64,000 nt of DNA from the NCBI GenBank assembly GCA_016779205.1, contig JADHOC010000011.1, positions 1-64,000 of the forward strand. Direction: 5' to 3'. The translations under genes and the position numbers were made by a program. Below the pieces are notes generated by a model, which saw only the letters and a program-made list of their open reading frames with translations, was not told the DNA's origin and searched no databases. This document shows, one piece after another, positions 1-64,000 of this stretch; positions within the stretch are counted from its first letter, which is position 1; the number at the start of each line of letters is the position of its first letter. The stretch is from Planctomycetota bacterium (GTDB taxonomy: Bacteria; Planctomycetota; UBA1135; GCA-002686595).

Positions 1-2484
1 CTCGCCCTGACCGCGATCTCACCGCTCATGCCCCGCATCGAGGTGCGGCGCGGAGCCACCACGCCCGTGACGCCCGGGCCCACCCTCAGCGCCCAGGTGG
101 AGGTCGCCCTGCGCGCCGGGAACCGCCCCCTGGACTGCGCGCCGCGGCTGACGGCCGTCGTCCACGGGGTCGACGAGGAGCTACTCCTCATGGGGGGAGC
201 GCCGAGGGTGTTCCGCGACGCCCGCCCCCCCGCCGCCGCCGGCTCCAGCGCCGGTGCGGACCTGGCCCACCTCCTCCGGCGGGACGACGAGGTCGTCGCC
301 GGCGGGACGGTCTCGCTCGAGCCGCCCGCGGTCCCCCACTCCCACGTCCTCCTGTTCGGTCTCCATCCGCGCGTCGTGGGGACCGCCCCCTGGCCGATCG
401 AGGTCGACGGCGAGCCGCACCTCCTGCACCCTGGCGCCAACCGCCCCCTCGTGCTCCCGGCCACCGGCGCCCCCATGGAGGTCGAGCTCGGCGACGCGCT
501 CCTGGACGCCGTGCAGTTCGCGACCCTCGTCCCGGGCGACCTGGCGGAGTCCGAGGCGTTCCTCCACCAGGTCTCCCAGGCGGACGTGCGGATCACCCGC
601 GAGGACGGGTCGAGGCCCTTCGGATGGACCGACGCCGCCGGGCTCTCCGAGGAGGATCGTCGTGCCGTCCCCGCGGGGCACCGGCGTGCCTTCCGCTTCG
701 CCATGGAGCCGCCGGCGCGCAAGCTCGAGGAGGGCGAGACCCTGGGCTTCGTGCTCCGGCCGGGCGCCCGGGGACGAGCCGCTGACCCCGCCCCCGTGGA
801 GACGGCCCGGTCCCGCGACCACGCCCCGCGAGCGCTGGTCCGCCGTCCCACGGTCGACCTCACGCGGTTCACCGCGGCCGGCTCCCCCGAGTCGCTCGTC
901 GAGGTGACCCGCAGCGCCGGGCTCGCCGCGTACACCCACGCCGAGGGGCCCCGCGAGCAGCTGGATATTCGCCCCACCATGGGTCCCGGCGCCGCCTGGG
1001 GGGACGTGAACGAGGACGGTGCCCTGGACCTCGTGCTCCTCCAGGGCGCGGGCCGCGCGGGCTGCCAGCCCCTCTCGGACCGGCTCTTCCTCGGGCGCGG
1101 GGACGGGACCTTCGAGGACGGCACCGCGCGCGCGGGCCTCGGCCGCGGGGACGCGGGCATGGGCGCCCTGCTGGTGGACCTGAACGGGGACGGGCACCTC
1201 GACCTCTACTGCGCCAACTACGGCCGCGACCGCCTGTTCCTGGGCGCCGGGGACGGGACGTTCGCCGAGGCCGAGGGCGTGCTCCCCGCGCTCTCCCTCT
1301 GGAGCGCCAGCGTCATCGCCGGCGACCCCGATGGGGACGGGGACCTGGACCTCTACGTCACGAGCTATCTGGACTACGACCTGGAGAAGATGCCCCCCGC
1401 CGATGAGCTGGGGCTCTACCAGCGCGAGGACCCGGTCGAGATGCTGCCCTTCGCCTTCCCCGGCCAGCGCAACGTCTTCCTCCGCAGCCGCCTCGCTGAC
1501 ACGGGCGCCTTCGGGTTCGAGGATGCCACCGAAGAGCTCGGCCTCACGGACGTCCAGGGCCGCGGGATGCAGGCGGTCTTCTGGGACTTCGACCTCGACG
1601 GCGACGAGGACCTGTACATCGCCAATGACGTCTCCCCCAACGTGCTCTTCCGGAACGAGGGCGACGGGACCTTCAAGGACGTCTCCTTCTCCACGGGCCT
1701 CGACGACCCGCGGGGCGGGATGGGCCTCGCCATCGGCGACGTGGACAACGACGGGGACTCCGACGTCTTCCTGACCAACTGGCAGCTGGAGACCAACGCC
1801 CTCTACACGAACTCCGCCATCTCCAGCCTCGCCCGAAAGCGCCGCCGCTCGACCTTCCACGACACGACGGTGAAGAGCGGCTTCGGCCCCTCCGGCATCG
1901 GCAAGACCTCCTGGGGCGCGGAGTTCTTCGACCTCGAGTTGGACGGCGACCTCGACCTGTACGTGGCCAACGGTTACACGAGTCCGGACTACGAGAGCAC
2001 CGGGATCTGCGTGGGCCAGACCGACCAGCTCTTCGTGGGCGACGGGACTGGCAAGCTGAAGGAGGCCTGCACCCTGGGGCGCCGGGCATTCAGCATCTCG
2101 CGCGCCTCACGGGGCGCCGTGGGCGCCGACCATGACCGGGACGGCGACATCGATCTGCTGGTCACCGCCAACAACGGCGGTGTGACGCTGCTCCGGAACG
2201 ACGCGGAACGGGCCGGGCGCTGGCTCGGCGTCCGGCTCCGCCAGCCGGGTCTCAACCAGCACGGCATTGGCGCCAAGGTGGCCGTCGCCACCAGCGACGG
2301 CTTCCGGCGAGAGCAGGCCCTACGGGCCGGCACCGGCTACCTCACCGGCAACGCACCCGAGCTCCACTTCGGGCTCGGGCCCGTGGACGAGTTGGTGGAG
2401 ATCCAGGTCACCTGGCCCGACGGCGAGGTCACCCGGCACCAGGAGCAGGCGAACGCCTGGGTGGTCATCCAACGGGAGGGCTGA
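1..2484 (+). CDS. FG-GAP/VCBS repeat protein with C-terminal ASPIC/UnbV domain (5' end outside window)
   Basis: The frame is open from base 1. An ATG at 28 exists, but nothing marks it as the true start, so the gene probably begins upstream. Counting from that ATG, residues 1-290 are an unassigned beta-rich region. From about 291 to 720 there are repeated calcium-binding blades of the form DxNxDGxxDL, such as DVNEDGALDL, DLNGDGHLDL, DPDGDGDLDL and DVDNDGDSD, which are typical of integrin-like FG-GAP/VCBS propellers. The last 90 residues match the ASPIC/UnbV domain that often follows such propellers (GIGAKV, then GYLTGN, FGLG and VTWPDG). These proteins are normally secreted or surface-exposed and are abundant in Planctomycetota. 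The ligand cannot be read from the sequence. A GGGCTG-ATC-CAGCCC hairpin overlaps the stop codon. Confidence 0.88.
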   Translation, partial: LALTAISPLMPRIEVRRGATTPVTPGPTLSAQVEVALRAGNRPLDCAPRLTAVVHGVDEELLLMGGAPRVFRDARPPAAAGSSAGADLAHLLRRDDEVVAGGTVSLEPPAVPHSHVLLFGLHPRVVGTAPWPIEVDGEPHLLHPGANRPLVLPATGAPMEVELGDALLDAVQFATLVPGDLAESEAFLHQVSQADVRITREDGSRPFGWTDAAGLSEEDRRAVPAGHRRAFRFAMEPPARKLEEGETLGFVLRPGARGRAADPAPVETARSRDHAPRALVRRPTVDLTRFTAAGSPESLVEVTRSAGLAAYTHAEGPREQLDIRPTMGPGAAWGDVNEDGALDLVLLQGAGRAGCQPLSDRLFLGRGDGTFEDGTARAGLGRGDAGMGALLVDLNGDGHLDLYCANYGRDRLFLGAGDGTFAEAEGVLPALSLWSASVIAGDPDGDGDLDLYVTSYLDYDLEKMPPADELGLYQREDPVEMLPFAFPGQRNVFLRSRLADTGAFGFEDATEELGLTDVQGRGMQAVFWDFDLDGDEDLYIANDVSPNVLFRNEGDGTFKDVSFSTGLDDPRGGMGLAIGDVDNDGDSDVFLTNWQLETNALYTNSAISSLARKRRRSTFHDTTVKSGFGPSGIGKTSWGAEFFDLELDGDLDLYVANGYTSPDYESTGICVGQTDQLFVGDGTGKLKEACTLGRRAFSISRASRGAVGADHDRDGDIDLLVTANNGGVTLLRNDAERAGRWLGVRLRQPGLNQHGIGAKVAVATSDGFRREQALRAGTGYLTGNAPELHFGLGPVDELVEIQVTWPDGEVTRHQEQANAWVVIQREG

Positions 2485-2492
2485 TCCAGCCC
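2478..2492. terminator. Small bidirectional terminator-like hairpin
   Basis: GGGCTG and CAGCCC form a perfect 6-bp stem around a 3-base loop that covers the stop codon of the FG-GAP gene. It lies between two convergent genes, so it could serve both. A run of C follows and there is no U tract, so the terminator role is only a suggestion. Confidence 0.35.
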
Positions 2493-2507
2493 CCCCCCAG
2501 CCGCCGA

Positions 2508-2993
2508 TCAGAGGGCCGCTTCGATCGCCGCCGTCAGCTCGGGCGCGGCGGGGTCGGTCGTGGGCTCGAAGCGCGCGAGCACCGCGCCGTCCTTGCCGAT
2601 GAGGAACTTGCCGAAGTTCCACTGGACGTCGCCGGGCCCCTCGGGGCTGGTGGGCTGCTGGGTGAGCCAAGCGTAGAGGTCGTGGCGTTCCGGCCCGTTC
2701 ACGTCGATCTTCCCGAACAGCGGGAAGGTCACGCCGTAGGTCGTGCTGCAGAAGGTCTTGATCTCCTCGGCCGACCCGGGCTCCTGCCCCTTGAACTGGT
2801 TGCAGGGGAAGCCGAGCACCACGAGCCCCCGATCCCGGTACTGCTCCGTGAGCTTCTCAAGCCCGGCGTACTGCGGCGTCAATCCGCAGCGCGACGCCAC
2901 GTTGACGACCAGGAGCACCTTGCCGCTGAAGGATTCGAAGGAGCAATCCGCGCCGTCGATGGTGGGCGCGCTGAAGTCGTGGAAGGTGGTCAT
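2508..2993 (-). CDS. Glutathione peroxidase family thiol peroxidase (cysteine form)
   Basis: This is a thioredoxin-fold peroxidase that reduces H2O2 and organic hydroperoxides, usually with thioredoxin as donor in bacteria. The family signatures are all present: NVASRCG with the peroxidatic Cys, GFPCNQF with a second Cys, GQEPGS carrying the catalytic Gln, and WNFGKFLI with the catalytic Trp and Asn. The peroxidatic position is Cys, not selenocysteine. From the ATG at 2993 the protein has 161 residues, the usual length. A GTG at 3074 would add 27 residues (MGRLQKLAFK...) and is a possible alternative, but neither start has a convincing Shine-Dalgarno. It is the last gene of a minus-strand run that includes a UGA-containing AhpD-like gene, which suggests an oxidative-stress theme (inference). 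It most resembles the BtuE/BsaA subgroup. Confidence 0.9.
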   Translation of the reverse strand: MTTFHDFSAPTIDGADCSFESFSGKVLLVVNVASRCGLTPQYAGLEKLTEQYRDRGLVVLGFPCNQFKGQEPGSAEEIKTFCSTTYGVTFPLFGKIDVNGPERHDLYAWLTQQPTSPEGPGDVQWNFGKFLIGKDGAVLARFEPTTDPAAPELTAAIEAAL

Positions 2994-3113
2994 CGGATCG
3001 AAGTCGACCTGGGGAGAGGGGCCGCTTCCGCGGCCCCGGAGGAGCTTGAAGGCTAGTTTCTGAAGGCGTCCCACGGGGACAGGGTGACGTCCCGGAGCCG
3101 CACAAGCCAGCGC

Positions 3114-4079
3114 TCAGCGCGTGGCCAGCCAGAGATCCCGGAAGCGGGCGGCGAAGCGCACGGGGAAGTCCACGACCTGGTCCGCACAGTGCGGGCTGAT
3201 GAGGATTCGCGGATGACGCCAGAGGGGATTCAACTCGGGCAGGGGCTCCTCCTCGAACACGTCCAGCCAGGCCCCCTCGACGTTGCGCTCGAGCGCGCCC
3301 AGGAGCCCCTCCTCCGAGAGCACCGCGCCCCTCGCCGCGTTGAGCACCAGCGCGCCAGGGGGCAGAAGGGCCAGCTCGCCGGCACCGATCATCCCGGCCG
3401 TCGACTCGGTGAGGCGGACGTGTAGGGAGAGGACGTCGGCCTGGGGGAGCAGGGCCCCGAGGGCCTCGGGGCCATGCACCTCGTCCGCGTCGGGGTGGGC
3501 GAGGCCGCTGGCCCGGACCGCCACCACCCTCATCCCCAGGGCCCGGGCGCGCCGGGCCACCTCGACGCCGGTGTGGCCCAGCCCCACCAGGAGCATCGTG
3601 CGTCCCGCCAGCGGGCGGAAGCGCGTGGGCGACCAGCGGGCCTCCTGCTGTGCGCGGAGCTGTTCGTGCAGGCCCGTGGCGAGGGCCAGGAGCCCCGAAA
3701 GGGCGCGCTCCGCGAGGAAGGGGGCGAGCACGCCCGCCGAGTCGGTCACCGTGACCCGCGCGGGGTCCCAGGGGGGCAGGTGGTCGCGCCCCGACCCGCC
3801 CACGTGGAACCAGCGCACGCTCGGCCACGCCAGCGCCTGCCCGTGGCTCGGGCCGGAGAAGGTGGCCGTCTTGATGGAGAGCACCACCTCGGGGTCGTGC
3901 TCCGCGAGGAGGCGCGCGACCTCCCCCGGCTCCCGCGCCGCGCTCCACGCAAGACCCGGACACTGCCCGAGGACCTCCGTCACCTCCTCCGGTTCGGAGT
4001 GCAGGAGGAGCGCAGGGATCGGCCCCTGCCCCTGCAGGGAGGGGGCGGTCCGGCTCACCTCACCTCGAGGCCCCGTCAT
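3114..4079 (-). CDS. D-isomer-specific 2-hydroxyacid dehydrogenase (GhrA-like)
   Basis: This is a predicted NAD(P)-dependent dehydrogenase that would reduce 2-keto acids such as glyoxylate or hydroxypyruvate to D-2-hydroxyacids. The C-terminal two thirds carry the Rossmann motif GLGHTG in the middle of the 321-residue chain, the NAARG segment with the catalytic Arg, the DVFEEEPL segment with the catalytic Glu, and ISPHCA with the catalytic His. The N-terminal 110 residues form the less conserved substrate lid, as in the GhrA/YcdW branch. The ATG at 4079 overlaps the stop of the upstream AhpD-like gene (ATGA at 4076-4079), which points to translational coupling. The exact substrate is unknown, and other members of the superfamily, such as phosphoglycerate or phosphonate dehydrogenases, cannot be excluded. 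Confidence 0.85.
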   Translation of the reverse strand: MTGPRGEVSRTAPSLQGQGPIPALLLHSEPEEVTEVLGQCPGLAWSAAREPGEVARLLAEHDPEVVLSIKTATFSGPSHGQALAWPSVRWFHVGGSGRDHLPPWDPARVTVTDSAGVLAPFLAERALSGLLALATGLHEQLRAQQEARWSPTRFRPLAGRTMLLVGLGHTGVEVARRARALGMRVVAVRASGLAHPDADEVHGPEALGALLPQADVLSLHVRLTESTAGMIGAGELALLPPGALVLNAARGAVLSEEGLLGALERNVEGAWLDVFEEEPLPELNPLWRHPRILISPHCADQVVDFPVRFAARFRDLWLATR

Positions 4080-4663
4080 CGCGGCGGCCTCGGCGGCATC
4101 TCCGGCTCCAGCTCCACGTCCACCCCGTCGGCGATCCGGTTGATGTAGTTGAAGTACCCGGTGACCTGGATCAGGTCGTGGATCGCCACATCATCGAAGC
4201 CCGCGCCGCGGAGCCGCTCGATGTCTGGCTCTCCCATGGCCCCGGGGGTGAGGGTCAGCTTCTCCGCGTACTCGGCGAGGGCCCGGTCGGCGGCGTCGAG
4301 CTCTCCCCCACGCCAGTCGGTCGCCACCGCGGCCACGAAGCGGTCCCGCTCCCCCGCGCTCCGCTCGGCCCACTCCTCTTCGACCTCGACACGGAGGTCC
4401 GCCTCGTGGCTCAGGGTTCAGTAGTGGCAGTCATTCGTGCGGCTCACGATGGTCGCCACCATCTCCCGCTGGCGCCGACTGAGCCCCTCAGGCGCGTACA
4501 TGATCTTCTGATAGAGCCCCAGGGACGCGTCGAGCACCGCGGGCGCGAGGCTCTGGGCCCTGACGATCCCGAACACCCGCCCGGCGCGGGCGATGGCGGC
4601 CTCGTAGCTCTTGGCGAGGCGTCCGGTGGCCTCGGCGACGGAGATGGTGCGGATCCAGGGCAT
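4076..4663 (-). CDS. AhpD-like peroxidase-related protein with in-frame UGA; probable selenoprotein (CxxU)
   Basis: A conventional reading splits this gene at a TGA (4418-4420, minus strand). The same frame stays open on both sides, giving 195 residues, the usual size of peroxidase-related carboxymuconolactone decarboxylase (AhpD-like) proteins. Residues 1-81 contain the family N-terminus and the block REMVATIVSRTNDCHY. The UGA is codon 82, followed by TLSHEADL. The family active site is Cys-x-x-Cys-x-x-x-His, and here it reads C79-H-Y-UGA82-T-L-S-H86, so the stop sits exactly on the second catalytic Cys. The downstream half keeps the family C-terminus (DLIQVTGYFNYINRIADG). A hairpin of bacterial SECIS type lies 9 nt after the UGA. 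AhpD-like selenoproteins have been reported in surveys of marine metagenomes. The alternative is a nonsense mutation or sequencing error, which would be a coincidence at this codon. The Sec machinery is not in the window. Confidence 0.8.
4390..4408 (-). promoter_or_regulatory. Candidate bacterial SECIS hairpin downstream of the in-frame UGA
   Basis: On the minus strand, CACGAGG (4408-4402) pairs with CCTCCGTG (4397-4390), giving seven base pairs with a single bulged C around the loop CGGA (4401-4398). The loop begins 17 nt after the UGA, so 16 nt separate them, and a G is the second loop base. Both features agree with the published bacterial SECIS consensus, which has a loop 16-37 nt from the UGA and a G in the first two loop positions. 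The hairpin lies inside coding sequence, as bacterial SECIS elements do. It was found by eye and no folding energy was computed. Confidence 0.6.
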
Positions 4664-4716
4664 GGGGGTCTCGGCGCAGGTCGTGGAGGCGGGCAGGATT
4701 GCCGCTCACCTGTTCC

Positions 4717-5223
4717 CTACAGCCTACGGTCCCCGCGGCGAGCCAGGTTGTCCACCCAGGCACCGAGGACCATGACCCGACGCTGCTTGATAAGCCTCAG
4801 CTCATCGAAGGCCGCCGCGCGCTCGTGGTCCCCCAGCTGCACCAGGTACTGAGCGTAGTCGCCGTACCACCGGCTGACCGTCTCCTCGGCGCTCCGGATG
4901 AGCCGCAGCGCGGGGCGAGCGCCGGTCACCGCGGTGCTCTGCACCAGGAGGCGCGCGAGGAGCCGCCGGCGCAGGCTGGTCCGCCGCGGGCGCCCCCCCA
5001 TCCCGCGCATCAGCTCCTGGACGGTCGCGACGAGGTCCACGCCCTCGCGGTTCAACTCGACGGCGAGGGCCGCGAGCTCGGGATCCCGCGCGCGCCGCGC
5101 GATGTGGTCGTACACCGCCCGGGCGCCGATCTCGCTCAGCAGGGTCCGCTCGAGGTCCCTGAGGAGTGAGCGATAGGAGCCTCGCTGGTCCGCCGGGATG
5201 TCCTGGAAGCCGCGCCGCTCCAA
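4717..5223 (-). CDS. Ferritin-like helical-bundle protein (hypothetical)
   Basis: This is a 168-residue, almost entirely helical soluble protein with no signal sequence. Long amphipathic helices carry spaced acidic and His residues, for example SEIGARAVYDHIARR near residue 30, ELNREGVDLVATVQEL near 58, AEETVSRWYGDY near 112 and FDELRLIKQRR near 139. This pattern resembles the ferritin-like/rubrerythrin/COQ7 superfamily, in which Glu and His on such helices bind a di-iron centre. The match is by pattern only and the full set of metal ligands is not certain. The start codon lies 4 nt after the stop of the upstream lipoprotein gene, and the AhpD-like gene follows 53 nt later, so it is probably in the same transcript. 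That context favours a role in iron or peroxide handling (inference). Confidence 0.5.
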   Translation of the reverse strand: MERRGFQDIPADQRGSYRSLLRDLERTLLSEIGARAVYDHIARRARDPELAALAVELNREGVDLVATVQELMRGMGGRPRRTSLRRRLLARLLVQSTAVTGARPALRLIRSAEETVSRWYGDYAQYLVQLGDHERAAAFDELRLIKQRRVMVLGAWVDNLARRGDRRL

Positions 5224-5227
5224 GGGA

Positions 5228-6367
5228 TCAGGGTTCCGTCGCCGCCCGGAGCTTCACCAGCGCCTCGAGCGTCTGGTCCGGGTCGAACTCGACCCCCATG
5301 GGCGGCCCCTCGATGGGCAGCTGAAAGAGCTCCTTCCGGCGGCTCACCTCCAACGTGCGCCTCGAGACCCGTCCGTCCTCGAAGGTGACCGCGACCGGCA
5401 GTACGAAGGTGTAGGCGGGGGCGACACCAGGCGTCACGCGCTGCAGCTGGTCGATCCGGAGGAGCAGCCTTTGGCGCTCCGTATCGAATCTCCAGGAGGT
5501 CTCGACCAAGGGTCCCGCGGGCCCGCGTAGCCAGCTGAGGATGAAGGCCTCCCCCTCCGCAGGGAAGGACGCCGCCACGCCCTCGAGCCCGAGGGGATCG
5601 CCGTCCGCACCGGCGTCCACCACGGCCCGCAGGCCCTCGATGAAGGCCGCGCTCCCGAGGCGCTGTCGGAGGAGCAGCCAGCGGGAGGTGGCCCAGTCGG
5701 CGTCCGGCGAGGGGCGATACCAGCCCGCGGCCTCGAGCTCCGCCGCGCCCTCGGCGTCCTGCTCGCGGAACATCGCGAACAGCAGGTCCGCCAGGGTCGG
5801 GACCGGCGGGTGCTCGTCCCCTGCCCGGGCTCGAACGAGCAAGCCGAACCAGGCGCGGGCGCAGGAGCCCGCCAGCGGCTGACCCGCGAGGGGGTCCCGA
5901 CGCAGGAGCAGCTCCTCTGCGAAGGCGATGAACGACCGGCGCGCCGCGGCGCCCACGCCCTCATCCGCGAGCAGCCCGAGGGCCACATCGCGGGGGTCGA
6001 TCGAGTCGAGCGGGAGTCCCCGCGGGGCGCTCCAGCGGTAGACCTCGTCAGCGGCTGAGACCTCGGCCGAGATCATGGCCAGGCTCGCGGGGTCGAGCAC
6101 GGGGGGGAGCCACGCGCCCGCCGCGCCAAGCTCGAGTTCCCGTGGCGACAGGCGGCGCCGTTCCCCCGCGGATCCGCGCGGGTCCACCACCTCCACGGCC
6201 AGGGAACCGGTCACCGCCCCGGCCCCATCCACGGCGAGGTCGTAGCTGGCCTCCACCGTGGCGACCTCGCCGGAGACCTCTGACCCCGGGTCGACCTGGG
6301 ACGCGCTGGAGGAGGCGGCGCAGCCCGCGAGGAGGAGGCTGCCCAGGGACAGGACGCCCAGCGACAT
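5228..6367 (-). CDS. Lipoprotein resembling the C-terminal region of M1-family aminopeptidases, without the catalytic domain
   Basis: The start is placed at the ATG at 6367 because it gives a clean lipoprotein signal peptide (MSLGVLSLGSLLLAGCAASS). A start further upstream would place 45 residues in front of the signal. The 379-residue product would be anchored to a membrane at the lipobox Cys. The last third (VTFEDGRVSRRTLEVSRRKE and a following PxGVEFDPDQ segment) looks like the beta domain that closes M1-type metallopeptidases, but I find no HExxH zinc motif anywhere, so it is unlikely to be a peptidase on its own. It heads a minus-strand run with the ferritin-like, AhpD-like, dehydrogenase and peroxidase genes, and is divergent from the gene at 6480. 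Its function is unknown. Confidence 0.6.
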   Translation of the reverse strand: MSLGVLSLGSLLLAGCAASSSASQVDPGSEVSGEVATVEASYDLAVDGAGAVTGSLAVEVVDPRGSAGERRRLSPRELELGAAGAWLPPVLDPASLAMISAEVSAADEVYRWSAPRGLPLDSIDPRDVALGLLADEGVGAAARRSFIAFAEELLLRRDPLAGQPLAGSCARAWFGLLVRARAGDEHPPVPTLADLLFAMFREQDAEGAAELEAAGWYRPSPDADWATSRWLLLRQRLGSAAFIEGLRAVVDAGADGDPLGLEGVAASFPAEGEAFILSWLRGPAGPLVETSWRFDTERQRLLLRIDQLQRVTPGVAPAYTFVLPVAVTFEDGRVSRRTLEVSRRKELFQLPIEGPPMGVEFDPDQTLEALVKLRAATEP

Positions 6368-6479
6368 CGCTGCCGCTAGACTCCCCGGCTGCGGGGCTCT
6401 GGTTTCGCCTTGGTCTAGCTGCATCGGTTGGGCCGGAGGCGTCGAGCCCCGGCCCACAGATCCTAGCGTTGCGCGCCCC

Positions 6480-7253
6480 ATGGACTTCCTCCTCGAATGC
6501 ATCGGTTTCCCGCCTTCCGTGGCGACCGAGGAGATCGTCGCCCTCGCCCAGGAGCGGGGTGAGCCTGCCCCCTGGCGAGGCCGGGCGACCGAACACCTCC
6601 TGCTGCGCCTCGGTAGCGGGCTCCAGGTCCGGGCGGACCGGGACCCGGGGCATGGCTACTGGAGCCTGACTCCCTTCTACGAGGTCCCCCACCGCCTGCG
6701 GCTCTCGGTCCAGACCGTGATCCGCCCGCAGGACTCCCCCTACGACGCCCTGCTCTCCGGCTGGGCCGCTCCCCCGCCGCCGTGGTCCACCGAGTCCCGC
6801 CGGGGCGCATACCGCCTCTCCGCCTGGATCTCCGACGCCCGGCGCCTGGGACGCCGCGTCCAGGTCGGCCAGATCCTCGCCGTATCGGTGGCGGGCTTCG
6901 CGCTCTCGGTCGACCGGGTCCTCCCCCCGGAGACCCGGCCGGAGGGCCACGGGTTCGAGGACACCGCGGGCGCCAGCGTCCGCCCGATCGGCGGAGAGGG
7001 GTCGCCCGGCGGCTGCTGCGACGTCTCCCTCAGGGTCCAGACCGTCCGGCGAATCCTCAACGAGGTGACCGGGGAGGAGGTGGAAATGGTGGTGTGCGCT
7101 GCGCCCGAGCGCCCACTGGTTCTCTTCCTCTCGCGCTGGCAGCTGGAGCGCGACGGGCTCCCGGCGCCCCGGGCCGGCTGGCGAGTCGAAGGGACGTTTC
7201 TGATGAGCGGGCGCCTCTCAGGAGGCCTGGGGTCGACCCGAACAGACCCGTGA
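6480..7253 (+). CDS. Hypothetical cytoplasmic protein
   Basis: I do not recognise a family. From the ATG at 6480 (MDFLLECIGFPP) the product has 257 residues, with no signal peptide or membrane segment. It starts 112 nt from the divergent lipoprotein gene, so the spacer probably holds both promoters. An upstream in-frame ATG at 6258 would run far into the lipoprotein gene and is rejected. The sequence is mixed alpha/beta with many Arg and Trp residues, and contains a GGCCD segment near residue 178 followed by VSLRVQTVRRILNEVTGEE. It may be restricted to related organisms (inference). Confidence 0.6.
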   Translation: MDFLLECIGFPPSVATEEIVALAQERGEPAPWRGRATEHLLLRLGSGLQVRADRDPGHGYWSLTPFYEVPHRLRLSVQTVIRPQDSPYDALLSGWAAPPPPWSTESRRGAYRLSAWISDARRLGRRVQVGQILAVSVAGFALSVDRVLPPETRPEGHGFEDTAGASVRPIGGEGSPGGCCDVSLRVQTVRRILNEVTGEEVEMVVCAAPERPLVLFLSRWQLERDGLPAPRAGWRVEGTFLMSGRLSGGLGSTRTDP

Positions 7254-7371
7254 GGCCCGAACGGCGAACGAATCCTCCGGTCAAGGTGCGTCGATGTGGC
7301 AAACTCCCCCCGCGCCTGGCAGCCGCGCACGCTGCTCGAGGCCCAACGTCCCGCATCCCCCCAGGAAGCTC

Positions 7372-9081
7372 ATGCGTCATCTCCTTCGCCTGACCCTCGT
7401 CGCCCTGGCCGTCGCCGGGTTCCTCCTCTCGCCCGTACCCGCCCAGGAGTCCGCTCCCCAGGACGGGCCCGCCATGGAGGCGCCCCCCGACCGCACGCCG
7501 ACGGACGAGCCGCGCGACTGGCAGTCGTCGATCAACGACCGCATGGAGAAGGTGAACGATGCGGTCGGGAGCGTCATCTTTTTCCCGATCCCCGTGCCCG
7601 GCACGGCCAACACGGACGCGGAGGGGAATCCCGTCATGACCCCAATCCCCTTCACGGGGAAGATTGACCCCAGTACCGAAGAAAAGAAGTTCGTCGAGGT
7701 CTCCACGCTGACCATCCCCTTCGCGGTGCTCTGGCTGGTCCTCGGCGCGGTGTTCTTCACGGTCCGCATGGGATTCGTCCAGTTCAAGCTGGTCTGGCAC
7801 GCCATCCAGGTCACCCGCGGCAAGTACGACGACCCGGACGACGAGGGTGAGGTCTCCCACTTCGAGGCCCTCACCGCCGCCCTCTCCGCGACGGTTGGGC
7901 TCGGCAACATCGCCGGGGTGGCCATCGCCATCTCCATCGGCGGGCCCGGCGCGACCTTCTGGATGATCCTCGCGGGCGTCCTCGGGATGGCCTCCAAGTT
8001 CACGGAGTGCTCCCTCGGTCAGATGTACCGCCACGAGCGCTCGGACGGCAGCGTCATGGGCGGCGCCATGTACTACCTCTCGGACGGGCTCCGCGACCGC
8101 GGCCCGTTCCTGGCCACCCTCGGCAAGGTCCTGGCGATCATGTTCGCCATCCTCTGCATCGGCGGCTCCCTCGGTGGCGGCAACAGCTTCCAGGTCAACC
8201 AGTCCAAGGATGCCCTCGCCGAGGTGGTCCCCTTCCTGAAGGACAACGGCTGGGCCTATGGCGCGGTCATGACCCTCGCAGCGGGCGGCGTCATCCTCGG
8301 CGGCCTGCGGCGCATCGCCGACGTGGCCTCGAAGATCGTCCCCGCCATGTGCGGCCTCTACGTCGCCGCCTGTCTGTTCGTGATCCTCTCCAACGCCGAC
8401 CAGGTGGTCGGCGCCTTCGGGACGATCATCGAGGGCGCATTCAACCCCCAGGCAGGGCTCGGCGGCGTCGTCGGCGTCCTGATCGTCGGCTTCAAGCGCG
8501 CCGCCTTCTCCAACGAGGCGGGCGTCGGCTCGGCGGCCATCGCGCACTCGGCGGCCAAGTCCCACTACGCCGTCCGTGAGGGCATCGTCGCGCTGCTCGA
8601 ACCCCTGATCGACACGGTCATCGTCTGCACCATGACCGCGCTCGTCATCGTGATCACCGGCGCGTACGTCGCGGTGGACCCGGTCACCGGGACGGAGACG
8701 GTCTTCAACGAGTACATCGCCGGCAACAACGGCGCCGGGCTGACCTCGATGGCCTTCTCCACGGTCATCCCCTGGTTCAAGTACGTGCTCGCCGTCGCGG
8801 TCGTCCTCTTCGCCTTCTCCACGATGATCTCGTGGTCGTACTACGGCGAGCGCTGCTTCTCGTGGCTCTTCGGGGACGGGTACAGCATCGTCTACAAGGT
8901 GCTGTTCCTCTCCTTCAGCTTCCTCGGGTCGGTCATCACGGCGACCGAGGTCCTCGACTTCGGCGACCTGATGATCCTCGGCATGGCCATCCCGAACGTG
9001 CTCGGCGTGTTCCTGCTGAGCGGGAAGGTCAAGGAGAAGCTCGACGAGTACATGGAGCTGAAGCGCTCGGGCCAGATGTGA
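7372..9081 (+). CDS. Sodium:alanine/glycine symporter family protein (AgcS)
   Basis: This inner-membrane secondary transporter is expected to import alanine or glycine with Na+. The AgcS hallmarks are clear: ALSATVGLGNIAGVAIAI followed by GGPGATFWM in the first transmembrane pair, KFTECSLGQMYR, and AFSNEAGVGSAAIAHSAA further on. Many hydrophobic segments follow, down to a cytoplasmic tail (LDEYMELKRSGQM). The ATG at 7372 is preceded by AGGAAG and starts a signal-like segment (LLRLTLVALAVAGFLLSP). It is followed by about 90 residues of periplasmic-looking sequence before the transporter core. That extension makes the 569-residue protein longer than typical AgcS proteins of about 450-500. A strong hairpin follows the stop, so the gene probably ends its transcript. 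Confidence 0.93.
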   Translation: MRHLLRLTLVALAVAGFLLSPVPAQESAPQDGPAMEAPPDRTPTDEPRDWQSSINDRMEKVNDAVGSVIFFPIPVPGTANTDAEGNPVMTPIPFTGKIDPSTEEKKFVEVSTLTIPFAVLWLVLGAVFFTVRMGFVQFKLVWHAIQVTRGKYDDPDDEGEVSHFEALTAALSATVGLGNIAGVAIAISIGGPGATFWMILAGVLGMASKFTECSLGQMYRHERSDGSVMGGAMYYLSDGLRDRGPFLATLGKVLAIMFAILCIGGSLGGGNSFQVNQSKDALAEVVPFLKDNGWAYGAVMTLAAGGVILGGLRRIADVASKIVPAMCGLYVAACLFVILSNADQVVGAFGTIIEGAFNPQAGLGGVVGVLIVGFKRAAFSNEAGVGSAAIAHSAAKSHYAVREGIVALLEPLIDTVIVCTMTALVIVITGAYVAVDPVTGTETVFNEYIAGNNGAGLTSMAFSTVIPWFKYVLAVAVVLFAFSTMISWSYYGERCFSWLFGDGYSIVYKVLFLSFSFLGSVITATEVLDFGDLMILGMAIPNVLGVFLLSGKVKEKLDEYMELKRSGQM

Positions 9082-9091
9082 GCCCGGGCAC

Positions 9092-9125
9092 GGGGAACCG
9101 GGGCCCTCGCTCGCCCCGGGTCCCC
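9092..9125 (+). terminator. Strong hairpin after the AgcS gene
   Basis: GGGGAACCGGGGC (9092-9104) pairs with GCCCCGGGTCCCC (9113-9125), a 13-bp stem with one mismatch around an 8-base loop, starting 10 nt after the stop codon. There is no U tract, which is common in very GC-rich genomes, so termination is likely but not proven. Confidence 0.55.
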
Positions 9126-9168
9126 GGCCCCCATGCCGGCCCCCATGCCGGCCCCCATGCCGGCCCCC
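9126..9168. repeat. 12-bp tandem repeat, about 3.6 copies
   Basis: The unit GGCCCCCATGCC is repeated three times exactly, at 9126-9137, 9138-9149 and 9150-9161, and then partially to 9168. It directly follows the terminator hairpin of the symporter gene and lies in the spacer before the EF-hand gene. No gene overlaps it, and it looks like a slippage-prone minisatellite. Confidence 0.85.
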
Positions 9169-9277
9169 GGGGTCCCCAGCGGGTACCGGACGCGCCCGAG
9201 TGCCCCGATCGGGGGAGCGCCGGGGATTTCTGCGCGGGTCCATCCAACACCGGCCGCCGACGGCCGATACTTCATGC

Positions 9278-10156
9278 ATGAAGCTCTCCGCCTTCACCCT
9301 CTCCCTGACCTCGGCCTGCCTCGCCGCCGCCGCGGCGGGCGCCACCCTCATCCAGGACGACGAGCTGGCCAAGGACGGCGTGGTCCAGCGCGCCATCGGG
9401 GCGCTGCCCCCGGAGACCCAGCGCCAGTACTTCTCGATGGCGGACGCCAACGGGTCGAAGTGGATCTCCTTCTCGGAGGCGAGGGCGACCATGCGCTTCG
9501 ACGCGGCGCGCTACAGGGTCTTCGACACGGACAACGACGGGCGCCTCACGCTCAAGGAGTTCAGCGAGTTCATCAACGTCGAGGCGGAGCGCGGCCACAC
9601 CGTCCGGAAGCCCAACATCCCCGCCGGGCTGATCAAGCAGCCCGCCCGCGACGCCGACCAGCTCCGGACCGCCTACGACATTGACCTCGACGGCGCCATC
9701 GGCTCCTTCGAGCTCGAGCGGCTCCTGGTGGACTACCAGGGGAACTCGAGGGATCGCCTCGACGCTGCGACCACCCTGGATCGGCACGACTCCGATGGTT
9801 CAGGGGTCCTGGAGCGCGACGAGCTCGACAGGATCGCCGCCCTCGTCAACCCACGCGGCGGCTTCAGCCAGAACGTGGCGCCCAGCCCCACCGGCAGGTC
9901 GATCATCGACATCTTCGGCCGACCGATCGATCGCGGAGAGAACCTCCCGCCTCGGATCAAGGGCCCCGTCCCCACCTTCCACCGCCTCGACCTCGACCGT
10001 GATGGCTTCGTGAGCCTCAATGATCTGGAGCGGCTGGAGGGCACGACCTTCGCGCCCGTCCGTCTCTCCAGCGTGCTCGCCACCCTCGACCGCGACGGCG
10101 ACGGCCGGATGAGCGAGGCGGAGTTCGTGGAGTCCATGACCCCGCCCGCCCGATAG
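9278..10156 (+). CDS. Secreted EF-hand calcium-binding protein
   Basis: This is a 292-residue exported protein. The chosen start (ATG at 9278) gives a signal peptide ending near AAAGATLIQ, while an in-frame ATG at 9200 would bury it. At least five EF-hand-like loops are visible: DTDNDGRLTLKEF, DIDLDGAIGSFEL, DRHDSDGSGVLERDEL, DLDRDGFVSLNDL and DRDGDGRMSEAEF, with a degenerate one at DANGSKWISFSEA. They are arranged in pairs, as is usual for EF-hand proteins. Secreted EF-hand proteins are common in Planctomycetota, where they may buffer calcium or mediate protein contacts at the surface. The partner is unknown. It is convergent with the M28 peptidase gene, with a 40-nt spacer. Confidence 0.85.
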   Translation: MKLSAFTLSLTSACLAAAAAGATLIQDDELAKDGVVQRAIGALPPETQRQYFSMADANGSKWISFSEARATMRFDAARYRVFDTDNDGRLTLKEFSEFINVEAERGHTVRKPNIPAGLIKQPARDADQLRTAYDIDLDGAIGSFELERLLVDYQGNSRDRLDAATTLDRHDSDGSGVLERDELDRIAALVNPRGGFSQNVAPSPTGRSIIDIFGRPIDRGENLPPRIKGPVPTFHRLDLDRDGFVSLNDLERLEGTTFAPVRLSSVLATLDRDGDGRMSEAEFVESMTPPAR

Positions 10157-10196
10157 GACCTCGAGTCCCTCGGGGCAGCAGACCTGGCGCGCAGGC

Positions 10197-11984
10197 TCAG
10201 CCCTCCGCTTCGCCGCCGGTCGTCGGGGCCGTCTCGACCCGCAGCGGTTGGGCGGGGGCCAGCGGCTCGCCAGCGGTGAGCGCCTTGAGCCAGAAGCGGG
10301 CCCCGCGGAACCAGTCCTTCCAGAGCTGCTCGGCCTCAGGTCCCGCCTCCGCGCGGACGACCGCGTCGAGGCGCGCGCGCCGCTCCAGGTTGAGCGTATC
10401 GAGGTGCCGCTCGAGGTCCATGGGCTGAGCGTCCGCCACCGCCAGGGCTGCGGCGCCGATCGCCACGGCCGTGCGCCTGAGCTCCGCAGGATCCACCATG
10501 TCCATCCGGTCGAGGCTGGTGTGGAAGGTGAAGTCGGTGAAGTGCCAGATGAGCGCCGCGGCGACGCCCCTGCTGAGGAACACGTCATGGTCGCCGCCGC
10601 CCTCCCAGGGGTGCTCACCGGTCGTCCAGCTCCCCTTGCCACGCGCTGCTTCGGCGTAGCTCACGTCGATGAGCGCCTCGCGGCAGATGATGGACAGGCC
10701 CTGGGGAACGATCTCGCCCACGGCCTCTTCCCCACCATCCCAGGGGGTGTGCTCGTCGGGGGGCAGGAGGAAGAGGTTGGCGGGGTCCCAGCCTCGCTCG
10801 AGGAGGCACATGGCGCCCGTCTTGGTCGCGTCCGCCGCGATCATGTCCGCGACAATCGCCGCCACCGGTTGACCGTCCGTCTCCTCCATCGCCGCCGCCC
10901 CGGCGCCCTGCTCCGTGCCGAAGACGAAGCAAAGAGACCGGCGCGGACGAGCGAGCTCACCCGCTTCGATTTGACGCTTCATGGCGAGCGCCAGCTCGGC
11001 GACCCCGCCCGCACCGGCGGCGTTGTCATTGGCCCCTGCCCCGTCGATGTGGGCGAGGATGAACACCACCTCTTCGGGTCGCTCGGCGCCCTCGATGGTG
11101 GCGAAGATGGTCCTGAGGGGACGCGCCTCCACGCGCACCTTGGCCTCGAGCTTGAGCTGGGTCCCCACCTTGCTGGCGTTCCTGAGCGCAGCGCCGAGGC
11201 GGGGAGAGACCTGGAAGCTCGGGATGGCCTCCATCGGGTCCACCTCGTCGCAGAACACCGCGTCGTAGTCCCGCTTGTCGCCCGTGGGGTCCACGCAGTA
11301 GGGCAGGATGTAGTCGGAGACGATCGCGACGGCGCCCCCTTCCACGGCCTCCCTCTGGACCGCCTTCAAGGGCCGGTCGGTCAGGAGCACTCGCCCGGGC
11401 TCGACCTCCGTGAGCCCCACCGCGATCGACCCCTGGAGATCACAACTCGGGGCCCCCACGGGGAGCATGACCCGGTTGCGATCGGACGGGTTCTCGAACC
11501 CCATGAACTCGACCACCCGGGCGGAACCCGCGCGCGGCTTGACCCCGCGCTTCGCGGCCTCCGCGACCGCCCTCTCGCCAGCCACGGCGGAGATTCTGGC
11601 GGACACCGGATTCCAGCCCGGCCCCAGACTCGGCCTCGCCACCGAGAGGTCGAATCCGCTGCTCGCCCCGAAGCCTCCCCCGTAGAGGGCGGCGATGACA
11701 CGCTCGACGGACTCTTCGTAGCCGTCGTTGCCCGGCGCCCGATAGAAGCCGTCGAGGAAGGTCGCGATGGAGATCGCGGCCTCGGTGTCGAAGTCGTCCA
11801 GGAGCGGGTTCACGAAGCGAGCGGTGCCGGTCTGGCCCTGGTCCACGGGGGGACCGTTGTGCCCGCCGAGCACCGGTGAGCGCTGCTCGAACTTCTCGGG
11901 CAGCGGCGGCCCGGACGAGGCGGCGCACCCGCCGAGGAGAGCTGCCGCGCCGGTGACGCCGAGGAGGGCAAGTGAGCGGTTCAT
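10197..11984 (-). CDS. M28-family metallopeptidase lipoprotein with one altered zinc ligand
   Basis: This is a 595-residue predicted lipoprotein (MNRSLALLGVTGAAALLGGC) with an M28 aminopeptidase domain in the C-terminal half. M28 enzymes bind two zinc ions through His, Asp, Glu, Asp and His. Here the first pair is in AHIDGAGANDNAAG (His312, Asp320), the next Asp in VADMIAAD, and the last His in FHTSLDRMDMVD. Between them the usual Glu-Glu motif reads TEQG (Glu358-Gln359), so the general base is kept but the bridging-site neighbour is Gln. That could weaken one zinc site, or the enzyme may use a variant site. The start is at 11984, where ATGA overlaps the stop of mtnP. A much longer upstream reading is a shadow of mtnP. 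Substrate unknown. Confidence 0.78.
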   Translation of the reverse strand: MNRSLALLGVTGAAALLGGCAASSGPPLPEKFEQRSPVLGGHNGPPVDQGQTGTARFVNPLLDDFDTEAAISIATFLDGFYRAPGNDGYEESVERVIAALYGGGFGASSGFDLSVARPSLGPGWNPVSARISAVAGERAVAEAAKRGVKPRAGSARVVEFMGFENPSDRNRVMLPVGAPSCDLQGSIAVGLTEVEPGRVLLTDRPLKAVQREAVEGGAVAIVSDYILPYCVDPTGDKRDYDAVFCDEVDPMEAIPSFQVSPRLGAALRNASKVGTQLKLEAKVRVEARPLRTIFATIEGAERPEEVVFILAHIDGAGANDNAAGAGGVAELALAMKRQIEAGELARPRRSLCFVFGTEQGAGAAAMEETDGQPVAAIVADMIAADATKTGAMCLLERGWDPANLFLLPPDEHTPWDGGEEAVGEIVPQGLSIICREALIDVSYAEAARGKGSWTTGEHPWEGGGDHDVFLSRGVAAALIWHFTDFTFHTSLDRMDMVDPAELRRTAVAIGAAALAVADAQPMDLERHLDTLNLERRARLDAVVRAEAGPEAEQLWKDWFRGARFWLKALTAGEPLAPAQPLRVETAPTTGGEAEG

Positions 11985-12880
11985 TCCGCGCCCCCCAGCG
12001 GGCGTTCGAGGAGCAGCCCGAGGCGCAGCCGCGCGGCGTCGCTGATGGCGTCCGGCGCGGTGAGGATGGCGGTCTGGAGCGCGGTGTGGCATCCGCACGG
12101 CGGCAGGCCGGCCACCCTGGGCGCGGCGATCCGGACCGCTTCCCGGGCATGGCCGACGTTCTTCGCCATGACCTCGAGGATGGCGTCCACGGTCACGTCG
12201 TCGTGGCCTTCGTGCCAGCAGTCGAAGTCCGTGGACATGGCGAGCGTCGCGTAGCAGATCTCCGCCTCGCGGGCGAGCTTCGCCTCCTGCAGGTTGGTCA
12301 TGCCGATCACATGCGCGCCGAGGCCCCGGTACATGTTGGACTCGGCGCGGGTGGAGAACTGCGGCCCCTCCATGCACACGTAGGTCCCCCCGTCGTGCAC
12401 CGTGACCCCAGCCTCCTTCGCGGCGTCACGGAGGGAGGCGCGCACGCTCGAACACACGGGATCCCCGAACATCACGTGGGCCACAACCCCGCCCTCGAAG
12501 AAGGTGTCCGCCCGGTGCCGCGTCCGGTCGATGAACTGATCCACAGCGACGAAGTCGCCCGGGGGGATCTCCTCCCGCAGGGACCCCACGGCGCCGATGG
12601 CCAGGATCCGCGTCACCCCGAGGCGCTTCATCCCCCAGATGTTGGCGCGGTAGTTGATCTCGGACGGGTTGATGCGGTGCCCGCGCCCGTGGCGGGGCAG
12701 GAAGACCATCCGGACGCCGTCCAATCGCCCCACCACGAAGGCATCACTGGGGTCGCCGAAGGGGGTCGAGAGCACCACCTCCTCGATGTCGGAGATGCCG
12801 TCGATTTCGTACAGGCCGGAGCCGCCAATCACCCCGACGGCGGGCTCTTCGGCGACAGGGTCGCGGGGGAGTTCAGACAT
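11981..12880 (-). CDS. mtnP: S-methyl-5'-thioadenosine phosphorylase
   Basis: This enzyme phosphorolyses methylthioadenosine, the by-product of polyamine synthesis, to adenine and methylthioribose-1-phosphate, the first step of methionine salvage. The motifs of the MTAP/PNP family occur in order: GVIGGSGLYEI near the N-terminus, FLPRHGRGHRINP and INYRANIW for phosphate and ribose contacts, AIGAVGSL, TYVCMEGPQFSTRAES, and GMTNLQEAKLAREAEICYA followed by MSTDFDCWH. The 299-residue length is normal. The Asp in STDFDCW is typical of enzymes that act on 6-aminopurines. It is the first gene of a pair with the M28 peptidase, overlapping by four bases. No other salvage genes (mtnA-K) are in the window. 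Confidence 0.93.
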   Translation of the reverse strand: MSELPRDPVAEEPAVGVIGGSGLYEIDGISDIEEVVLSTPFGDPSDAFVVGRLDGVRMVFLPRHGRGHRINPSEINYRANIWGMKRLGVTRILAIGAVGSLREEIPPGDFVAVDQFIDRTRHRADTFFEGGVVAHVMFGDPVCSSVRASLRDAAKEAGVTVHDGGTYVCMEGPQFSTRAESNMYRGLGAHVIGMTNLQEAKLAREAEICYATLAMSTDFDCWHEGHDDVTVDAILEVMAKNVGHAREAVRIAAPRVAGLPPCGCHTALQTAILTAPDAISDAARLRLGLLLERPLGGAE

Positions 12881-12955
12881 GGCGGGGATGATACGCCCCG
12901 GGCTGCCCCGGCGTCACCGGCCCCGACCGGGTGCCTGGGGCGCCTCCGCCGCCGA

Positions 12956-14596
12956 TCAGCGGCGCCTGCCGCCGCCACGCCGGGAGCCTCCACGGCCCCC
13001 CCGTCTCGAACCGCCGCCCCTGCGACGAGCCGTCCCACGGCGCCCGCCGCCCTGATCGCCGCCGTAGCCGCCGTCGGGACGGCCCCAGGAGTCGCCCTCG
13101 GAACCTCCATGATCTCCCTGACGCACGAAGCCGCCGCCACGACGCGAGTCACCGCCACGGTCCCAGCCGCCACCGGCGTCCCTGGATCCGTCCCGGTCGT
13201 CCTGCCGGCCGTAACCCCGGCCCCTGCCGCCACCTCGGCCGAAGCCCCTTCCGCCCCGACGCCGGCCGCCGCGACGACCACTCCGCCGGTCCCCGCCGTA
13301 GCTGTCGTCGCCGTACCCGTCCCGCTCGTCGCGCTGTTCAAAGCCGCGGCCGCGGCCGCCCCTGCGGCCGCCCCTTCGGGCCCCACCGTCGACGCGACGG
13401 CCCTGGGGGGGGCCACCATGACTCCCCTCGCTCGCCGGACCGACCAGGCGGCGCAGGACCATGGTGGCGTAGGCACCACGCGGGAGCCCGAACGACAGCC
13501 GCAGCATCTTCCGGCCGCGGAACTCGTTGTCCTGCTCGGCGGGGCGCACCCGGAGCTCCATCGGACGCACGATCGCAGGCCGGGCCTCGGGCTTCAGCTG
13601 GAAGCCCGGGACGTCGGGCAGCTGGAGGTCGTCCGGGCGCAGCCCCATGCTCTCGAGGACACGCTCGAAGAGCGCCCGTTGCTCGGGGTCCTCCACCCCA
13701 TCCAGCCGCTCGCCCGGCAGGACCAGCGACTCGTGCCAGTGCTCGGGGAGCGCGAGGCCGAACTTGGGGAATCGCAGGCGGCCCTCGATCCCGCTGAGCC
13801 CGAAGCGGTCGGGGCAGTTCTCGTCGATCCAGAGGGCGAGGGCCCGGTTCCAGAGGTGCGACTGGAACGCGTAAAGGTGGATCAGGCGCTCGCGCGTCCC
13901 CACCCGGCCAAAGGCGCCCGCGAGGTCATCGGGGAACCGCTTCAGGTGCTCGAAGACCGAGTGATAGCGACCCAGCTTGCCCGCGATGGAACGGCACGCG
14001 GACCAGTTCCCCCAGCTCCTCCAGAGGGCGTCCTTGAGGCTCCGGCGCGCGGGCGGCTCGTAGGGCGAGGCGCTCGCGATGAGCCGCTGGAGCGCGCCGC
14101 TGACGTCGCCCTTGATCAGGTCGAGGACGATCCACCCCTGGCCGTGCCGGAGGTTGCCGAAGCGCTGCTCATCGAAGTAGTTCGGCAGCCCATGCTCACG
14201 CACGGGGTCCAGAGACGCCCGTACCCGGTCACAGTCCGAGCCATCCAGGTCTCGCACGACGATCCCGAACTCGTTGCCCAGGGACGCGCTGGAGTCGAGG
14301 GGGGCCGCGGTCCATCCGACGGTCTGGATCCCCAGGGTCTTCTGCTGGACGCTCACCGACGGGCCGCGCTCCAGGCTCATGTACTGGGTGGTGACTCCCT
14401 GGCGGTCCTTGAGGCCCGCCATGCAGATGTCCGCCGGCGTCACGCCGACGAGGTTTGCGAGCTCCGTCGCGGCCTCCATGGAGGTGAGCTTCTCCTTCCG
14501 CACACGGTAGAGGCGATGGGGACCGGACGACTCGAGCACCTCCGGGAGGAGGCGCTCGGTGACCTTGAAATCTGTGGGGCGGACCTTGAGCTTCAC
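12956..14596 (-). CDS. truD: tRNA pseudouridine(13) synthase TruD with long Arg/Gly-rich C-terminal tail
   Basis: This enzyme isomerises U13 of tRNA to pseudouridine. Residues 1-380 are TruD. MAGLKDRQGVTTQYM carries the catalytic Asp, NYFDEQRFGN is a family signature, and the inserted TRUD domain and the FGLPRGAYATMVLRRL C-terminal motif are present. The last 160 residues or so are low complexity, dominated by Gly, Arg, Asp and Tyr, with repeated GGRR, RGGRG, RRGG and GYGR units. This resembles eukaryotic RGG boxes and the basic tails of some bacterial RNA helicases, and probably binds RNA (inference). The start is a GTG at 14596, 8 nt after the stop of the RluA-type gene upstream, so the two pseudouridine synthases and hpt probably form one operon. 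Confidence 0.93.
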   Translation of the reverse strand: MKLKVRPTDFKVTERLLPEVLESSGPHRLYRVRKEKLTSMEAATELANLVGVTPADICMAGLKDRQGVTTQYMSLERGPSVSVQQKTLGIQTVGWTAAPLDSSASLGNEFGIVVRDLDGSDCDRVRASLDPVREHGLPNYFDEQRFGNLRHGQGWIVLDLIKGDVSGALQRLIASASPYEPPARRSLKDALWRSWGNWSACRSIAGKLGRYHSVFEHLKRFPDDLAGAFGRVGTRERLIHLYAFQSHLWNRALALWIDENCPDRFGLSGIEGRLRFPKFGLALPEHWHESLVLPGERLDGVEDPEQRALFERVLESMGLRPDDLQLPDVPGFQLKPEARPAIVRPMELRVRPAEQDNEFRGRKMLRLSFGLPRGAYATMVLRRLVGPASEGSHGGPPQGRRVDGGARRGGRRGGRGRGFEQRDERDGYGDDSYGGDRRSGRRGGRRRGGRGFGRGGGRGRGYGRQDDRDGSRDAGGGWDRGGDSRRGGGFVRQGDHGGSEGDSWGRPDGGYGGDQGGGRRGTARRRGGGSRRGGRGGSRRGGGRRR

Positions 14597-14604
14597 GGGC
14601 GCGA

Positions 14605-15606
14605 TCAGTGGCGAGAGGGGCGGACCTTGCGCAGCTGTTTGAGGACTCGCTCGAGGTCACGGGGCACGGGGGCCACGATCTCGAGCGGTTCCGTCCGCGC
14701 GCCCAGGGGAGGCAGCACGACCTCGTGGGCGTGCAGCGTGAGACGATCAATCAGCGGGCGCTCGGGGAGCCCGCGCTTCGGCCGGTAGCTGGCCTTGAAC
14801 TCGGACAGCTTGAACTCGGAGCGGCGACCGTAGAACCGATCGACGACGAGCGGGAAGCCGTCGTGGCTGAGGTGGACCCGGATCTGGTGCGTGCGGCCGG
14901 TGATCGGCTCGCAGCGCAGGAGCGTGTAGCCATCGAATCGCTCCGCGATGCCCACCCTGGTCTTCGAGGGCTTGCCGTCGTTGGCGACCTGCATCCGACC
15001 GCTCTTGCGCAGCACGGGCCCGATGGGGTGCTCGATCAGCATGGTCTCCCCGTCGTTGAGGTAGGGCTCCCCCTCCACGAGCGCGAGGTAGGACTTCTTG
15101 ATGGTCCCCGCCTCGAACGCCTGCCGCAGGGCCCGCTCGGCCTCGAGGTTCTTCGCCACGACCACCGCGCCGGTGGTGTCCTTGTCGATCCGGTGGACCA
15201 GCCGCGGCCGGAAGCTGAGTCCCCCATCGTCCGCCTCCTCTCGCTCCTCGACGATCTGCAGCAACGCGCCGGCCAGGGAGCCCAGCTCTCGCATCCACCG
15301 CTCCGGCTCCACCGCGAGGTTGTGCGGCTTGTCGACCACCAGCACGTCCTCGTCCTCGTGGAGCACCGGGATCTCGACTCCGGGATCCACCGGGCGCTTG
15401 GGCGCCCGCTCCCAATCGATGGTCGCGATCACGACCTGGTTGGGCCGCAGGCGCTTCCCCGGCACCACGTCCATCCCGTCGAGGAGGACGTTGCCCGCCG
15501 CGATCTCCTGCCGAAGGAAACCCTTGGAGAGACCGGGGAACTGCAGGCAGAGGAACTCGTCGAGCTCGAGCCCTGCCCGCTCGTCCGACACGACGAACGT
15601 ATCCAT
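14605..15606 (-). CDS. RluA-family 23S rRNA/tRNA pseudouridine synthase
   Basis: This 333-residue protein has an N-terminal S4 RNA-binding domain (LSKGFLRQEIAAGNVLLDG, residues about 25-45) followed by the RluA catalytic domain. The catalytic motif is VHRIDKDTTG, with the second Asp as nucleophile, and the downstream signature is PITGRTHQIRVHLSHDGFPL. RluA-type enzymes modify specific uridines in 23S rRNA or tRNA, and which site this one serves cannot be told from sequence. The start is set at the ATG at 15606, 4 nt after the hpt stop. A longer reading to 15813 would overlap hpt and is composed of out-of-frame low-complexity sequence. It lies between hpt and truD in a probable three-gene operon. 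Confidence 0.92.
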   Translation of the reverse strand: MDTFVVSDERAGLELDEFLCLQFPGLSKGFLRQEIAAGNVLLDGMDVVPGKRLRPNQVVIATIDWERAPKRPVDPGVEIPVLHEDEDVLVVDKPHNLAVEPERWMRELGSLAGALLQIVEEREEADDGGLSFRPRLVHRIDKDTTGAVVVAKNLEAERALRQAFEAGTIKKSYLALVEGEPYLNDGETMLIEHPIGPVLRKSGRMQVANDGKPSKTRVGIAERFDGYTLLRCEPITGRTHQIRVHLSHDGFPLVVDRFYGRRSEFKLSEFKASYRPKRGLPERPLIDRLTLHAHEVVLPPLGARTEPLEIVAPVPRDLERVLKQLRKVRPSRH

Positions 15607-15610
15607 GCCG

Positions 15611-16192
15611 TCAGGTCGCCGACGGGACAGACGAATCCGAACCGCTGGCGCTCGCGTAGACCTCGGGCTTGAGGACCCCGACGTAGGGGAGGTTCCGGTA
15701 GCGCCCGGCGAAGTCGAGCCCGTAGCCGACCACGAAGAGGTCGTCGACCTCGTGGACCCTGAAGTCCGCGTCCAGCTCGACGCTCCGGCGGCTCGGCTTG
15801 TCGAGGAAGACACAGGTGGCGACCTCCGCCGCCCCGCGCTCGAGGAACTCCGTCTTCAGCCGGTTCATGGTCTTGCCCGTGTCGAGGATGTCGTCCACGA
15901 GCAGGAGGCGCCGGCCCTCGATCTCCCCCGTCGGGAAGAAGCTGATCTTCAGGTCACCCGACGTCGTCCGATCGCCGTAGGAGGACGCCGAGACGAAGGC
16001 GAGCTCGAGGGGGATCGGGATCCTCCGGATGAGGTCGGAGGCGAAGATGCACGATCCCTTGAGGATCGAGACCACGGTCAGATCTCCCCCATCGAAGCGC
16101 TCAGTGATCGCCGCGGCGACCCGCTCGATGCCTTCCACGATGGTGTTCTCGGAGAAGAGAACGCTGTCGATGTCTTGGTGCACGCTGGTCAT
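15611..16192 (-). CDS. hpt: Hypoxanthine phosphoribosyltransferase
   Basis: This enzyme salvages hypoxanthine (and often guanine) to IMP/GMP using PRPP. The PRPP-binding loop LLLVDDILDTGKT is exact, the flexible-loop region is VSASSYGDRTTSGDL, the N-terminal VSILKGSCIFASDLIRRI contains the PPi loop, and the C-terminal VGYGLDFAGRYRNLPYVG motif is diagnostic for bacterial HPRT. The ATG at 16192 gives the normal length of 193 residues, while the 28-residue extension to 16276 is unlikely. It is the first gene of the hpt-rluA-truD run. A 264-bp spacer separates it from the divergent small gene at 16457. I saw no clear promoter or RNA element there. Confidence 0.94.
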   Translation of the reverse strand: MTSVHQDIDSVLFSENTIVEGIERVAAAITERFDGGDLTVVSILKGSCIFASDLIRRIPIPLELAFVSASSYGDRTTSGDLKISFFPTGEIEGRRLLLVDDILDTGKTMNRLKTEFLERGAAEVATCVFLDKPSRRSVELDADFRVHEVDDLFVVGYGLDFAGRYRNLPYVGVLKPEVYASASGSDSSVPSAT

Positions 16193-16456
16193 TTGGGCCG
16201 AAGAGGGTAGATCAGCGGCCGCTCGGGGGGCGGGACCATGGCTGATTTTGGGCCCCCACCCGCCTCCTGCGGGCATCCTGAGACCCCCTCAGCTCGCGCC
16301 GATGCGGTTGGTCGGGAGCGGACCTCCCCTGGGAGTGGACGGCTGGTACCCTCTTGCGCCCGTTGGGGCGCCTGGGCTGCCAGCGCCTCCCCCCAACGGC
16401 TCCGACCCATCCGGCGCGATGCGCCACCCGTCCCGCGCGAGGAAGTCCCCCCCTAA

Positions 16457-16714
16457 ATGCCGAGCCCCTCACCCAGCCGCTCCCGCCGTACCGAGGACGA
16501 GATGATCTCCGACCTGGAGGCGAAGATCCGCGAGGTCGAGTCGCGGATCAAGTGCAAGGAGCAGCGCGACCAGCCCGTTCACCAGGGCTTCGCACGCTTC
16601 AAGAAGCAGGCCTCCGCGTTCGCCCAGACGGCGCTCGACGGCCAGCGCACGGACGTCGCGAACACGGTCATCGGAATGCTCGGCGTGGTGGAGCGGCAGC
16701 TCGGGGACGACTGA
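16457..16714 (+). CDS. Small coiled-coil hypothetical protein
   Basis: This is an 85-residue soluble protein. After a basic Ser/Pro-rich start, a charged heptad-like helix (MISDLEAKIREVESRIKCKE) is followed by a second helix containing HQGFARFKKQASAF. No signal peptide, metal motif or known domain is visible. An internal ATG at 16502 would give a 70-residue version that starts exactly at the helix. Its 3' end overlaps the convergent gene at 16668 by 47 nt. I do not recognise a function. Confidence 0.55.
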   Translation: MPSPSPSRSRRTEDEMISDLEAKIREVESRIKCKEQRDQPVHQGFARFKKQASAFAQTALDGQRTDVANTVIGMLGVVERQLGDD

Positions 16715-17618
16715 CCGCCAGCGCCGCGCCGCCGGCCGCCAGCGAGACCAGGTGGGCGAAGCCGCCCTGCCCGGGCCACCGCCGCCCCCGCCGGTCCAGC
16801 CTCACGAGGGCTCCGCAGGCCGCGAGCCAGACCCCTCCCCCCATCCCCTCCGGGATAGCCAGGGCGTCCTCCACGCCGTCTGCGCCCACGAGCTCCACCT
16901 CGCGGCACAGGTCCCCCTCCCCGTCGATCAGGACCGCGAGGGGAGAGCGGTACCCGGCGACCCATGCGCCGTGTCCCGTGGGCGCGAGGGCTCGGGCCTC
17001 GAAGGGGAGGGTCCTTCCCATCTCCTTCGCCCACGCATTGCGCCCGGCGCCTCCAGGGGTCCATCGCTCGATCCGGCAGGACCCCGTGGCCGCCCGGAGC
17101 ACCCAGGCACCCTCTCCGCCACAGTCCGCGCGGACCCGGAGGATCCCGTCCTCGGCCGGCTCACCTGGGAGCTGCGGGATCCCCTGGAGCCTCGACCCTG
17201 TCCACTCCACCCAGCGCGAGCGCCCTGCGCGACGCCCCTCCAGGGCAGAGTGAATGAAGCACCCTGAACCGGGCGCCGCCCTCACCTCCATGGGGGCGTG
17301 GACCTCGACCCGCTGGAGCACAGCCCCGTCCACGTCGAGCCCGTAGACCCCGTGACCCGCACGATCCGCCGCCCAGAGCGCGACCCGCCCCGGTGCGCCA
17401 CGGCCCCCTCGCCCGCGGCCCCCTAACCCGCGGGCCCCTGACCCGCGGGCCCCTGACCCGCGGGCCCCTGACTCGCGGACCTGCCGGGGCCCCTGCGCTC
17501 GGCCCCCGCCCCCCACGAGTCCCGTCGCGAACCCGGCCCCCATCAGGCCGAGCCCGAGGCCCCAGCCCACCAGTCGGCGCCGTTCGAGTTCCCCGGAGAG
17601 CACACCCAGCAGACGCAC
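16668..17618 (-). CDS. Hypothetical exported or membrane-anchored protein with propeller-like C-terminus
   Basis: The frame is open far upstream, but that part is a shadow of the SCO gene, so the first plausible start after it, GTG at 17618, is used. This gives 316 residues beginning VRLLGVLSGELERRRLVGW, then a hydrophobic Gly-rich segment (LGLGLMGAGFATGLVGGG) that may be a signal or membrane anchor. Next comes a short Arg/Gly/Ser repeat encoded by a 15-bp tandem repeat. The remainder has spaced short blades (ALWAADRAGHGVYGLDVDG, GAWVLRAATGSCRIERWTP, GAWVAGYRSPLAVLIDGEG, GVWLAACGALVRLDRRGR), which suggests a beta-propeller. No enzyme motif is seen. The start and the last 15 residues, which overlap a convergent gene, are uncertain. 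Confidence 0.5.
   Translation of the reverse strand: MRLLGVLSGELERRRLVGWGLGLGLMGAGFATGLVGGGGRAQGPRQVRESGARGSGARGSGARGLGGRGRGGRGAPGRVALWAADRAGHGVYGLDVDGAVLQRVEVHAPMEVRAAPGSGCFIHSALEGRRAGRSRWVEWTGSRLQGIPQLPGEPAEDGILRVRADCGGEGAWVLRAATGSCRIERWTPGGAGRNAWAKEMGRTLPFEARALAPTGHGAWVAGYRSPLAVLIDGEGDLCREVELVGADGVEDALAIPEGMGGGVWLAACGALVRLDRRGRRWPGQGGFAHLVSLAAGGAALAVSRPRAAAPPRRAFR
17405..17479. repeat. 15-bp tandem repeat, five copies, inside a coding region
   Basis: The unit CCCCTGACCCGCGGG occurs five times from 17405 to 17479, with two perfect middle copies and three with one to three changes. It lies in the coding frame of the gene at 16668-17618 and encodes a minus-strand pentapeptide repeat of the type R-G-S-G-A. 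The unit length is a multiple of three, so copy-number changes keep the frame. Confidence 0.85.
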
Positions 17619-17662
17619 GGCCCGGCCGCGGGTGGCGACCGCGCGCGCTGCATCCCCTGGCC

Positions 17663-18787
17663 CTAGGCCGGGGGCGGATTGAAGGGGTAGAGCACGAGGT
17701 ACACCAGCACCCCGGTGAGGGAGACGTACAGCCAGATGGGGAGGGTCCACCGCGCGAGGCGCTTGTGGCGATCCCAGTCCTCCTTGTGCGCGAGCCAGAA
17801 GACCCGCAGCACCATCGGGAGGTTCACCACCGCCAGCACGACGTGGGTGAGCAGCATCAACAGATAGGCGACCTTGACCGGCCCCTCGCCGTTGAACTTC
17901 GTGGGCCCGCCGCTGATCGGCAGCACGGCGAAGTGGTAGTAGAGGTAGCAGCTGAGGAACGCCGCGCTCACGACGAAGGCGGACCTCATCATCGCCTCGT
18001 GGAGCCGCTTGCGCCCCCTCACGATCGCCGCCAGCCCCAGGAGCAGCAGGACGAAGGCCACGCCGTTCAGGCTCGCGTTGACCAGGGGGAGGACCGAGCG
18101 GCCAGGGAGCGGCCACTGGTAGTCGAGCCCCGCGAGCGCCCGCGCCCGCGCCACGATCAGGCCGTAGCGGTTCGCCAGCACGCGGGCGGCCTCCATGAGG
18201 TCCTCGCCCCCCTCCCCCTGCGCCGGGTCACGCAGCTCGTACCAGCCGGCGACCTTGCCCGCCGCGTCGATGACCGGCATGCGGGTCCCGTGGGTGATCG
18301 CGAGGCCAGGCGCGGCTTCCTCGCCGTCCCTCACGACCGGGACCAGCAGGCCCTCGTTCATGAAGCGGTGCATCTGCTCCTCGGTCTCGCTGCGGACGAA
18401 GAGCCAGCGCTCGGGGTCGGCGTCGAAGAGGTCCGCGTATTCCTGGAGCTTGGTCGCCGTGTCCACCTCGGGGTCGAGGGAGAACGAGACGACCCGGATC
18501 GGCGTCCCCTCGAGCGCGGGGATCAGGCGCTCCGCGATGTCCCTGGAGACGCTGGGGCAGGGCCCCATGCAGCGCACGAAGAAGGGGACGGCGATCCACG
18601 GCTCCCCGAGCAGGTCGGCCCGGGTGAGGGGCTGCCCCTGGCTGTCCTCGAAGCGGAAGTCCGGGACCTCTGCGAAGCGCTCCGAGGACCCGGGCGGCGG
18701 CTCTCCCTGGAGGCCCTGAGGACACGCGTCGGCGGACGGGCCGAGGCTCAGGAGCGAGGAGACCAGGAGGACGGCGATTCGGAGCAT
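17663..18787 (-). CDS. SCO1/SenC copper-chaperone domain fused to a DUF420 membrane domain
   Basis: This is a two-domain protein of 374 residues. After a signal peptide, residues about 35-210 form a SCO thioredoxin-like domain with the copper motif RCMGPCPS (CxxxC) and the distal His in ITHGTRMPVID. SCO proteins deliver copper to the CuA site of cytochrome c oxidase. Residues about 235-374 contain four hydrophobic segments with the DUF420 pattern (HEAMMRSAFVVSAAFLSCYL followed by YYHF, LLTHVVLAVVNLPMVL, and HKRLARWTLPIWLYVSLTG), with the conserved His residues expected of that family. DUF420 genes usually sit beside oxidase-assembly genes. The neighbouring ctaB and heme A synthase genes support a role in oxidase maturation. 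The fusion itself is the unusual point. Confidence 0.88.
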   Translation of the reverse strand: MLRIAVLLVSSLLSLGPSADACPQGLQGEPPPGSSERFAEVPDFRFEDSQGQPLTRADLLGEPWIAVPFFVRCMGPCPSVSRDIAERLIPALEGTPIRVVSFSLDPEVDTATKLQEYADLFDADPERWLFVRSETEEQMHRFMNEGLLVPVVRDGEEAAPGLAITHGTRMPVIDAAGKVAGWYELRDPAQGEGGEDLMEAARVLANRYGLIVARARALAGLDYQWPLPGRSVLPLVNASLNGVAFVLLLLGLAAIVRGRKRLHEAMMRSAFVVSAAFLSCYLYYHFAVLPISGGPTKFNGEGPVKVAYLLMLLTHVVLAVVNLPMVLRVFWLAHKEDWDRHKRLARWTLPIWLYVSLTGVLVYLVLYPFNPPPA

Positions 18788-18818
18788 GGTGCGGCTGGCC
18801 CGCTGGATCGGCGCGCGA

Positions 18819-19784
18819 TCAGACCCCGCGCAGCGTGGGGTCGACGAAGAGCAGCGCCATCAGCGCCGGGAGGTAGATGATCGACGCCAGCAGGAGCCGT
18901 CGCGCGGTCTCGTGGGACTCGTCGCGGGCGAAGGCGATGGAGGGGATGATGTAGAGGGCCCCGAGCAGGAGGGCGCCCACCACGTAGACCGGACCAGCGA
19001 GCCCGCTGAGGGCTGGCATGAGGGTCACGGGGACGATGCTCAGGGAGTAGATGACGGCGTACCGCCCCGCGACGCCCTCGGAGCCGGGCTGGTTCGGGAC
19101 CATGCGGTGCCCCGCCCGCGCGTAGTCCTCGCGGTAGATCCAGGCGATGGCCATGAAGTGCGGGAACTGCCACGCGAAGATGGTCGCGAAGAGCGCCCAG
19201 CCCAGGGGACCGATCTCACCCGCCAGGGCCGCGTAGCCGATCAGGACCGGCGCCGCCCCGGGCACGGCGCCGATCACCGTGTTCAGGGTGCTCACTCGCT
19301 TGAGCGGCGTGTAGATGCAGACGTAGACCACCAACGTGGCCAGCACCAGCACCGCAGAGAGCAGGTTGAAGGACAGCGCGAGGCCCGCCGTCCCGGCCGC
19401 CCCGAGCACCACAGCGAACACCACCGCCTGGAGAACCGTGAGCTCTCCCGTCACCAGCGGACGGTGGCGAGTTCGCTCCATCAGGCCGTCGGTCTCCCGC
19501 TCGACCACCTGGTTGATGATGCTGGCCGCGCCCGTGACCAGGAGGACGTAGAGGCCCGCCTCGGCGCAGCGCAGGAGGTTGACGATGGCCGCGTCACGGG
19601 TCGCCAGCCAGCCCCCCAGCGCCGCGGTGAGGAAGACCATGGTCGCCACGCGCACACGCAGCAGCTCGAGCCAGGGCGCGAGGGCGCCGCGGGGTGCGGT
19701 ATCCGCCGCCACCGTATCCGCCGCCACCGTGTCCACCGCCACCGTGTCCACCGCCACCGTGTCCACCTTCTCCGGCTCGCTCAC
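18819..19784 (-). CDS. ctaB: Protoheme IX farnesyltransferase (heme O synthase)
   Basis: This membrane prenyltransferase of the UbiA family attaches a farnesyl group to heme B to give heme O. The CtaB pattern is clear: NQVVERETDGLMERTRHRPL with the first Asp/Arg-rich motif (NxxxDxxxD-like), YTPLKRVSTLNTVIGAVPGA, and WQFPHFMAIAWIYREDYARA with the second motif. The start is set at a GTG (19784) that has GGAGG upstream and overlaps the stop of the heme A synthase gene (GTGA), so the two are coupled. After MSEPEK the N-terminus carries a short repetitive segment of the form VDTVA, encoded by a 15-bp tandem repeat. This segment is not part of the enzyme domain. 321 residues, about nine hydrophobic segments. 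Confidence 0.94.
   Translation of the reverse strand: MSEPEKVDTVAVDTVAVDTVAADTVAADTAPRGALAPWLELLRVRVATMVFLTAALGGWLATRDAAIVNLLRCAEAGLYVLLVTGAASIINQVVERETDGLMERTRHRPLVTGELTVLQAVVFAVVLGAAGTAGLALSFNLLSAVLVLATLVVYVCIYTPLKRVSTLNTVIGAVPGAAPVLIGYAALAGEIGPLGWALFATIFAWQFPHFMAIAWIYREDYARAGHRMVPNQPGSEGVAGRYAVIYSLSIVPVTLMPALSGLAGPVYVVGALLLGALYIIPSIAFARDESHETARRLLLASIIYLPALMALLFVDPTLRGV
19699..19767. repeat. 15-bp tandem repeat, about 4.6 copies, in the N-terminus of ctaB
   Basis: The units GTATCCGCCGCCACC (19699-19713 and 19714-19728) and GTGTCCACCGCCACC (19729-19743 and 19744-19758) are followed by a partial copy to 19767. On the minus strand they encode tandem VDTVA/ADTVA pentapeptides just after the ctaB start. 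The unit is in frame, so slippage changes only the length of the cytoplasmic N-terminus. Confidence 0.88.
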
Positions 19785-20887
19785 GCGGACACCTCCTCGG
19801 CCGCCACCAGGGCACGGCGGGAGACCATGGCGCCGACCACGACGGAGCAGAGCAGGACCGCCCCCACGAAGACGTGGGCCGTCGCGAAGGCGACCTCGCC
19901 CACGGAGACCTCGGCCTCCATCCCGCCGGAGATGAAGTAGATGGCGATGGTGGCGAGCACCCCCAGGGAGAACTGAGCGATGAGGGACCAGAGCTGGAGC
20001 CGCTGGAGGAACCGGAGGGGCGCGCGGTCCGCGCCGCGCTCCGCCCCCTCCGCCGCCGCGTCCCCGAGGATCTTGGAGAAGGTCAACACGAGGGCGACCA
20101 CCGCCAGCGCCAGGGTGCCGTGCACCAGCAGGGCAGCGGTCTGGCCCTGATGGCGCAGCCATGCGCCCAGCGCGATCTGGCCGTACACCGCGATCGCCGT
20201 CATCGCGCCGAGGGTGCGAAGACCGCCGGCGAAGCGTGAGGCCGAGGGGATCATGCGGCTCCAGGTCCGGCTCGCGGTGACGGCGAGCGCCACGATCAGC
20301 GCCACCACCAGCTGGGCGAGGGCGCCGTGGAGGAAGGCGAGGTTCTGGCTGTTCTCAAGCACCCGCGTGCCCCCGAGCAGCCCCTGCCCGATGATCGCGA
20401 GGAGCACGACCCAGGCCATCGCGGTGACGCCTCGAGCTGCGCGCTGGATGTAGCAGGTGAGGAGCACACAGATGGCCACCAGGCCGACGCCCGAGGCCCA
20501 CACGCGGTGGGCGTGCTCGAGGGTCACGCCGTGCCCCTCGGCGAGCATGTCGCTGAAGGGATAGGTCCACATGTTCTGCTGGAACGTCGCCGGCCAGTCG
20601 GGCACAGCCATCCCCACCCGATAGGTGGTGACGCCGCCTCCGATGACGACCAGCACCGCCACGAAGGCCACCAGCACCCGGCTGGCGCCGCGCGGGCTCA
20701 GGAACAGGAGCGGGATCGGAAGCAGCGGCTGCCAGACGAGCTGTGGGTCCCTCTGCCAGGCCAGCGGAACGCCGACCAGGAGCAGGAGCACGAGGGCGTT
20801 GCGGAGCCGGACTCGCGGAGCCGCGGCCGAGTCGGCAGGGACCGGGGCGACTCCAGTGAGGGAGTCCGCTGTCGTGGTGGAGACCAT
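19781..20887 (-). CDS. ctaA: Heme A synthase (COX15/CtaA family)
   Basis: This membrane enzyme oxidises the C8 methyl of heme O to give heme A for cytochrome oxidase. The 368-residue protein has eight hydrophobic segments and the four conserved heme-ligand His positions, in LEHAHRVWASGVG, LAFLHGALAQ, LLVHGTLAL and ATAHVFVGA. The N-terminal half also has GGVTTYRVGMAVPDWP, a COX15 signature. The start is placed at the ATG at 20887, which begins a short cytoplasmic segment before the first membrane helix. The longer reading to 21301 overlaps the divergent ygfZ gene and is rejected. The gene is followed without a gap by ctaB and then the SCO-DUF420 gene, a three-gene oxidase-maturation run. No oxidase subunits are in the window. 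Confidence 0.92.
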   Translation of the reverse strand: MVSTTTADSLTGVAPVPADSAAAPRVRLRNALVLLLLVGVPLAWQRDPQLVWQPLLPIPLLFLSPRGASRVLVAFVAVLVVIGGGVTTYRVGMAVPDWPATFQQNMWTYPFSDMLAEGHGVTLEHAHRVWASGVGLVAICVLLTCYIQRAARGVTAMAWVVLLAIIGQGLLGGTRVLENSQNLAFLHGALAQLVVALIVALAVTASRTWSRMIPSASRFAGGLRTLGAMTAIAVYGQIALGAWLRHQGQTAALLVHGTLALAVVALVLTFSKILGDAAAEGAERGADRAPLRFLQRLQLWSLIAQFSLGVLATIAIYFISGGMEAEVSVGEVAFATAHVFVGAVLLCSVVVGAMVSRRALVAAEEVSA

Positions 20888-21218
20888 GCGCTGTGAGGGG
20901 GGCGAGGCCGGGCTCTTAGGCACCGACGGCGCGGGGTGGAAGCTCCGAAGTTGGCCTTGCGTCGGATGGGGACGGCTCGTCGCAGTTTCCGGGCGAACAA
21001 GATACTCGCGGGGCCCGGCGGGGCGCGGGGTGAGACACGGGAAGTTGGGCCGCCTGCCCCAGGCCCCCAGCCCTCCAGGCCCCTGCGGCCGAGACGCCGC
21101 CCGTCCGCCGTTGCTTCCGGGCCGATGGGTCCTACGATTCGGCTCCGCCGGGGGAGCCGAGCCGTCACGCTCGCTCCCCGATCCGAGCCGCGACCGCTTG
21201 CCCCGCCCAGACCCTCCC
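20888..21218. other. 331-bp spacer between divergent ctaA and ygfZ
   Basis: This non-coding stretch separates two divergent genes and should contain both promoters. Open frames cross it on both strands, but they are extensions of the flanking genes. I see no convincing promoter boxes, riboswitch or repeat. Confidence 0.5.
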
Positions 21219-22283
21219 GTGCGCACCTCCCCCCTCCTCCCCTCCCACCAGCAGTCCGGCGCGCGGCTCACCTCGGCCGAGGCAGGCAGCGAGGTCATCA
21301 CCTACGGGGCTGCGCCGGCCGAGTACGCGGCGGCCGCCGACAGCGGCTCGCTCCTGCTCGACCGCACCACCCGCGGGCTCATCACGGTGATGGGCAGCGA
21401 CGCCGCGGACTTCCTCCACCGCATCCTCGCGAACGACGTCAAGGGTCTCGCCCCCGGCCAGGGCAACCGCAACCTCCTCCTCACGGGCAAGGGCAAGGTC
21501 GTCCACGTGTTCGACCTCGCCGCCCTCGGCGAGGGGTACCTGATCTCCTGCGAGCCCGGCGAGGCTCCAGCCCTCATGCAGGCCCTCGACCTGTACCTCT
21601 TCGCCGAGGACGTCCAGCTGGCCGACGAGACCGAGTTGCACGCGCCCATCGAGCTGGTGGGCCCCGGCGCGGCCGCCCACATGTCCGCGGTGATCGAGGG
21701 GATCGCCGCCGAGGGCGCGGCGCCCCACTCCTTCCAGCTCGGCCCCTTCGGCGAGGCGATGACCCGCGTGACCCACCTCGCGGTCGCCGGCCAACCGGGC
21801 TGGCGCCTGGAAACCGAGCCGTCCCAGGCGGCCGCCCTCTGGGCCGCGCTGGTGGAGGCGGGCGCCACCCCCGGCGGGCTCGTGGCCGTGGACAGCCTCC
21901 GCGCGGAGAACCTGTGCGCCGCGGTCGGACGCGAGGTCACCGAGGAGATCTACCCCCAGGAGGCCCGCCTCGACGACGCGTTTTCCCTCACGAAGGGCTG
22001 CTACATCGGGCAAGAGGTCGTGGCCAAGATCGACACCTACGGCGGACTCAACAAGCAGCTCTTTCGCCTCCGCGTCTCCCACGATGATCCGGTCGCGCCG
22101 GGGACCCGGCTGCTCCGTGAGCTCGACGGAGAGCTCCGCGACCTCGGCGTGGTCACCAGCTGGGCGTACTCGTTCGCCGCGGACGGCGGGGTCGTGCTGG
22201 GCTACGTGAAGCGCAAGCACCAGGAGCCCGGGACCGAGTTCCGGCTCGGGGACTCCGGAGCCACGGCCGTCCTCGAAGAATGA
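21219..22283 (+). CDS. ygfZ: YgfZ/GcvT-like folate-binding Fe-S cluster protein
   Basis: This is a predicted tetrahydrofolate-binding protein that supports assembly or repair of iron-sulfur enzymes. The diagnostic KGCYIGQEVV motif, with the conserved Cys, lies about three quarters along the 354-residue chain. LLLDRTTRGLITVMGSDAAD, then FLHRILANDV near the N-terminus and a C-terminal beta-barrel (LGVVTSWAYSFAADGGVVLG) complete the GcvT-fold pattern. The start is ambiguous because the frame is open upstream. The GTG at 21219 gives the usual length and is chosen. The stop overlaps the start of the next gene by four bases (ATGA), so the pair is coupled. Confidence 0.88.
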   Translation: MRTSPLLPSHQQSGARLTSAEAGSEVITYGAAPAEYAAAADSGSLLLDRTTRGLITVMGSDAADFLHRILANDVKGLAPGQGNRNLLLTGKGKVVHVFDLAALGEGYLISCEPGEAPALMQALDLYLFAEDVQLADETELHAPIELVGPGAAAHMSAVIEGIAAEGAAPHSFQLGPFGEAMTRVTHLAVAGQPGWRLETEPSQAAALWAALVEAGATPGGLVAVDSLRAENLCAAVGREVTEEIYPQEARLDDAFSLTKGCYIGQEVVAKIDTYGGLNKQLFRLRVSHDDPVAPGTRLLRELDGELRDLGVVTSWAYSFAADGGVVLGYVKRKHQEPGTEFRLGDSGATAVLEE

Positions 22284-22765
22284 GCCGGGGGCGGCCAGGC
22301 AGCGGCGAGGACGAGCCCTACCGGCGCCGGCCAGGGGACGACCTGGTGGAGCCCCTCTTCGGCGCCCTCCCGGAAGAGACGGACCAGGACGGGGTCAGGG
22401 GACCCGCAGACCGTCCGGGCCCACTCGAGCGCCTCCGCCGCAGGCTCTTCGGCCCCCGCCCCGGAGGCCGGAGTGAGAGCCCGGATTGGTTCACCTGTCC
22501 CGTGTGCGGCGCCGAAGCCCGCGCTGGGGCCCGGTTCTGCAGGGAGTGCGGCTCTGACGACAGCACCGGATGGTCGGACTCCACCCAGTACGACGACCTC
22601 GACCTACCGGAACCGGAGCCGCCCCTGGTCCCCGATACCTTCGAGGAGTTCACGCGGCTTCCATCGAAGCGGCGCGGCACCTCACGTCGAATCCTGCTCA
22701 TGCTGCTGGCGATCGCGCTGCTCCTGATCGCAGCCCGCAGCCTCCAGGCCATCCTCGCCGGCTAG
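22280..22765 (+). CDS. Zinc-ribbon protein with C-terminal membrane anchor
   Basis: This 161-residue protein has three parts: a charged N-terminus, a zinc ribbon with two CxxC knuckles (FTCPVCGAEARAGARFCREC, residues about 72-91) and a single C-terminal hydrophobic helix (ILLMLLAIALLLIAARSL). The segment after the ribbon (GSDDSTGWSD, then DDLDLPEPE) resembles other small planctomycete zinc-ribbon proteins I recall, but no function is known. Its start overlaps the ygfZ stop (ATGA at 22280-22283), and its own stop overlaps the convergent dehydrogenase gene by four bases. Orientation is expected to be cytoplasmic ribbon, tail-anchored (inference). Confidence 0.7.
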   Translation: MSRGRPGSGEDEPYRRRPGDDLVEPLFGALPEETDQDGVRGPADRPGPLERLRRRLFGPRPGGRSESPDWFTCPVCGAEARAGARFCRECGSDDSTGWSDSTQYDDLDLPEPEPPLVPDTFEEFTRLPSKRRGTSRRILLMLLAIALLLIAARSLQAILAG

Positions 22766-23805
22766 TCGCGCCACTCCGCGATCTGCGCCTCGGCCAGGCG
22801 CACCGCGACCCGCGCGGGCGCGTCGTCCTCCTCGACGGCGGCCTCGAGGATCCGCTCCGCGACCGCGCCGATGCGCTTCCCGATCGCCCCCACGGGCTCG
22901 CGGCGTCGCTCCAGGTGGAAGATCGTGCCCCGCACGAGCGCCCCCGAGTTGATGACGAAGTCCGGCGTGTAGAGCACGCCCATGTCATGCAGCTCATCGC
23001 CCACGAGCATCCGTGCCAGCTGGTTGTTGGCGCCGCCTGCGATGATCTTGCAGCGCAGGCGGCTCAGCGAGAGGTCGTGCAGCAGGCCCCCGAGCGCGTT
23101 GGGACTGAAGACGTCGCACGGCACCTCGACGGCGCTGCCCGGGTCCACGATCTCGATGTCGAGTTCGTCCGCCACCGCGAGCGCCCGGGCCTCGACCACA
23201 TCCGCGCCGAGTACCCTCGCACCGAGCACGCGCGCCCGGCGTGCGACGCCGCTGCCCACGGCGCCGAGGCCCTGGACGACCACGGTCCTCGCCCCCCAGT
23301 CTTCGGAGCCGAAGCGCGACCGGAGCGCCGCCGCCATGCCCTGGAAGACGCCCTCCGCCGTCGCCTCCGCGAGCTCGCCTGGCCCCGCCTCCCCGGGGTC
23401 GGTGACGTAGGTGGTCCGCTCGGCGACGCAGGCCAGCTCGTCGGCGCCAGTGTTGACGTCGGGGCCCGTGTAGAACGTGCCACCCAGGGTCTCCACCACC
23501 TCGCCGATGTGGCGGTAGGCCCTGGCCCAGTCGACCCGCTCGTCGTCCATGAGGACGATCTTCCCCCCGCCGGCGGGGAGGTCGAGCAGCGCGGCCTTGT
23601 GGGTCATGGCCCGCGAGAGCCGGAGGCAGTCGAACAGCGCCTCACGCTCATCCCGGTACTCCCGGCGGCGGATCCCGCCGAAGGCGGGCCCCCTGACGGT
23701 GTCGTGGATCCCCAGGAAGGCGCGGAGGCCAGACCTGCGGTCATGGATGGCAGAGACCTGCTCGAAGCCCTCTCGGGCCATGGCATCAAGGACGTGGACG
23801 GACAT
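22762..23805 (-). CDS. Leucine/valine/phenylalanine dehydrogenase family protein
   Basis: This is a predicted NAD+-dependent amino-acid dehydrogenase of the Glu/Leu/Phe/Val family that oxidatively deaminates a branched or aromatic amino acid. The N-terminal domain shows GPAFGGIRRREY and LDLPAGGGKIVLM, with the catalytic Lys, plus GPDVNTGADEL. The C-terminal Rossmann domain carries GLGAVGSGVARR, ANNQLA and YTPDFVINSGAL. The 347-residue length matches leucine and phenylalanine dehydrogenases (about 350-370) and is shorter than glutamate dehydrogenases. Leucine or valine is the most likely substrate, but this is not settled by visible residues. The gene is convergent with the zinc-ribbon gene, overlapping it by four bases. 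Confidence 0.9.
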   Translation of the reverse strand: MSVHVLDAMAREGFEQVSAIHDRRSGLRAFLGIHDTVRGPAFGGIRRREYRDEREALFDCLRLSRAMTHKAALLDLPAGGGKIVLMDDERVDWARAYRHIGEVVETLGGTFYTGPDVNTGADELACVAERTTYVTDPGEAGPGELAEATAEGVFQGMAAALRSRFGSEDWGARTVVVQGLGAVGSGVARRARVLGARVLGADVVEARALAVADELDIEIVDPGSAVEVPCDVFSPNALGGLLHDLSLSRLRCKIIAGGANNQLARMLVGDELHDMGVLYTPDFVINSGALVRGTIFHLERRREPVGAIGKRIGAVAERILEAAVEEDDAPARVAVRLAEAQIAEWRD

Positions 23806-23932
23806 GGGCGGCTGTGAGGGTAGCGGCGCCAGCCAACCTTCGGCCTTGGTTCACCCCGGAAGCTATGGTTGCGGGGAAGAAGGCCCTGGGCTCGTCGTCC
23901 ACGCCTCCCCCCGCTCCCCCAGACTCCCGACC

Positions 23933-24892
23933 ATGCGAACTCTCGTCCTTGGCGCCCTGAGCGTCGCCACCCTCTCGCTCACCGCCTGCAACTCGACCGG
24001 GAGCCAGGACGCCCCCGCCGACGGCCAGGAGGTCGAGTGGATCGGACCGGAGGGGCCCGAGCCCTACGACCCCGAGATCACCAAGGACCGGCGGCTGGCC
24101 GGGGACATCCTCGCGGACGTCGACAAGTCCCTGCGGATCTGGGTCAACATCACGCTCACGGGGAACCCTGCGAAGGACGGCTCGACGCTGAACATCGTCG
24201 AGGCGGACCTCCGGCGGAAGGTCCGGGCCAAGTTCGCCCTGCTCAAGGAGCAGCTGGAGACCGGCCCCCCCATCAACCGCCAGATCGCCGCCGCCGGCCT
24301 CGGCTTCAGCGGGGACCCCATGGCCCTCAGCCCGCTCCTCGCGGCGCTCGAGGACGACTCCCCCGACGTGGTCGCCAACGCCCTCCTGGGCCTCTCCGTC
24401 CTGGCTGATCCGGAGACGCCGCGGATCCTCCTCGCGGCGGAGCTCGAGGATGTCCGTCAGCCCTTCAACGTCCGGAGCCAGGCGGCGCGCGCCCTGCGGG
24501 CCGTGGGGCTCTTCAACCTGAACGAGGCGGACCGTGCCGCGGTCATCCGCGCGGCCAGGGCAGCCCTCGGCGACGCGAACGAGGGACTCCGCCCCCACGG
24601 CGCGATCATCCTCGCCGAGGTGGTCGACACCGAGTCGGTGCCCGAGCTGGCCCGCGCCCTCATGGACCCCACTCCGCTCGTGGCCCGCGCCGCGTCCCGC
24701 GCGCTCGCGCGGATCGGCAGCGTGGACCGCAAGTTCGAGGGGCAGGCCGCCCGCGCCCTCACCGCGGCGCTGAATGTGGTGGACGAATACGCCGTGCGGC
24801 CTGCGGTCCTCAGGGACCTGCAGGCGCTCGCGGGGAAGAACTACGGCGACGACGTGGAGGAGTGGGTCCGCTACGCCCAGAAGCTCCCCTGA
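23933..24892 (+). CDS. HEAT-repeat lipoprotein
   Basis: This 319-residue lipoprotein begins MRTLVLGALSVATLSLTACN, a clear lipobox. After a spacer, residues about 110-319 form repeated helical pairs of the HEAT/armadillo type, such as INRQIAAAGLGFSGDPMALS, DVVANALLGLSVLADPETPR, LRPHGAIILAEVVDTESVPE and LVARAASRALARIGSVDRKF. Such domains mediate protein binding. The start at 23933 removes an upstream extension that overlaps the divergent dehydrogenase gene. The next gene starts 59 nt downstream on the same strand. No enzymatic motif was seen. Confidence 0.8.
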   Translation: MRTLVLGALSVATLSLTACNSTGSQDAPADGQEVEWIGPEGPEPYDPEITKDRRLAGDILADVDKSLRIWVNITLTGNPAKDGSTLNIVEADLRRKVRAKFALLKEQLETGPPINRQIAAAGLGFSGDPMALSPLLAALEDDSPDVVANALLGLSVLADPETPRILLAAELEDVRQPFNVRSQAARALRAVGLFNLNEADRAAVIRAARAALGDANEGLRPHGAIILAEVVDTESVPELARALMDPTPLVARAASRALARIGSVDRKFEGQAARALTAALNVVDEYAVRPAVLRDLQALAGKNYGDDVEEWVRYAQKLP

Positions 24893-24951
24893 GTCGACTC
24901 TCCGTGGCAGTCCTTGGAAACCGGCGCGGCTCCGGGGGCTACCCTGGTCCG

Positions 24952-26235
24952 ATGAGAATGCTGATGGGCCAGAGGATGCGTTGGACGCGCGCGCTCGTCC
25001 CCGCGGTGGCCAAGGTGGCCCTCGCGGGCCTGGCCGCAGCGTCTGCGGGGACCGTCAGCCCCCTCCCCCAGGAGTCCGCCCACCAGGACCCCCTCGACCA
25101 GGCGGCGGCTCGCGCCATGCGTGAGGCCCCGCAACGGGCCCGTATCGGGAAGATCCGGGGAGCGCGCTTCCGCTCCGCCATCGACTTCGACGATCCCACC
25201 GCGGAGCCCCACGAGCTGAGCCTGAGCGTAGCCTTCCCCGGGCGTTCCCGGCTGGTGCTCTCCCGGGACCGGTGGAGCGTCGAGCGCTTCCAGCTTGGGG
25301 ATGTCTGGTTCGGGCTGGACCGCTCCCATGGCGCCCAGGGGGCCGAGCCGAGGAGCGTCCTGCTCACCGGGGCGAGCCTGGAGGCGGCCCGCTTCGACGT
25401 CGCCATGCGGAGGACGCTCTTCCTCTGGCCCGACGCGGGCGGCCTCACCGGTGAGGGGTTCACGCGCACCGCCAAGGTGGCGGACGTCGGCGTCCTGATC
25501 GCCTCGCTGGACCGGGAGAGCGGCCGCCCGAGCCTCCTCAAGGCCTTCGGCAAGGACGGCTCCGTGCAGGCCGAGTTCCGCGCGATCACCTGGCGCGAGG
25601 CCGAGGGTCGCTGGTGGCCGGCCAGCTTCGAGCTCCACCTCGACGGCCGGCGAGTCTGGCGAGAGACCGTGGAGAAGATCGAGGCCGGCTGGAACTTCAC
25701 TGACCTGTGGTTCCTGCCGGTCGACCGCTCACGCGGACTCGCGGGGCAGCCCAACGAGGAGCGGCTCCGTATGGCCCCCTCGCAGCCCGCCTGGGTCCGC
25801 AGCTTCCCCCTCTCCCCGGGAGCCGACCTGGAGGCGTGCCGGCGCGAGGGGAAGGCGGCCATCGATGAGGCACGGCGGGAGCTATCACCGCTGAACCTCG
25901 AGGTCAGCCAGCAGTTCATCGTCCTCCTCGACGCCGAGCGCAGACCCCGCGGCCTCGAGGTTCGGGCGCTCAGGCCCCAGGCCGGGGACGAGGCGCTCGA
26001 GGCCCGTGCTGGCTGGAGCCGAGCCGCCGCCGCCCTGAGCTGGACCTTCGTCGTCGAGCAGGCCCGACCCGAGGCGGACGCCTTCGAGGCCGTGGCAGGA
26101 GCCTGCGCCTCCAGCGGCCAACCCGCCGGGCACCCTGGCCTGCTCCTGGACACGGACCCGGGCGCTCCGATCACCGTGTTCCAACCCTTCACGGTCCCCG
26201 AGGGGAAGCGCCCCGCCGAACGACGGACCCCCTGA
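24952..26235 (+). CDS. Secreted hypothetical protein
   Basis: This is a 427-residue protein with an N-terminal signal-like segment (RALVPAVAKVALAGLAAASA). The mature part is mostly beta, with a WWPASFELHLDGRRVWRETV segment near residue 225 that resembles the LolA/MucB-like or outer-membrane lipoprotein-sorting folds in which a precursor strand is followed by EKIEAGWNFTDLWF. The likeness is weak and no family is assigned. A helix with Arg and Glu pairs (EACRREGKAAIDEARRE) follows near residue 290. The ATG at 24952 is chosen because it opens the signal sequence. A good terminator hairpin follows the stop. Confidence 0.6.
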   Translation: MRMLMGQRMRWTRALVPAVAKVALAGLAAASAGTVSPLPQESAHQDPLDQAAARAMREAPQRARIGKIRGARFRSAIDFDDPTAEPHELSLSVAFPGRSRLVLSRDRWSVERFQLGDVWFGLDRSHGAQGAEPRSVLLTGASLEAARFDVAMRRTLFLWPDAGGLTGEGFTRTAKVADVGVLIASLDRESGRPSLLKAFGKDGSVQAEFRAITWREAEGRWWPASFELHLDGRRVWRETVEKIEAGWNFTDLWFLPVDRSRGLAGQPNEERLRMAPSQPAWVRSFPLSPGADLEACRREGKAAIDEARRELSPLNLEVSQQFIVLLDAERRPRGLEVRALRPQAGDEALEARAGWSRAAAALSWTFVVEQARPEADAFEAVAGACASSGQPAGHPGLLLDTDPGAPITVFQPFTVPEGKRPAERRTP

Positions 26236-26248
26236 GAGGTCATTCCCG

Positions 26249-26268
26249 GCGTCCTCCCGAGGGGACGC
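26249..26268 (+). terminator. Terminator-like hairpin after the secreted protein gene
   Basis: GCGTCCTC (26249-26256) pairs with GGGGACGC (26261-26268), eight base pairs including one G-U, around a CCGA loop, 14 nt after the stop codon. A pyrimidine-rich stretch (TCTCCGTTCCC) follows. Confidence 0.55.
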
Positions 26269-26464
26269 TCTCCGTTCCCATGGCGTGGACATCCGACCAC
26301 GACAGTCTCATTTCGATACACTCAACCCCAGCCATTGGCCGTTGAGAGCCCATCCCGGGCCTTCAAAGGCCCGCCGCCTGCCACTCTGGAGGCACAGGCG
26401 AGGACCCGGCACGGCATTTGTTCCTGGCAGAGCGTCCCCCCACCTCCCGTCCACGGAGAAGCCC

Positions 26465-28654
26465 ATGAACTGCCGTCCCGAATCCCCGAGTCGAGTCCTC
26501 AGCCGCCGAGCCCTCCGCCTGCTCAGCGCCGCCGCCGCGGTGGCCGTCATCGGATTCAGCGGCTCGCTCTCCCTCGCCGTGCAGCCCGAGCCCGCCCAGC
26601 GCACGGTGCAGCGCTCCGCCTCCTCCAGGGCGACCAGCTCCTCGAGGGCATCCAGCTCTCGCGCCACCTCGCAGCGCACCACGACGAGGCGCTCGACCCC
26701 CCAGCGCACCAGCAGCGTCCGCCGGTCGAGCCCGTCCACCCGCTCCACGCCGTCGCGCAGCGTCAGCTCGTCCCCGACCCGCACGAGCTCGAGGCCCTCC
26801 ACCTCGCGGCCCTCGGTCACCCCCACACGCCCGTCGGCCACGCCGACCCGCACCTCGACCCCGACGCGAACCTCGGGATCGAACTCGATCATCAGCGGGC
26901 GGCCTGCCCCCACCCGCACCCCGTCCGCCAGCACCCCGAGTGTCAGCCGGCCGAGCTCGAGCTCGCCCCAGCCCATCGGCTCCCCGCGGACCGGCTGGTC
27001 CTCCCCGAGCACCTCCAGCACCTCCGGGAGCCCCTCCACCGTCAACTCGCCCAACCGGAGCGTGCCGACCGTCATCGACTTCGGCGAGGGCGTGGCCCCC
27101 GCACGGCGCCCCTTCCCCACGCCCAGCGCGGCGCCCACCCGGGCGTCCTCTCGCGCGGGCCAGGGCCGCTCACTCAACCAGCGCATCCGCGGGCTGAGCT
27201 CCGACGTGGACCTCGCCCGGGTCCGCGAGACCACCTCGGCCACACCCCGTTCCCGGGGGCAGCTGAGCCACTCCGACGTGCTCGCCAGGTACCGCGCCAG
27301 CGCCACCCCCGCCGCGACGCCCCGCAGCACGAGCCCCTCTGCCGGGTCGAACGACTCGTCCGCCGCGCGAATCTCCGCGGCTCGAAGGCAAGCGGCCGCC
27401 GAGTCCGCGGCCGCCCGGACCGAGGCGGCGCGCCGGAAGCAGGCGACCCAAGACGCGGCGCGAACCCAGGCGGCGAGGGCCGACGCTGCCGACCGCTCCG
27501 ACCGCGCAACGGAGCAGAGGGTCCGTGAGGCGCGCGAGAAGGCCGCCTCGACCGCGTCCTCCGACGACGCCACCAGGGCCCGAATCGAAGCGGCTCGCCG
27601 CGACAAGGCCGCGTCCAACGAGGCGCGGACCCAGGCCGCCAGGCGCCAGTACGACGAACGCGTCCGTGCGGCGCGGGAGTCCTCCACCCAGACCGGCGGC
27701 GGCCTCGTGGTCGGCGGATCGGCCCCCACCGCTGCCAACGGCGTGGCCTGGGGGAGCGGCTACGGCGACTGCTACTCGGGCGGGTACTACAACAACTGCT
27801 ACTGGAACACCTGGGGCTCCTGCTGGTCCCTCGGGTGGTGCAGCTGGTGGTGCGCCCCGTCGTACTGCTGCGGCCTGTGGTGGCACTCATACTGGTGGGG
27901 CGGGGGGTCCTGGTGCTACCCGTGGAACTTCTACTGGTACGGCCCCTTCATCCCGAGCTCGTACACGGTCGTCTACCAGGAGCCGGAGCCGGAGGTGATC
28001 TACATCGAGGTGCCCGCCGCCCAGGAGGGGGAGGTCGTCGTCCCCGCCGCGGAGCCGGGCTTCGTGGCCCCCACTCAGCCGGACGCCGCCCTGGAACGCG
28101 AGCTCAACCGGGCCACTGGCTACTACCTGACCCAGGGCGACCGCGCCTTCCGCGAAGGCCGCTACGGCGACGCGGCCCACTTCTACGCCAAGGCCGTGGA
28201 GTTCTCGCCCGACAGCGGGATCCTCTACCTCGTCCTCGCCGACGCCCTCTTCGCCACCGCCGACTATCGCTACGCGGCGTTCGCCATCCGCAAGGCCCTC
28301 GAGCTCGAGCCCGAGCTGGCTTCCAACGTGATCGACAAGCGGGACTTCTACGCGGTCCCCGCTGACTTCGACCGTCAGCTCGCGACCCTCGAGCGGTTCG
28401 TGGACGACCACGTGATCGACGACGACGCCCGCCTGGTGCTCGCCGCGAACTACCTCTTCGGCGGCCGCCCCGCCGCCGCGGTGGACCTCTTCGCGTCGCC
28501 CTTCAGCGAGAACCTCGCCAAGAGCTCCGCCGGGCAACTGATCTTCGAGGCCGCGAAGCTCGTCCAGTTCGGTCGGCCTGAGACCGCCCCCGCTGCGGGG
28601 GGCCCGGTCCCGCCGGCCGCCGTGGAGCCGGCGGCCCCGGCCGCCAGGGACTGA
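26465..28654 (+). CDS. Secreted Ser/Thr/Arg-rich protein with Trp/Cys/Tyr-rich segment and C-terminal TPR-like domain
   Basis: This 729-residue protein has a modular layout. Residues 1-40 are an Arg-rich signal peptide. About 45-260 is a low-complexity region of Ser, Thr, Arg and Pro. About 270-425 is an Ala/Arg/Glu-rich helical stretch with repeated ARxxAA units. About 431-497 is a segment with 8 Cys, at least 13 Trp and many Tyr and Gly (for example GWCSWWC and SYCCGLWW). About 545-700 is a TPR-like helical repeat domain (GDAAHFYAKAVEFSPDSGIL). TPR domains bind other proteins. The basic low-complexity part could contact anionic polymers (inference). The ATG at 26465 gives the signal peptide. 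I do not know a function. Confidence 0.7.
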   Translation: MNCRPESPSRVLSRRALRLLSAAAAVAVIGFSGSLSLAVQPEPAQRTVQRSASSRATSSSRASSSRATSQRTTTRRSTPQRTSSVRRSSPSTRSTPSRSVSSSPTRTSSRPSTSRPSVTPTRPSATPTRTSTPTRTSGSNSIISGRPAPTRTPSASTPSVSRPSSSSPQPIGSPRTGWSSPSTSSTSGSPSTVNSPNRSVPTVIDFGEGVAPARRPFPTPSAAPTRASSRAGQGRSLNQRIRGLSSDVDLARVRETTSATPRSRGQLSHSDVLARYRASATPAATPRSTSPSAGSNDSSAARISAARRQAAAESAAARTEAARRKQATQDAARTQAARADAADRSDRATEQRVREAREKAASTASSDDATRARIEAARRDKAASNEARTQAARRQYDERVRAARESSTQTGGGLVVGGSAPTAANGVAWGSGYGDCYSGGYYNNCYWNTWGSCWSLGWCSWWCAPSYCCGLWWHSYWWGGGSWCYPWNFYWYGPFIPSSYTVVYQEPEPEVIYIEVPAAQEGEVVVPAAEPGFVAPTQPDAALERELNRATGYYLTQGDRAFREGRYGDAAHFYAKAVEFSPDSGILYLVLADALFATADYRYAAFAIRKALELEPELASNVIDKRDFYAVPADFDRQLATLERFVDDHVIDDDARLVLAANYLFGGRPAAAVDLFASPFSENLAKSSAGQLIFEAAKLVQFGRPETAPAAGGPVPPAAVEPAAPAARD

Positions 28655-28665
28655 GCCCGGGGCGC

Positions 28666-28686
28666 CTCGCCCGCTCGGCGGGCGAG
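28666..28686. terminator. Bidirectional terminator hairpin between convergent genes
   Basis: CTCGCCCGC and GCGGGCGAG form a perfect 9-bp stem with a 3-base loop in the 42-bp gap between the convergent TPR protein and galactokinase-like genes. No U tract is present on either strand. Confidence 0.55.
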
Positions 28687-28696
28687 CGTCCCAGGG

Positions 28697-29935
28697 TCAG
28701 GCGATCTCCCGGGGGCCCTCGTCGCCCTGGAAGAACGCGATCGGTGGGCGTCGCCCGTAGCGGCGCTCGTACTCCCCCACGACCGCCTCGGAGACCCGCT
28801 GCTCGTCCCCCGCGGCGATGAGCATGACGGCGCACCCGCCGAAGCCCGCGCCCGTGAGCCGAGCACCGAGGGCACCGCCCAGCTCGGTCGCCGCATGGAC
28901 GAGGACATCGAGCTCCTCGCATGAGCAGTCGTAGCGGTCCCTCAGGGACGCGTGGGTCTCCGTCATGCAGCGGCCAAGCGTCTCCAGGTCTCCGGACAGC
29001 AGCGCCTCGCGAGCCACGAAGGTCCGCTCGACCTCCTCCACCACGTGCGTGGCTCGGCGCAGGAGGTCGGCGTCCAGCTCATAGCCGTGCTCCGAGAGGA
29101 CGGCCCGGTTGATGTCCCGCAGGACGCGCGCCTCGGGGGCGTAGATCCGGAGCGCGTCGAAGGCGGCGGCGCACTCGGTCACCCGCCGGTTGAACTCACC
29201 TCGCGCCAACCGGCGTTGGATCCCGGTGTCGACGACGCCGATGGAGACGCGATCGAAGTCCATGGGGAGGTGCTCGAAGGTCTCATCCTTGCAGTCGAGC
29301 CAGAGCACGTGCTTGGGTCGCGCGAAGCCGACGGCGTAGGGATCCATGATCCCGCACTTCACCCCCACGAAGCTGCGCTCCGCGTCGAGGGCCGCCTCGA
29401 CCCGCTGGACAGGATCGAGCCCGAGCCCGAAGACCGCGTCCAGGGCGAAGGTCGTCCCCACGCAGATCGACGCCGAGGAGGACAGCCCCGCCCCCACCGG
29501 GAGGTTGCCTCCGAACAGGACGTCGAAGCCGCCCGCCATCCGCTCAGCCATGGACTCGTCCAGGCGGGCGAGAGCGAGCAGGACCCCGAGCGGGTAGTCG
29601 TACCACTCACCCCGCGGGCTCACCGGGAGCTCGGTCGCCTTGAAGCGCCCCTCGGCCTCCGCGAAGCGGGACACCATGCGGACCTCGCCGTCCTCCCTCG
29701 CCCTGATCGCGACGAAGGTCCCCCGGTCAATCGCCGTGGGGAGCACCGGGCCACCGTTGTAGTCCAGGTGCCCGCCGAAGAGGTTGACCCGGCCCGGCGA
29801 GAAGAACGTCCGGACGCCCCCTGCGGAGCCGAAGCACTGCGCGAAGGCGCCGCGGTGAGCCCCCAGGGACTCCGAGAGATCCGTGGCGACGGATTCCCCC
29901 AGGGAGGGGGGAGTGAGGGTAGGCAGGGACGACAT
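28697..29935 (-). CDS. Galactokinase-like GHMP sugar kinase
   Basis: This kinase of the GHMP family is predicted to phosphorylate galactose or a related sugar at C1 using ATP. The 412-residue length and the three motifs fit galactokinase: SPGRVNLFGGHLDYN near residue 47, the ATP loop LPVGAGLSSSAS, and LTGAGFGGCAV near the C-terminus. KCGIMDPYAVG contains the catalytic Asp. The first motif departs from the galactokinase consensus GRVNLIGEHTDYN, with the Glu that contacts the sugar replaced by Gly (GGHLD). Substrate specificity may therefore differ, and the symbol galK is withheld. It is a single gene, convergent with the upstream TPR gene. No other Leloir pathway genes are in the window. Confidence 0.85.
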   Translation of the reverse strand: MSSLPTLTPPSLGESVATDLSESLGAHRGAFAQCFGSAGGVRTFFSPGRVNLFGGHLDYNGGPVLPTAIDRGTFVAIRAREDGEVRMVSRFAEAEGRFKATELPVSPRGEWYDYPLGVLLALARLDESMAERMAGGFDVLFGGNLPVGAGLSSSASICVGTTFALDAVFGLGLDPVQRVEAALDAERSFVGVKCGIMDPYAVGFARPKHVLWLDCKDETFEHLPMDFDRVSIGVVDTGIQRRLARGEFNRRVTECAAAFDALRIYAPEARVLRDINRAVLSEHGYELDADLLRRATHVVEEVERTFVAREALLSGDLETLGRCMTETHASLRDRYDCSCEELDVLVHAATELGGALGARLTGAGFGGCAVMLIAAGDEQRVSEAVVGEYERRYGRRPPIAFFQGDEGPREIA

Positions 29936-30135
29936 GGGGACAACGGCAGACTAACGCGCCCCTCGGTCCAGACCGCCGATTATCTTCGGGGGCGCGCAGC
30001 GTCCATCCAGGGCCCTTCTCGGCCAAGGAGGACCCCCGGAGTAAGGTCCGGAGGCCAGATGCGCCGATGAGAACCCTGGAGTGTCTCACTCCGCCCATTG
30101 CCATGTCCCAAGCGTCCAAGACCCGAGGCTACGAG

Positions 30136-30474
30136 ATGAACCGTCCCCGACTCCGAGTCGCCCTCGTCGGCGTGCTCCTGGCCACGGTGACCGCCTGTTC
30201 GTCGCTCGAGATCAACCGGGACACGGAGACGTCCGGAACCTTCAAGTCCTCGGCGCGGACCTGGGTCTTCCTGGGCTGGCACATGCCGCGGCCTGCGATC
30301 CAGATCGCCCACGAGAACATCTCGGACTCGGGCCTGCCGAACGTGCGTGAGACCGAAGTCCACCGGACCGATTGGGGCTGGTTCAACTGGATCATCGAGA
30401 TCTTCTCGACGCGCACGGCGTACGTGAAGGGCACCTGGGGTTACTCGGGCGCCGAGATCCCGCCGGACCGTTGA
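30136..30474 (+). CDS. Small lipoprotein of unknown function
   Basis: This is a 112-residue protein with a signal peptide ending in the lipobox LLATVTAC. The start at 30136 (MNRPRLRVAL) is chosen for this reason over an in-frame ATG at 30067. The mature part is 88 residues, with a VFLGWHMPRPAIQIAHENI segment and a Trp-rich RTDWGWFNWIIEIF, which may form a short amphipathic or membrane-contacting strand. No family is recognised. It lies between the divergent galactokinase-like gene and the convergent SGNH-like gene. Confidence 0.6.
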   Translation: MNRPRLRVALVGVLLATVTACSSLEINRDTETSGTFKSSARTWVFLGWHMPRPAIQIAHENISDSGLPNVRETEVHRTDWGWFNWIIEIFSTRTAYVKGTWGYSGAEIPPDR

Positions 30475-30523
30475 GGTCGAGCGGAGCGCGCGACGTCCGC
30501 CCAGCGGCGCCGCCCCTCCGCGG

Positions 30524-31675
30524 TCACCCGTCCGTGCTCGGACCCTGGATGCGCTCCACGAGCATCCGGGTGAAGCGGCGACTCGCCGCCCACGTCAGGT
30601 GCGAACCGTCGCGGGTCTCGAACCGCTCGGGCTGCTCCGACGGGTCCACGCCAGCCGGCAGCCCCGCCTCCTGGTACTGGTAGTAGGGGACGCCCGCTGC
30701 GGTCGCGATCGCCTCGAGCCGGGCATCCGGGACGAACTCGCGCTCCACCGAGAGGACGCTGGGTGACACCGGGAACCGGACGCAGCGGACGTCCACCCCG
30801 CGGGCCACGAGCTCGCGCAGCTTCTCCACGACGATGGTCTCCGCCGCGGCGCGCTCCTCCTCGCTGATCACCTCGAGGGTGATCCGGCAGGCCTGGACGA
30901 GCTTGTCGGCGTTGGGGACCTCGAACCACTCGCGGTGCCACCGCCGCGTGGCGAGGGTGCGGATGCTGGCGGTCCGGAAGTAGTTGAGCCGCTCGCGGAC
31001 CAGCCGGTCGAGCTGGTGGGTCCCGCCCTCGCTGCGGCGCGTGGTCTCGCGGAGCACCTTGCGGAAGCTGGAGAGGTGGGTGTCGACGATGAAGGGCGAG
31101 TACCCCTCCTCGATCAGGCGCTCGCGCTCCCCGTCCACCCAGATCCCCAGGGCGCTCTCCAGGGAGAGGGGCTCGAAGACCGGGGGAGGGGTCACCAGCG
31201 AGGCGCGCATGACCGGATTGGTCTTCGCCCCCAGGGTCGACGGTGAGAGGGCCACCACCAGCCGCTTGGCCGGGAGGTCCATGATGGCGGGGAGCAGCAC
31301 CGAGAGGTCCGCGTTGGGGCCCCAGATGAGGCCGACGCTGTCCTCACCGGCCTGGCGAACCACGTCGAGGTCCGTGTCGTCGTAGACGCGGCTGTCCCCC
31401 ACGAAGAGGAGCTCCGCCGAGCTCACGTCCTGCTTGGCGTAGAAGGGCCCGAGGTTCGGCCCGGCCCAGTAGATCACCCCGTCGAAGCGATTGGGGTGCA
31501 TGATCGGCTCGGGGATCCGTGACACCGCGAGCGTCTGCCAGACCACCAGCCCGAGGAGCGCGAGCCCCACCGTCGCCAGCAACGGAGACCACGACTGCGC
31601 CCGCCGGACTCGCGCGACCGCCCCATCCGGGTCCATCCCCTGCCACGTGGGCTCTTCCATGCCGTGCTCCCCCAT
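30524..31675 (-). CDS. Membrane-anchored SGNH-like protein, partner of the MBOAT acyltransferase
   Basis: This 383-residue protein has one N-terminal hydrophobic helix (LLATVGLALLGLVVWQTL) and an extracytoplasmic domain. Motifs of the SGNH hydrolase/AlgX-like fold are visible: LLFVGDSRVYDDTD near residue 90 with the nucleophile Ser, and DGSHLTWAASRRF near the C-terminus with the Asp-x-x-His pair. Its ATG overlaps the MBOAT stop (TGATG at 31673-31677). Such MBOAT/SGNH pairs transfer acyl groups across the inner membrane onto extracellular sugars, as in alginate or peptidoglycan O-acetylation. By analogy this one probably completes an acetyl transfer to a surface polymer whose identity is unknown. 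Confidence 0.75.
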   Translation of the reverse strand: MGEHGMEEPTWQGMDPDGAVARVRRAQSWSPLLATVGLALLGLVVWQTLAVSRIPEPIMHPNRFDGVIYWAGPNLGPFYAKQDVSSAELLFVGDSRVYDDTDLDVVRQAGEDSVGLIWGPNADLSVLLPAIMDLPAKRLVVALSPSTLGAKTNPVMRASLVTPPPVFEPLSLESALGIWVDGERERLIEEGYSPFIVDTHLSSFRKVLRETTRRSEGGTHQLDRLVRERLNYFRTASIRTLATRRWHREWFEVPNADKLVQACRITLEVISEEERAAAETIVVEKLRELVARGVDVRCVRFPVSPSVLSVEREFVPDARLEAIATAAGVPYYQYQEAGLPAGVDPSEQPERFETRDGSHLTWAASRRFTRMLVERIQGPSTDG

Positions 31676-33126
31676 CAGAACTGGAAGTAGAAGAAGTCCG
31701 CGGTGTCGGTGCGCCGCACCACCACCAGGGCGACGATCATCACGGCGGCGGCGAGCACCCGATGCCAGGGCCGCTCACGCCAGGCGAACCACTCCCGGAG
31801 CAGCTGGGTGACGTGCATGAGCACGATCGGCAGCACGAGCACCAGGTGGCGGGCCTCCGCGAAGACCTCCCACCCCATGCCCTTCTGAAAGGGGACGATG
31901 TAGGCGATCCGCCAGACCTCGAACACCGAGGCGACGTCCGGGGCGCGGAAGAAGACCCAGTTGGACTGCATGAAGACGTTCATCAGGAGGATGATCCCGA
32001 TGCGCTTCGTGATGGCCGCGGGCCCCTTGGGTCGATCGAACGGCCACCCGCGGGCGCGCCTCCCGCCGTTGAAGGTGTTCACCCAGAACCGGTTCACGAC
32101 CACGCCGATGCCGTGGTAGAGCCCGAACATCACGAACGTCCACGCGGCGCCGTGCCAGACCCCCGCCAGGACCATCGTCGTGAGCATGGCCGTGTACTGT
32201 CGGCTGCCGCCCCCCTTCTTGCCCCACAGCGGCATGTACACGTAGTCACGCAGCCAGCTGGACAGGGTCATGTGCCAGCGGACCCAGAGCTCCTGCGGCC
32301 CCCGCGAGATGTACGGATAGAGGAAGTTGCGCGGGAAGCGCATCCCGAGGAGGCAGGCGAGACCGATCGCGAGGCACGAGTACCCCGCGAAGTCGGCGAA
32401 CACCATGCAGCCCAGGTAGATCAGGGACAGCCACACGTGGGCCGGCGTCGCCTGCCCGGACGGGATCATGGCGAAGATCCGGTCGATCTCGGGGGCCAGG
32501 TTGTCCGCCACCACGATCTTCGTGAAGAGCCCCCAGACGATCAGGTACAGCCCGTTCTGGATCCGCCAGGGAGAGGGCCACTGGCGCCTGCGGAACTGGG
32601 GCAGCAGCTCCTGGGCGCGCACGATCGGACCGGCGACCAGCTGGGGGAAGAACGCCACGAACAGGAAGAAGTCCCGGAAGGACTTCGCCGGCGCGAGGCG
32701 GCCCCGATAGATGTCGATCGAGTAGCTGAGCGTCTGGAACGTGTAGAAGCTGATCCCGACGGGGACGACCCAAGGGATCGCCGTGTTGACCCCCTCCACC
32801 CCCAACGCCCCGGCGATGCTGTCGAGGTTCTCGAGCGCGAAGTGGCCGTACTTGAAGTAGCCGAGGAGCCCGAGGTTCGTGCACAGGCTGACGAGCAGCC
32901 AGCGGGTGCGCGCGCCGTCGGTCCTGGCGGCGTGGATCCGTCCGCCCGCGGCGTAGTCCACCACCGCCGAGATGATGATCAGCGGGAGGTAGTACGGGCT
33001 CCACCAGGCGTAGAAGATCAGGCTCGCGGCGAGCGCCGCGGTCTTCGCCCACGAGAATGGGAGCCTCCACCAGAGGAGCCATGAGAGCCCGAAGAGGACC
33101 CAGAATGTGCCGGAGTCGAATGACAT
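31675..33126 (-). CDS. MBOAT family membrane O-acyltransferase (AlgI-like)
   Basis: This is a 483-residue polytopic inner-membrane protein with about ten hydrophobic segments. The family signatures are VPVGISFYTFQTLSYSIDIYRG, then FPQLVAGPIVRAQELLPQ, FWVNTF and GVWHGAAWTFVMFGLYHG. The invariant catalytic His is His325 in GVWHGA. WVRWHMTLSSWLRDYVYMPL is the typical AlgI/PatA block. These enzymes move an acyl group (usually acetyl) from a cytoplasmic donor across the membrane. The downstream SGNH-like gene overlaps its stop and is the expected periplasmic partner. Polymer target unknown. The 97-nt spacer to the upstream kinase gene suggests it may have its own promoter. Confidence 0.9.
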   Translation of the reverse strand: MSFDSGTFWVLFGLSWLLWWRLPFSWAKTAALAASLIFYAWWSPYYLPLIIISAVVDYAAGGRIHAARTDGARTRWLLVSLCTNLGLLGYFKYGHFALENLDSIAGALGVEGVNTAIPWVVPVGISFYTFQTLSYSIDIYRGRLAPAKSFRDFFLFVAFFPQLVAGPIVRAQELLPQFRRRQWPSPWRIQNGLYLIVWGLFTKIVVADNLAPEIDRIFAMIPSGQATPAHVWLSLIYLGCMVFADFAGYSCLAIGLACLLGMRFPRNFLYPYISRGPQELWVRWHMTLSSWLRDYVYMPLWGKKGGGSRQYTAMLTTMVLAGVWHGAAWTFVMFGLYHGIGVVVNRFWVNTFNGGRRARGWPFDRPKGPAAITKRIGIILLMNVFMQSNWVFFRAPDVASVFEVWRIAYIVPFQKGMGWEVFAEARHLVLVLPIVLMHVTQLLREWFAWRERPWHRVLAAAVMIVALVVVRRTDTADFFYFQF

Positions 33127-33224
33127 GGGAGCTGGCGCCTCCAGAGCCTACCCGGCGGGGAGGCGGGAGGAACGCGCGCGGCACCAGAGTCTGGTGAGGT
33201 CAGCCAGGGCGCCTCTCGATCCGA

Positions 33225-35195
33225 TCAACCCGGACCCGCACCCGGCGCGTTCTCGTGCTGGGGCAGCTGGATCACGGCCCTGGCCCCTGGACCATCCTCC
33301 CGGTTCGTCACCGAGACCGCGCCGCCGAGGTCCTCGACGATGCGCCGAACGATGGCGAGCCCAAGCCCGGTCCCGCTGGACCGGGTCGTGAAGTACGGCT
33401 CGAACAGCCTCGATCCGACGTCCTCGCTGATTCCGCGGCCCGAGTCCTCGAGCGTGATCCGGACCATGGCGCCGTCCAGGCTCACCTCACCCTTGATCAG
33501 GCCCCCATCGCTCGAGGCCTCGATGGCGTTGCTGACCAGGTTGACGAGGGCCCGCTGCAGCTCATCGGGGTCGGCCTTCACCATCAGGCCAGCGCCGAGG
33601 CTCTCCCCCTTCTCCAGCCGCACCCCCACCTCCGAGGCCCAGGCCTCGTTGAGATCGAAGACCTCGGCCACGGTGACGCCGGCGTCCACCGGGACCGGAT
33701 CGCGGTGCTGACCCGCGAAGGTGTAGAAGTCTCGCGCGATATCACGCATGTTGCCCACCTGACGCTGCACGACCTCGATCGTGCGCTCGAGGATCGCGGG
33801 GAACTCGGGGGACCCCTCGTCGTGGGCCCGCTTGAGGAGCGAGGCCGACAGCTGGATCGGCGTCAGCGGGTTCTTGATCTCGTGCGCCACCTGGCGGGCC
33901 ATCTCCCGCCAGGCCGCGTCCTTCTCCGCCTCGACCAGCTGGGCGCGATTCTCCTTCAACTCGCGGGTCATGCGGTTGAAGGACCGGGCGAGGTCCGCCA
34001 GCTCGTCATGGCCATGGACCGTCACCTGCGCGTCCAGGTCGCCGCTCGCCACACGCCTGGTGAAGGCCTCCAGGTCCTGTACCGGCCGCGTCGTCCGCCT
34101 CGCGACCACCACGGTCACCAGGACCGCCAGGAAGAGGACGAACCCGCTCGCCTTGGCGATGGTCCGGGTGATCTCCTCGACCGGACCATAGATGTCCGGG
34201 TAGTCCACACCGACTCCGACGATCCAACCGAGCCCCTGGGGGCTCTGGTCCCTGGTCCGTCCCTGCTTGAAGGCTGCCTTCTTTCGAACCCCGAGGAACT
34301 CGTAGTCGGGGTACATCCCCGAGCCGCTGGAGCGCCGCACGGCCTCCCCCATCATGGGGAGGTTGACCCGCGGCCCCGAGACCCGCTCCCCGTAGAGGGA
34401 CCGGTTGGGGTGGGCGAGGATCGTGTCAGCGTCCGCGGCCCAGACCCACGAGTAGCTCGAGTCGTACAGGTCAGCGGAGGCCGTCCCGGAGGAGATGCCG
34501 TCCGCGCGGCGCACGCCGTAGCTCTCGATCTCGCCCTGGACCACGGACCAGGGCACGAGCGTGACCACCGCCCCGAGGGGCTCCCCGAGGGGCTGCTCCC
34601 CTGGCACGGGCTCGACGAAGCCGAAGTGGCGGCGCAGCTCGGGGCGGTCTCCGTCCCCTCCCTCCGCGGTCCTCAGGTGAAAGCGCCCCTGGTCGAGCGT
34701 CACGGACTCTCCTGCCAGGACCGGACCCAACCAGGGCTGCTCGCCCCATGGATATCCGGCGAGCCGCCCCTGGACCTCGGGCGCGAGCGGAGCGCCGCCC
34801 GCGTCCATGGAGTTCGTCGCCACCACCTGGCCTCGACCGCCGAGCACCACCACGAACTCCGCCGCGCCGTCCCGTCGGACGAGCTGGTCCAGCAGGTGGA
34901 TGGTCGGAGCGAGGCGCCCTGCGCGGGCGTCGCCCTCGTCCTCCCCCGCGCCCGCCAGCGCCCTGGCCACCGTGGGCGCCGAGGCGAGCAGGACGGCGTC
35001 CTCCCGGCGCTCGTCCACGATGCGGTCGAGGCGATCGGAGAGCTCCGCCGCGTGGCCGAGCAGGTGATACCGCACCACGTCGTCCGCGAAGCGCTCCGAG
35101 ACGAAGTCGTGGACGTACCACGCGAAGCCCAGGAAGGGCAGGACGACGACCGCGAGGACGGCCAGGACCCACTTGGTGGAGATCCGCCTGATCAT
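33225..35195 (-). CDS. Sensor histidine kinase (double-Cache-like sensor, HAMP, HisKA, HATPase)
   Basis: This is a membrane-bound two-component sensor of 656 residues. An N-terminal helix (WVLAVLAVVVLPFLGFAWYV) is followed by about 290 periplasmic residues, including a Cache-like part (LYDSSYSWVWAADADTILAH and LGWIVGVGVDYPDIYGP). Then come a second helix (FVLFLAVLVTVVVA), a HAMP domain, the H-box VAHEIKNPLTPIQL and the N box LVSNAIEAS, with DSGRGI and SGTGLGLAI as ATP-binding G boxes. The HAMP-linked HEIKNPLTPIQLS core is most like NtrY/NtrB-type kinases. The start at 35195 removes a 58-residue extension with no support. No response regulator is adjacent. A related signal could be linked to the MBOAT genes downstream (inference). 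Confidence 0.92.
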   Translation of the reverse strand: MIRRISTKWVLAVLAVVVLPFLGFAWYVHDFVSERFADDVVRYHLLGHAAELSDRLDRIVDERREDAVLLASAPTVARALAGAGEDEGDARAGRLAPTIHLLDQLVRRDGAAEFVVVLGGRGQVVATNSMDAGGAPLAPEVQGRLAGYPWGEQPWLGPVLAGESVTLDQGRFHLRTAEGGDGDRPELRRHFGFVEPVPGEQPLGEPLGAVVTLVPWSVVQGEIESYGVRRADGISSGTASADLYDSSYSWVWAADADTILAHPNRSLYGERVSGPRVNLPMMGEAVRRSSGSGMYPDYEFLGVRKKAAFKQGRTRDQSPQGLGWIVGVGVDYPDIYGPVEEITRTIAKASGFVLFLAVLVTVVVARRTTRPVQDLEAFTRRVASGDLDAQVTVHGHDELADLARSFNRMTRELKENRAQLVEAEKDAAWREMARQVAHEIKNPLTPIQLSASLLKRAHDEGSPEFPAILERTIEVVQRQVGNMRDIARDFYTFAGQHRDPVPVDAGVTVAEVFDLNEAWASEVGVRLEKGESLGAGLMVKADPDELQRALVNLVSNAIEASSDGGLIKGEVSLDGAMVRITLEDSGRGISEDVGSRLFEPYFTTRSSGTGLGLAIVRRIVEDLGGAVSVTNREDGPGARAVIQLPQHENAPGAGPG

Positions 35196-35282
35196 TCGCT
35201 CCAGTGTATGGGGTCGTCCCCCGCCATCCCTGCTCCCACTTGACATCCTGGGACGTGGCACAACAACCTTCGTGCCGTCCCC

Positions 35283-36305
35283 ATGCCGCCCCTCAGCACG
35301 CCTGAACGCATCCTCGTGGTGCGGCTGTCCCACCTGGGGGACATCGCCCAGGCGATTCCGCTCATCCACGCCCTCCGCGAGCGATGGCCCGCGGCGGAGA
35401 TCGGGTGGGCGATTCAGCCCGAGTTCGCGGGCCTGATCGACCCCCTCGCGACGGTCCTCCCCTTCGACCGTCGCGGCGGCCTGGGCGCCTGGCGTCGCTT
35501 CCGCTCGGCGGCGAAGCGCTTCGGAGCGGACCTGGTGGTCGACGCGCAGGGGAACTGGAAGAGCGCCGTCGCCGCCCTGATCGCAGCTCGGAGTCCGCGG
35601 GGGTGCCGCCGCGTGGCCTTCGCGCGGGGGCAGTGGCAGGAACCCCTCGCCGCGCGCCTGCTCCGACCCGAGCTGGCCCCGCCCTCCTCAGGGCCTCACC
35701 TCGTCCAGCGCGCCCTGGAGCTCGCCGCTCACCTCACCGACCGGCCCGTCACCCCTCGGCTCGACCCGGACCTCACCGGAGAGGAACTCAACGGTGGCGC
35801 CAGCCTTCTCGGGCCGAGCGTGGACGCCTCGCCGGTGCTCCTGCACCCGGGCGTCGTCGGTGATCCACGCTCATGGCCCATCGACTCCTTCAGGCAACTC
35901 GCCGAGGCGCTGCTCCAGCGTGAGGTCCCGGTCTCGGTCCTCTCCGGGCCCGGCGAGGAGGCCGCCGGGCGAGAGCTGGAGCGCGCGCTCCCGCGGGCTC
36001 ACCACGTCGTGGGACAGCGGGGCCTGCGGACCCTCGCCGGGGCCTTCGGCGTCGCTGCGGCGCGGGGAGGCTGCCTGGTCGCCGGCGATTCCGGCCCCGC
36101 CCACGTCGCCGCCTCCGTCGGTCTCCCGGTGGTGCTCCTCGCGGGCCCGGAGGACCCCGCGAGGACCGGCCCCTGGCCCACCGCGCCGGCGGAGGTGCAC
36201 CGGGTTGCGGGGCCCCAGTGGCGTCCTCGCCCGGTCACCGATGTGACGGTGGCCGATGCTCTCGACGCGGTGCTGGGTCAGCTCACTCGCCTTCGAGCTC
36301 GCTGA
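35283..36305 (+). CDS. Glycosyltransferase family 9 (ADP-heptose:LPS heptosyltransferase-like)
   Basis: This 340-residue cytoplasmic glycosyltransferase starts with the GT9 signature ILVVRLSHLGDIAQAIPLIH and has the C-terminal motif CLVAGDSGPAHVAASVGLPV followed by LLAGPEDPART. Family members add heptose (or related sugars) to lipopolysaccharide core. The exact donor and acceptor are unknown. It lies 87 nt from the divergent histidine kinase gene, and its last 23 nt overlap a convergent TPR lipoprotein gene. Together with lptF/lptG, an LpxL-like and a WaaP-like gene a few kb downstream, it points to lipopolysaccharide production. Confidence 0.88.
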   Translation: MPPLSTPERILVVRLSHLGDIAQAIPLIHALRERWPAAEIGWAIQPEFAGLIDPLATVLPFDRRGGLGAWRRFRSAAKRFGADLVVDAQGNWKSAVAALIAARSPRGCRRVAFARGQWQEPLAARLLRPELAPPSSGPHLVQRALELAAHLTDRPVTPRLDPDLTGEELNGGASLLGPSVDASPVLLHPGVVGDPRSWPIDSFRQLAEALLQREVPVSVLSGPGEEAAGRELERALPRAHHVVGQRGLRTLAGAFGVAAARGGCLVAGDSGPAHVAASVGLPVVLLAGPEDPARTGPWPTAPAEVHRVAGPQWRPRPVTDVTVADALDAVLGQLTRLRAR

Positions 36306-37521
36306 TCAGCTCGAGGATGTCCTCGTACTCGGGCCAGAACGTCTCGATCTGGCGGAGCTTGGCGAGCTTCGTCGCAGGGTCCGTCGCGGCCTGCGCCTCG
36401 GCGTAGAGTCGCGCCGCCTCGACCACGTAGGTCGCGAGGGCCTCCTTGCGGGCCCGAGCGTCCTCGTAGAAGTCACGGCCGCTGAGGACCTCGCCGTAGA
36501 GCTCGATCGCCTCGGCAAAGAGGAAGTCGTGCTCGAGATCGAGGGCCCGCTGGTAGAGCAGCCCGACGCGGGTCGAGGAGATCCCCTCCCGCGCGACCTC
36601 CACGAGGTCGGCCTGGAGCACCGTCCGCTCCGCGGCCTCGGCGATCAGCAGCTCGGCCTCTTCGAACTCCGAACGCAGGACGAAGGACTCGGCCTCGCTC
36701 AGGAGCGCCGCGACCTCTGCCTCGACGCGCATGGCCCCCAAGGCCTCGGCGATCTCCTCGGACTCGGGGTCAAGGCGGCTCGCCTCGGCGTACTCCGCGC
36801 GCGCCGCGGCGTAGCGCCGATCGGCGACGAGCTGCTCCGCATACGCGACGCGCCCCTGGGCCTTCTCGCGGCGCACCTCGACGATCCGTCGCCGGGTCCG
36901 CGAGGACTCCTCGTCATACCGCCTCGACTTCTCGAAGCTGTTCTCCGACTCGTCCAGCCGCTGCTCGGTGAGGTCCCGCACCCCGTTGAAGTAGTAGTCC
37001 TCCGCGAGACCGGCGCGGTACTCCTCCAGCAGCTCGACGCGGGCGAGGCCCGCGGGCGCCAGGGCGTGATCCGGCTCGAAGCTGATCGCGCGCTCGTAGG
37101 CCAACCGGGCAGCCTCGAACTGGCTGGAGGCCATCGCCGAGCGGGCGACCTCGAACCAGTAGTCGGCCTGCTTGCGCTGCACCCGCCGACGCCAAGCCTC
37201 CACCATGGGCTCATCGGGGAAGCTCTCCTCGAGCTCCGCGAGGAGGGCGAGCGCCTCGTCGTCACGGTCGGCGAAGGACAGGGTCCTGGCCACCTCGAGC
37301 CCGGACGCGAGGGAAACCTCAACGGCCGCCCGCGCCAGCTCCTCCTGCAGCGGGCTGTCCGCCGGGATCTGGGCCTTGGCGGCCTCGGCTGCCTTGGCAG
37401 CGGCCTGGTAGTCGCCAGACCTCGTCAGGGTCTGGACCTCGAGCAGCAGCTGCTCGGGGGTCGAGTTGGAGCTCGCGCACGCGCTCAGGAGCAGGGCGGC
37501 GAGGGTCAGGGGGCGGCTCAT
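36283..37521 (-). CDS. TPR-repeat lipoprotein
   Basis: This is a 412-residue protein with a lipoprotein signal (MSRPLTLAALLLSACAS). The start at 37521 is chosen for this reason. The rest is almost wholly helical with degenerate TPR units, for example YWFEVARSAMASSQFEAARL followed by AYERAISFEPDHALA, ARAEYAEASRLDPESEEIAE, and EAIELYGEVLSGRDFYEDAR. TPR lipoproteins generally organise outer-membrane or periplasmic complexes. Its partner is not apparent. It is convergent with the GT9 gene, and the LptG-like gene lies upstream on the same strand with a 101-nt gap. Confidence 0.8.
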   Translation of the reverse strand: MSRPLTLAALLLSACASSNSTPEQLLLEVQTLTRSGDYQAAAKAAEAAKAQIPADSPLQEELARAAVEVSLASGLEVARTLSFADRDDEALALLAELEESFPDEPMVEAWRRRVQRKQADYWFEVARSAMASSQFEAARLAYERAISFEPDHALAPAGLARVELLEEYRAGLAEDYYFNGVRDLTEQRLDESENSFEKSRRYDEESSRTRRRIVEVRREKAQGRVAYAEQLVADRRYAAARAEYAEASRLDPESEEIAEALGAMRVEAEVAALLSEAESFVLRSEFEEAELLIAEAAERTVLQADLVEVAREGISSTRVGLLYQRALDLEHDFLFAEAIELYGEVLSGRDFYEDARARKEALATYVVEAARLYAEAQAATDPATKLAKLRQIETFWPEYEDILELISELEGE

Positions 37522-37622
37522 GGGATCCAGGACGAACACCCCCGCCGGATCTTCCCGGGGGGAGCTCAAAAAGACGGGCCTCACAGCGGGGCGCCCAGGG
37601 GCGCCAGGGCCGCGGGGGCGGG

Positions 37623-38795
37623 TTAGCTACGGAGCGAATCGTAGAGCATGATCCCGAGGCTCCCGAAGACCAGAACAGGGATCCATGCCGAGAGCAGCGG
37701 AGATAACTGACCTTTGACGCCCAGGGTGCGGAAAACGAAGTCCGCGGAGTAGTAGAAGACGCACAGCAGCCCCCCCACGGCGATCCGATCGGTGCTCCTT
37801 CCGCGCTCGTAGTTGAACATCAGCGGGATCCCCACCAGCAGCAGCAGCAGGTTCGCCAGGGGGAAGGTCAGGTGGTAGTGCCAGAGGGTCTGGTACGAGT
37901 TGTCGTCCGGGTCCCGGCGCATCAGCTCCTGGACCTCGGAGAACGACAGCTCCAGGGGGGCCTCCTTCGCCCTGCGGTAGGTCAGGGCCAGCTCGGGAGT
38001 GAACGCGTAGCCCTCGAGGGTCTTGATCGCCTCATCCTGCGAGGCCCCCTCTCCGTCGGGGTCGATCGTCGCGCGCACGCCGCCCTCGAGGTCCCAACCC
38101 GAACCGTTCCAGGTCGCCCGGTCCGCGTCCACGCGGACGTACCGCCCGGAGCCCATCTGACCCGACGTGCGCCGGATGGCGGTGAGGCGCTCGATCCGGG
38201 GCGGGCTCCCGTCCACGGGGCGCGGCACGAACTCGTTGAGGAACACGAGGCTGCCGGAGTCCTCGATGACCGCGACGTCCTCGTAGTGCTCCTCGAAGCG
38301 GTGCTCCACCAGCACGTCGCGGGCCGCGTCGCGGTCCCGCGCGATGCCTAGCCCCACGGCCTCCCGGAGGAAGAACATGCCGACCCCCAGCAGGAGCCCG
38401 GCGAGGAAGACCGGGAGCAGCATCCGCCGGGCGCTGATCCCCGCGCCCAGGACCGCCGTCACCTCGCGGGCCTTCAGGAGCTTCGCCACGGTGAACATGC
38501 CGGCGAGCAGCGTGATGAAGGGCGCCACCTGGAGGAACAGGTAGGGCAGGTTCAGCCCGTAGTAGATGAGGAGGACGGAGGCGGGGGCGCTGGAGCCGTC
38601 CTCCCAGCTCTCGAGGTAGTCGTCGAGGTTGGACGCCATGTCGATGACCATGAACAGGCCGGTCATCAGCAGCATCGCCAGCAGGTAGGACCTGAGGAAG
38701 TGCGACGCGACGTAGCGGTCCAGTCGGCAACCCAGGGGCAGCCGGCGAGTGGACACGCCTCCCTTTCGGAAGGGACTCTTGGTCGAGGTGCTCAT
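37623..38795 (-). CDS. lptG: LptF/LptG family LPS-export permease (second of a pair, LptG-like)
   Basis: This inner-membrane permease of the lipopolysaccharide transporter has 390 residues. Three hydrophobic segments lie in the N-terminal third (HFLRSYLLAMLLMTGLFMVI, then LLIYYGLNLPYLFLQVAPFI), followed by a periplasmic beta-jellyroll (residues about 150-280) and three more helices at the C-terminus (LANLLLLLVGIPLMFNY, GGLLCVFYYSADFVF, AWIPVLVFGSLGIMLYD). The pattern MLLPVFLAGLLLGVGMFFL and the P-F-x-L-L turn fit the LptF/G family. The start is at 38795, overlapping the LptF stop by four bases (ATGA). The order upstream LptF then LptG matches the canonical pair, but which of the two each is cannot be proven by eye. 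Confidence 0.83.
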   Translation of the reverse strand: MSTSTKSPFRKGGVSTRRLPLGCRLDRYVASHFLRSYLLAMLLMTGLFMVIDMASNLDDYLESWEDGSSAPASVLLIYYGLNLPYLFLQVAPFITLLAGMFTVAKLLKAREVTAVLGAGISARRMLLPVFLAGLLLGVGMFFLREAVGLGIARDRDAARDVLVEHRFEEHYEDVAVIEDSGSLVFLNEFVPRPVDGSPPRIERLTAIRRTSGQMGSGRYVRVDADRATWNGSGWDLEGGVRATIDPDGEGASQDEAIKTLEGYAFTPELALTYRRAKEAPLELSFSEVQELMRRDPDDNSYQTLWHYHLTFPLANLLLLLVGIPLMFNYERGRSTDRIAVGGLLCVFYYSADFVFRTLGVKGQLSPLLSAWIPVLVFGSLGIMLYDSLRS

Positions 38796-39898
38796 CGCTT
38801 CAGGGCCCTCCGCACGAGCGCGACGGCGATCGCGCCCCCCACGATGGTGGTCAGCCACGCGCCCAGCCACGGGGGGAGGTCGGAGGACTGTCCCAGTTCC
38901 TTGCCGAGCCTCATGTTCAGCACGTAGTAGAGGATCCCGTAGCCCGCAGACACGGCGAGGGCGCCGAGCTGGGTCCCCCTCCGCATGAGCAGCCCGGTGG
39001 CGGCCCCCAGGAGCAGGAAGAGGTAGTAGATCGCGAACATCGTCGCCCGGTAGTGGAGCATGAAGCGGTACTCGCGCTCCCGCCCGGGCTCCACCTCGCC
39101 GCTCGCCAGCCGTCGCCGGATCTCGGAGGAGACCAGGTACTTGGCCCGCTGGTAGCTCTGCTCCTTGCGCTCCACGCGCCCGGCGAGGTTGATCTGGGCC
39201 TCGAACTCCTCGGACCACTTGTCCACCTTGCTCTCGGGATCGAAGAGCTCGAAGTCGTAGGCCTTGAAGTGCAGGAAGTCGCCGTCGATCCAGAGGTCCA
39301 CGGCCCCAGCGAACGCGTCCATCAGGCGCCGCTCGTCCTCGTCCTCGTCGAGGTAGCGGATGTAGGCGTTGTAGAACGTCCCGTCCTCACGGGCTCCGGC
39401 CTTCAGCAGGAAGTCGCCGATCTGAAGGCTCGTCCGGCCCGGCTGGAGGTTCTCGACCACCGACGCCGTGGCGTCGACCATGAACCGCTTCTGGCGCTTC
39501 TTGAGCTGCGGGAGCTCGTTGGAGACCATCCAGAAGGTGAGCAGCCCGAGGAGCCCCGCGAGAAGGGCCGGGGCCGCCAGGGTCCTGAGGGGGTGGATCC
39601 CGGCCATGTGGATCCCGATCCACTCCTTGTCCGCCGCCAGCCGGCCGAATACGGCGACCGTGCTGAGCATGAAGCACAGGGGCAGGACGTAGGGCGCGAG
39701 GGACTGCAGGACGATCGGCAGGAACCTGAGGAGGATCCCGGCGTCCACGTTCGGGAGCTTGTGGACGGTGTTCACCGCGATCCCCGGCAGGGCCACAAAG
39801 AGCAGCGCCCCCACGGCGAACACGAAGGCGACGAGCAGCTGCCGGAGGATGTAGGTGTGGAGCTTCAGAGTCACGTCGCTTGGGTCTCCGGCCGGCAT
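38792..39898 (-). CDS. lptF: LptF/LptG family LPS-export permease (first of a pair, LptF-like)
   Basis: This 368-residue inner-membrane protein has the LptF/G layout. Helix 1 (ILRQLLVAFVFAVGALLFVA) and helices 2-3 (LPIVLQSLAPYVLPLCFMLS; ALLAGLLGLLTFWMV) precede a periplasmic domain of about 150 residues and three C-terminal helices (FAIYYLFLLLGAATGLLM; AVSAGYGILYYVLNM; LTTIVGGAIAVALVRRA). LPLCFMLSTVAVFGRLAADKE is a strong family match. Together with LptG and the ATPase LptB it would extract LPS from the inner membrane. LptB is not in the window. The start codon lies 191 nt from the divergent kinase-like gene. Confidence 0.85.
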   Translation of the reverse strand: MPAGDPSDVTLKLHTYILRQLLVAFVFAVGALLFVALPGIAVNTVHKLPNVDAGILLRFLPIVLQSLAPYVLPLCFMLSTVAVFGRLAADKEWIGIHMAGIHPLRTLAAPALLAGLLGLLTFWMVSNELPQLKKRQKRFMVDATASVVENLQPGRTSLQIGDFLLKAGAREDGTFYNAYIRYLDEDEDERRLMDAFAGAVDLWIDGDFLHFKAYDFELFDPESKVDKWSEEFEAQINLAGRVERKEQSYQRAKYLVSSEIRRRLASGEVEPGREREYRFMLHYRATMFAIYYLFLLLGAATGLLMRRGTQLGALAVSAGYGILYYVLNMRLGKELGQSSDLPPWLGAWLTTIVGGAIAVALVRRALKR

Positions 39899-40089
39899 GC
39901 GCGGGCTCGGGTCGGCGGAGTGTAGCCGCCGGGGGCCGCGAGTTCCCCAGCGACCGGGGCTGAGCGTGCGCCGTCCCGTAGACTCCGGTGCCCCCCGGGC
40001 CAGTGCCGACGACAGCGAGGTGCCTCCGGAGGCCCCGAGAGCCCGTGACCTCCGTCCATCAGGAACCCCCAGAGGGACCTTCCCCCACC

Positions 40090-41160
40090 ATGAGCAGCGA
40101 GGAGCTGAAGACCAACGTCAAGCGGACGGTGCGGCTCGACCGCGGCGTCGGCGGCGAGGTCACGCTCTCCAAGCACTTCCACGCGCCGGGGATCGGCCGC
40201 CTTCGAGACGGCGTTCGCGCGCGCTCCGAGGCCCGGGCGCTCGCGGAGGCTGCCCGCAGGGGCCTCCCCGTCCCCGAGGTCCTCGGGCTCGAACGCAATG
40301 GGGCATCCTGGACGCTCCGTCTCCAGTGGATCCCCCACGCCCGCACCCTCGACGAGGTGACCGGAGGCCTCGACATCACGGCCCCCCCGCACGCGCCCGG
40401 GGGCCGGACCCGGGTCCACCGCCTGGCCCGCGCGATCGGGAGCCTCCTGGCGGCGATCGAAGCCTCCGGACTGCAGCACCCCGACCCGCACGCGCAGAAC
40501 GTGCTGGTGGATGGAGCCGACAAGCTCTGGCTGGTGGATCTCGCTCGCTCTCGCTTCGTCCGGCCTTCCGCCGCTGGCTTCGAGCGCACGTTGGTGCTCG
40601 CCTGCGCGCGGTTCCGCGACCTGAGCACCCGCCGCTTCAGGGCGCTCGTCTTCCGCGCGTACCTCCGCGCTCGGTCCGCCTCCTTCCCCGCCCCCGACCC
40701 CGCCTCGGTCGAGCGCCGCGCGATGGAGAAGCAGCGCGAGGACGTGGCCCGGCGCGTCAGGGTCTGGCGACGGACCAGCTCCCTGACGGCGGTGGACGAG
40801 GGCCCCCCCCGGACCGTCCGAGCGCTGGAGATGGGCGAAGGCCCTGAGCCCGGCTGGTGCACTCAGCGCCTCGACTGCTCGCGCTCCGAGGCCGACGCGA
40901 TCTGGGCCCATCTCGTCCGAGCCCGCATGCACCGCCTCCCCGCCGTGCGGCCGCGCCGGCTGGCCTTGAGCCCTCCCTACTTCGTGGAGTTCGACATCCC
41001 CGCCCAGGGGGCCGGCGAGCCCGACGAGCCCGCGTGCGAGGCGCTGCGCGTCGCGCTCGCCGCCCGGGGGCTCCGACTCCATGGCTCCCCCATCGCTGCT
41101 CCGGACGGCGCCGCGCTGATCCCGCCGCGGGGGGACCTCCTCCCCATGGAGGGGTCCTGA
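40090..41160 (+). CDS. Lipopolysaccharide-kinase-like protein (WaaP/Kdo kinase family)
   Basis: This 356-residue protein has a eukaryotic-like kinase fold typical of LPS core kinases. The catalytic loop is HPDPHAQNVLVD (HxDxxxxN form, near residue 132) and the metal-binding Asp is in WLVDLARSRFV. An N-terminal glycine-rich-like and Lys/Glu region is seen in VTLSKHFHAPGIGRLRDG followed by SEARAL. LPS kinases phosphorylate heptose or Kdo. The start at 40090 (MSSEELKT) follows a 191-nt spacer from lptF. The stop overlaps the start of the acyltransferase gene (TGATG), so the two are coupled, fitting a lipid A/core function. Residues 260-356 form a separate, unassigned domain. Confidence 0.75.
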   Translation: MSSEELKTNVKRTVRLDRGVGGEVTLSKHFHAPGIGRLRDGVRARSEARALAEAARRGLPVPEVLGLERNGASWTLRLQWIPHARTLDEVTGGLDITAPPHAPGGRTRVHRLARAIGSLLAAIEASGLQHPDPHAQNVLVDGADKLWLVDLARSRFVRPSAAGFERTLVLACARFRDLSTRRFRALVFRAYLRARSASFPAPDPASVERRAMEKQREDVARRVRVWRRTSSLTAVDEGPPRTVRALEMGEGPEPGWCTQRLDCSRSEADAIWAHLVRARMHRLPAVRPRRLALSPPYFVEFDIPAQGAGEPDEPACEALRVALAARGLRLHGSPIAAPDGAALIPPRGDLLPMEGS

Positions 41161-42110
41161 TGCCGAAGGGTGCGCCCCAAAGACCCGAGCCGCTCCGGCG
41201 GCGCCTCCGCGGCGCCGGCCTGCGGGCCCTGGTCCGCGCCGCCGGCGCCGTACCTCCGCCCCTCCTCGTGGGCGCCCTCAGGGGAGCGGCGCCCCTCGCG
41301 CTCACCGGGCGCCAGCGAGATGCGGTGGCCAGCAACCTGGCCGCAGCCTCGAGGTGGCTGGAGTCCGTGCAGCCGGGCCTCGGAGAGGAGCTCGCCGGAG
41401 ATCCGGCGGGGCTGACCCGCAGGTGCGGCCACTTCGCAGCGGAGCAGTTCGCCCACTGGATCCGGTTGGCCCGGGGCGCGGGCCCGGGCGACCCCGGTGG
41501 CGACTGGGTCGACCGACTGGTCCGGTTGGACCCCTCGATCGAGATCCTCGACCGCGTCCTCTCCCGCGGGCGCGGCGCGATCGTGGTCACCGCTCACCTG
41601 GGCAACTGGGAGCTGCTCTGCGCGCGGCTCCGGCGCCGCGGGCACGAGGGCGCGGTGGTCGGGCGGGTCCGTCGACGCGACTCGAGCCACCGCTGGCTCG
41701 TGGAGCTCCGCCGCGCCTACGGGGTCGAGACGATCCCCCAGGACGCGGGGGCCCGCAAGGCCCTCCGGATCCTGAAGCGCGGCGGGGTCCTCGGGCTCGT
41801 GACCGACCTCGATGTCCCGCGCCTCGACCACCGAGCCGTCCCCTTCCTCGGATGCCCCGCGCCCACGATGACCGCCCCTGCGAGCTTCGCCCGAGCCTGG
41901 CGTGCGCCCCTGGTCCCCGTCCGCTGCGTTCGCTCCGGCGACGAATACGTCCTCTCCGTCGAGGAGCCGCTGGGCCTCCGTCCCGACCTCGACCGGCAGG
42001 ACGCGGAGCTGGACCTGCTCCGAAGACAGAACGAGACGTTCAGTCGCTGGATCGCCGACACCCCCGAACAGTGGGCCTGGTACCTGCCGCGGTTCAGGGG
42101 ACAGCGATGA
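41160..42110 (+). CDS. LpxL/HtrB-type lysophospholipid/lipid A acyltransferase
   Basis: This 316-residue acyltransferase of the LpxL/LpxM family transfers an acyl chain to a lipid A or similar acceptor at the inner membrane. The catalytic HxxxxE motif is VVTAHLGNWELL, near residue 145. VGRVRRRDSSHRWLVELR and VLGLVTDLDVP follow in the expected order. The C-terminus QNETFSRWIADTPEQWAWYL with WYLPRF is the usual family end. The ATG at 41160 overlaps the stop of the kinase-like gene. It is followed with no gap by a convergent gene (42111). Neighbouring lptF, lptG and kinase genes support a role in outer-membrane lipid synthesis. The acceptor and chain are unknown. Confidence 0.87.
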   Translation: MPKGAPQRPEPLRRRLRGAGLRALVRAAGAVPPPLLVGALRGAAPLALTGRQRDAVASNLAAASRWLESVQPGLGEELAGDPAGLTRRCGHFAAEQFAHWIRLARGAGPGDPGGDWVDRLVRLDPSIEILDRVLSRGRGAIVVTAHLGNWELLCARLRRRGHEGAVVGRVRRRDSSHRWLVELRRAYGVETIPQDAGARKALRILKRGGVLGLVTDLDVPRLDHRAVPFLGCPAPTMTAPASFARAWRAPLVPVRCVRSGDEYVLSVEEPLGLRPDLDRQDAELDLLRRQNETFSRWIADTPEQWAWYLPRFRGQR

Positions 42111-42545
42111 TCAGCAGGATCGCTCTGCGACCGGGGGGCGGGTGTCCCGCTCCGGCGAGGTCCCAAGGGTGATCCGGCCCAGGTGCTTGATGTTGCCGCA
42201 GGCATCCGTGGCCCCCGGCATGTAGACGCGGAAGGGTCCGCCGCGCGCCACGTCGAGCGGCCCATCGCCATCCTGGTGGACCACCACGGCGCGCTCGAGG
42301 TCCCCCACCTCCAGGCTCGCCGCGAACGACCCGTCCGCCGACTCGAGGCATGCCCAGCCGGCGGTCGGTTCGGGGTGCGCCTCTTCGAGGAGCCATCGGA
42401 GCAGGACCCCCCTGCCGCGCCGGCCCGGGACCAGGGCAGCGAGGTCCTCCACGCGCGCGCGCTCGGGCGCTCCATCGAGGTCCGCCTGGGCCCAGCTGTG
42501 GCGCCCGGTGGCCTTCACCTGCCCACGGATCTGCAGTTCAACCAT
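42111..42545 (-). CDS. Small protein resembling a molybdopterin-oxidoreductase domain
   Basis: This 144-residue protein lacks a signal peptide. A central beta region ending in GGPFRVYMPGATDACGNIKH followed by LGRITLG resembles the C-terminal part of SUOX-fold oxidoreductase (Oxidored_molyb) domains, where a GPxRLVVPG turn is followed by a VKxVxRI strand. The N-terminal half (ELQIRGQVKATGRHSWAQAD) could be the equivalent of the leading strands. The likeness is by eye, the protein is short and no Mo ligand is confirmed, so the function is open. The gene is convergent with the acyltransferase gene and lies 27 nt after the gene at 42573, on the same strand. Confidence 0.45.
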   Translation of the reverse strand: MVELQIRGQVKATGRHSWAQADLDGAPERARVEDLAALVPGRRGRGVLLRWLLEEAHPEPTAGWACLESADGSFAASLEVGDLERAVVVHQDGDGPLDVARGGPFRVYMPGATDACGNIKHLGRITLGTSPERDTRPPVAERSC

Positions 42546-42572
42546 CGCGCCATGGTAGGGCGCGCAGCCACG

Positions 42573-43001
42573 TCACGCAGGCCCGACGAGGCGCTTCGCC
42601 GCCTCGGCCAGCTGGAAGGTCAGCCCCGGGACATGCTCCCAGAGGACCGCGACGCTGCACCCCGCACCCAGGGGCTCGATGCCCACGCGAATGCAGCGCT
42701 CGTCCACGTCCAGGACCGCGTGTGGGACCGCGACTCGCTCGGTCTCTGACCAGTCAGCGATCAGCTTCAGCCGGGTCTCTCGATCCGGATACTGCAGCAC
42801 CACCTTGAGGATCTCCGAGAGCCGGAAGGCGATCATCGGAGTGAGCGCGACCTGAACGGGGGCCTCGTCCAGGACATCGCAGGCACATGACCCGGTGGTC
42901 AGGAAGACGAGCCCCCCGGTCTCACCGATCAATGCGTCGGTGACCACCTGCTGCGGAGCGGCCTGCGCGAGGGCTCCGGGAATGCTGCGCGGGGTGTTCA
43001 T
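42573..43001 (-). CDS. Hypothetical protein
   Basis: This is a 142-residue protein starting MNTPRSIPGAL, with GGGAGG-like spacing close to the ATG. It contains a CACDVLDEAPVQVALTP segment with two Cys and a helical stretch AFRLSEILKVVLQYPDRETR. No signal peptide, membrane helix or domain is recognised. It probably shares a transcript with the gene at 42111 and lies 216 nt from the divergent B12 riboswitch. Confidence 0.5.
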   Translation of the reverse strand: MNTPRSIPGALAQAAPQQVVTDALIGETGGLVFLTTGSCACDVLDEAPVQVALTPMIAFRLSEILKVVLQYPDRETRLKLIADWSETERVAVPHAVLDVDERCIRVGIEPLGAGCSVAVLWEHVPGLTFQLAEAAKRLVGPA

Positions 43002-43217
43002 GCCTCCCTAGGATCGGCAAGCGAACCCCTCGGACTGTGGCCCTTGGCGACGGTCCCAGGCAGCGCCCCGGATCGAGACGGCGGGGGAACCGAGGGCCTC
43101 CCAGGGGGGCCCCTCGCGTGTCCCGCTGAGCGGCAGCCATAGGATTAATGGACGCGCAGGGTTGACCCAGGCTCCCGCCTAGCGCCAGATCAGCGCGTTC
43201 CTTTTACAAACCGAGCC

Positions 43218-43494
43218 AAGGCAGCGGTGCTCCTCCCCACAAGGGAGGAGTGAAACGGGAAGTACGGCGGACCCCTCCAGGGTCCATGACCGACGCGGCC
43301 CCCGCCACTGTAGACACGCCTCGGCCGTCGCGATGAACCACTGATCCTGAGCGCTCCGCGCTCCAGCAAGGATCGGGAAGGTGCGATGGCCACGGATGCC
43401 CTGCGCTCCCCTCGGGGGGCCCGGGAAACCCTGACGTGCCAGCCAGGAGACCGGCCACTGCCTTCAACTGTTCGTGCTTCGGAGGGAAGCGTGA
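43218..43494 (+). promoter_or_regulatory. Cobalamin riboswitch with a kissing-loop switch on a Shine-Dalgarno hairpin
   Basis: This is a 5' leader that senses adenosyl- or methylcobalamin. The classic elements are present in order: a closing P1 stem AAGGCAG (43218-43224)/CTGCCTT (43458-43464), a GTGAAACGGGAA-like core, GCCACTG at 43304-43310, GGGAAGGTGCGATGGCC near 43375, and the B12 box AGCCAGGAGACC at 43441-43452. A hairpin GGACCC/GGGTCC (43269-43285) has the loop CTCCA and fits P5/L5. Just after the aptamer, TCGTGCTTC (43472-43480) pairs with GAAGCGTGA (43486-43494), including two G-U pairs, around a GGAGG loop (43481-43485). This is P13/L13, and L5 and L13 are complementary over four bases. 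GGAGG is the Shine-Dalgarno of the GTG at 43491, so control of translation is expected. Confidence 0.9.
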
Positions 43495-43688
43495 CTATCA
43501 GTAGCCAATCAACCATCGGGGCGCTCCAGCGGAGCCGCTCCTCGCAGGGGCCCACGTGCCCTCCACGCGCCGCGGCGCCAGCTCCTCCGGCGGGCCTTGC
43601 CCGCTCGTCTCCACTCTTCATGGACGCGCCGCCGCCGGCGTGGCTGCCTGAAGGTCGGGACCTCTGGAGCAGGCTGCAGCTCCAGTGA
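43491..43688 (+). CDS. Leader ORF of 65 codons under riboswitch control
   Basis: This small ORF has a GTG start placed exactly after the GGAGG loop of the riboswitch hairpin. Its stop overlaps the btuC start by four bases (GTGA at 43685-43688), so btuC could be translated by coupling from it. The peptide is rich in Pro, Ala, Ser and Arg, with a C-terminal WLPEGRDLWSRLQLQ segment, and has no signal peptide, membrane helix or metal motif. It is not CbtB. It may be a true small protein or just a ribosome-loading leader for btuC. The position of the regulatory hairpin is the main evidence that it is translated. Confidence 0.55.
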   Translation: MTISSQSTIGALQRSRSSQGPTCPPRAAAPAPPAGLARSSPLFMDAPPPAWLPEGRDLWSRLQLQ

Positions 43689-44674
43689 GCCGCCTTCAGG
43701 CCACCTGGGCCGTGCTGGTCCTCGCGCTCGGCTCCGCCGTCGCGCTCTCGTTCTTCGTCGGTGAGGGAGACCTCTCCAACGAAGCGCTGAGGGGCACGTT
43801 GCTTCGCCTCCGCGCGTGGCGGCTCGCGAACACGGTCCTCGCGGGCGCCGCGCTCGCCGGCGCGGGCGTCCTCGTCCAGGGGCTGTTCCGGAACCCCCTC
43901 GCCAGCCCCTCGATCCTGGGCACCAGCGCGGGCGCGACCCTCGGAGGCGTGCTCGTGCTCGTCCTCTGGAATGCCCTGCTCGCGGCCCGCCTCGACTGGA
44001 TCCCGGCCGAGCTGATCCTGCCCGTCGGGTGCTTGCTCGGCGCGTGGCTGTCTCTCACGATCCTGCTCGCTGTGACCGGCCGCGGGGCCAGCATCGTCAC
44101 GGTCCTGCTCACGGGCTTCATCCTCTCCAGCCTCTTCCTGAGCCTGGGGAGCCTGCTCATGAGCCTCGCCCAGAACACCTGGGAGATGGGACGCGCGGTC
44201 GTCGCGTTCACCCTCGGAGGCGTCGACGCGAAGGGGCCGCGGCACGCCGCCCTCGCGCTCCCTCTGGTCGCCGTCACCTCCATCGTCGCCATGGGATGGA
44301 GCCGCCACCTCGACCTCCTTCTCTCCGGGGAGGAGGAGGCCCAGTCCCTGGGAGTCGACGTCGACGCCGCCCGTCGCTGGGTCATCGTCTGGGCCTCGAC
44401 GCTCACGGCGGCGGCCGTCGCCATCGGCGGGAACGTGGCCTTCGTCGGGCTCGTCGTGCCCCACGCGCTCCGCCCGTTCACCGGGCCCGAACACCGCGTG
44501 CTGATCCCCGCCGCCCTGGTGGGCGGCGCCGCCTTCCTGACTGCCGCCGACGTGCTCACCCGTGTCCTCCCCTCCGCAGGGACGATCCCCCTGGGGGTGG
44601 TCACCGGCCTGGTCGGCGCGCCGCTCTTCCTGCTCCTCCTCGCCCGCGCCAGCCGTGAGGGGAGGATCGCGTGA
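43685..44674 (+). CDS. btuC: Vitamin B12 ABC transporter permease (FecCD family)
   Basis: This is the membrane subunit of a FecCD/BtuC-type importer, 329 residues with about ten hydrophobic segments. Family signatures are NTVLAGAALAGAGVLVQGLF followed by RNPLASPSILGTSAGATLG, the cytoplasmic loop with GGVDAKG, SLGVDVDAARR, and GNVAFVGLVVPHALRPFTGP near the C-terminus, where the ATPase contact helices lie. Cobalamin rather than siderophore specificity is inferred from the riboswitch upstream. It starts at GTG 43685, overlaps the leader ORF, and its stop overlaps the btuD start (GTGA at 44671-44674). Confidence 0.88.
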   Translation: MSRLQATWAVLVLALGSAVALSFFVGEGDLSNEALRGTLLRLRAWRLANTVLAGAALAGAGVLVQGLFRNPLASPSILGTSAGATLGGVLVLVLWNALLAARLDWIPAELILPVGCLLGAWLSLTILLAVTGRGASIVTVLLTGFILSSLFLSLGSLLMSLAQNTWEMGRAVVAFTLGGVDAKGPRHAALALPLVAVTSIVAMGWSRHLDLLLSGEEEAQSLGVDVDAARRWVIVWASTLTAAAVAIGGNVAFVGLVVPHALRPFTGPEHRVLIPAALVGGAAFLTAADVLTRVLPSAGTIPLGVVTGLVGAPLFLLLLARASREGRIA

Positions 44675-45447
44675 AGAGTGGACTTCAGGTCAGGGACCTC
44701 TGGGCCAGCTATCGACGCGGGCCGGACGTGGTCCGGGGCGTCGACCTCGACGCCCCCCGCGGCTCGATCACCGCCCTCCTGGGCCCCAACGGGTCCGGCA
44801 AGAGCACCCTCCTCAAGGCCCTGGTCGGTCTCGTTGACTCCCGGGGTGAGGTGGCCCTCGACGGCGAGGACCTTCGGACCGTCACCCCCGAACAGCGCGC
44901 CCAGCGCGTGGCGTATGTGCCCCAGCGCTCCCTGCTCTCCGCGCCGCTCCTCGTCCACTCTGTTGTGGCGCAGGGCCGCTTCCCCCACCGACGAGGGCTC
45001 GGAGGGCTCGGCCAGGAGGACCAACAGATCGTGGACGCCGCCCTCGCGGACGCTGACATCAGCCACCTGGCGTGCCGCCCCTTCACGGAGCTCTCGGGCG
45101 GGGAGCAGCAGCGCGTCCTCCTGGCGCGCGCGCTGGCAACCGGCGCCGACGTCCTGCTGATGGACGAGCCCACCAGCGCCCAGGACGTCCGGCACGCCCT
45201 GGAGCTTCACGCGATCCTGGGGCGCCTGCGCGAGCGGGGCGCTGCGATCCTCGTCTGCTTGCATGACCTCTCGGAGGTCTGCGCGATCGCCGATCGCGCC
45301 GTCCTCCTCGAGTGTGGCTCCGTCCACGCGGACGGCCCTGCGAACGAGATCGTCCACGACCGCCACATCACGCCCGTGTATGGCGTCGAGCTGATCGAGG
45401 GCGGCGGCCTCGGGTTCAAGCTCGCGAAGGAGGAGGCGGACGGATGA
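44671..45447 (+). CDS. btuD: Vitamin B12 ABC transporter ATP-binding protein
   Basis: This is the cytoplasmic ATPase subunit, 258 residues. Walker A is GPNGSGKST, the Q loop is in YVPQRSLL, the signature is ELSGGEQQRVLLARAL, Walker B is VLLMDEPTSAQD, and the H-loop His is in LVCLHDLSEV. These match the FepC/BtuD branch of iron/B12 importers. The GTG start overlaps the btuC stop, and the stop overlaps the btuF start (ATGA at 45444-45447). Co-translation of all three transporter subunits is therefore likely. Energy coupling requires a TonB-dependent outer-membrane receptor, which is not in the window. Confidence 0.9.
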   Translation: MKSGLQVRDLWASYRRGPDVVRGVDLDAPRGSITALLGPNGSGKSTLLKALVGLVDSRGEVALDGEDLRTVTPEQRAQRVAYVPQRSLLSAPLLVHSVVAQGRFPHRRGLGGLGQEDQQIVDAALADADISHLACRPFTELSGGEQQRVLLARALATGADVLLMDEPTSAQDVRHALELHAILGRLRERGAAILVCLHDLSEVCAIADRAVLLECGSVHADGPANEIVHDRHITPVYGVELIEGGGLGFKLAKEEADG

Positions 45448-46475
45448 AGACCAACCTCGTCAACGGCGCACTCCTGATCGCCACTCTCCTGCTCTCCATG
45501 TGGGCCGCCACCCTCCCCGGCGGCGCGCGGACTGTGCTGCCGACCCAGGGCGGCGCGGCCGATGCGCCGGAGGTCGGCGCGAGCGAGGTCGTGGATGCTC
45601 GCGGGGTCCCGGTCCCCGTCGCGCCCTACCAGCGGATCGTCTCGCTCAGCACGATCTCCGACCACGCCCTGCTCGGGCTGGTGGAGCCTGAGCGGCTCGT
45701 CGCCGTCACCGAGTTCACGTCGCGCCACCCCGTGGCCTGGCGCTTCGGGGCTCGCCCCACGGTCTCCAGCTCAGGCGAGCTCGAATCCGTCCTCGCCCTG
45801 CGCCCCGACCTCGTCATCGTGACCCTGTACGCGGACGAGTCCTACCTCGCCCGACTCCGGGAGAACGGGGTCCAGGTCTTCGACCTGGGGGACATGAGGG
45901 GCATCGAGACCACGCGCGCCAGCATCCGTGCCCTCGGTGCGCTCCTGGATGTGCGCGACCGGGCAACGGCCTTCCTTCGGAGCTACGACCGCGAGCTCAC
46001 GGCGCTGGATGCGGTGGTCGCGGACAGTGAACTCGCCCCCGGCATCTACCTCTCGGTCTACGGCGACACGTTCTTCGGCGCGACCGCGAACACGAGCTAC
46101 GCCGACACCCTCCGCCTCGGCGGCGTCCGCGACCTCGCCGCCGAGCGCGGGTTCGTCGACTGGCCCCAGTACACCGCCGAGCAGCTCCTCGAGCTCGACC
46201 CACCGCTCATCGTCACCCTCGAGGGAATGGGCGACGTGATCCGCAACCACGCCCTGCTGTCCACGCTCCGAGCCTGCGGCCCGGAGGGCCGCATCGTCGA
46301 GATCGACGGCGCGTTCAACGGCGACGCCGGGCTGGGCATCGTCGAGGCCGCGTACCAGATCCTCACCCGGGTTCACCCCGAGCGAGTCCCGGCCCCCACG
46401 GTGGACGCCTCGGCCGCGGCGCGACCGACCACCGGGCCTCCTTCCACGGCGCCTCCCCCCGCGGGGCCCCGCTGA
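45444..46475 (+). CDS. btuF: Vitamin B12-binding periplasmic protein (class III substrate-binding protein)
   Basis: This substrate-binding protein has 343 residues and an N-terminal signal-like helix (LLIATLLLSMWAATLPGG). The BtuF/FhuD fold is seen in the first lobe, IVSLSTISDHALLGLVEPER, then LRPDLVIVTLYADESYLARL followed by RENGVQVFDL. A long connecting helix (GALLDVRDRATAFLRSYDRE) and a second lobe ending in YTAEQLLELDPPLIVTLEG come next. Such proteins bind cobalamin in the cleft and deliver it to BtuCD. The start ATG overlaps the btuD stop. A Pro/Ala/Thr-rich tail of about 25 residues ends the protein. The gene for a secreted propeller-like protein follows after 69 nt with no strong hairpin between them. 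Confidence 0.87.
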   Translation: MKTNLVNGALLIATLLLSMWAATLPGGARTVLPTQGGAADAPEVGASEVVDARGVPVPVAPYQRIVSLSTISDHALLGLVEPERLVAVTEFTSRHPVAWRFGARPTVSSSGELESVLALRPDLVIVTLYADESYLARLRENGVQVFDLGDMRGIETTRASIRALGALLDVRDRATAFLRSYDRELTALDAVVADSELAPGIYLSVYGDTFFGATANTSYADTLRLGGVRDLAAERGFVDWPQYTAEQLLELDPPLIVTLEGMGDVIRNHALLSTLRACGPEGRIVEIDGAFNGDAGLGIVEAAYQILTRVHPERVPAPTVDASAAARPTTGPPSTAPPPAGPR

Positions 46476-46544
46476 CCGAATCAACTTCACCAGACCTCTT
46501 TCTTGCGCTTCCGCTTCCCGGAGCCAGCCAACCTCTCGACTTTC

Positions 46545-47873
46545 ATGAAGCCCCTTTCGACCTGCTTGGCCGCCGCCCTCCTGGGCTCGGCGCTCACCGC
46601 CTCGACCTTCGCCCAAGTGACCCCCAGCGAGGGCTACTCCGTCGCCGGGTCCATTGATCTGTCGCCGTACTGCGGCACGTTCCCTGCGATCCACGTCTTC
46701 ACCGACGGCTCCATTCTCATCTTCGACGGCTCGAACACGTCCCACCGCTCCGCCGACGGGACCATCCTCCGCGACTACGGCACCCGCCCCTCCTCGGTGT
46801 TCGCGAGCTTCGTGCGAGTCGACGAGGCCGCCGGGCTCGCCTACATCGGCGAGTCGTCCTTCGGCACGATCTCGGAGCTCGACCTCGACACCGGTACATC
46901 CCGCCTCCTGAACACCCTCGCGTTCAACTTCGACCTCGCGTTCGACGTCGTGCCTGGGCTCGCCTACGTGACGGGCTCCCCCGCGGGTTTCGGGGCGAAC
47001 GCGCTCTATCGCCTCGACCTCATCAGCGGCGCCCTGTCCCAGGTGGCGCAACTCGACGGGTTCTCTGGCCCGGTCGAAGTGGACGGAGCGGGAAACGTCG
47101 TGGTCTCCGTCGACCTCGGTATCTTCCCCTTCCCCCCGGACTCGGTGAAGCTCGTGCGCTTTGACAGCGTCGAAGTGACCAGCGGCAACATCCTCACGGA
47201 CGAGGTGGACGGAGAGGACTTCGCCATCGGATACGACGGGATTTCCTCGACGGACTACGACCCGCAGACGGATCGCTACACGGTGGTCGAGACCAACACC
47301 GGGGCGAGCGGAGGCGGCAGCATCGCGTGGATCGTCGACAGCGCCGGCCAGCGAGCGGAGCAGGTCGCCAGCGTGCCCGGCTTCGCCGGTGGCGCCCAGC
47401 TCGTCCAGTCCGGCATCGGTACCGCGTTCGCGGCCTACCAGCCTGGCTACACCTCCCTGCGGCTCTCGTACTCGCAGTGCTTCGGCAACGGCGAGGCCGA
47501 CGTCTTCAACATCACCCCCACCCAGGCGCGGGCGGTGTTCTCCGGCCCCGGTGCCGGCAACAGCGGACCGGCGTTCATCGACGTGGAGGGCGGGGTCCCG
47601 AACGGCTTCGCCTCCCTCTGGGTCGCGCGCTCCGTGGCGTGGGAGTCGATCCCCCTCATTGACGACATCGGCGGGCTCTACCCGGTCGCGCTCCAGGCCT
47701 CGGCGGCGGCCTTCGGTCGCCGCTTCTCGCCGATCTTGCTGAACAGCAGCGGCGCGGGCGGGCTCCTGTTCAACCAGACCCCTGCGATCGAGGGTGCCTT
47801 CCTGTTCCAGTGGATCATCCACGACACCTCGCTCCAGGTCATCTCGACCTCCACGGCGACGGTGAACCAGTAG
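46545..47873 (+). CDS. Secreted beta-propeller-like protein in the B12 operon
   Basis: This is a 442-residue exported protein with a clear signal peptide (CLAAALLGSALTASTFAQ). The mature part contains repeated four-strand units with similar spacing, such as VFTDGSILIFDGSNTSHRSA, AGLAYIGESSFGTISELDLD, PGLAYVTGSPAGFGANALYR and GNVVVSVDLGIF. These look like YncE/SMP-30-type propeller blades. In Bacteroides the propeller lipoprotein BtuG binds cobalamin on the cell surface beside BtuB. This gene lies directly downstream of btuF and upstream of the terminator at 47907, so a comparable B12-capturing role is possible (inference). There is no lipobox, and the blade count is uncertain. It could also be an unrelated surface protein. 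Confidence 0.7.
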   Translation: MKPLSTCLAAALLGSALTASTFAQVTPSEGYSVAGSIDLSPYCGTFPAIHVFTDGSILIFDGSNTSHRSADGTILRDYGTRPSSVFASFVRVDEAAGLAYIGESSFGTISELDLDTGTSRLLNTLAFNFDLAFDVVPGLAYVTGSPAGFGANALYRLDLISGALSQVAQLDGFSGPVEVDGAGNVVVSVDLGIFPFPPDSVKLVRFDSVEVTSGNILTDEVDGEDFAIGYDGISSTDYDPQTDRYTVVETNTGASGGGSIAWIVDSAGQRAEQVASVPGFAGGAQLVQSGIGTAFAAYQPGYTSLRLSYSQCFGNGEADVFNITPTQARAVFSGPGAGNSGPAFIDVEGGVPNGFASLWVARSVAWESIPLIDDIGGLYPVALQASAAAFGRRFSPILLNSSGAGGLLFNQTPAIEGAFLFQWIIHDTSLQVISTSTATVNQ

Positions 47874-47906
47874 GCCAAAGGCGGACTGGCCGCAGCCCCC
47901 TCCGAC

Positions 47907-47942
47907 GCGACCCGTGCGGGGCACATGGCCCGCGCGGGTCGC
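47907..47942 (+). terminator. Strong terminator hairpin at the end of the B12 operon
   Basis: GCGACCCGTGCGGG (47907-47920) pairs with CCCGCGCGGGTCGC (47929-47942), 14 base pairs with one G-U, around an 8-base loop. It begins 34 nt after the propeller gene stop and is followed by TCCCGTTT. No comparable hairpin separates btuF from the propeller gene. Confidence 0.7.
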
Positions 47943-48078
47943 TCCCGTTTGGCATCCAGACGAGCACCCATGCTATTCAGTCCGGCCCTTCCCCTATAGT
48001 CGAACCGTCGTCCGCTCCCGAATGTGCCTGACCGGGCTCCCGCACAGGGGCCCTGCCCAGACCAGCCAAGAACCAAGC

Positions 48079-51000
48079 ATGGCGCCTCTTCGACCCTGGG
48101 TGTTCGCTGCCCTCGCCTCCATCTTCGCGCCCCAGCTCACCGCGCAGTCGAAGGAGGAACACTACACCGAGCTCCGCTTCACCACCCGGGACGGCCTCCC
48201 GTCGAATTCCATCCGGGCCCTCGAGTTCGACGAGAGCGGCCAGCTCTGGGTGGGCACCTCCGCGGGCCTCTCGATGTTCGACGGCAACGAGTTCTCCCAC
48301 GTCCCGATCAGCAACGGCGGCCCCGCGCTTGCCCACCGGGTCACCGCGCTCGAGTTCGATGACGATGACCTCTTGATCGGTACGCAGAGCGGCCTGCTAT
48401 TCCGGTATCGGGACGACGTCTTCGAGCCACTCCCGTCGTCCCTCGGAATGGCGATCCATCGAATCGAAGTGCTCGACGATGGGGCCATCGTGACGGCAGG
48501 CCAACAACTCGCCGTCCTCCGGGACGGCCGCGCTGAGGTCCTCGGGACCGCCCCTCGCCAAGGCACAGTCGGCCTTGAGTGGAACAGGGGGGCCCTCTAT
48601 GCCGCCGGCGCATGGGGCCTGTGGAAGCTGAGCACGGAGGGCGTTCAGCAGCTTGACGACCGTGTCTATCGGTCGCTGTTGCCCGCACCGCCCGACGCAC
48701 TCCTCGCGGTTCACGGTGGCGGGATGGTCTCGGTGGATGACCTGGCGCCCCGCACGGACTTCAAGGCTCCGGACATCTACGCGACCCTGCGTGTCAATGA
48801 GCGGATGACGATGCTGGCCTGTTCAAACTCGACGCAGCTCGTCTTCTCTCGTGGTGCCCCCTCGGGGCCCCTGATGCTGCTGGAGGACGACACCGCAAAG
48901 CGCCCCCGCGCCTTCGCGGTTCGAGGTCGGGGCTCCTGGATCGGGACAGATCGCGACGGTCTCCTCTACATCGAGAGGACACCCGCATTTCATCTTGTCC
49001 GCGCGGTGAATGCCCCCCCTCTCTACGCGAGCGGGATCTACCAGCTCAGCGACAACTCGGCGCTCATCCAACCGACGGCCCAAGCCGCGCCCGTCATCTA
49101 CGAGCAGACCGACCCCCGGGCCGTCGCGACCTTGACGGACCTCTCCTTCGACGGCGTGGATTCGACCCGGATTCTGGGATGTACAAGTCTGCAGGGTGGT
49201 CAGAGCTGGCTCGCAACCGCCCTGGGGGTCCTCCGGCTTGAGGCTGACACCATCTATCCGACGAAGAGCACCGGGGACCGCGTGCAGGCTATCGTCGAGT
49301 CCGACACCGGAGAGGTCTGGGCGGCAGCGCCCGGGGCGATCTTCCAGGTCCTTGCAGACGGAGGACGCGGGCGCTCCCTCCCAGGGCCGGATCCCGCTCC
49401 CTCCATGCTCGCCGCCCGCGGCGGGACGCTCTTCTACGCGGTCACCGGCGGACTCTATCGGCTGGATACGGCCACCGAAGGCGCAGAGCCGACCCGGGTC
49501 CTTGAGCTAGCCAGTGCCGTGGAGCCGCGGTACCTGACGATCGGCCCAGAGGGCGACCTGTGGCTCTCAACGTACGGTGACGGGTTGCTCCGCTGGAGCG
49601 AGGACGAGTCGGTGGTGGATCAGTACTCCGTGACGTCGGGGCTACGCTGCAACTACCTGGGCTGGGTCGGCTTCATGACGGACAGGGAGACCGGGGCGCA
49701 GGCGCTCCTCGCCAACTCCAACCAGGGGCTCATGCGTGTCCCGCTTCCAGAGCTCAAGGCTGGCCTCGACACGGTTGGGGACCTGACCCAGGGCCTGACT
49801 TCGAAGGAGAGCAATGGCGCAGCCGGAGCCCACCTCGAGTGCGGTACGGTCCTGCTCCCCACGCTCGATGGGCTCATGGGGTACAGCCTCCAGCAGTCGA
49901 CCTACTCGATCGAACCGCCTCGGACGTTGATCGACTCCATTATCGTGAATGGCGAGTACATGGACACAGCCGACGAGTTCGCCCTGGCGAAGGTCTTCGG
50001 CTCCGCCGACGTCGACATTGGCTTCGGAGCCGTTGCCATGCCCAGTACTGCCGAGGCCACCTTCTCCTATCGGTTGATCGAAGCCGAGGCCGACGACCCA
50101 GCAGAGGTCACCTGGATAGACAGCTACTCCGCAAAGTCCGTCCAGTACTTCAACCTCCCTCCCGGCGCCTACACCTTCCAGGTCCGCTCAAGGCTCCGTG
50201 ACAGTAACTGGTCCGAACCCACCTCCGTCGAAGTCGCCCGCGTCCTCCCCCATCTCTACCAGCGCCCGCAGGTTCAGATTGCTCTGCTCGCCGTCCTCTT
50301 GATGCTGGTCGTGTACAGCTTCGTTCGCTTCATCCGCGCCGAGGGGGCCACGCAGCAGCTCTCTTCCGAGGTGGCGGAGTCGAAGACCCTCGCGGCCGAG
50401 GCCGCCCAGCGGGAGGCCCGCTACGCACGCTTGCTCGACTCCTCCCACGACGGGATCGTGCTCATCGAAGCCGACGGACAGATCTCCTTCGCCAACGAGG
50501 CGATGACCAGGAGCTTCGGGTTCGAACGTGACGAGCTCCTTGAGAGGGACGCCTCCTGGCTCGGGATTCCAGACGTGGTCTCGATCCTCGCTGGAGTTGA
50601 CGGGGCCACGAAGGCGGGCGACGCTGGGCCGCTCCTCTCTCGAAACGTCCAGGTCGTCGACAAGTTCTCCATCCCCCACGAGTCGGACCTGATCGCCGCC
50701 CGGACCGAGCTGGACGGCAAGGAGTGCCTCCTCGTGGTCATCCGCGACCTGACCGCGGACATCCGCTTGCGCGATCGCCTCGATACGAGCGAGCGGCGCT
50801 TCCAGGCCCTCTTCCAGGGCGCGCCGGCAGCCCTCATCACCTTCTCCAATGACCTCCGGATCATCGACTCGAACCGTCGCGCCGAGGCCCTCTTGGGGCT
50901 GGGGAACACGCTCGCGGACGAGCTCACAGACGCCTTCGGCGATGAGGCCTCCCGCCTTCGCTTCCGCGAGCAGGTGGACAAGACGACCAGGACGAGGTCC

Positions 51001-51831
51001 GAGACCCAGGCGATCCACGAGGCGATTGGTCGCGATGGGGTCAAGCTCCCGATCAACTGGACGATCTCCCCACTATCAACAGACATGGGGAAGGTGACCG
51101 TACTCATGGCCGTGGCCAAGGACCTCCGCGAGGAAGAGCACGCCGAGGCTCGATTGAAGGAGCTTCAACGGCGTCTGGCGATGGCCGAGGAGTCAGAGCG
51201 AAGCCGGATCGCGCGTGAGATCCACGACGACCTCTCCCAGAGGCTGGCCGCGACCTCCATGAACACCGCGACGATCCGCGCGCGCCTCCCAGAAGGGGTG
51301 GGCACTGAGGTTCCCTCGTTGCTCACCGGCCTGCACGACGACCTGGAGAGGCTCATGGCCGACATCCACGCGCTCTCACGCCAGCTCCACCCGACGGTCC
51401 TCGATGACCTGGGGCTCTCGAAGGCCATCGGCTCGGAGTGTGACCGCCAGGACAGCCTCACGGACGCCAGAATCGCCTTCCTGGGACCGGAGCTCAACCT
51501 GAAGCTGCCCTCCGACATCGGCCTCGCCTTCTTCCGGATCACACAGGAGTCGATCCGGAACGCAATCAAACATGCGAACCCGAGCAGCGTCGAGGTCCAA
51601 CTTGATCAGGTCGGCTCCCGGCTCCGCCTCTCCGTCGTCGACGACGGGGACGGCTTCGAGATGAAGGATGGACGAGATGACTCCTCCGCAGGGCTCGGCC
51701 TGGTCAGCATGCAAGAGCGCGCACGCCTCATGGGCGCGGACTTCAAAATGACCTCCGCGCCAGGGAGCGGCACGCAGATCACCGTGGAGGTCTCGCTGGA
51801 GTCACCATCGAACTCCCCCACAGGTCCCTGA
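48079..51831 (+). CDS. Propeller-sensor histidine kinase (Reg_prop, Y_Y_Y, two PAS, HisKA_3)
   Basis: This is a membrane sensor kinase of 1250 residues. After a signal peptide (MAPLRPWVFAALASIFAPQL), residues about 25-640 are Reg_prop propeller repeats of the type DGLPSNSIRALEFDESGQLW followed by VGTSAGL. A Y_Y_Y domain spans about 644-715 (NLPPGAYTFQVRSR). A membrane helix (IALLAVLLMLVVYSFVRFI) lies near 735. PAS domains begin near 780 (YARLLDSSHDGIVLIEADGQ) and 910 (FQALFQGAPAALITFSND). HisKA_3 with the His in AREIHDDLSQRLAATSMN is near 1037, and HATPase_c follows to the end (FRITQESIRNAIKHA, DDGDGFEM, GLGLVSMQERA). This is the NarL-type kinase layout, but no response regulator is adjacent. 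The start at 48079 precedes the signal peptide. Its stop overlaps the next gene (TGATG). Confidence 0.9.
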   Translation: MAPLRPWVFAALASIFAPQLTAQSKEEHYTELRFTTRDGLPSNSIRALEFDESGQLWVGTSAGLSMFDGNEFSHVPISNGGPALAHRVTALEFDDDDLLIGTQSGLLFRYRDDVFEPLPSSLGMAIHRIEVLDDGAIVTAGQQLAVLRDGRAEVLGTAPRQGTVGLEWNRGALYAAGAWGLWKLSTEGVQQLDDRVYRSLLPAPPDALLAVHGGGMVSVDDLAPRTDFKAPDIYATLRVNERMTMLACSNSTQLVFSRGAPSGPLMLLEDDTAKRPRAFAVRGRGSWIGTDRDGLLYIERTPAFHLVRAVNAPPLYASGIYQLSDNSALIQPTAQAAPVIYEQTDPRAVATLTDLSFDGVDSTRILGCTSLQGGQSWLATALGVLRLEADTIYPTKSTGDRVQAIVESDTGEVWAAAPGAIFQVLADGGRGRSLPGPDPAPSMLAARGGTLFYAVTGGLYRLDTATEGAEPTRVLELASAVEPRYLTIGPEGDLWLSTYGDGLLRWSEDESVVDQYSVTSGLRCNYLGWVGFMTDRETGAQALLANSNQGLMRVPLPELKAGLDTVGDLTQGLTSKESNGAAGAHLECGTVLLPTLDGLMGYSLQQSTYSIEPPRTLIDSIIVNGEYMDTADEFALAKVFGSADVDIGFGAVAMPSTAEATFSYRLIEAEADDPAEVTWIDSYSAKSVQYFNLPPGAYTFQVRSRLRDSNWSEPTSVEVARVLPHLYQRPQVQIALLAVLLMLVVYSFVRFIRAEGATQQLSSEVAESKTLAAEAAQREARYARLLDSSHDGIVLIEADGQISFANEAMTRSFGFERDELLERDASWLGIPDVVSILAGVDGATKAGDAGPLLSRNVQVVDKFSIPHESDLIAARTELDGKECLLVVIRDLTADIRLRDRLDTSERRFQALFQGAPAALITFSNDLRIIDSNRRAEALLGLGNTLADELTDAFGDEASRLRFREQVDKTTRTRSETQAIHEAIGRDGVKLPINWTISPLSTDMGKVTVLMAVAKDLREEEHAEARLKELQRRLAMAEESERSRIAREIHDDLSQRLAATSMNTATIRARLPEGVGTEVPSLLTGLHDDLERLMADIHALSRQLHPTVLDDLGLSKAIGSECDRQDSLTDARIAFLGPELNLKLPSDIGLAFFRITQESIRNAIKHANPSSVEVQLDQVGSRLRLSVVDDGDGFEMKDGRDDSSAGLGLVSMQERARLMGADFKMTSAPGSGTQITVEVSLESPSNSPTGP

Positions 51832-52733
51832 TGCACGGCCGGGCGACGGACTCGCGCTGGCTCCCGGAGGGCGGCCCCCTCCTCCTCGATGGCGCCGCTG
51901 GTACGGGCCTCCTCGCGAGGATCGGAGAGAGCGCCTCCGGATCCGGGGTCGAGCGATTGAACCTGGACGACCCTGTGATGGTGCGAGCCCTCCATCGGGA
52001 GCACCTCGCGGCCGGGGCCCAGGTCCTCAGGAGCAACACGTTCTGCTCGAGCGCCGGCGAGCTCTCACGGCGCGGTGTCCCGCACCGGGCTGAGGACGTC
52101 GCGAGGGCAGGGGCGGAGCTCCTTCGCGCCGCCGCGCGCGACCTGGGCGCCGAGCCGCTGTGCCTCGGGGTCATCGGTCCGGGCAGCGGCACCGGAGAGG
52201 CGAGCGGTGAGGCGGGTGCGGACCCTCGGAGGATCCGCGGGCTCCTGGACGGAGGTGTGGACGGTCTCCTCCTGGAGACCCTCCCCGGCATCCGTGCTGC
52301 ACGGCGCATCGTCAAGGCCGTTCGAGACGAGGACGGGACCGTCCCGCTCCTCTCCACCTTCAGCCTCACAGAGGATGGCCGGTTGCCCGAGGGTGGCGAC
52401 GTCGAGGACATCGCCCGCTTCGCGGCTGACTTCGAGGTCGACCTCGTCGGACTGAATTGCTCATTCGGTCCGGCGCCCATGGACGGACCCCTGAGTGCTC
52501 TGAGGGGCGCGTGGCGCGGTCCCCTCGGCGCGTGGCCGAACGCGGGGGTTCCCTCGCTCGAGGACGGAGGGTGGGCCTGGCCCGTGGACGCCGAGTGCAT
52601 GGCCGCGTGGTGCTCGTCCGCCGCCAGGTCACAGGGCCTGCGGATCGTCGGTGGCTGCTGCGGAACCACAACGGAACACGTCGCGGCGATCGCCGCGGCC
52701 CTGGCTCAGTCCGGCGGCTCGACCCCTCCCTGA
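51831..52733 (+). CDS. Homocysteine S-methyltransferase domain protein
   Basis: This 300-residue protein is the homocysteine-binding methyltransferase domain found in MmuM, BHMT and the N-terminus of MetH. The zinc-binding Cys residues are in VGLNCSFGP and in GGCCGTTTEHVAAI. LLLDGAAGTGLLAR is the N-terminal signature, and RSNTFCSS and LLLETLPGI follow. It transfers a methyl group to homocysteine, making methionine. The donor (S-methylmethionine, betaine or methyl-cobalamin of a partner protein) cannot be read. The ATG at 51831 overlaps the stop of the sensor kinase (TGATG), an unusual partnership. It is convergent with the DMT transporter, overlapping by 28 nt. Confidence 0.85.
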   Translation: MHGRATDSRWLPEGGPLLLDGAAGTGLLARIGESASGSGVERLNLDDPVMVRALHREHLAAGAQVLRSNTFCSSAGELSRRGVPHRAEDVARAGAELLRAAARDLGAEPLCLGVIGPGSGTGEASGEAGADPRRIRGLLDGGVDGLLLETLPGIRAARRIVKAVRDEDGTVPLLSTFSLTEDGRLPEGGDVEDIARFAADFEVDLVGLNCSFGPAPMDGPLSALRGAWRGPLGAWPNAGVPSLEDGGWAWPVDAECMAAWCSSAARSQGLRIVGGCCGTTTEHVAAIAAALAQSGGSTPP

Positions 52734-53605
52734 TCCGTGGCTGAGATCCCGGCTCCGATGAGCAGGAGCCCCGCGCCGATCACCTCCGCCCAGCCGAAGG
52801 ACTGGCCAAGGGCCACCCAGGCCAGCACCGCAGCGCCCGCAGGTTCGAGCAGCACGGTGAGGGAGACCACGTGGACGGGGAGGGATCGCGCCGCCCAGTT
52901 CATGGACCCATGTCCGACAAGGCCCGGCCCGAGCCCGAGCCAGAGGATCGCGAGGACCTCCACGCCCCCCGCCGTGGGCATCCAGAGGGGCGCCCCGGTC
53001 AGTGCGATCCAGGAGCCGATGGTGAGGGCCGCGATGGCATTCACCCAGGCGAGCAAGGTCGGCAACGGGAGCGCGTGCCCGACGCCGCGGTTGACGACCA
53101 GGTACGCCGCGCTGCAGGCGCCGGCGAGGATGGCGAGGCCGTCGCCCAGCAGGGTGGCCGTGCCAGCGTCGGAGCCGGTGAGGATCCCGGTCCCGGTCAA
53201 CGCGACCCCCACCCCCACGACGAGCCGCCAGGAGACACGATCCCCCAGCAGCAGACCGAAGAGCCCGGCGAAGAGGGTCTGAAGACCGACGAGGACGGCT
53301 CCGTGGGCCACCGAGGTGAGCGTGAGGCTGAGGATCCAGAGCGAGAAGTGCGCGCCGAGCAGCACCCCGGACGCCCAGATGCGGACTCTGGTCCCTCGAT
53401 CGACGCCGCCCAACCCGAGCCGCCCCCCCCGGATCACGGTGATCACGGCCCAGGCGAGGGCCGTGATGGCGACCCGGGAGGCCGCCACAGTGGCCGGAGG
53501 TGCGGGGGCTGCGATGACGATGACCACGGCTGCGCTCGAGAAGACGAGCCAGCTGATGAACAGGCTCGCCCCGAGCCGGCGGCGATGGGAGGCCTCACCC
53601 ATCAA
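52706..53605 (-). CDS. DMT-superfamily transporter (EamA family)
   Basis: This 299-residue inner-membrane protein has ten hydrophobic segments in two EamA halves, one near the N-terminus (SLFISWLVFSSAAVVIVIAA onward) and one after residue 150 (LGDGLAILAGACSAAYLVVN). The second half has the pattern AWVNAIAALTIGSWI and LEPAGAAVLAWVALGQSFGW typical of RhaT/EamA exporters. The family exports amino acids, nucleosides or sugars, and the substrate is unknown. It lies downstream of the rhomboid gene with a 75-nt spacer, and overlaps the convergent methyltransferase gene by 28 nt. Confidence 0.85.
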   Translation of the reverse strand: MMGEASHRRRLGASLFISWLVFSSAAVVIVIAAPAPPATVAASRVAITALAWAVITVIRGGRLGLGGVDRGTRVRIWASGVLLGAHFSLWILSLTLTSVAHGAVLVGLQTLFAGLFGLLLGDRVSWRLVVGVGVALTGTGILTGSDAGTATLLGDGLAILAGACSAAYLVVNRGVGHALPLPTLLAWVNAIAALTIGSWIALTGAPLWMPTAGGVEVLAILWLGLGPGLVGHGSMNWAARSLPVHVVSLTVLLEPAGAAVLAWVALGQSFGWAEVIGAGLLLIGAGISATDQGGVEPPD

Positions 53606-53680
53606 GGCCGCACCTCTCCCACCGAGATGCGCGCGCTGCTCTCGCGGGGGGCTGCTCGCCTGATCTCTACACCCATCACC

Positions 53681-54826
53681 TCAACGGCCCCGGGCGTCCC
53701 CTTCGATGAACTGAATCCCCTGGCGCGCGATCTCCGCCGCCTCACTCCGGGGCTCGAGGTCGATGACGTCGAGGAAGTGCTGATAGGCAGATGTCGGCCG
53801 CTGCATGTTCTTCAGCTGGACCAGCCCTGCCCCGAGGTGGGCGTCGGCCGCCATCAGGCCGGTCGGGTGAGCTGCGAGGACACGCCGGAAGGCGGAGAGC
53901 GCCGCGCGCGCGTCGCCGGTCTCGGAGAGCCACCGCCCGAGGACCAGGACCTCGCGCGGCGCCTCGCGGTCGAGGGCATGGTCATGGGGTCCGAAGAACG
54001 CCCGGGCGGCCTCGGCCATCTTCCCCGCCGCCACGAGCTCCCTGAAGGCCTCCTCTCGCTCTTGGATCGGCCGCGCTGGACGGGCGTCGCGGTACTCGCG
54101 CGGACGCGACTCCCGCTCTCGCCTGTCCACGAGGAACGCCGCCCCGAGCCCTGCGAAGAAGCCGCCGATGTGGGCCCCATAGGCGACGCCCGAGGGGCCC
54201 GCGCTCCCCTCGGCGAGGGCCGGGAGGATATTGCTCAGGATGATGTACCCCCCCAGCACCACGCGCGCCGGGATCCGGATCACCTGGGCGAAGACGAACA
54301 GGAGCACGAAGACGTTGACCACGTTCCGCGGGAACAGCAGGAAGTAGAACCCCATCACCCCCGAGATCGCGCCGCTCGCTCCGACGAGGGGGACCTCCGA
54401 GCCCGGCGACATGGCCGCGAAGAAGAGCGTCGCCGCGGCGCCCGTTCCCAGGTAGGAGAGCAGGTATCCGCCACGCCCGAGCCGGTGCTCCACGTTGTCC
54501 CCGAAGATCCAGAGGAACAGCATGTTCCCGGCGAGGTGGAAGAACCCACCGTGCAGGAACATCGAGCTGAAGAGCGTCAAGATGGACGCGTGTGCGGGCT
54601 TGAACCCGTACTCGAAGACGAACAGGTCGTAGTGCGTCAGCCCGGGCGCCACGGCCCCGCGACCCAGGTCGCGGAGGAGCTCCTGCGCCGCCGGACTCGA
54701 GGGGTCCACCGGGCCCCCCAGCACCACGGCTGCGAAGAGGTAGACCGCGACGTTCACCGCAATCAGGGCCCAGGTGACCAGGGGTCGTCCCGGCGGATTG
54801 GGCGCGTCGCTGATGGGCAAGAACAT
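53681..54826 (-). CDS. Rhomboid-family intramembrane serine protease with C-terminal helical repeats
   Basis: This 381-residue protein has a six-helix rhomboid core (residues about 15-230). The N-terminal helix (VTWALIAVNVAVYLFAAVVL) and the LTLFSSMFLHGGFFHLAGNM region with its His precede the catalytic Ser in GASGAISGVMG. The catalytic His is in YGAHIGGFFAG. Rhomboids cleave transmembrane substrates within the membrane, which here are unknown. The C-terminal 130 residues form soluble helical repeats (LGRWLSETGDARAALSAFRR) of TPR type. The start is set at the ATG at 54826, immediately before the first helix. A strong hairpin 95 nt further upstream separates it from the subtilisin gene. Confidence 0.9.
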   Translation of the reverse strand: MFLPISDAPNPPGRPLVTWALIAVNVAVYLFAAVVLGGPVDPSSPAAQELLRDLGRGAVAPGLTHYDLFVFEYGFKPAHASILTLFSSMFLHGGFFHLAGNMLFLWIFGDNVEHRLGRGGYLLSYLGTGAAATLFFAAMSPGSEVPLVGASGAISGVMGFYFLLFPRNVVNVFVLLFVFAQVIRIPARVVLGGYIILSNILPALAEGSAGPSGVAYGAHIGGFFAGLGAAFLVDRRERESRPREYRDARPARPIQEREEAFRELVAAGKMAEAARAFFGPHDHALDREAPREVLVLGRWLSETGDARAALSAFRRVLAAHPTGLMAADAHLGAGLVQLKNMQRPTSAYQHFLDVIDLEPRSEAAEIARQGIQFIEGDARGR

Positions 54827-54920
54827 CGGTCTCTCCGTGCACCAGCGCGCTCTGGACGCAACGTGGCCGACGAGATCATAGGCCCTCCACCCGCCGAGCA
54901 CTCCCTCGCTGTCCACGGAG

Positions 54921-54955
54921 CGGCCCCGCTCGTCCAGATCGGTCGAGCGGGGCCG
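54921..54955 (-). terminator. Terminator hairpin after the subtilisin gene
   Basis: CGGCCCCGCTCG and CGAGCGGGGCCG form a perfect 12-bp stem with an 11-base loop, about 55 nt downstream of the subtilisin stop on the minus strand and upstream of the rhomboid start. No U tract is evident. It could also attenuate read-through into the rhomboid gene. Confidence 0.55.
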
Positions 54956-55010
54956 TGAAGCTGGGGCCGTGCCCCCTGGGGTCAGGAGACCCGGTTCTGG
55001 AGGCGCCGCC

Positions 55011-57536
55011 TCAGGGGCAGAAGGTCACGCCCAGACCATCGGTCAGGTTGAAGAGCGCACCGCCCCCGGCGAGGTCGCGATACAGGAACTGGAAGTTCCA
55101 GGTCTCCCCGACGGCCACCTGCCCGCTCGGGTTGGGCGGGGCAGTGTTGTCGAAGGGCAGCGAGGCGGTCCCGAAGAAGTTGGCGGAGGTGACGCCGAGT
55201 CGAATCACGGATCCGAGGCAGAGCGTTCCGTTCCCCACCGGGACGGAGGCGCGGTCAGGCGCGTAGGCGAAGATGCCGATGGTGCCGCCGGGGCAACCCG
55301 TGGCCACGAGCGTCAGGTCGTTGGCCCCAATGCTCGCGCTCCCGCCAGCCAGCATGACCGCCGAGAGGCCCGTGGAGTTGGGCGACGACGTGCAGTAGGA
55401 CTCGAAGCCGCAGTTCGCCGGGCACAGCTCGAAGACCTCGAGGTCGTCGACGGCGGCCTCGACGATCGAGCCGCCTCCGAGGTCGGCTGCGATGAAGCGC
55501 AGGGTCACCGAGCCGGCATTCGACACGAGGTCGCTGACGCGGAACGTGGTGCGAGCCCAGCCGCCCGACTGCGGGTCGGGGCCGAGGGTCTCAACGTTCA
55601 CCCAGGTGGCACCGCCGTCTCCAGAGACGTCGACCGTGAAGGTGTCGTCGGTGTTGCTACCGGCCGAGTTGTTGTACCAGCGCCAGTAGCCGATGTAGGG
55701 GTCCGAGGTGAGCGAGACGTCAATCGGCGGGGAGAGGAGCGTCGTGAAGCCGTTGTCCACGTCGTTCTCGCCGAGGGAGCCGCCGGGGCTGCCCTGGCCC
55801 GTGACGTAGCAAAGAGAGCCGCCGACCGTGTGGTCGTCCTCGGGCTGAGCCGCCGTACCGATCGGATCCACGAGCGTCCAAACGCCGGTGGTGGCCGTAT
55901 CGCCGGGGACGCCAGCGGACCAACCGCTGGTGGTCTCGAGGTCGTCCAGCAGGACCACAGCCCGCTCAACCGCCTGGGCGGTGTAGGCAGCAGCGGCCCC
56001 GGACGTCGGGGCGAGGGCCGTATCGCCGCTCACCAGGGGGAACTCGAAGTAGTAGCTGACCTCCGACGGGCAAGCCGCCGAGGGGAACGTGGCGCGGAAG
56101 GTGTCGTTGCCGAGGTAGGGCAGCGGCTGCGACACGAAGCCTGCGCCGGTGTCGAACCAGACCAGGGCCGCCGCGGTGTCCGGGGCGTCCGTCCCGGGGG
56201 TCACGATCACGTCGAGCTCGTCGCCGCCGGCCGGGCTCACCTCTTCGGGGCGAGCCACGGGGAAGGAGATGCCCACCGAGGTGGCGGGGGTCATCTGCAT
56301 GGCGAGGTCGGAGTTGATCCGTCCGTGGCCGAAGAGGTCATCGATCCCGGCCGCGCCGAGGTCGTCGCAGGACATGCGGAGGACGTCCTCCACCTGCTGC
56401 GGAGTGAGGTTGGGGTTGCGCGACCAGATCAGTCCGCACAGTCCGGCGACCATGGGGCACGCGAAGCTCGTTCCGCTCACGTTGCTGTAGCCGCCGCTGT
56501 CGTTCGTGGTCCGGATCCCGGATCCCGGGGCGGTGAGGTCCACCAGGGGACCGCGGTTGGAGAAGGAGGCGAGCCCGTCCGAGGAGGTCGTGGCGCCGAC
56601 GACGATGACGTCGTCGTCCCGGTTGCCGTTCATCACATCGGCGGAGTTCCCCGCGGCCCAGACCAGCAGCGCCCCGAGGCCCCGGACGTAGGTCCCGGTG
56701 GAGTTGACCGTTCCAGAGGTGACGCCGCTGTAGCTCACGCTCGAGACCTTGTCCCCGACCTCCGCCGAGGCGCGCGCGGCGCGGGTGAGGTCGGAGAGCG
56801 ACGCGCCCCCGTTGGAGGAGTCGGTCACCCGCATGGTGCGGTGACCCAGGTTCCAGCCCACGCCGGAGACGCCGATTCCGTTGTCGCCGTTGGCCGCCGA
56901 GGTCCCCACGCAGAGGGTCCCGTGACCGTTGATGTCCGTGATCGGCCCCCCCTGGCTCTCCCAGGTATCGCTGGGCGCGTGGTAGCCCTCCTGGCGGTGC
57001 AGCTGCAGGTCGGCGTGGGAGAGCAAGATGCCCGTGTCGCAGATGGCGACGATGATCGCGGGGTCCCCGGTCTCCAGATCCCACGCCGCGCAGGAGGCCA
57101 TGCGGTTCGACTGGTGGTGCCACTGCTGGTTGAACTGGCTGTCGTTCGGGCAGGCGATCGGGTAGACGGTCCAGTCCGGCTCCACGTACTGGAACGCGCC
57201 GGTGCCCAGGAGGTCGTTGGCCACGCTCGTCTCCGTGGAGCCCGAGGGGACAAGGAAGAGGTACTCGTCGGTGGCCGCGACGTACTCCTTCAGCTCATAG
57301 GCCTCCAGGGCGCGACGGGCGATCCGCTGCAGCTGACGGACCTCATCCGCCGTCTGCCCGCGCTCGGCCGCACCCGCGACCTGCAGGGGACGGGCGCAGA
57401 GGACGCCGGAGAACTCAAGCTGCCCCTCCACCTCCTGGAAGGTGACGAAGGCCTCTTGGCTCGAGGACTCCTGGGCGTGTGCGAGGGGCGCCGCGACGAG
57501 CACGGCGACGGGGATCAGGCTGGAGAGGAGCGTCAT
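55011..57536 (-). CDS. Secreted subtilisin-like serine protease (S8) with C-terminal sorting-like domain
   Basis: This is an exported protease of 841 residues. The signal peptide (LLSSLIPVAVLVAAPLAHAQ) follows the start at 57536. An N-terminal propeptide-like part precedes the S8 domain with the triad Asp167 (AICDTGI), His205 (NGHGTLC) and Ser357 (GTSFACPM), and the oxyanion Asn in WAAGNSADV. Residues about 540-705 look like a jelly-roll/MAM-like binding domain (GGSIVEAAVDDLEVFELC). From about 713 the C-terminus begins YCTSSPNSTGLSAVML and contains GCPGGTIGIFAYAP and GTLCLGSVIRLG. That resembles a repeated C-terminal domain I recall from planctomycete secreted proteins, possibly for surface anchoring (inference). 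The kelch gene lies 103 nt upstream on the same strand. Confidence 0.88.
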   Translation of the reverse strand: MTLLSSLIPVAVLVAAPLAHAQESSSQEAFVTFQEVEGQLEFSGVLCARPLQVAGAAERGQTADEVRQLQRIARRALEAYELKEYVAATDEYLFLVPSGSTETSVANDLLGTGAFQYVEPDWTVYPIACPNDSQFNQQWHHQSNRMASCAAWDLETGDPAIIVAICDTGILLSHADLQLHRQEGYHAPSDTWESQGGPITDINGHGTLCVGTSAANGDNGIGVSGVGWNLGHRTMRVTDSSNGGASLSDLTRAARASAEVGDKVSSVSYSGVTSGTVNSTGTYVRGLGALLVWAAGNSADVMNGNRDDDVIVVGATTSSDGLASFSNRGPLVDLTAPGSGIRTTNDSGGYSNVSGTSFACPMVAGLCGLIWSRNPNLTPQQVEDVLRMSCDDLGAAGIDDLFGHGRINSDLAMQMTPATSVGISFPVARPEEVSPAGGDELDVIVTPGTDAPDTAAALVWFDTGAGFVSQPLPYLGNDTFRATFPSAACPSEVSYYFEFPLVSGDTALAPTSGAAAAYTAQAVERAVVLLDDLETTSGWSAGVPGDTATTGVWTLVDPIGTAAQPEDDHTVGGSLCYVTGQGSPGGSLGENDVDNGFTTLLSPPIDVSLTSDPYIGYWRWYNNSAGSNTDDTFTVDVSGDGGATWVNVETLGPDPQSGGWARTTFRVSDLVSNAGSVTLRFIAADLGGGSIVEAAVDDLEVFELCPANCGFESYCTSSPNSTGLSAVMLAGGSASIGANDLTLVATGCPGGTIGIFAYAPDRASVPVGNGTLCLGSVIRLGVTSANFFGTASLPFDNTAPPNPSGQVAVGETWNFQFLYRDLAGGGALFNLTDGLGVTFCP

Positions 57537-57639
57537 ATGGAGAGAGATGGGCTGAACGGGGGGGGACCAGCTGTGGAGACGAACTGGACACAAGGAAGGT
57601 TCCCGCAATCCACGGACTGCGTCGACCGAAATCTGAGGC

Positions 57640-60600
57640 TCAGTCGGTGATGACGACGACGTCATCCAGAAACAGGACCTGTCCGCCGGAGGCAGAGGCC
57701 GTCAGGCGCACAGATTGTGCCCCCGCCGGGACGGAGAGGGTGGTCTGGACGCAGGCGTAGGCCGAGGAGGCCGCCACGGGCAGCGTGGTGGAGGCCAGGA
57801 CCGCCTGCGAGGCGTCGAGGGCCTCGATCGAGAGGCTGGAAGCCCCGCTCCCGCTCGTCCGGAGCAGCGCGCTCAGCTCGCAGCTGGTGGCGCCGCTGGC
57901 GTCGACCGCCGCCATGATGGATGAGTCGTCGAGCCGCACCGCCGGTGCGGCGACTCCGCCCTCGGGGACGAGGCCGACGGCGCCGGTGACCTGCCAGTCG
58001 ACCAACCCCTCGTCGAAGGACCCGTTGGTCAGGCGGTTCGGATCGGCGGCGGCCACCGCGATTTCGCCGTCGATGACCTCGAGGGTGTCCAGCTCCGGCG
58101 ACCCGCCGCGCCTTCCGGAGCCGCTGGCCACGTAGATCCGCCCGTCCACCAGCCCGACTCCGCCGCTGTGTCGCCCGTCCACGAGGGAGGGAAGCGTCGT
58201 CCAGCGCTCGCTCACCACGTCCAGGGCCTCGCACTCATCGTGCGCGTCCTGCTGCGTGGGGCTCTCGCCACCGACCACCACGGCGTACCGCCCCATGGGC
58301 ACGGCCAGCGCACCGGCTCGCTTGGTCGGGATGTCGCGGGCGATCGTCGACCACTGTCCCGAGCCGAAGTCATAGATGTCGACCTCGCCGATCGTGTTCC
58401 CGAACGGACCGGGCTGGGTGGTCGTCCGCCCGCCCGCGGCGACGAGCCGGTTCCCGATGAGCACGGTGCTGAAGTGATCGCGGGCGCGGGGCGCGTCGGG
58501 CAAGACCTGCCACGTCTGGGTCGACGGGTCGTACTCATCGAACCAGGCGCGGGCCCCGCCGTTGTGGCCCTGGTTGTTCCCACCGAGCAGATAGATCTTC
58601 CCGTTCCTCACGAAGGCCCCGTTCGAGCCACGACGGCGTGCGGCGGGGATGAGCGGGCCCTGCGTCCACTGATCGGTACGGGGATCCCAGGTCCACACGT
58701 TCGGGACGTTGGTCTCGTTCGGGTAGGAGCCCGTGAAGGCGCCGACGATGTACACGAGTCCGTCGAGCACGACGGGCTGGAAGTGGTTGATCTCGAAGGG
58801 CGGCAGGCCCATGGAGGTCCACTTCCCCGTGGTGGGGTCGAAGGCCTCGGTCGGCCGGTTGCCGCGCCCCCCCATCAGGTAGAGCCGGCCGTTCACGGTG
58901 GCCATCGCGGACTCATGGCGGCAGCTGAGCACCGACCCGTCCGTGGAGGGGAGCTCCTGCCACTGCGCGGGGGACGGGCGGCGGAGCCGGAGCATGCTCG
59001 CCACCGAGGGCACGCCGTCACCGTCGATGACGAACAGCATGTACGCACCCGGGGGCGCGATGTTCCCGCTGACGGGGCTCGTGAGGTCGAGGGAGGTGCC
59101 GCTCTGCGTGAAGGGGACCTCGATGCAGCGCTGGTCCGAGTTGATGCCGTGGGTCGCGCTGCCGAGCCTCACGAGGGTCACCCGGGAGATGGCGCTCGAG
59201 GCACCGAGCTGCACCGGGAAGGGCTCGCTGTAGGCCACCTCGTCTGGCGCCGAGACGATCTGAGGCCGCGCCGCGGGCAGCCCCGTGGTGGCGGAGAAGA
59301 GGTAGGGCGGGCGGAAGACCTCGGAGGTGAGGCTGCCGACTCCAGGGCTGGAGGCCCCGCCGCCAGTCCAGACCGTGGCGTCGGGCAGGAGGATCGACGT
59401 CGAGCGGTAGCCCCGGGGCACGCTGGAGGCCGCGCAGAACGTCCAGTCGCCGGTCACCGGGTCCCAGATCTCCGCGACCCGCACGGCCGTGGCGGTCGAG
59501 ACGGCGTTGTGGCGGCGAGAGCCGCCGGTGATCAGCACCGTCCCGTCTGCGAGCACGGTGGCGTCGTGGTCCGCCCGCCGGAACATCATGTCTCCCGCGC
59601 TGGAGACCGCGGGGACAGGCCCGGAGACGTCGATCACCACCGCCGACCTCGCGGCATCCGGAATACTCGAGAACCGGTCCACACCGCCGAGCACCAGGAT
59701 CCGGTCCGAGCCAAGGCTGGCCGCCGACCCCCAGAGGCGCTCCATGGACTCGCGCTGGCCCTGGAAGCTCCAGGACCCCGCGCCTTCGGTGTCGAAGACC
59801 CCGAGGTTCAGGTCCCACCCGGCGATCACCACATCCCCCGTCGGCCCGAGGTGGACGAAGGGGAAGAGGCCGTCGACGAACCCGATCCCCGCGTCGAGCC
59901 AGGAGCCCAGGTCGGCGCCGGGGAGCTCCGCCCAGGAGGTGCCGTCGAAGAGAGCGGGGACGGTGTTGATCGAGCCCGCATCGCCGCCACCGACCGCCAG
60001 GAACGAGCCGTCGCCGAGGGTCAGGCCGGCCGCGGCGTGCCGCGCCTGGCCGGGCGCGTCGGCGGGGATCCACGAGCGCGAGGTGGAGTCGAAGCGGCTG
60101 AGCTGGTCGGCGCCCACGGGCGCATTGCCCGCGACGCGGCCCTCGTAGCCGCCGAGGGCGATGAGCTCGCCGGTGGAGAGCCGTCCGAGCGCGGCGCCGA
60201 ACACCTCCTCGCTCGGATGGTCCGCGGCGATGTGCGTCCCGGTGCTCGGGTCATACACGTCGGCCACCGTGGTGCCGTGCGGGTCGGAGGTCGGGAGCGT
60301 CCCCGGGCCGGTCTCGATGGCGCTCGAGAACGTGAGGAGCTCGCCCGTATCGAGCAGCGCGGCCTGGATCGGATCGAGGGGCCACGCGTCCGCCGCGAGC
60401 CACTCGCCGCGAATCGGACGCAACGCCGTCCCGTCCCCGGTCTGGAACCGGGGGGCAGAGAGGAACGCGTCGCCCCAGTTCGCGAGGTCATCCTGGGAGC
60501 CGTCTCCCCCATCGCGGACCACGAGGACGAGCTCTCGGACGCCCCTGAGGTTGACCCGTCCGGTGAACACCGGAGCATCCGCGCCGGTCAGGAGGCCCGA

Positions 60601-61002
60601 GCTGTAGAGCACGGCCCCGTCCCCATGAACCTCGAAGACCACGGAGCCAGCGTTCCCGACGGAGTCATCCACGCCGACCCAGCTGCTGAAGCCGAAGGCG
60701 CGGCGGTCCAGGTCGAAGCTGATGGCGCTCGTGGAGTGGCACCCGATGCCCTGGGCGTAGGTCTGGCCGCCGATGGTGAGGACACCGCCGTCCCCGGCTG
60801 CGGCGCCGCCATTGCTCTGGTCCAGCTCGACCGGGCCGAGCCCGTTCTGTGCCCACAGGGAGGGCACCGCGGAGAGGGGCAAGCCGGCCCTCACCGGGGC
60901 CCGCCCGGTCCGGACTCCAATGTTCGTGAAGCCGCTCCCGGATTGGGCCACGGCGGGCGCCAGGGCCAGGGCGCTCAGGAGGACGGTGTTCAGACTACGC
61001 AT
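57640..61002 (-). CDS. Secreted kelch/galactose-oxidase-like protein with NPCBM-type domain
   Basis: This is a 1120-residue exported protein. After the signal peptide (LLSALALAPAVAQSG), residues about 45-185 resemble an NPCBM/NEW2 carbohydrate-binding domain (YAQGIGCHSTSAISFDLDRR). About 210-690 match the galactose/glyoxal-oxidase propeller with its C-terminal DUF1929-like immunoglobulin domain (ATHGINSDQR, then VPSVASMLRL). A second set of kelch repeats (residues about 690-980, such as GRLYLMGGRGNRPTEAFDPT and GKIYLLGGNNQG) and a C-terminal CBM-like domain (SFDEGLVDWQVTG) follow. In galactose oxidases the copper site has Tyr-His, and here the equivalent appears to be GYRSTSILLPD, with Arg at the His position. 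One copper His seems retained (ATHG). Oxidase activity is therefore doubtful, and sugar binding is more likely (inference). Confidence 0.8.
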   Translation of the reverse strand: MRSLNTVLLSALALAPAVAQSGSGFTNIGVRTGRAPVRAGLPLSAVPSLWAQNGLGPVELDQSNGGAAAGDGGVLTIGGQTYAQGIGCHSTSAISFDLDRRAFGFSSWVGVDDSVGNAGSVVFEVHGDGAVLYSSGLLTGADAPVFTGRVNLRGVRELVLVVRDGGDGSQDDLANWGDAFLSAPRFQTGDGTALRPIRGEWLAADAWPLDPIQAALLDTGELLTFSSAIETGPGTLPTSDPHGTTVADVYDPSTGTHIAADHPSEEVFGAALGRLSTGELIALGGYEGRVAGNAPVGADQLSRFDSTSRSWIPADAPGQARHAAAGLTLGDGSFLAVGGGDAGSINTVPALFDGTSWAELPGADLGSWLDAGIGFVDGLFPFVHLGPTGDVVIAGWDLNLGVFDTEGAGSWSFQGQRESMERLWGSAASLGSDRILVLGGVDRFSSIPDAARSAVVIDVSGPVPAVSSAGDMMFRRADHDATVLADGTVLITGGSRRHNAVSTATAVRVAEIWDPVTGDWTFCAASSVPRGYRSTSILLPDATVWTGGGASSPGVGSLTSEVFRPPYLFSATTGLPAARPQIVSAPDEVAYSEPFPVQLGASSAISRVTLVRLGSATHGINSDQRCIEVPFTQSGTSLDLTSPVSGNIAPPGAYMLFVIDGDGVPSVASMLRLRRPSPAQWQELPSTDGSVLSCRHESAMATVNGRLYLMGGRGNRPTEAFDPTTGKWTSMGLPPFEINHFQPVVLDGLVYIVGAFTGSYPNETNVPNVWTWDPRTDQWTQGPLIPAARRRGSNGAFVRNGKIYLLGGNNQGHNGGARAWFDEYDPSTQTWQVLPDAPRARDHFSTVLIGNRLVAAGGRTTTQPGPFGNTIGEVDIYDFGSGQWSTIARDIPTKRAGALAVPMGRYAVVVGGESPTQQDAHDECEALDVVSERWTTLPSLVDGRHSGGVGLVDGRIYVASGSGRRGGSPELDTLEVIDGEIAVAAADPNRLTNGSFDEGLVDWQVTGAVGLVPEGGVAAPAVRLDDSSIMAAVDASGATSCELSALLRTSGSGASSLSIEALDASQAVLASTTLPVAASSAYACVQTTLSVPAGAQSVRLTASASGGQVLFLDDVVVITD

Positions 61003-61180
61003 GAATGGGCAGCGCGGCCGGGCGGTCTCCGGGCCAGGGGCTGCGCCCCATTCGGGGACCCGGCGGCAGTCATCGCTGCCTGGGGCCCCTGAGAGGGGTG
61101 CTCAGCCTCATCTGGACGCGTGGAGCGGCCTCGCGGTTCCCCAAAAGGTACCCCGCTCCGTCCAGCAGGGTCCCGGCGCA

Positions 61181-62548
61181 TCACTCCACGCCGTTTTCCT
61201 TGGCGAAGGCCCGGAGTCCGGGCTCCCCGATGAGGCGCTCGTACCGGTAGGGCTGCGACGGCGGCTGGGTCCGCTTGTAGCCCTCGAGCAGCGCCGGAGT
61301 GAACTCGGAGATCTGGAGCAGACGCTGGGCCGCGTCGTCCCGGAGCGCAGGGGTGTCACAGGCGACGATGATCCGGACCATGTCCTCGATCGCGTCCGTG
61401 GGGTTGTACTTCTTCGGGTACTTCACCCGGTCATAGACCACCGCCGCGTCAGCGAGCTTCTCGTCGTAGAACTCACGCTCGGCCGTGACCAGCTCCTGGC
61501 GAAGCTGCTCCGCCCCCGTCTTGTCCGGCCCGTCCGCGGTCGCGGCGAACTTGGCGATGGAGGCGAAGCCCCCCCGGAAGTCCTTCGGCTCGGCCGCGGT
61601 CATCCCCCACACGTCCCAGCGCACGTCCTCGAGCGTGTTGGCGCTGCCCGTCTCGGCCACCGGCTCGATCCGCTCCATCAGGCGACGAACGCGGTCCACG
61701 CTCGGGTGGGTCGGGAAGGCCTCGACGAACCAGCGCGCCCTCTTCATGAAGACCCGCGCGTGCGGTCGCTCGCCCTTGGGGTTCCACTTGCTCTCCGAGT
61801 ACTTGATCAGGCGCACGTCGACCCAGGGGGTGATCTTCTGGTTCCGGACGGAATCGTCCAGCTCCCCCATCATCTCGTCCTTGTCCTGCTGGGCCTTCTC
61901 GACCATCAGGCGCTGCTGAGGAGTCAGCTCCTCGCCGGCGAGCTGGGTGAGGGTGGCGCGGGCACCGACGGGGTCGTCGATCCGCTCACGCTGGTAACGC
62001 CCCCAGGACGCGTTGAAGTCGAAGTTCTCACCGGCCAGCCCCTTGGAGGTCTGGTTGAGGAGGAGATAGCCCACCACGACCAAGGCCACCACCACGAGGC
62101 CCGCGCCCACGGACGCGGGGATCGCCGGCCCCTTGGACTGCTGCCGCCGCGAGGAGGACACGCGCCCGCCGCCGCTGCGGCCCTTGGAACGGCCCGAGGA
62201 GCCCCCGGAGGCGGCCGCCCGTCGAGGCGTTGCGCCCTTGGGCTTCGCAGGGCCCTCTCCCTCGTCGTACTCGATGGAGAGCTTGGCGCTCCCGATCGTG
62301 ACGGCCTGGCCGTCCTTCATCAGGTAGGACCCAGAGACCGCCGCCCCCGCGGCCTTCGCGGGCATGACGCCCTTCGCGATCTTCAACGTGGCGCCATCCG
62401 GGCCCATCTCGATCACGCCGTGGCGCTCGGCGACGTCGTCCGAGCTCAGCCTGAGGGTCACCCCCTCCCCGCTCCCGAAGGTGAGCTTGCCGGAAGAGAG
62501 CTTGAACCTGCGGACCTCGCCGCCTTCATCGAGTGTGAGTCTCGCCAT
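61181..62548 (-). CDS. FHA-domain membrane protein
   Basis: This 455-residue protein starts with an FHA-like domain (residues 1-95; LTFGSGEGVTLRLSSDDVAE followed by RHGVIEMG) that may bind phosphothreonine. The canonical Arg and Ser-x-x-His pattern is only partly visible. A basic Ser/Arg/Gly-rich linker (residues about 103-138) is followed by one membrane helix (SVGAGLVVVALVVVGYLLLN) and a helical extracytoplasmic region with repeated helices (residues about 175-440) of unknown fold. This is a pattern for a signalling or assembly protein. The sigma-54-type activator gene lies 99 nt upstream on the same strand, so the pair may act together (inference). Confidence 0.65.
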   Translation of the reverse strand: MARLTLDEGGEVRRFKLSSGKLTFGSGEGVTLRLSSDDVAERHGVIEMGPDGATLKIAKGVMPAKAAGAAVSGSYLMKDGQAVTIGSAKLSIEYDEGEGPAKPKGATPRRAAASGGSSGRSKGRSGGGRVSSSRRQQSKGPAIPASVGAGLVVVALVVVGYLLLNQTSKGLAGENFDFNASWGRYQRERIDDPVGARATLTQLAGEELTPQQRLMVEKAQQDKDEMMGELDDSVRNQKITPWVDVRLIKYSESKWNPKGERPHARVFMKRARWFVEAFPTHPSVDRVRRLMERIEPVAETGSANTLEDVRWDVWGMTAAEPKDFRGGFASIAKFAATADGPDKTGAEQLRQELVTAEREFYDEKLADAAVVYDRVKYPKKYNPTDAIEDMVRIIVACDTPALRDDAAQRLLQISEFTPALLEGYKRTQPPSQPYRYERLIGEPGLRAFAKENGVE

Positions 62549-62647
62549 GGCCCCATTGAAGCCCGGGCGAGAACTCCCTGTCGAGGGTCAATCGGGCCAA
62601 GCTGCGATCCAGCCCGGGCCAGAGAGCTACGGCTCACGGCCTCGGGC

Positions 62648-63592
62648 TCAGCCCGCCAGGATCCTCGGAGACAGGTCGTCGGGCCCGATGGCCCCACTCG
62701 AGAGCGCCACCGCGCGGCGCAGCTCATTCTCCAACTCGCGAACGTTGCCTGGCCACGACCAACCCGCGAGGGCGGCCAGCCCCTCCTCGGTGATGGTGGC
62801 CTCTCGGCCCACCTCCTCGGCGATGGCGGGGAGGAGAGCCCGGGCAATCGCACGCACGTCCTCGCCCCGCTCCCGCAAGGGCGGCAGGTGCAACGTGACG
62901 ACGTTGAGGCGGAACAGCAGGTCCTCCCGGAAGTCGCCGCTTGCCACGGCCGCCGGGAGGTCCCTGTGGGTCGCCGCGATGATCCGCACGTCCACCCTCC
63001 GGGTCGTGTTCGCCCCCACCGCGCGGACCTCTCCGTCCTGGAGAACGCGCAGCAGCTTGGCCTGCATCGAGAGGGGCATGTCACCGATCTCGTCCAGGAA
63101 GACGGTCCCCTTGTCCGCCGCCACGAAGTGCCCCGGCCGGTCCGCCACCGCCCCGGTGAAGGCTCCCTTCTTGTGCCCGAAGAGCTCGCTTTCGAGGAGG
63201 TTCTCGGAGATCGCGGCGCAGTTCTCGGCGAGGAAGGGCCCCCCGCTACGGGGGCTCGCGTCGTGGAGCGCACGGGCCACAAGCTCCTTGCCCGTCCCGG
63301 TCTCCCCCTGGATCAGCACGGGGACGCCGGCGGCGGCCACCTTCTCGATCATCCCGTAGAGCTCCAGCATGGGCGGGCTGGACCCGACCATGCCGTAGCG
63401 CCCCGAGACCTCGGCGGACGGGCTGCCCGAGGGAGCCACTGCCGCCGCCAGGGCGCGCCTGGCGTGCGCCGCGAGCGGCGCCACCAGCCCGCGCTCCTTC
63501 GCTCCTTCAAGGACGCGATCGAAGGCCTGCCGCAGGTCCTCAGGCAGGGGCTCAGGCAGGGGCGCGACCCCATCGACGTCGGGCGGGATCAT
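62648..63592 (-). CDS. Sigma-54-dependent AAA+ activator without receiver or DNA-binding domain
   Basis: This 314-residue protein is the central AAA+ domain of bacterial enhancer-binding proteins: Walker A GETGTGKE, the sigma-54 contact loop GAFTGA, Walker [11 protein letters not shown], and the arginine-finger block [20 protein letters not shown]. It ends [20 protein letters not shown] and then stops, with no C-terminal FIS-type HTH. The N-terminal 65 residues are helical with no receiver or PAS signature. Such truncated activators contact sigma-54 from solution and may depend on partner proteins, for example the FHA protein downstream (inference). The ATG at 63592 overlaps the stop of the helicase gene (ATGA). 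Confidence 0.88.
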
Positions 63593-64000
63593 GCTTCCAG
63601 CCGCTCGAGGGAGGCGTACTGCAGGAGCAGCTGCTTCCGGCCCGCGGAGTTGAAGACGACGGTGGCGCGCGCGTTGATGCCCGCGCCCGCGAGGGCCTCG
63701 ATTCGCCCGCGCCCGAAGTGCGGGTGCTGGACCAGCTCCCCGACGGTCAGCCCGGCGCCGCTCCCTTCGGAGGGTTCGAACGCGCCCAGCGCGTCCTCCT
63801 CCCGCTCCTCGGGGCCGACGCCCGCCACGTCCCCCTCAGGCAGCTCGCGCAGGTAGCGAGAGGGGAGGGTCGGCCGACCGCCGCCGTAGAAGCTGCGGAA
63901 GGTCGTGTGGGTGATGAGGAGGCGCTTCATGGCCCGCGTGATCCCCACATAGAAGAGCCGCCGCTCCTCCTCGATGGCCGTGTCCGGCTCCTGCGCCTCG
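63589..64000 (-). CDS. UvrD/PcrA-type helicase, C-terminal fragment
   Basis: Only the last 137 codons are in the window, and the reading frame continues beyond the right edge. The visible part has helicase motif [18 protein letters not shown], and a short C-terminal region with [20 protein letters not shown] followed by [13 protein letters not shown], the PcrA/UvrD C-terminal beta domain that contacts RNA polymerase in PcrA. It is a superfamily 1A DNA helicase in repair and replication restart. UvrD, PcrA or Rep cannot be told apart from this fragment. Its stop overlaps the sigma-54 activator start by four bases. Confidence 0.88.

Follow-up and report, generated by a model that had tools for sequence, protein, structure and literature searches.

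The window, i.e., the whole stretch of 64,000 nucleotides of planctomycete DNA that was analyzed, contains on its minus strand a frame of 195 residues running from 4663 to 4076, as read from the sequence and its open reading frames. The sole internal stop of this frame is a TGA at 4420-4418, which corresponds to codon 82 and is embedded in the motif C79-H-Y-U82-T-L-S-H86. A first-pass annotation had described a single 195-codon frame broken only by this TGA and had placed the UGA at the second catalytic cysteine of the AhpD motif: Both points hold, and the strand, which it had left unstated, is the minus strand, as reading 4076-4663 on the plus strand yields a frame that does not encode the AhpD protein. 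Mechanical ORF calling splits the gene, as had also been anticipated, into two pieces of 81 amino acids (4663-4418) and 86 amino acids (4336-4076). At the 3′ end, the ATG of the adjacent D-2-hydroxyacid dehydrogenase gene lies within the stop codon of the read-through frame (ATGA, 4079-4076), which fits the full-length reading as well as translational coupling of the two genes. A scan of the window, which stems from a GC-rich genome, for further TGA-interrupted frames returned many frames without any sign of being genes.

Table 1. Features at the AhpD-like locus, with positions in the window.
Feature	Position	Strand	Details and basis
Predicted AhpD-like selenoprotein gene (TIGR01926, PF02627)	4076..4663	-	195 aa, Sec82; ATG 4663-4661, stop TGA 4078-4076
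In-frame UGA, predicted Sec (U82) at the second Cys position of CxxC	4418..4420	-	Sequence; UGA or Cys in all aligned homologues
Predicted bacterial SECIS hairpin GACCUC-CGUGUC-GAGGUC	4382..4399	-	Fold, 54 homologues and published bSECIS constraints
Catalytic core with proton-relay residues E67, C79, Y81, U82, H86	4406..4465	-	Invariant columns; secondary structure; relay per PMC3141380
D-2-hydroxyacid dehydrogenase (PF02826)	3114..4079	-	Start codon shares ATGA with the stop of the selenoprotein gene; putatively in the same operon
Glutathione-peroxidase family protein, Cys form (SRCGLT)	2508..3074	-	Next gene after the dehydrogenase
COQ7-like small helical protein	4717..5223	-	Directly upstream; PF03232 match weak, below cut-off

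The surroundings of the gene are partly shared with relatives. In several congeners, including Poly30, the dehydrogenase is kept 3′ of the selenoprotein gene, and several congeners likewise retain the Cys-type glutathione peroxidase (GPx) two genes downstream. The COQ7-like gene is found upstream of and co-oriented with the Sec-type AhpD gene in 31 loci, some of which are duplicates of one genome; its product, which is neither a peroxiredoxin nor AhpC, is the most widely conserved neighbour found. The neighbourhood points to no firm substrate.

With Cys read in place of U, the window protein matches the TIGR01926 model ("peroxidase-related enzyme") with 131.9 bits (curated cut-off: 81.8 bits) over residues 2-187, continuously across the TGA, and the PF02627 CMD model with 39.1 bits. 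The relatives found in the PDB by sequence are AhpD-like proteins (6k40, 2oyo, 2pfx, 3c1l, and 2prr). An AlphaFold2 model computed from our own homologue alignment reached a mean pLDDT of 96.4, and its best Foldseek match is the AhpD of Deinococcus radiodurans (6k40, TM 0.83); the debrominase Bmp8 was also retrieved (6ohj/6ohi, TM 0.71-0.72). In the model, the catalytic core is located on a helix hairpin formed by helices 63-76 and 80-97. The proton relay of AhpD has been defined previously (PMC3141380), and its counterparts in the window protein are E67, C79, Y81, U82, and H86. Across 29 homologues, none of these five columns varies if U is counted as C, and U82 corresponds to Cys133 of Mycobacterium tuberculosis AhpD, the second cysteine of that motif. 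The protein thus combines CxxU with the relay Glu, Tyr, and His that characterize TIGR01926 and the AhpD-like CxxU family.

We searched for homologues in 151 genomes, comprising the source genome and 150 relatives. Matches were obtained in 123 of them, and among the matches listed nearly all carry an internal TGA. In every TGA form inspected, with identities ranging from 98% to below 40%, the U falls on the exact codon of U82, and the TGA is kept across genus, family, order, and phylum (Planctomycetota); the UGA forms include that of Planctomycetes bacterium Poly30, which lies on a complete chromosome (CP036434.1), as well as those of an Akkermansiaceae and a Rokuibacteriota metagenome-assembled genome. 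The few inspected homologues that lack an internal TGA (L155-L158, L160, and L161, with L159 of genome G354 left out because it had been read in a wrong frame) have Cys in the codon-82 column wherever this column is readable. The column holds UGA or Cys in all aligned homologues, i.e., the UGA aligns with a redox cysteine, and the homologues show no further damage. Relatives of the AhpD-like selenoprotein were also searched for in viral contigs, where none were found. Several genomes of the family encode a second, divergent TIGR01926-type paralogue with a UGA at the same position (L162, L163, and L165; L164 and L166).

A sample of 392 genomes from the phylum contains the UGA form in at least 119 genomes among the matches listed. 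The selA gene was detected in 114 of these 119 and in 128 of the 273 others (Fisher p = 2e-23, a significance that is inflated because the test ignores shared ancestry). Five genomes with the UGA form (G199, G209, G293, G314, and G397) have no detected selA, which is likely explained by incomplete assembly. With respect to two relatives of about 86% identity (L023 and L024), dN/dS amounts to 0.04-0.06 before the UGA and to 0.13-0.20 after it; two further, more divergent relatives (L025 and L028) were left out downstream of the UGA owing to indels, as codons were compared unaligned. Judged by these ratios, the codons on both sides of the UGA are under purifying selection.

Downstream of the UGA, a hairpin at 4399-4382 consists of a 6 bp stem and a 6 nt loop, CGUGUC, which starts 24 nt past the UGA, and has a folding energy of -8.1 kcal/mol. 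The hairpin agrees with all of the bSECIS constraints given in the relevant passages of PMC13188914: a loop of 3-9 nt, a stem of 4-16 bp, a G within the first two loop positions, a distance of 16-37 nt from the UGA, and a minimum free energy of at most -7.5 kcal/mol. The 41-nt minimum-energy fold of the single window sequence prefers an alternative, overlapping pairing (z = -0.99), and for this reason the assignment as SECIS rests on comparative evidence. Among 54 distinct homologues, a mean of 5.5 of the six stem pairs is formed, compared to 4.48 +/- 0.10 expected when synonymous codons are resampled from the same genes (1000 rounds, maximum 4.76; shared ancestry is ignored here as well). Stem pair +23/+36 covaries (29 C-G, 12 U-A). 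Moreover, the codon usage within the element is skewed: The Arg codon of the loop is CGT in 40 of 54 homologues but in only 67 of 800 cases (8%) in the rest of these genes, and the Leu codon of the stem is CTC in 49 of 50 against a background of 54%. The Cys homologues, a small control of six sequences, form between 1 and 5 of the stem pairs, on average fewer, and have no CGT at the corresponding conserved position. By this comparison, the hairpin is constrained beyond coding needs.

The source genome, a draft of 4.3 Mb in 36 contigs that is about 90% complete, encodes the complete selenocysteine machinery, for which the first-pass annotation had proposed to search. A tRNA-Sec with anticodon UCA was identified with 70.5 bits, and profile matches were obtained for selB (325.9 bits), selA (456.8 bits), and selD (319.8 bits); all four components, selA, selB, selC, and selD, are thereby found above the curated cut-offs. 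The selD gene (contig C23, 108916-109860) has an in-frame TGA of its own within the motif CAGUAAK, which corresponds to the known Sec form of selenophosphate synthetase. Additionally, five thioredoxin-like proteins (AhpC/TSA, TlpA-like; loci L172-L176 on contigs C32, C4, C26, C11, and C18) have an in-frame TGA at the first position of a UGPC or UPPC (UxxC) motif. Together with the AhpD-like protein, the organism carries at least seven predicted selenoproteins.

How the in-frame UGA is to be read can be judged from these data. A TGA is only one base away from TGC or TGT, and the assembly is a draft in 36 contigs, which would be compatible with a pseudogene or with a cysteine codon that was misread during sequencing. 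This explanation, to which we assign next to no probability, is refuted by the conservation of the TGA across genera, families, and the phylum: It is shared by dozens of independent genomes down to less than 40% identity, including the complete chromosome of Poly30, purifying selection acts on the codons that follow it, and the SECIS is constrained as well. UGA recoding other than to Sec does occur in some bacteria, and the codon might accordingly be read as Trp or Cys through a code change or suppression, or might act as a programmed stop that yields a functional truncated protein. We regard this as highly improbable, given that nearby genes terminate normally at TGA (e.g., at 4078-4076), that a full Sec system and several other Sec proteins with UxxC sites are present, and that Cys replaces U82 in the forms devoid of UGA; moreover, a protein ending at residue 81 would lack U82, the relay residue His86, and more than half of the fold, and the downstream half is conserved. 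Taken together, the frame, the conservation of the UGA, the Sec machinery, the comparatively supported SECIS, and the co-occurrence with selA argue that the gene almost certainly encodes a genuine selenoprotein in which UGA 82 is read as Sec, and we infer that Sec is incorporated in vivo.

For this selenoprotein, the following course of events may be envisaged. A ribosome arriving at the UGA of codon 82 would encounter the downstream SECIS, which would recruit SelB with Sec-tRNA(Sec), so that Sec is inserted in place of termination. In the folded protein, Sec82 would occupy the second-Cys position of CxxC within an all-helical AhpD domain, where the relay E67-Y81-H86 would activate it. Sec82 could then attack a peroxide or relay electrons to a partner peroxidase of the peroxiredoxin type. 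Resolution by C79 would give a selenenylsulfide intermediate, and a cellular thiol donor would presumably reduce it; donor and substrate are both conjectural elements of the scheme.

A role as peroxidase or reductase is suggested by analogy to the AhpD homologues of M. tuberculosis and D. radiodurans, distant relatives with about 34% identity at best, and we consider it probable. D. radiodurans cells become more sensitive to H2O2 when the AhpD-like gene is deleted, and CxxC mutants complement much more weakly (PMC8945050). The window protein could instead be a Sec protein that uses selenol/thiol chemistry to reduce a different substrate, for example in a reductive dehalogenation as in Bmp8, or by acting on a disulfide or metabolite connected with the dehydrogenase or the COQ7-like neighbour. 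Bmp8 shares the fold, the top conserved neighbour is COQ7-like and not a peroxiredoxin or AhpC, and the substrate binding sites of AhpD-like proteins are not known (PMC3141380). On the other hand, the closest match in both structure and sequence is the D. radiodurans AhpD with its peroxide phenotype, and several congeners carry a gene of the GPx family two genes downstream, which is why we judge a non-peroxidase function to be rather unlikely, albeit worth considering. A more far-reaching version, in which the near-fixed Sec form works with lineage-specific partners (the COQ7-like protein, the D-2-hydroxyacid dehydrogenase, and the Cys-type GPx) on a substrate beyond simple peroxides, for instance as a reductase that depends on Sec and serves quinone, lipid, or halogenated-compound metabolism, is speculative and appears quite improbable.

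Comparison to known systems places the probable peroxidase or reductase firmly within an existing family. The AhpD-like CxxU family (COG2128/TIGR01926, "AhpD-like 1") has, in the passages of the surveys that describe it, the same Sec position, widespread Cys homologues, and a downstream bacterial SECIS; nothing essential distinguishes the window member, which is that of a planctomycete and lies beside COQ7-like, D-2-hydroxyacid dehydrogenase, and GPx genes. The family NF041238 (AhpD_rel_CFYUT), "hypothetical protein 1" of the Sargasso Sea survey, has an AhpD-type domain and CxxU in common with the window protein, but its members are longer (357-position model), and at 58.4 bits against a curated cut-off of 175 the window protein is not one of them. 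The D. radiodurans protein DR1765 (6k40) shares the fold, 34% identity in the structural alignment, the CxxC motif, and the relay, whereas its second motif position is occupied by Cys instead of Sec. The AhpD of M. tuberculosis has the helix-hairpin active site with the Glu, CxxC, and His relay in common; however, it is remote in sequence, and has His where the window protein has Tyr inside the motif as well as Cys in place of Sec. Its electron donors are lipoyl enzymes, which may or may not also serve the window protein.

The first-pass annotation had proposed a probable new selenoprotein. The selenoprotein part is borne out by machinery, homologues, and SECIS, but the claim to novelty is not: AhpD-like CxxU selenoproteins have been predicted since 2005, and the window protein is not a new kind. 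In line with its remark that such proteins were known from metagenome surveys, the relevant passages report 27 AhpD-like CxxU sequences of COG2128 in the Sargasso Sea survey of 2005 (PMC1088965) and 299 sequences of "AhpD-like 1", the fourth most numerous family in its table, in the GOS survey of 2008 (PMC2398784), and those of a 2026 catalogue place "AhpD-like protein, TIGR01926, CxxU" in its set of high-confidence predicted families (PMC13188914). A 2006 tally for sequenced bacteria included COG2128 selenoproteins (PMC1794560), and a later survey puts the share of AhpD-like genes among marine selenoprotein genes at 9.5% (PMC9402790). Selenoproteins of other planctomycetes were described in 2016 with AhpD unmentioned in the main text (PMC4807772), and the survey passages on the family in PMC1088965, PMC2398784, and PMC13188914 hold no discussion of Planctomycetota. 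The earlier statement was right on the narrower point that the CxxU form is uncharacterized, as our literature search found no experimental study of an AhpD-like Sec form.

The analysis corrects a split-gene annotation error and leaves ideas on recoding and protein families unchanged. In much of one lineage of the Planctomycetota, the Sec form of a catalogued family is close to fixation and has a clearly constrained SECIS. We found no experimental study of this form, which offers a clean target for asking what Sec adds to AhpD-type catalysis.
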